From Planctomycetota bacterium (GTDB lineage Bacteria; Planctomycetota; Planctomycetia; Pirellulales; Pirellulaceae), in contig JAPLNJ010000429.1 in NCBI GenBank assembly GCA_026692885.1, positions 1 through 9,023 of the forward strand: a stretch of 9,023 nt of DNA, written 5' to 3'. A program made the position numbers and the translations under genes. Under the pieces are notes generated by a model. The model was given only the letters and a program-made list of their open reading frames with translations, made no database searches and was not told where the DNA came from. This document shows positions 1 through 9,023 of the stretch, in pieces. Each line of letters starts with the position of its first letter. Position 1 is the stretch's first letter.

Positions 1-88
1 GCCGCGCCCGCACGCAACTTGGCCTGCTGGTGCTGGTACATAACGGATTGACCATCGCGAAGGCACGGCCGACCCCAATCAACCAGCC

Positions 89-159
89 GCAAAGTGACGT
101 AAGTCTGGAAGAAATGGCAGCTTAAAAGTGGGACAATCTGCCAAGGCAAAGGTTGGCAG
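89..159 (+). repeat. 52-nt interspersed repeat plus hairpin, left copy
   Basis: Positions 89-140 align without gaps to the reverse complement of 8884-8935, with 39 of 52 bases identical by hand count. The conserved blocks are GACGTAAGTC, GCAG and AAGTGGGAC-ATCTG. The last block runs into a hairpin: CTGCCAA (138-144), an 8-nt loop, TTGGCAG (153-159). An open frame from the left edge (codons from position 3) stops at 123-125 inside the repeat and ends QSDVSLEEMAA. The right-hand copy read in the same frame gives QNDVSPAKQAESKWD. The repeat may therefore be the 3' end of a coding mobile element or of a degraded gene family. I see nothing else recognisable in 1-88. Confidence 0.7.
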
Positions 160-165
160 GGCGAC

Positions 166-390
166 GTGACCACGCTGGAACAGACGCTCGGCGTGAAGCG
201 TGCCGAGGCGTTACAGCGGCTCCAGGAAGTGACCGGCCTGGATCCGGTGGCCGCGACGCAACTGCTCTGGGACACCTACCACCCGCAGTGGCATGTCTGG
301 ATCCCGTTCGCCCTGATCGGTGTCGTGGCCGCGGTGGCGCTGTGGGTCTTCGGCCGCCTGGCGCGGCGGTGGAGCGATATGAATGCGTGA
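166..390 (+). pseudogene. C-terminal remnant of a probable MFS transporter (74 codons)
   Basis: The frame opens after a stop at 100-102, and its only usable start is the GTG at 166. It encodes 74 residues. A soluble stretch (about residues 1-42) leads into one clear membrane helix (about 44-64, IPFALIGVVAAVALWVFGRL), then a basic tail ending RRWSDMNA. The pattern LWDTYHP..W..PFA.IG followed by a hydrophobic run and a short positive tail resembles the last helix of major facilitator transporters in planctomycetes. That match is from memory and is not a search result. No transporter-like sequence continues upstream in any frame. The frame begins 7 nt after the hairpin of the 89-159 repeat, so the rest of the gene may have been removed by recombination at the repeat. 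It could also be an independent small single-helix membrane protein. The spacing to any Shine-Dalgarno-like AGG is poor. Confidence 0.5.
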
Positions 391-454
391 GAGCAGCGGT
401 TAAGAAGTCCCCGGCAGCTTACGTCCGCCGGACACGTTGCCGCTCAGCAGAATT

Positions 455-563
455 GACCCGGCTGTGCTCAGGTAAACCGACCCACTGCTTGGAAAGAAGA
501 ATCCTGAGCATACTGGTCTTGCGCCTGTGGCGCTGGGTCACTCGATCTGAGCACAGACGCGTC
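455..563 (+). terminator. Structured convergent gap, terminator-like on the plus strand
   Basis: CTGTGCTCAG (462-471) and CTGAGCACAG (547-556) form a perfect 10-bp inverted repeat. With mismatches it extends to GAC (455-457) against GTC (561-563), directly followed by TTTTT (564-568). Inside lies a second stem, GACCCA (479-484) with TGGGTC (534-539), separated from the first by 7 nt on each side. Within that are a hairpin GCGCC-TGT-GGCGC (521-533) and a possible arm TGCT/AGCA plus GGA/TCC (486-510). TGCTCAGG (465-472) can pair instead with CCTGAGCA (503-510). The structure ends at the convergent 3' ends of the transporter remnant and tilS, so transcription termination is the simplest role. 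A small structured RNA is possible. Just upstream is a 5-bp stem, CCGGC (411-415) with GCCGG (427-431). Confidence 0.4.
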
Positions 564-566
564 TTT

Positions 567-1853
567 TTATCTGAGTGCCAACGGCCGGACAAGCCGTAGT
601 TCGCCGTCAGCCCATTCGACGACGACATTTCCGGGAAGCACCCGCTTGCCACGCTCCGAGTAGGGTGGGCTTTGCCCACCAGGGCTGTTTGGGGTCAAGC
701 CCATTCCGCGCTGTGCCGCTAGCCCGCACTGCACCATCGCGGCCAGCTGTTCCCACTGGGAAAATCCCATCGCCTGCAAGGGCCATCCCTGCCGCCGCCA
801 GATCCACTTCAGCAATTCGCGAACGACGTAGGCAGGCTGGTCTGCCAAGTGAGAAATCACGATGCGTACCGCGCCCGAAGTTTCGCAGATCACGCACGGT
901 TCGGCGAGTTCCTCGACCAGATGTCCGACCACCGCCTGGCTCTCGCCGGCGAGCGTGCCCAGGCGTAACAGCGCAGCGACGACACCCGCGTTGAACTCGG
1001 CTGCCAGGTGGGGCAGCAGCTCGTGACGAATCCGGTTCCGGGTAAACTGCGGGTCGGTGTTGCTGGAGTCCTGGCGATACGGTTGTGCGAGGGCGTCCAG
1101 GTATTCCAGGACCTCCACGCGGCGGAATCCGAGCAACGGCCGGATGAGCGTCGTGGCAGCGCTCAGGGGTCGAGTACGAGCCATGCCGGCCAAGCCGGCA
1201 ATCCCGGTTCCTCGCACGATGCGGTGCAGGATGGTCTCCGCCTGATCATCGGCCGTATGCGCGGTAACGACGTACCGGGCACCCACTCGGCCGGCCGTTT
1301 CGGTCAGGAATCCGTAGCGCGCGGCACGGGCGGCAGCTTCGAGGCTCCCCAAACGCCGCGCAGGAACGCCGGGCTGGGAGGGCGAGGCTCCCGCCGAGCC
1401 ACTGGCGACCTGTGGCTCGGCAGGAGCCTCGCCTTCCCAGCCCTTAGGCTCCGCTGAAGAATAACTCCCTCGCCCCGGTACTCCGGGGAGAGGGTTGGGG
1501 TGCGGGGCCGAGAAGCAAATGCCGAAGTTGTTTTTCGGCCGTGCCTTAGGCAACCCGCAGTTCGACAACGTGACACGGCCCACTTCGCACGGGACATGCA
1601 ATTCTCGGCACAGTTCGACGACGAAGGCTTCGTCGGCCTCGGCTTCCTCGCCCCGCAACTGATGATTCAGGTGGGCGGCAATCAGCCGACCTTCGCCGGT
1701 CCGTTTGACCGCCGCCATCGCCCGTAGGAGCGCCACGCTGTCAGCGCCGCCGGAAACGGCTAACAGGACCGTCGTATCTTCCCAAGACGAGGGTTCCCAG
1801 ATTTCGACCAGTTTCTGCTCGAACACAAGAAGTGGCGACATACTTTGCTGCAT
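567..1853 (-). CDS. tilS: tRNA(Ile)-lysidine synthetase with in-frame repeat insertions
   Basis: TilS attaches lysine to C34 of the CAU-anticodon tRNA-Ile in an ATP-dependent reaction, so that the tRNA reads AUA; it is cytosolic. The 428-residue product shows the N-type PP-loop SGGADS at residues 34-39, the LNHQLRGEEA segment (62-71), LEAAARAARY (171-180), HTADDQAET (199-207) and NRIRHELLPHL (273-283). A C-terminal domain ends LPGNVVVEWADGELRLVRP. Residues about 97-169 are an insertion between the third strand and LEAAAR. It is encoded by palindromic repeats and is low-complexity (PHPNPLPG, GEAPAEP, GSAGASPS). A second insertion occupies about 383-402. Without them the protein would be near 335 residues. 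The chosen ATG at 1853 has AGGGGCGG about 10 nt upstream; an ATG at 1841 is the alternative and fits family N-termini. All core motifs are intact, so the gene is probably functional. Confidence 0.93.
   Translation of the reverse strand: MQQSMSPLLVFEQKLVEIWEPSSWEDTTVLLAVSGGADSVALLRAMAAVKRTGEGRLIAAHLNHQLRGEEAEADEAFVVELCRELHVPCEVGRVTLSNCGLPKARPKNNFGICFSAPHPNPLPGVPGRGSYSSAEPKGWEGEAPAEPQVASGSAGASPSQPGVPARRLGSLEAAARAARYGFLTETAGRVGARYVVTAHTADDQAETILHRIVRGTGIAGLAGMARTRPLSAATTLIRPLLGFRRVEVLEYLDALAQPYRQDSSNTDPQFTRNRIRHELLPHLAAEFNAGVVAALLRLGTLAGESQAVVGHLVEELAEPCVICETSGAVRIVISHLADQPAYVVRELLKWIWRRQGWPLQAMGFSQWEQLAAMVQCGLAAQRGMGLTPNSPGGQSPPYSERGKRVLPGNVVVEWADGELRLVRPLALR
648..707 (-). repeat. Palindromic repeat inserted in frame in the 3' part of tilS
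   Basis: GGTGGGC (664-670), a TTT loop and GCCCACC (674-680) form a perfect 7-bp hairpin inside the tilS frame. On the minus strand the segment encodes about residues 383-402 (GMGLTPNSPGGQSPPYSERG), a glycine, serine and proline-rich stretch. It interrupts the C-terminal domain just before KRVLPGNVVVEW. The exact edges are a guess from where family-like sequence stops and resumes. Confidence 0.55.
1350..1556 (-). repeat. Compound palindromic repeat inserted in frame in the 5' half of tilS
   Basis: Two palindromes lie in tandem inside the tilS frame. The larger pairs 1371-1402 with 1412-1443 (32-nt arms, 30 of 32 complementary, 9-nt loop). The smaller pairs 1467-1478 with 1483-1494 (12-nt arms, 11 of 12 complementary, loop TACT). 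Together with flanks of unclear origin they add about 70 residues without breaking the frame. The translated arms give the mirrored low-complexity motifs GEAPAEP and GSAGASPS. The position is the loop before LEAAARAARY, where an insertion would disturb the fold least. Edges are estimated from loss of TilS-like sequence. Confidence 0.8.
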
Positions 1854-1918
1854 TCTTTGACAAACCGCCCCTAGCCCTGCCGAATGTCAGTAAGCAGGCG
1901 GAAGATGGCTCGCGCCGG

Positions 1919-1947
1919 ACTATACCACGCGCGGCTCGGTTTGTCCC
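1919..1947 (-). promoter_or_regulatory. Candidate sigma-70 promoter for tilS
   Basis: On the minus strand, GGGACA (1942-1947) is followed after 17 nt by TATAGT (1919-1924), which matches four and five of six consensus positions. A transcript starting near 1912 would have a leader of about 60 nt before the tilS ATG at 1853. The -35 box lies directly beside the double-hairpin repeat at 1949-2004. Confidence 0.4.
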
Positions 1948-1948
1948 T

Positions 1949-2004
1949 TCGTAGAGCGGAATTCATTCCGCTCCTGACGGAACGGATTGAAATCCGTTCT
2001 ACGA
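1949..2004. repeat. Double-hairpin palindromic repeat between panD and tilS
   Basis: Two hairpins stand side by side. The first is GAGCGGAAT-TC-ATTCCGCTC (1954-1973). The second is AACGGATT-GA-AATCCGTT (1981-1998). Outer arms TCGTAGA and TCTACGA close the unit, so the left arm of the first hairpin also nearly complements the right arm of the second. The unit begins 3 nt after the panD stop and could end its transcript, although no T-run follows. The same layout with different arms occurs at 3229-3285 and 6075-6131. Confidence 0.75.
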
Positions 2005-2007
2005 CTC

Positions 2008-2403
2008 CTACCCTTCCGCGATCGCCTCGCGCGGCATTGCACCGTCTGGTCGCTTCGGGACGAGGCGATTCTCGGCGTCCACACGGCAGATGCGGGGCTC
2101 GTGGGCACGGACTTCCTGCTGGCCGTATTGGGCATAGTTCGCAATGATCACCAGATCGCCGGGCTGGACCAGATGCGCGGCTGCACCGTTGATACAGATC
2201 GTCCCGGAGCCCCGCGGACCGGAAATGGCGTAGGTGGTCAGGCGAGCGCCGTTGGTGACATCGTAAATATCAACCTGTTCGTATTCGACAATATCCGCGG
2301 CCTCCATCAAATCGAGGTCGATTGTGACGCTGCCTTCATAGTGCAGGTCCGCAGCGGTCACACGGGCTCGGTGGATCTTGGATTTCAACAAGGTGCGTTT
2401 CAT
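2008..2403 (-). CDS. panD: Aspartate 1-decarboxylase
   Basis: PanD decarboxylates L-aspartate to beta-alanine, the precursor that PanC joins to pantoate on the way to pantothenate and CoA. It is made as a proenzyme that cleaves itself to create a pyruvoyl group. The 131-residue product carries all the key residues at the positions known from the E. coli enzyme: Lys9, the Gly24-Ser25 cleavage site in HYEGSV, Arg54, Thr57, Tyr58, and Asn72 in INGAAAH. Length is close to the usual 126-130. The ATG at 2403 gives the canonical start [16 protein letters not shown]; the frame stays open upstream but that part does not belong. The methyltransferase ends 106 nt upstream. A TAGAAT box (minus strand, 2447-2452) without a good -35 might give it its own promoter. 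Confidence 0.97.
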
Positions 2404-2509
2404 CGCGGTTTGCTCGCCGTCTGCGGATGTTCCAACACTCCAGTGCATTCTAAACGGTCCGGCCCAGGCAGAGAAGGACGGGCTCGGCAGGGTGGCGAAG
2501 ACTCTCGCA

Positions 2510-3166
2510 TCACTTCCTGGCCTGCCACGTCCAATGTCGATCGCTGGTCGCCCGCACCATTTCTGGATCGAATCCCAGTTGCGCGACCAGAGCCTGCAAC
2601 TCATCCAAGCGGAAGGCCGCACGCAGAGAAGCGGCGAACAGCTGTTGCTGCTGCTCCGTGGCTTGACCGGTATAGCCTTGGACCAGACGGTGTACGGCGT
2701 CGTCCGAGTCCGGTCGCAGCAAGTCGCGAAAGAACAGGAGGCCGCCGGGTGCCGCCACGCGCGCCGCCTCGGCCAGCATCGCTGTGGGGTCGGGGATGTG
2801 GTGCAGGGTGCCATTGGAGATAACCGTCGCAAACTGGTCGTTTCCATAGGGCAGTTGCTTGGCGTCGACGTGCCCCAGTTGTATCTGCTGGATCAAACTG
2901 GCGACTTCGATGTTGTATCGAGCGAGTTCTAGCATCTGGACCGACAGATCGACGGCCAAGACGTAACAACGGTCGCAGCGGCGGCAGAGCTCGATCGGCA
3001 ACTGCGCCGTGCCGGTTCCGAGGTCGAGGATCAGCCCCTCAAGGGGGCCAGACGCGAGCAAATCGGTCACGAAAACGCGATTGACTTCCGCGTGGTCCAG
3101 CGCATCGTAAGCCGCCGCCTCTTCCGGCGTGTCCATGACTTCGGGTTCAAGCACTCGTGGGAGCAT
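2510..3166 (-). CDS. Class I SAM-dependent methyltransferase, substrate unknown
   Basis: From ATG 3166 the product is 218 residues with a Rossmann-type methyltransferase fold. SAM-binding motif I is [10 protein letters not shown] (about residues 46-55). The acidic residue after the second strand is in AVDLS (about 71-75). DAKQLPY (91-97) and [11 protein letters not shown] (117-127) are the third and fourth motifs, and [14 protein letters not shown] (139-152) follows. The HHIPDP signature is typical of the Methyltransf_11/UbiE-like group, but nothing shows the substrate. A GTG at 3190 would add eight residues. I prefer the ATG because TCGAGG lies about 11 nt before it. It is the first gene of the minus-strand methyltransferase, panD, tilS block, with 106 nt and 154 nt gaps, so co-transcription is possible but not shown. 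Confidence 0.88.
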
Positions 3167-3197
3167 GTTTTCTGGCCTCGAAAAACCCACCGGCCTA

Positions 3198-3318
3198 GGA
3201 CCGGCGCATCAATAACTGTCGCAAGTATAGTAGTCGTCACGCTCCGCCGTGACGACATGTCATCACGCGGATCGTGATGACTACTTTGAAAACCCGACAC
3301 TTATTGATGCGCCGGTCC
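3198..3318. repeat. 121-bp palindromic element with long terminal inverted repeats
   Basis: GGACCGGCGCATCAATAA (3198-3215) is the perfect reverse complement of 3301-3318. After one mismatch the pairing continues with TGTCG (3217-3221) against CGACA (3295-3299). The interior holds a double hairpin at 3229-3285: GTCGTCACG/CGTGACGAC (3233-3256) and GTCATCACG/CGTGATGAC (3259-3281), closed by AGTA and TACT. TA dinucleotides flank both ends (CCTA-GGACC and GGTCC-TTAG), which would fit a TA-targeting transposition event but is weak evidence. A TATACT box on the minus strand (3224-3229) lies about 58 nt upstream of the methyltransferase ATG, without a convincing -35. Confidence 0.85.
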
Positions 3319-3342
3319 TTAGCCCTGGGCGGCTATGCCGAG

Positions 3343-3397
3343 CGAGGCTGAGTTAGCCTCGTTTAACCGCGACCGGGTATCCGCGTGCGGTCAAACG
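3343..3397. repeat. Pair of short hairpins
   Basis: CGAGGCT (3343-3349), loop GAGTT, AGCCTCG (3355-3361) is a perfect 7-bp hairpin. It is followed by an imperfect one, CGTTTAACCGC (3360-3370) with GCGGTCAAACG (3387-3397), 10 of 11 paired. It lies between the two larger palindromes and looks like another repeat unit. A few T residues follow the first hairpin, too few for a confident terminator call. Confidence 0.55.
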
Positions 3398-3411
3398 ACG
3401 ATCGGTCAATC

Positions 3412-3710
3412 CTAGCACCAAACGGTTTTTCCAGGTGTCGGCATTTACTTTGGTATTTGATGAATGCCCCCGGCTTGCCCGGGGGATGCTTACGTACGTC
3501 GCTACACACACAAGCATTACTCCTTCCTGCCCCGTTTCGCCAGCGGCGGCGAAGCCGCCGCTGGCGAAACGGGGCAGGAAGGTTATGGGGTGGATCGCCT
3601 TGTGTAGCTGCGAACGTGAGCCTCCACGGGGCAAGCCCGTGGCATCCAATTCACAGAACCATAAAATCTCATGCTTGACACGCCAGCCCCAAAAAACCGT
3701 TTGGTGCTAG
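3412..3710. mobile_element. 299-bp nested palindrome with perfect 19-bp terminal inverted repeats (MITE-like)
   Basis: CTAGCACCAAACGGTTTTT (3412-3430) is the exact reverse complement of 3692-3710. Moving inward, both halves carry the same modules in mirror order. First comes a 7-bp hairpin with a CTTGC/GCAAG loop (3467-3485; 3624-3642). Next is GCTACACA (3501-3508) against TGTGTAGC (3601-3608). At the centre is a perfect 29-bp stem (3522-3550 with 3554-3582) with the 3-nt loop GAA. The intervening sequence differs between halves. The ends carry CTAG or TA on both sides, as expected for a target duplication of IS630/mariner-like or IS5-like elements. No protein-coding capacity is credible. A non-autonomous mobile element or a structured RNA are the main options. 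Confidence 0.75.
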
Positions 3711-3891
3711 CCGCGCGCAGCATATCATACCATCCGCCCGCCCATCCGACAGCCCGCCCGCCACGGACCAGCGGATCGGTTCGAGAACGCCCGCCCGGTG
3801 CACGTTGACGGCCCGGGGCCCAAGACGTTAGACTGGCGAGCTTTGGATGCCGAAGCCGGCGTGTGCCAACCCCCGATGAGAAAGATTTCGC
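3711..3891 (+). promoter_or_regulatory. Transketolase upstream region with candidate sigma-70 promoter
   Basis: TTGACG (3806-3811) and TAGACT (3830-3835) are separated by 18 nt, matching five and four of six consensus positions. Transcription would start near 3842, giving a leader of about 50 nt. The ribosome binding site is weak: GATGAGAAAG about 7-16 nt before the ATG at 3892. The palindrome GGCCCGGGGCCC lies in the spacer (about 3811-3822). No ORF or riboswitch-like structure is evident in 3711-3891. Confidence 0.5.
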
Positions 3892-5961
3892 ATGTCCGCA
3901 ACTCCTGCCCCCAGTATCGAACAACTGGCCATCAATACGATCCGCACCTTGTCGATGGACGGCGTGCAACAGGCCAATAGCGGCCACCCGGGCACGCCGA
4001 TGGCCTTGGCCCCCGTCGCTTACACCATCTGGAACCACACGCTCCGCTACGATCCCGCCCGTCCCTGGTGGCCCGCGCGCGATCGCTTCGTCCTCTCCTG
4101 CGGCCACGCCTCGATGCTGCTGTATTCCGTCCTGCATCTGGCCAACGTCCGCAAAGTCGATCACCAAGGTCACAGTTTGAACGAGCCGGCGATCTCTCTG
4201 GAGGACCTGAAGAACTTCCGGCAACTGCACAGCCCCTGCGCTGGACACCCGGAGTATGGCGAGACGGCCGGTATTGAGATGACCACGGGCCCGTTGGGCC
4301 AGGGCGTGGCCACGAGTGTGGGAATGGCGATGGCGGCTAAGTGGTTCGCCGCCCGCTTCCACAAGCCGGGGTTCGATCTGTTCGACTACAACGTCTACGT
4401 CCTGTGCAGCGACGGCGATCTGATGGAAGGGGTAGGCTGTGAGGCCGCCTCCGTGGCGGGCCACCTGAAGTTGGCGAACCTTTGCTGGCTCTACGACGAC
4501 AATCATATCACGATCGAAGGGAACACCAAGCTGGCGTTCAGCGAAGACGTCGTCGCCCGTTTCCGCGGGTTGGGTTGGCACACCGTGGTGGTCGAGGATG
4601 CGAACGATCTGACGGCTTTGAAGTCGGCTCTGCAGTCGTTCCAGACTTGCACGGATCGGCCGACGCTGATCGTCGTCCGCAGCGTGATCGGCTTCGGGTC
4701 GCCCAATAAGGCCAACTCGCACGAAGCACACGGCGCACCGCTGGGCGCCGATGAAGTGCGGCTGACGAAGCGGGCCTACGGTTGGCCGGAAGACGCTCAG
4801 TTCCTGGTCCCCGCGGAAGTCCGGACGCACTTTGCCGCGGGGATTGAACGTCGTGGCACGGCGCTCACCACGGCGTGGCATGACAAGTTCGCCACCTACA
4901 CCGCGGCGTATCCGGCGGAAGCCGCCGTGCTGAAGAAGATCTGGGCACGCGAGCTTCCTGACGGGTGGGACCAGGAGATCCCGACGTTCGAGGCCCATCC
5001 CAAGGGGCTCGCCACGCGCGTGTCCTCCGGCCAAGTGCTCAACGCCGTGGCGAAGCATCTGCCCTGGCTGATCGGCGGCTCGGCCGACCTCGCGCCTTCG
5101 AACAACACGCTACTCAAGGTCGCCGATGCGGGACACTACGGGCCCCAGGACTACACCGGCAGGAACCTCCATTTCGGCGTTCGCGAGCACAGCATGGCCT
5201 CCATCTGCAACGGCCTGTCACTGTCGGGACTGCGGCCCTATGGCGGCACTTTCTTTGTGTTCACCGACTACATGCGGCCCGCGATGCGAATGGCAGCCCT
5301 GATGCACCAGCCCGTGCTGTACGTCCTGACCCACGACTCGATCGGCCTGGGCGAGGACGGTCCGACGCATCAGCCGGTCGAGCACTTGGCAGCCTGCCGC
5401 TCCATTCCCAATCTGTTGGTCTTCCGTCCGGCGGACGCCAACGAGGTGGCGGAGGCTTACCGTACCATCCTGCAGATCTCCGACCGTCCGGCAGCCTTGG
5501 TGCTGACGCGGCAGGCGCTGCCGACGCTGGATCGCCAGAAGTACAACTCGGCCGCCGGTGTGGCGCGGGGCGGCTACGTGCTGGTCGATCCCCTGCAGGG
5601 GCCGCCCGAACTGATCTTGATCGGCACGGGCAGCGAGTTGTCCCTGTGCGTAGACGCCTACCAACGCTTGGCGGCCGATGGCGTCCAGGCCCGCGTCGTG
5701 AGCCTGCCGTGCTGGGAGTTGTTCGATGCACAGGACCGCGCCTACCGCGACAGCGTCCTGCCGCCCGCCGTCACGGCCCGCGTGGCCGTGGAAGCCGGCA
5801 TCCAGCAGGGTTGGGAGAAGTACCTGGGCTTCGGTGGCCGCTTTGTTGGCATGTCGAGCTTCGGTGCCTCGGCCCCCTACGAACTGCTGTACAAGCATTT
5901 TGGGATCACGGCCGAACAGGTCGTGGCGCAGGCCCAAGCAGCGCTCGGAAAAGCGGAATAG
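3892..5961 (+). CDS. tkt: Transketolase
   Basis: Transketolase moves two-carbon units between ketose and aldose phosphates in the non-oxidative pentose phosphate pathway, using thiamine diphosphate and a divalent metal in the cytosol. The 689 residues match the usual 660-690. The N-terminal domain shows SGHPGTP (30-36, His32), CGHAS (70-74, His72) and GPLGQG (133-138). The cofactor-binding motif runs from SDGDLMEG (173-180) to DDNHITIEGN (202-211). The central pyrimidine domain has LATRVSSG (373-380), GGSADLAPSN (395-404), and GVREHSM (429-435) with catalytic Glu432. HDSIGLGEDGPTHQPVEHLA (481-500) follows. The C-terminal domain has GTGSELSL (578-585) and ends in FGASAPYELLYKHFG. No residue is missing. 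The start is supported by the family N-terminus. The gene stands alone, divergent from the methyltransferase and convergent with the rhomboid gene. Long open frames on the other strand here are codon-bias shadows. Confidence 0.98.
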   Translation: MSATPAPSIEQLAINTIRTLSMDGVQQANSGHPGTPMALAPVAYTIWNHTLRYDPARPWWPARDRFVLSCGHASMLLYSVLHLANVRKVDHQGHSLNEPAISLEDLKNFRQLHSPCAGHPEYGETAGIEMTTGPLGQGVATSVGMAMAAKWFAARFHKPGFDLFDYNVYVLCSDGDLMEGVGCEAASVAGHLKLANLCWLYDDNHITIEGNTKLAFSEDVVARFRGLGWHTVVVEDANDLTALKSALQSFQTCTDRPTLIVVRSVIGFGSPNKANSHEAHGAPLGADEVRLTKRAYGWPEDAQFLVPAEVRTHFAAGIERRGTALTTAWHDKFATYTAAYPAEAAVLKKIWARELPDGWDQEIPTFEAHPKGLATRVSSGQVLNAVAKHLPWLIGGSADLAPSNNTLLKVADAGHYGPQDYTGRNLHFGVREHSMASICNGLSLSGLRPYGGTFFVFTDYMRPAMRMAALMHQPVLYVLTHDSIGLGEDGPTHQPVEHLAACRSIPNLLVFRPADANEVAEAYRTILQISDRPAALVLTRQALPTLDRQKYNSAAGVARGGYVLVDPLQGPPELILIGTGSELSLCVDAYQRLAADGVQARVVSLPCWELFDAQDRAYRDSVLPPAVTARVAVEAGIQQGWEKYLGFGGRFVGMSSFGASAPYELLYKHFGITAEQVVAQAQAALGKAE

Positions 5962-5970
5962 CCCGGATTG

Positions 5971-6141
5971 TTCGACGGCTCTCCGAAGCCGTCGAAGTGC
6001 GCGACGGGCTCGGAGGCCCGTCGTACCGTGGAGTGCCGGCCGGCTCGTCTTGCCCCGGCAGGAAAGAGACTTACGTAGGACGGCTCTCCGAAGCCGTCGA
6101 AGTGCGCGACGGGCTCAGAGGCCCGTCGTACCGTGGAGTGC
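5971..6141. repeat. Two near-identical 63-bp double-hairpin repeats in direct orientation
   Basis: Copies at 5974-6036 and 6079-6141 are identical except for one base (G at 6012, A at 6117). A 42-bp spacer separates them, giving a 105-bp period. Each contains GACGGCT-CTCCGA-AGCCGTC, a short linker, and CGACGGGC with GCCCGTCG around a 6-nt loop. In the first copy the first stem extends to 10 bp (5971-5980 with 5987-5996). The second copy is bounded by GTAG (6075-6078) and GTAC (6128-6131), matching the double-hairpin layout elsewhere in the window. They fill the convergent gap between tkt and the rhomboid gene and may stop transcription from both sides, although no T-run follows. Confidence 0.9.
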
Positions 6142-6150
6142 ATTTTCGGA

Positions 6151-7020
6151 CTACGAGCGATACTTCGCCCGCATCCGCCGGCTGTAGTCTTCCAGGATGC
6201 GACGTTCGTCGGCCGTCAGTCCATCCAAACCCTCGCGACTGACCTTCGCCAAGATGCGATCCGCCTCGTCGTCTTGCGGCCCACGCGACTCACCCGGATC
6301 GTGGATCTTCAACGGCGGGCGACGACGCAGCCGAAACGTCGGTCGCCGTAGCCAGCCGGGACGGGGAACCCAGCGTCCGAAGTTCCAGCCCAGGTAGTAG
6401 TAGCAGGCGGCAAACGCAGCTCCGACCAGATGCACGTCGTAGGCCACGTTGCCGGTGGGCGATTGGTCGATCGCCCCTGACAGGTTGCCCCCGATGATGA
6501 TGATTCCCAGCACCCAGGCCGGAGCTGGCACGACCATGAACAGCAGGATCGTCCGTTTGGGGAATTGGAACACGAAGAGCAGCACGACCGCCGTTACCGC
6601 ACCAGACGCACCGACGAGCGACGGTTCGTGGACCGGGCCGACCTGGAGGTATTCCCGCAGGCACCAAACCACCGACCCCAAAACGAGGGCACTAAGGTAG
6701 ATCCGCAGGAACTCCTTACGCCCGTAGACGTCCTCCACCTCGCGGCCCAGCATCCACAGGCCCAACATATTCCACAGGATGTGATTGGGGGTTGCATGGG
6801 CAAAGCCGTAGGTCAAGAACTTCCACCACAGCCACGGCTGGGACAGCACCTCGGGCCGGATCGCCAAGGCCTGCGTCAACTGACCACCGCCGAAGACCCA
6901 ATCCAGCAGGAAGATCGCGGCGTTCAGGATGACCAAGTTGGTCACCAGCATCCGCTGACCAACGTGAAAACCACCCGGATCCTGGGAGTCGCGGTAGTAG
7001 TCGCGATCGTAAACGCCCAT
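6151..7020 (-). CDS. Rhomboid family intramembrane serine protease
   Basis: The 289-residue product (ATG 7020) is an integral membrane protease expected to cut transmembrane helices of substrate proteins inside the membrane. It has about six hydrophobic segments. The family motifs are FAHA (about 73-76), HILWN (80-84, the His/Asn helix-2 motif), GASGA with catalytic Ser139, and DVHLVGAAFA with catalytic His197, so the dyad is complete. A soluble C-terminal tail (about 225-289) ends EADRILAKVSREGLDGLTADERRILEDYSRR, a helical extension seen in many bacterial rhomboids. A TTG at 7038 would add six residues; I chose ATG because MGVYDRDYYRD is the usual N-terminus in planctomycetes. It begins 18 nt after the stop of the coiled-coil gene, so the two are almost certainly one transcript. 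No strong Shine-Dalgarno is visible, which fits translational coupling. Confidence 0.93.
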   Translation of the reverse strand: MGVYDRDYYRDSQDPGGFHVGQRMLVTNLVILNAAIFLLDWVFGGGQLTQALAIRPEVLSQPWLWWKFLTYGFAHATPNHILWNMLGLWMLGREVEDVYGRKEFLRIYLSALVLGSVVWCLREYLQVGPVHEPSLVGASGAVTAVVLLFVFQFPKRTILLFMVVPAPAWVLGIIIIGGNLSGAIDQSPTGNVAYDVHLVGAAFAACYYYLGWNFGRWVPRPGWLRRPTFRLRRRPPLKIHDPGESRGPQDDEADRILAKVSREGLDGLTADERRILEDYSRRMRAKYRS

Positions 7021-7038
7021 CGGACAGCGAGCATCCAA

Positions 7039-8502
7039 TTAGGGAGTGGGGGGCGTGGACGCCGCCGCCTTGGCCGCCCGCTGGTTGATCTGTGCCGCAC
7101 TTTGGATCTGCAGTCGCGTCAATTCGTCGGCGTATTGGAGATTCTCGCCGTAGAGTTTGCTGAGACGCTGCTTGAAAGCCTCCCATTCCGCATTCAACCG
7201 CTTGTAGTAGCTGGTCACATCGGATTGTTCCTTCTGGAAGGTGGCGACTTCCAACTGCAATTTCACTTTCTCCATTTCGTGAAACACCTGCTGTTCTTTG
7301 GCTTTCGCGGCGAGGGCCACCATTTCCGTGGCACCGCGTGTGGCGCGAGCAATCGCGTCATCCAATTCGACATGCCGATGGAACAGCTCGCGAAAGAAGT
7401 GCTGATAATCGTGTAGTTGGCGGCGGTAGACCTGTTTGACCTTCTCGCAGATTCCGTCGGAGATCAGCTTATTGGCCGTGTCCTGGTCAAAGATGCCCGT
7501 GCTGCCAGCCACGAATTTGACCTTCCCCTCTTCGCCGCGGCGCAACGGACGCACTACGGCGCGACCACTGGCATCGAAATAGCCGCTGTCGCTGCTCAGG
7601 GGCGATTGCTCGGCATCGCTGTCCACCTGGATTTCGTGTTCTTTCAGGAACTTGACTTGCACCCAAACGTTCTCCGGCGGATCCGTGTCAAGGGCCGGGC
7701 GGTTGAAGCGGTGAAAGGTGTCGAGGAACTTGTCGTACATCTCTTCCGACCAGTTGACCTGTTTAGGGATGTACTTCTTCAGTTCATCCTTCTCCATCCC
7801 CACGAACAGATTCTCTTTGGGATCCCACACGGAAAATGCTTCGTAGTCGTCCAGCGGCACCAGTTCATACAGGGTCCAAGTGGTGCCGTCGGCTTTGAAC
7901 CTTGCAGCTTGGTCCAAGTCCAATGGCAGGGTGGGGGAGAGCGAGACTTCCGAGTCCGTAGGATCCTTGGCCTCGAACTCGCCCAGGTAGGTTCCAGGGA
8001 CCTTCCCGCCTTCGGGCGTTTCGACATCGGTGAACACGGACAGAATCAGCTTGGGCGTGATGCCGTTCGCCTGGGGCTTGTCCGTGGGCGCCGGGTTGGT
8101 AGACGCTGTGACGACGCGGCGCGTGCTGGCATCGACAAGTTCCTTGAGCGTGCAGCCCCGCCAGATCCGCCCGCGATGCAGCACGACGTTTGTCAATTGG
8201 GCCTGCAAGGTGCGAATCGAGTCCTCTTTTTGCTCCACAGCCACGGGATCGCCAAAGAGCATCCGCTCTTTGTCGGCCTCCGCCTTCGCGACCGCCTGGT
8301 CGTACTTTACATACAGGGACCGCCAAGAAGCGTGGGTCTTCAGCACGAGGGCCGCGAAGATGATGAAGGTGACCGCGGCGCCGAACGCGCAAAATGAAAA
8401 CAGGATGTGCGCAATCCGCCACGTCTTCCAGCACATCACCAACAGGAAGATGTGGAAGATGACCAACAGCCCGCCGAGGATTTGATAGACCAATGGGCTC
8501 AT
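7039..8502 (-). CDS. Membrane-anchored coiled-coil protein of unknown function
   Basis: I do not recognise a named family. The 487-residue product has two N-terminal membrane helices (about residues 4-24 and 31-54), joined by a short basic turn. A charged helical stretch likely to form a coiled coil follows (about 58-108). A mixed middle domain (about 110-340) contains GRIWRGC (111-117) and several strand-like segments. A long, heptad-rich helical region (about 350-475) precedes a short Ala/Pro tail. It looks like an inner-membrane protein with a large soluble part that oligomerises. The ATG at 8502 lacks a Shine-Dalgarno, but a near-consensus promoter sits about 50 nt upstream. The rhomboid gene follows after 18 nt, so a partner, adaptor or substrate role toward the protease is a reasonable guess, not a demonstrated one. 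Confidence 0.85.
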   Translation of the reverse strand: MSPLVYQILGGLLVIFHIFLLVMCWKTWRIAHILFSFCAFGAAVTFIIFAALVLKTHASWRSLYVKYDQAVAKAEADKERMLFGDPVAVEQKEDSIRTLQAQLTNVVLHRGRIWRGCTLKELVDASTRRVVTASTNPAPTDKPQANGITPKLILSVFTDVETPEGGKVPGTYLGEFEAKDPTDSEVSLSPTLPLDLDQAARFKADGTTWTLYELVPLDDYEAFSVWDPKENLFVGMEKDELKKYIPKQVNWSEEMYDKFLDTFHRFNRPALDTDPPENVWVQVKFLKEHEIQVDSDAEQSPLSSDSGYFDASGRAVVRPLRRGEEGKVKFVAGSTGIFDQDTANKLISDGICEKVKQVYRRQLHDYQHFFRELFHRHVELDDAIARATRGATEMVALAAKAKEQQVFHEMEKVKLQLEVATFQKEQSDVTSYYKRLNAEWEAFKQRLSKLYGENLQYADELTRLQIQSAAQINQRAAKAAASTPPTP

Positions 8503-8550
8503 GACGCTAATTGCCGGACGGACAAGGGGTTACCGCACACTGTCCGAGCG

Positions 8551-8579
8551 ATCATACGCGCGGGGACGGACCGTGTCAA
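8551..8579 (-). promoter_or_regulatory. Near-consensus sigma-70 promoter of the coiled-coil/rhomboid operon
   Basis: On the minus strand, TTGACA (8574-8579) is separated by exactly 17 nt from TATGAT (8551-8556), giving six and five of six consensus matches. Transcription would begin near 8544, leaving a leader of about 42 nt to the ATG at 8502. It is the strongest promoter match in the window and implies constitutive housekeeping-sigma expression. Confidence 0.75.
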
Positions 8580-8811
8580 GTTCGTCGAAAACGTAAACGC
8601 AAAAACCACACCGCGTTACGGCGTGCGTCGGGGAACGCTGGCTAGTATTCGTCGGAGACGGTCGGCCGTATTGCCCCTCTGTCGGCAAATGGACCATTGC
8701 CAGACCACAGATTCCACCCGACCTCACACACCCTCGGCCGAATAGCAGACATTGTACCGGCCGCGTCGGTGGTGTCAGCAGCAGAATCACTCCACGGGCC
8801 TCGATCGTAAC
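8580..8811. other. Intergenic stretch without recognisable features
   Basis: Between the operon promoter and the repeat at the right edge I see no convincing gene. Minus-strand frames at 8530-8829 and 8642-8896 are open but start inside repeat sequence or run through the promoter. They lack ribosome sites and show no family motif. No strong hairpin was found. Confidence 0.5.
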
Positions 8812-8935
8812 GTTGCGAAATGCTAGCAACTACTGGTTCAGGCTGTGTAGCGACACCCCCGGGGCAAGCGGCCTGTCGCTTTACAGATCGTCCCACTTTG
8901 ATTCTGCTTGTTTTGCAGGACTTACGTCGTTTTGC
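8812..8935 (-). repeat. 52-nt interspersed repeat plus hairpins, right (inverted) copy
   Basis: Read on the minus strand, 8935-8884 matches the left-edge repeat at 39 of 52 positions without gaps. As on the left, the AAGTGGGAC-ATCTG block is followed by a hairpin, here AGCGACA (8849-8855) with TGTCGCT (8874-8880) around an 18-nt loop. A small hairpin GTTGC (8812-8816) with GCAAC (8826-8830) comes after. The hairpin segment shares GTCGCTACACA (8844-8854) and a CTTGCCC-GGGGG module with the 299-bp palindrome, so these repeats are built from common parts. Confidence 0.7.
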
Positions 8936-9009
8936 GATAGGTTGTTTGTGCCCTTGCGCCGCAATCCGCTATCGGCCAGTCCCTTCAACCCATGCTTTGC
9001 CAAGAACAT
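8881..9009 (-). CDS. Possible 42-residue ORF ending in the interspersed repeat
   Basis: An ATG at 9009 opens 42 codons ending SKWDDL at a TAA (8881-8883). An in-frame TGA directly precedes the ATG (9010-9012). The composition is basic and polar and no domain is recognisable. The last third is repeat sequence, and the left repeat copy read in the same frame has the same DVS core, which hints at a former or real coding role. No Shine-Dalgarno is seen. It could equally be the decayed end of a larger gene beyond the window. Confidence 0.25.
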   Translation of the reverse strand: MFLAKHGLKGLADSGLRRKGTNNLSQNDVSPAKQAESKWDDL

Positions 9010-9023
9010 TCAGAAACGCTGGC

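Follow-up and report, generated by a model that had tools for sequence, protein, structure and literature searches.

The window, by which we mean the whole 9,023-nucleotide planctomycete contig analysed here, carries a tilS gene whose reading frame runs uninterrupted across two adjacent palindromes in the ORF listing. The product, tRNA(Ile)-lysidine synthase, is essential; it was identified through PF01171 relatives, through sequence matches to PDB entries 3a2k, 1wy5 and 1ni5, and through an AlphaFold2 model (mean pLDDT 81.7) whose top PDB match is again 3a2k, a TilS in complex with tRNA. The features of the locus are:

567 to 1853, minus strand: tilS, the host gene, an ORF of 428 amino acids.
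660 to 680, plus strand: GTAG-type REP-like hairpin in the C-terminal loop of TilS, reading GGQSPPYS (DNA fold z -3.0).
1371 to 1443, no strand: REP pair (hairpin) with extended arms, from inverted-repeat search and DNA and RNA folding.
1376 to 1400, plus strand: REP monomer 1, GGGAGGGCGAGGCTCCCGCCGAGCC, 0 mismatches to the family; its complement is translated in tilS as GSAGASPS.
1401 to 1413, no strand: 13-nt spacer separating the inverted REP monomers.
1414 to 1438, minus strand: REP monomer 2, GGGAAGGCGAGGCTCCTGCCGAGCC, translated in tilS as EGEAPAEP.
1442 to 1551, no strand: segment with the second repeat inside it, flanked by the direct repeats CCTTAGGC (1442-1449 and 1544-1551), 102 nt (34 codons) apart.
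1465 to 1506, minus strand: second palindromic repeat, unrelated to the REP pair, reading PHPNPLPGVPGRGS; dispersed family, with a further copy at locus L286.

Two adjacent in-frame palindromes had been described here in an earlier note made from the letters of the sequence, and both are confirmed. The first is an inverted repeat (1371-1405 and 1409-1443) with 35-nt arms that are 91% complementary, around core arms of 32 nt with one mismatch; in the DNA fold 31 of 32 positions in the outer arms are paired and the energy is -43 kcal/mol, where dinucleotide shuffles give -17.5 ± 2.5 (z -10), and the RNA fold reaches -75.2 kcal/mol (z -10.6). It consists of a 25-nt REP, GGGAG-GGCGAGGC-TCCY-GCCGAGCC, present twice in inverted orientation; in each copy the 5' tag GGAG is followed by an 8-nt arm, a TCCN loop and another 8-nt arm, the doublet being head-to-head; the monomer, GGGAGGGCGAGGCTCCYGCCGAGCC(G), is often found in inverted pairs with GGGAG outermost. 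The second palindrome is real and weaker, the 100-nt stretch 1451-1550 folding as DNA at z -2.7. Its 17-nt core, CACCCCAACCCTCTCCC, is present in 64 of 146 genomes, with 117 copies in one of them (G008) and 7 matches in all for the reversed-pattern control, and the L286 copy matches at 35 of 37 bases. Both palindromes belong to dispersed families in the sampled genomes, and the insert is repeat-derived, as had been proposed. The CCTTAGGC repeats are possibly a duplication from the insertion of the second repeat, and excising the block between them in thought makes the window residues line up with those of the relative P0003, which is suggestive; because some 8-mer repeat arises in 46% of shuffles, we do not claim them as a target-site duplication.

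The insert had been put at about 70 residues, which is roughly right. The segment from HxNH to ARY spans 116 residues in the window TilS, compared with 46-52 in 32 other motif-matched sequences from 110 fetched loci (the remainder being not scorable or duplicates) and 49-53 in 95 of the 101 database relatives, out of 120, that could be scored. The outliers among the 101 are P0003 (120), P0001, the window's own protein (116), P0025 (73), P0002 (67), P0070 (65) and P0004 (56), and the window exceeds the usual loop (52) by about 64 residues and its nearest relative, P0002, by 49. In a 21-protein alignment SGGADS, HTADDQAET and all remaining invariant columns are unbroken, in keeping with the note's statement that the catalytic motifs are intact. 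Residues 101-157 and 159-165, between strand 89-93 and helix 168-190, have pLDDT below 50, and the insert is accordingly predicted by the model to occupy a disordered surface loop, the point that the note had proposed to model; the enzyme probably works with the insert present. The note had also argued that a segment conserved in all close relatives would speak against an inserted repeat. The closest relative, P0002 (90% identity over 372 aligned residues), has neither the repeat peptides nor either palindrome-derived segment in the protein alignment, the comparison being of protein only, and P0003 (on a 152-kb contig, 79% identical to the window) has EGEAPAEP, SSAGASPS and SSAGASPS in the same loop. 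Going by these alignments, an insertion site shared by the window and P0003 and empty in the closer P0002 may reflect either one gain with a loss or two gains, both of which fit.

The hairpin at 660-680 brings the repeat-like pieces in tilS to three. Its peptide, GGQSPPYS, is also found in P0002, and the C-terminal loop that holds it is 35 residues long in P0001 and P0002, the commonest length being 19 (65 of 105 scored), with pLDDT below 50 at 389-391 and 393-395. Outside tilS, REP-like repeats abound in the window, with hairpins at 1951-2002, 3230-3284, 5974-6036 and 6075-6141; those at 1951, 3230 and 6075 begin with GTAG, those at 1951 and 3230 also end with CTAC, and 5974-6036 and 6079-6141 are copies that are 98% identical. 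Nested inverted repeats at 3412-3710 (19-nt perfect arms at 3412 and 3692, 48-nt arms at 3461 and 3601, and a 29-nt perfect hairpin at 3522-3582) lie upstream of an ORF at 3892-5961 that by eye resembles a transketolase, and have the appearance of layered insertion. A 77-nt inverted repeat (71%) lies near both contig ends, at 76-152 and 8872-8948, and is perhaps why the assembly stopped there.

The REP is dispersed and highly uneven in number. At up to one mismatch, 1089 copies were found in 44 of 396 genomes sampled from the window's order; the reversed-pattern control gave 5. Sixteen of the 396 genomes are copy-rich (at least 20 copies), the highest count in one genome being 234, and genome G054 holds 229 copies against 0, 1, 0 and 0 in four congeners. 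In the 20 genomes reached via tilS loci, the REP core GGCGAGGCTCCYGCCGAGCC at up to two mismatches ranges from 0 to 61 copies per genome. A sample of 367,725 bases of G054 yielded 73 monomers (0 for the control) and 30 head-to-head pairs, with no tail-to-tail pair within 120 nt. Copies in this sample are mostly extragenic, 1 of 40 sites being clearly within a gene (11 of the 40 were judged with Pfam, and the remainder by codon score or as having no long ORF). Elsewhere spacers are shared: two copies in G270 agree at 78 of 89 bases, two neighbouring copies in G100 at 20 of 20, and the two addB copies of G165 agree in part (28 of 43). At loci L085 and L141, REP pairs lie between longer inverted flanks (AGGCTTTGTCTCAAAA and GAGGGTGTCCGG, respectively), as though a different small mobile element had received them.

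Among 24 distinct REP variants, the tag is GGAG in 23 and GGAA in one, matching neither GTAG/GTGG nor CGTC, although most published tags are GTAG or CGTC; this conservation is partly built in, as the search pattern permitted one mismatch overall. Among the copies listed for the 20-nt core alone, the 5' end is usually GGGAG. With its short imperfect stem-loop, the GGAG-tagged unit falls within the usual description of a REP (20-40 nt). In DNA folding the monomer alone folds no better than shuffles, yet its stem co-varies across variants: 75% of stem cells are paired compared with 53.5% when shuffled, co-variation is 0.44 compared with 0.138 ± 0.026 in statistics that control only partly for kinship of the variants, and slid structures reach at most 0.22. 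Two-sided changes occur at six of the eight stem pairs; the constant GGAG, the TCC and the two outermost G-C pairs (GG..CC) are partly imposed by the search pattern, the inner stem is not. The G+C-rich unit is free of stop codons in all six frames. We do not claim this openness as an adaptation, since shuffling the two monomers leaves 66% and 81% of the sequences likewise open.

In three genomes (G173, G247 and G092), inverted REP copies lie 0.5-0.9 kb apart and the intervening DNA encodes a RAYT. The three ORFs score 84.2, 77.4 and 74.6 bits with NF047646 (REP-associated tyrosine transposase), one of them over the cut-off of 80, and the profile built from them picks out 10 of the 396 genomes (E no higher than 1e-20, up to 9 candidates scored in each genome). 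We took as cognate 11 loci, namely 8 strong ones (at least 195 bits) from the 396 order genomes and 3 from 392 phylum-wide genomes. A profile of the eight has E. coli TnpAREP 4er8 as its sole PDB match (7.5e-14), and 4er8 is likewise the top fold match of a cognate RAYT model (pLDDT 89). All 11 loci contain GGAGGGn6TCCn7CC (1 mismatch) at least twice, and GGAG-tagged hairpins flank the RAYT on both sides in 10 of them and downstream only in L242; among 60 other RAYT loci, two have one match each (Fisher 3e-11). The pattern was drawn up after the first eight loci, and the three phylum-wide loci are an independent test. Across the cognate loci the stems differ while the GGAG tag and TCC loop stay, a constancy that the pattern partly imposes. 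At L305 the gene occupies 314-769 on the minus strand of its contig, and locus geometry places the repeats at 275 and 806. At L243 (genome G282), REP copies stand in series on both sides of the cognate RAYT and could be a source of amplification.

Six of the eight cognate-RAYT genomes also belong to the copy-rich 16 (P 4e-8, with a threshold chosen post hoc). A RAYT of this clade is absent from the other 10 copy-rich genomes, where every first-look candidate was scored and the best reached 56.2 bits; the 10 include G100 and G270, each with a main contig that is about the whole genome. These two genomes, with 24 and 21 REP copies, appear to hold orphan REP populations. In copy-rich genomes of this kind the gene may have been lost after a burst, may act from elsewhere, or other RAYTs may serve. 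Weaker relatives in G073 (118-126 bits) and G037 (107 bits) have no GGAG-hairpin flanks and were excluded from the 11. PF01797 was discarded as a test for the mobiliser, 33 of 34 genomes being positive whether copy-rich or not, and at 30 PF01797 loci (one per genome) the REP was absent at up to five mismatches, with one match at six. That test missed the cognate RAYTs because Pfam Y1_Tnp scores them around or below its cut-off of 23 (23.1, 16.3 and 16.8 bits for the three). The cognate clade has the motif DH[LIV]H, with WQ in 7 of 8 and Y...NP in 7 of 8, and by eye its sequences appear to bear a class 2 signature, nearest to 2.5/2.7. Relatives of these RAYTs are named from Chthoniobacterales, Phycisphaerae and Armatimonadetes.

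The habit of being read in frame extends beyond tilS. The fetched loci contained 106 distinct REP sites, giving 63 candidate ORFs, of which the best 45 by composition were inspected; 18 ORFs were given to Pfam. In addB of G165, two in-frame REP pairs follow the ADDB_N match (96-316) and precede that of PDDEXK_1 (933-1244); a U32 peptidase ORF has a copy after its domain match, an ArsP permease has one inside its match (33-312), and in a GH2-like protein (GH2_N2) the copy overlaps the end of the match. On domain placement, all four would be clear or likely in-frame hosts. ORFs in which the Pfam domain begins after the element (L140, L196, L204, L206 and L200:10785-11600) were not counted. Relatives of addB that are 74% and 81% identical have no recognisable REP copy. 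The 81% relative (L293, genome G169) has at the first site a short SEGEPPTR stretch, perhaps the decayed half of a REP, so that absence there may be loss. Over the accepted hosts (two TilS, AddB, U32, ArsP and GH2-like), 12 of 14 monomers read EGEAPAEP or are GSAGASPS-like (binomial 8e-5). This hints weakly at a frame preference, the tally being made by hand over pairs that lack independence: a single insertion may underlie both TilS cases, and in the U32 ORF the copy falls beyond the Pfam match.

We therefore propose, with a probability of roughly 0.85, that the tilS palindrome is a REP pair mobilised by a RAYT and tolerated because it is read without stops into a disordered surface loop. The RAYT, a HUH single-strand transposase, would recognise tag and hairpin in single-stranded DNA, cut, and then paste the doublet elsewhere, chiefly at intergenic sites; we infer this transposition by the cognate RAYT from the linkage described above. 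An occasional copy would enter a gene and survive where it meets a surface loop and a tolerated frame, helped by the G+C-rich unit being free of stop codons in all six frames. In tilS the doublet would have entered the loop that runs from strand 89-93 to helix 168-190, and a second repeat family would have come to lie beside it in the same loop, in an order that the sequence lets us only surmise.

Other readings account for parts of this evidence. A long mRNA duplex that tunes tilS expression, for instance as an RNase III site, would suit the RNA fold of -75 kcal/mol (z -10.6), yet nearly all scored TilS relatives do without it and nothing about the hairpin is specific to tilS, the same pairs standing at many other sites, and we regard such a regulatory role as highly improbable. 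The earlier note had looked to Rickettsia palindromic elements (RPEs) as the precedent, and the in-gene, in-frame habit on which it relied has held up; a better precedent is the REP/REPIN with its cognate RAYT. An RPE-like element in another phylum, selfish and spreading by some unknown route unrelated to RAYTs, would share the palindromic form and the in-frame place in housekeeping genes, and R. conorii RPE-4 and RPE-6 are reported among CGTC-tagged repeats in PMC3733652. Against it, the tilS family is tagged GGAG and not CGTC, its RAYT linkage holds in 11 of 11 cognate loci, and its copies in the G054 sample are, by our test, mostly outside genes, which makes this reading very improbable.

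A functional extension of TilS, such as a tRNA-binding insertion kept by amino-acid selection, gains something from the EGEAPAEP and SSAGASPS peptides in the same loop of P0003, on another contig. P0002, which is closer to the window (90% compared with 79%), lacks the insert, however, the segment is predicted to be disordered, and as DNA the palindrome turns up again in unrelated genes and at intergenic sites, leaving such an extension highly unlikely. A contig of 9,023 bases with many repeats also invites suspicion that repeats caused a chimeric join within tilS; the frame is nevertheless kept across about 190 nt, both halves align to one tilS family, the repeat peptides are encoded in the same loop on a 152-kb contig and addB shows the same in-frame habit, and an assembly artefact is the least credible reading of all.

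Building on the RAYT-mobilised REP pair, we tentatively suggest a wider picture, to which we give slightly less than even odds. The GGAG-tagged, TCCN-loop REPs and their RAYT clade could make up a third superfamily of REPs next to GTAG and CGTC, distributed across Planctomycetota and probably beyond, with tag and loop (GGA and TCC being complementary) as the recognition code and stems that drift by compensatory change. The stop-free unit, read as EGEAPAEP or GSAGASPS, a harmless linker of small residues, might then repeatedly join housekeeping proteins, the TilS loop being a recurrent landing site. An odd insert in a housekeeping enzyme is here tied to a testable mobile system, a RAYT with a tag other than the studied GTAG, and the natural series of stems with fixed tag and loop offers a test of hairpin choice by HUH transposases. 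The copies in tilS and addB serve as natural experiments in how selfish DNA becomes protein sequence and in which frame it is tolerated, and annotators should be aware that EGEAPAEP and GSAGASPS peptides in planctomycete proteins can be repeat-derived.

REPINs and BIMEs with RAYTs are known from E. coli and Pseudomonas, with GTAG/GTGG tags. The GGAG-tagged family resembles them in its short inverted-pair hairpins, high copy number and patchy distribution, and in flanking a HUH tyrosine transposase from the protein family to which theirs belong; it differs in its GGAG tag, in the spacers of the G054 sample, which are all different, and in the many host genomes without a RAYT. On the REPIN trait of paired REPs moving together the signs are mixed, with 30 head-to-head pairs and with spacers shared in G270, G100 and partly G165 set against the differing ones of the G054 sample. 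PMC3733652 (published 2013) describes two REP superfamilies tagged GTAG and CGTC, with families in Planctomycetes and Verrucomicrobia, dimer spacers that are mostly 20-100 bp and variable in some dimers, and REPs within ORFs (recBCD, DNA repair and tRNA pseudouridine synthase genes) of several non-Rickettsia species. Those repeats share with ours the make-up of a tag plus an imperfect stem-loop, the spaced dimers and the occasional place in an ORF, but neither tag fits, and the string GGGAG has no word-start match in that paper. In PMC6006769, GT[AG]G is canonical and atypical structures are given for TnpAY1 subclass 2.6 (Bacteroidetes, NH[LIV]H) and class 3 (Planctomycetes, foot CnGA, Y motif YV[VI][AENY]EQ); these too have non-GTAG structures beside the transposase gene, whereas the cognate clade has DH[LIV]H and mostly WQ and Y...NP. 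The literature searched, which leaves most subscription-journal papers to one side, yielded no description of a GGAG-tagged REP family. With Rickettsia palindromic elements the family shares in-frame palindromes in genes and differs from them in its tag. Intragenic REPs were thus already known, and what is new is a REP/RAYT system with a different tag.
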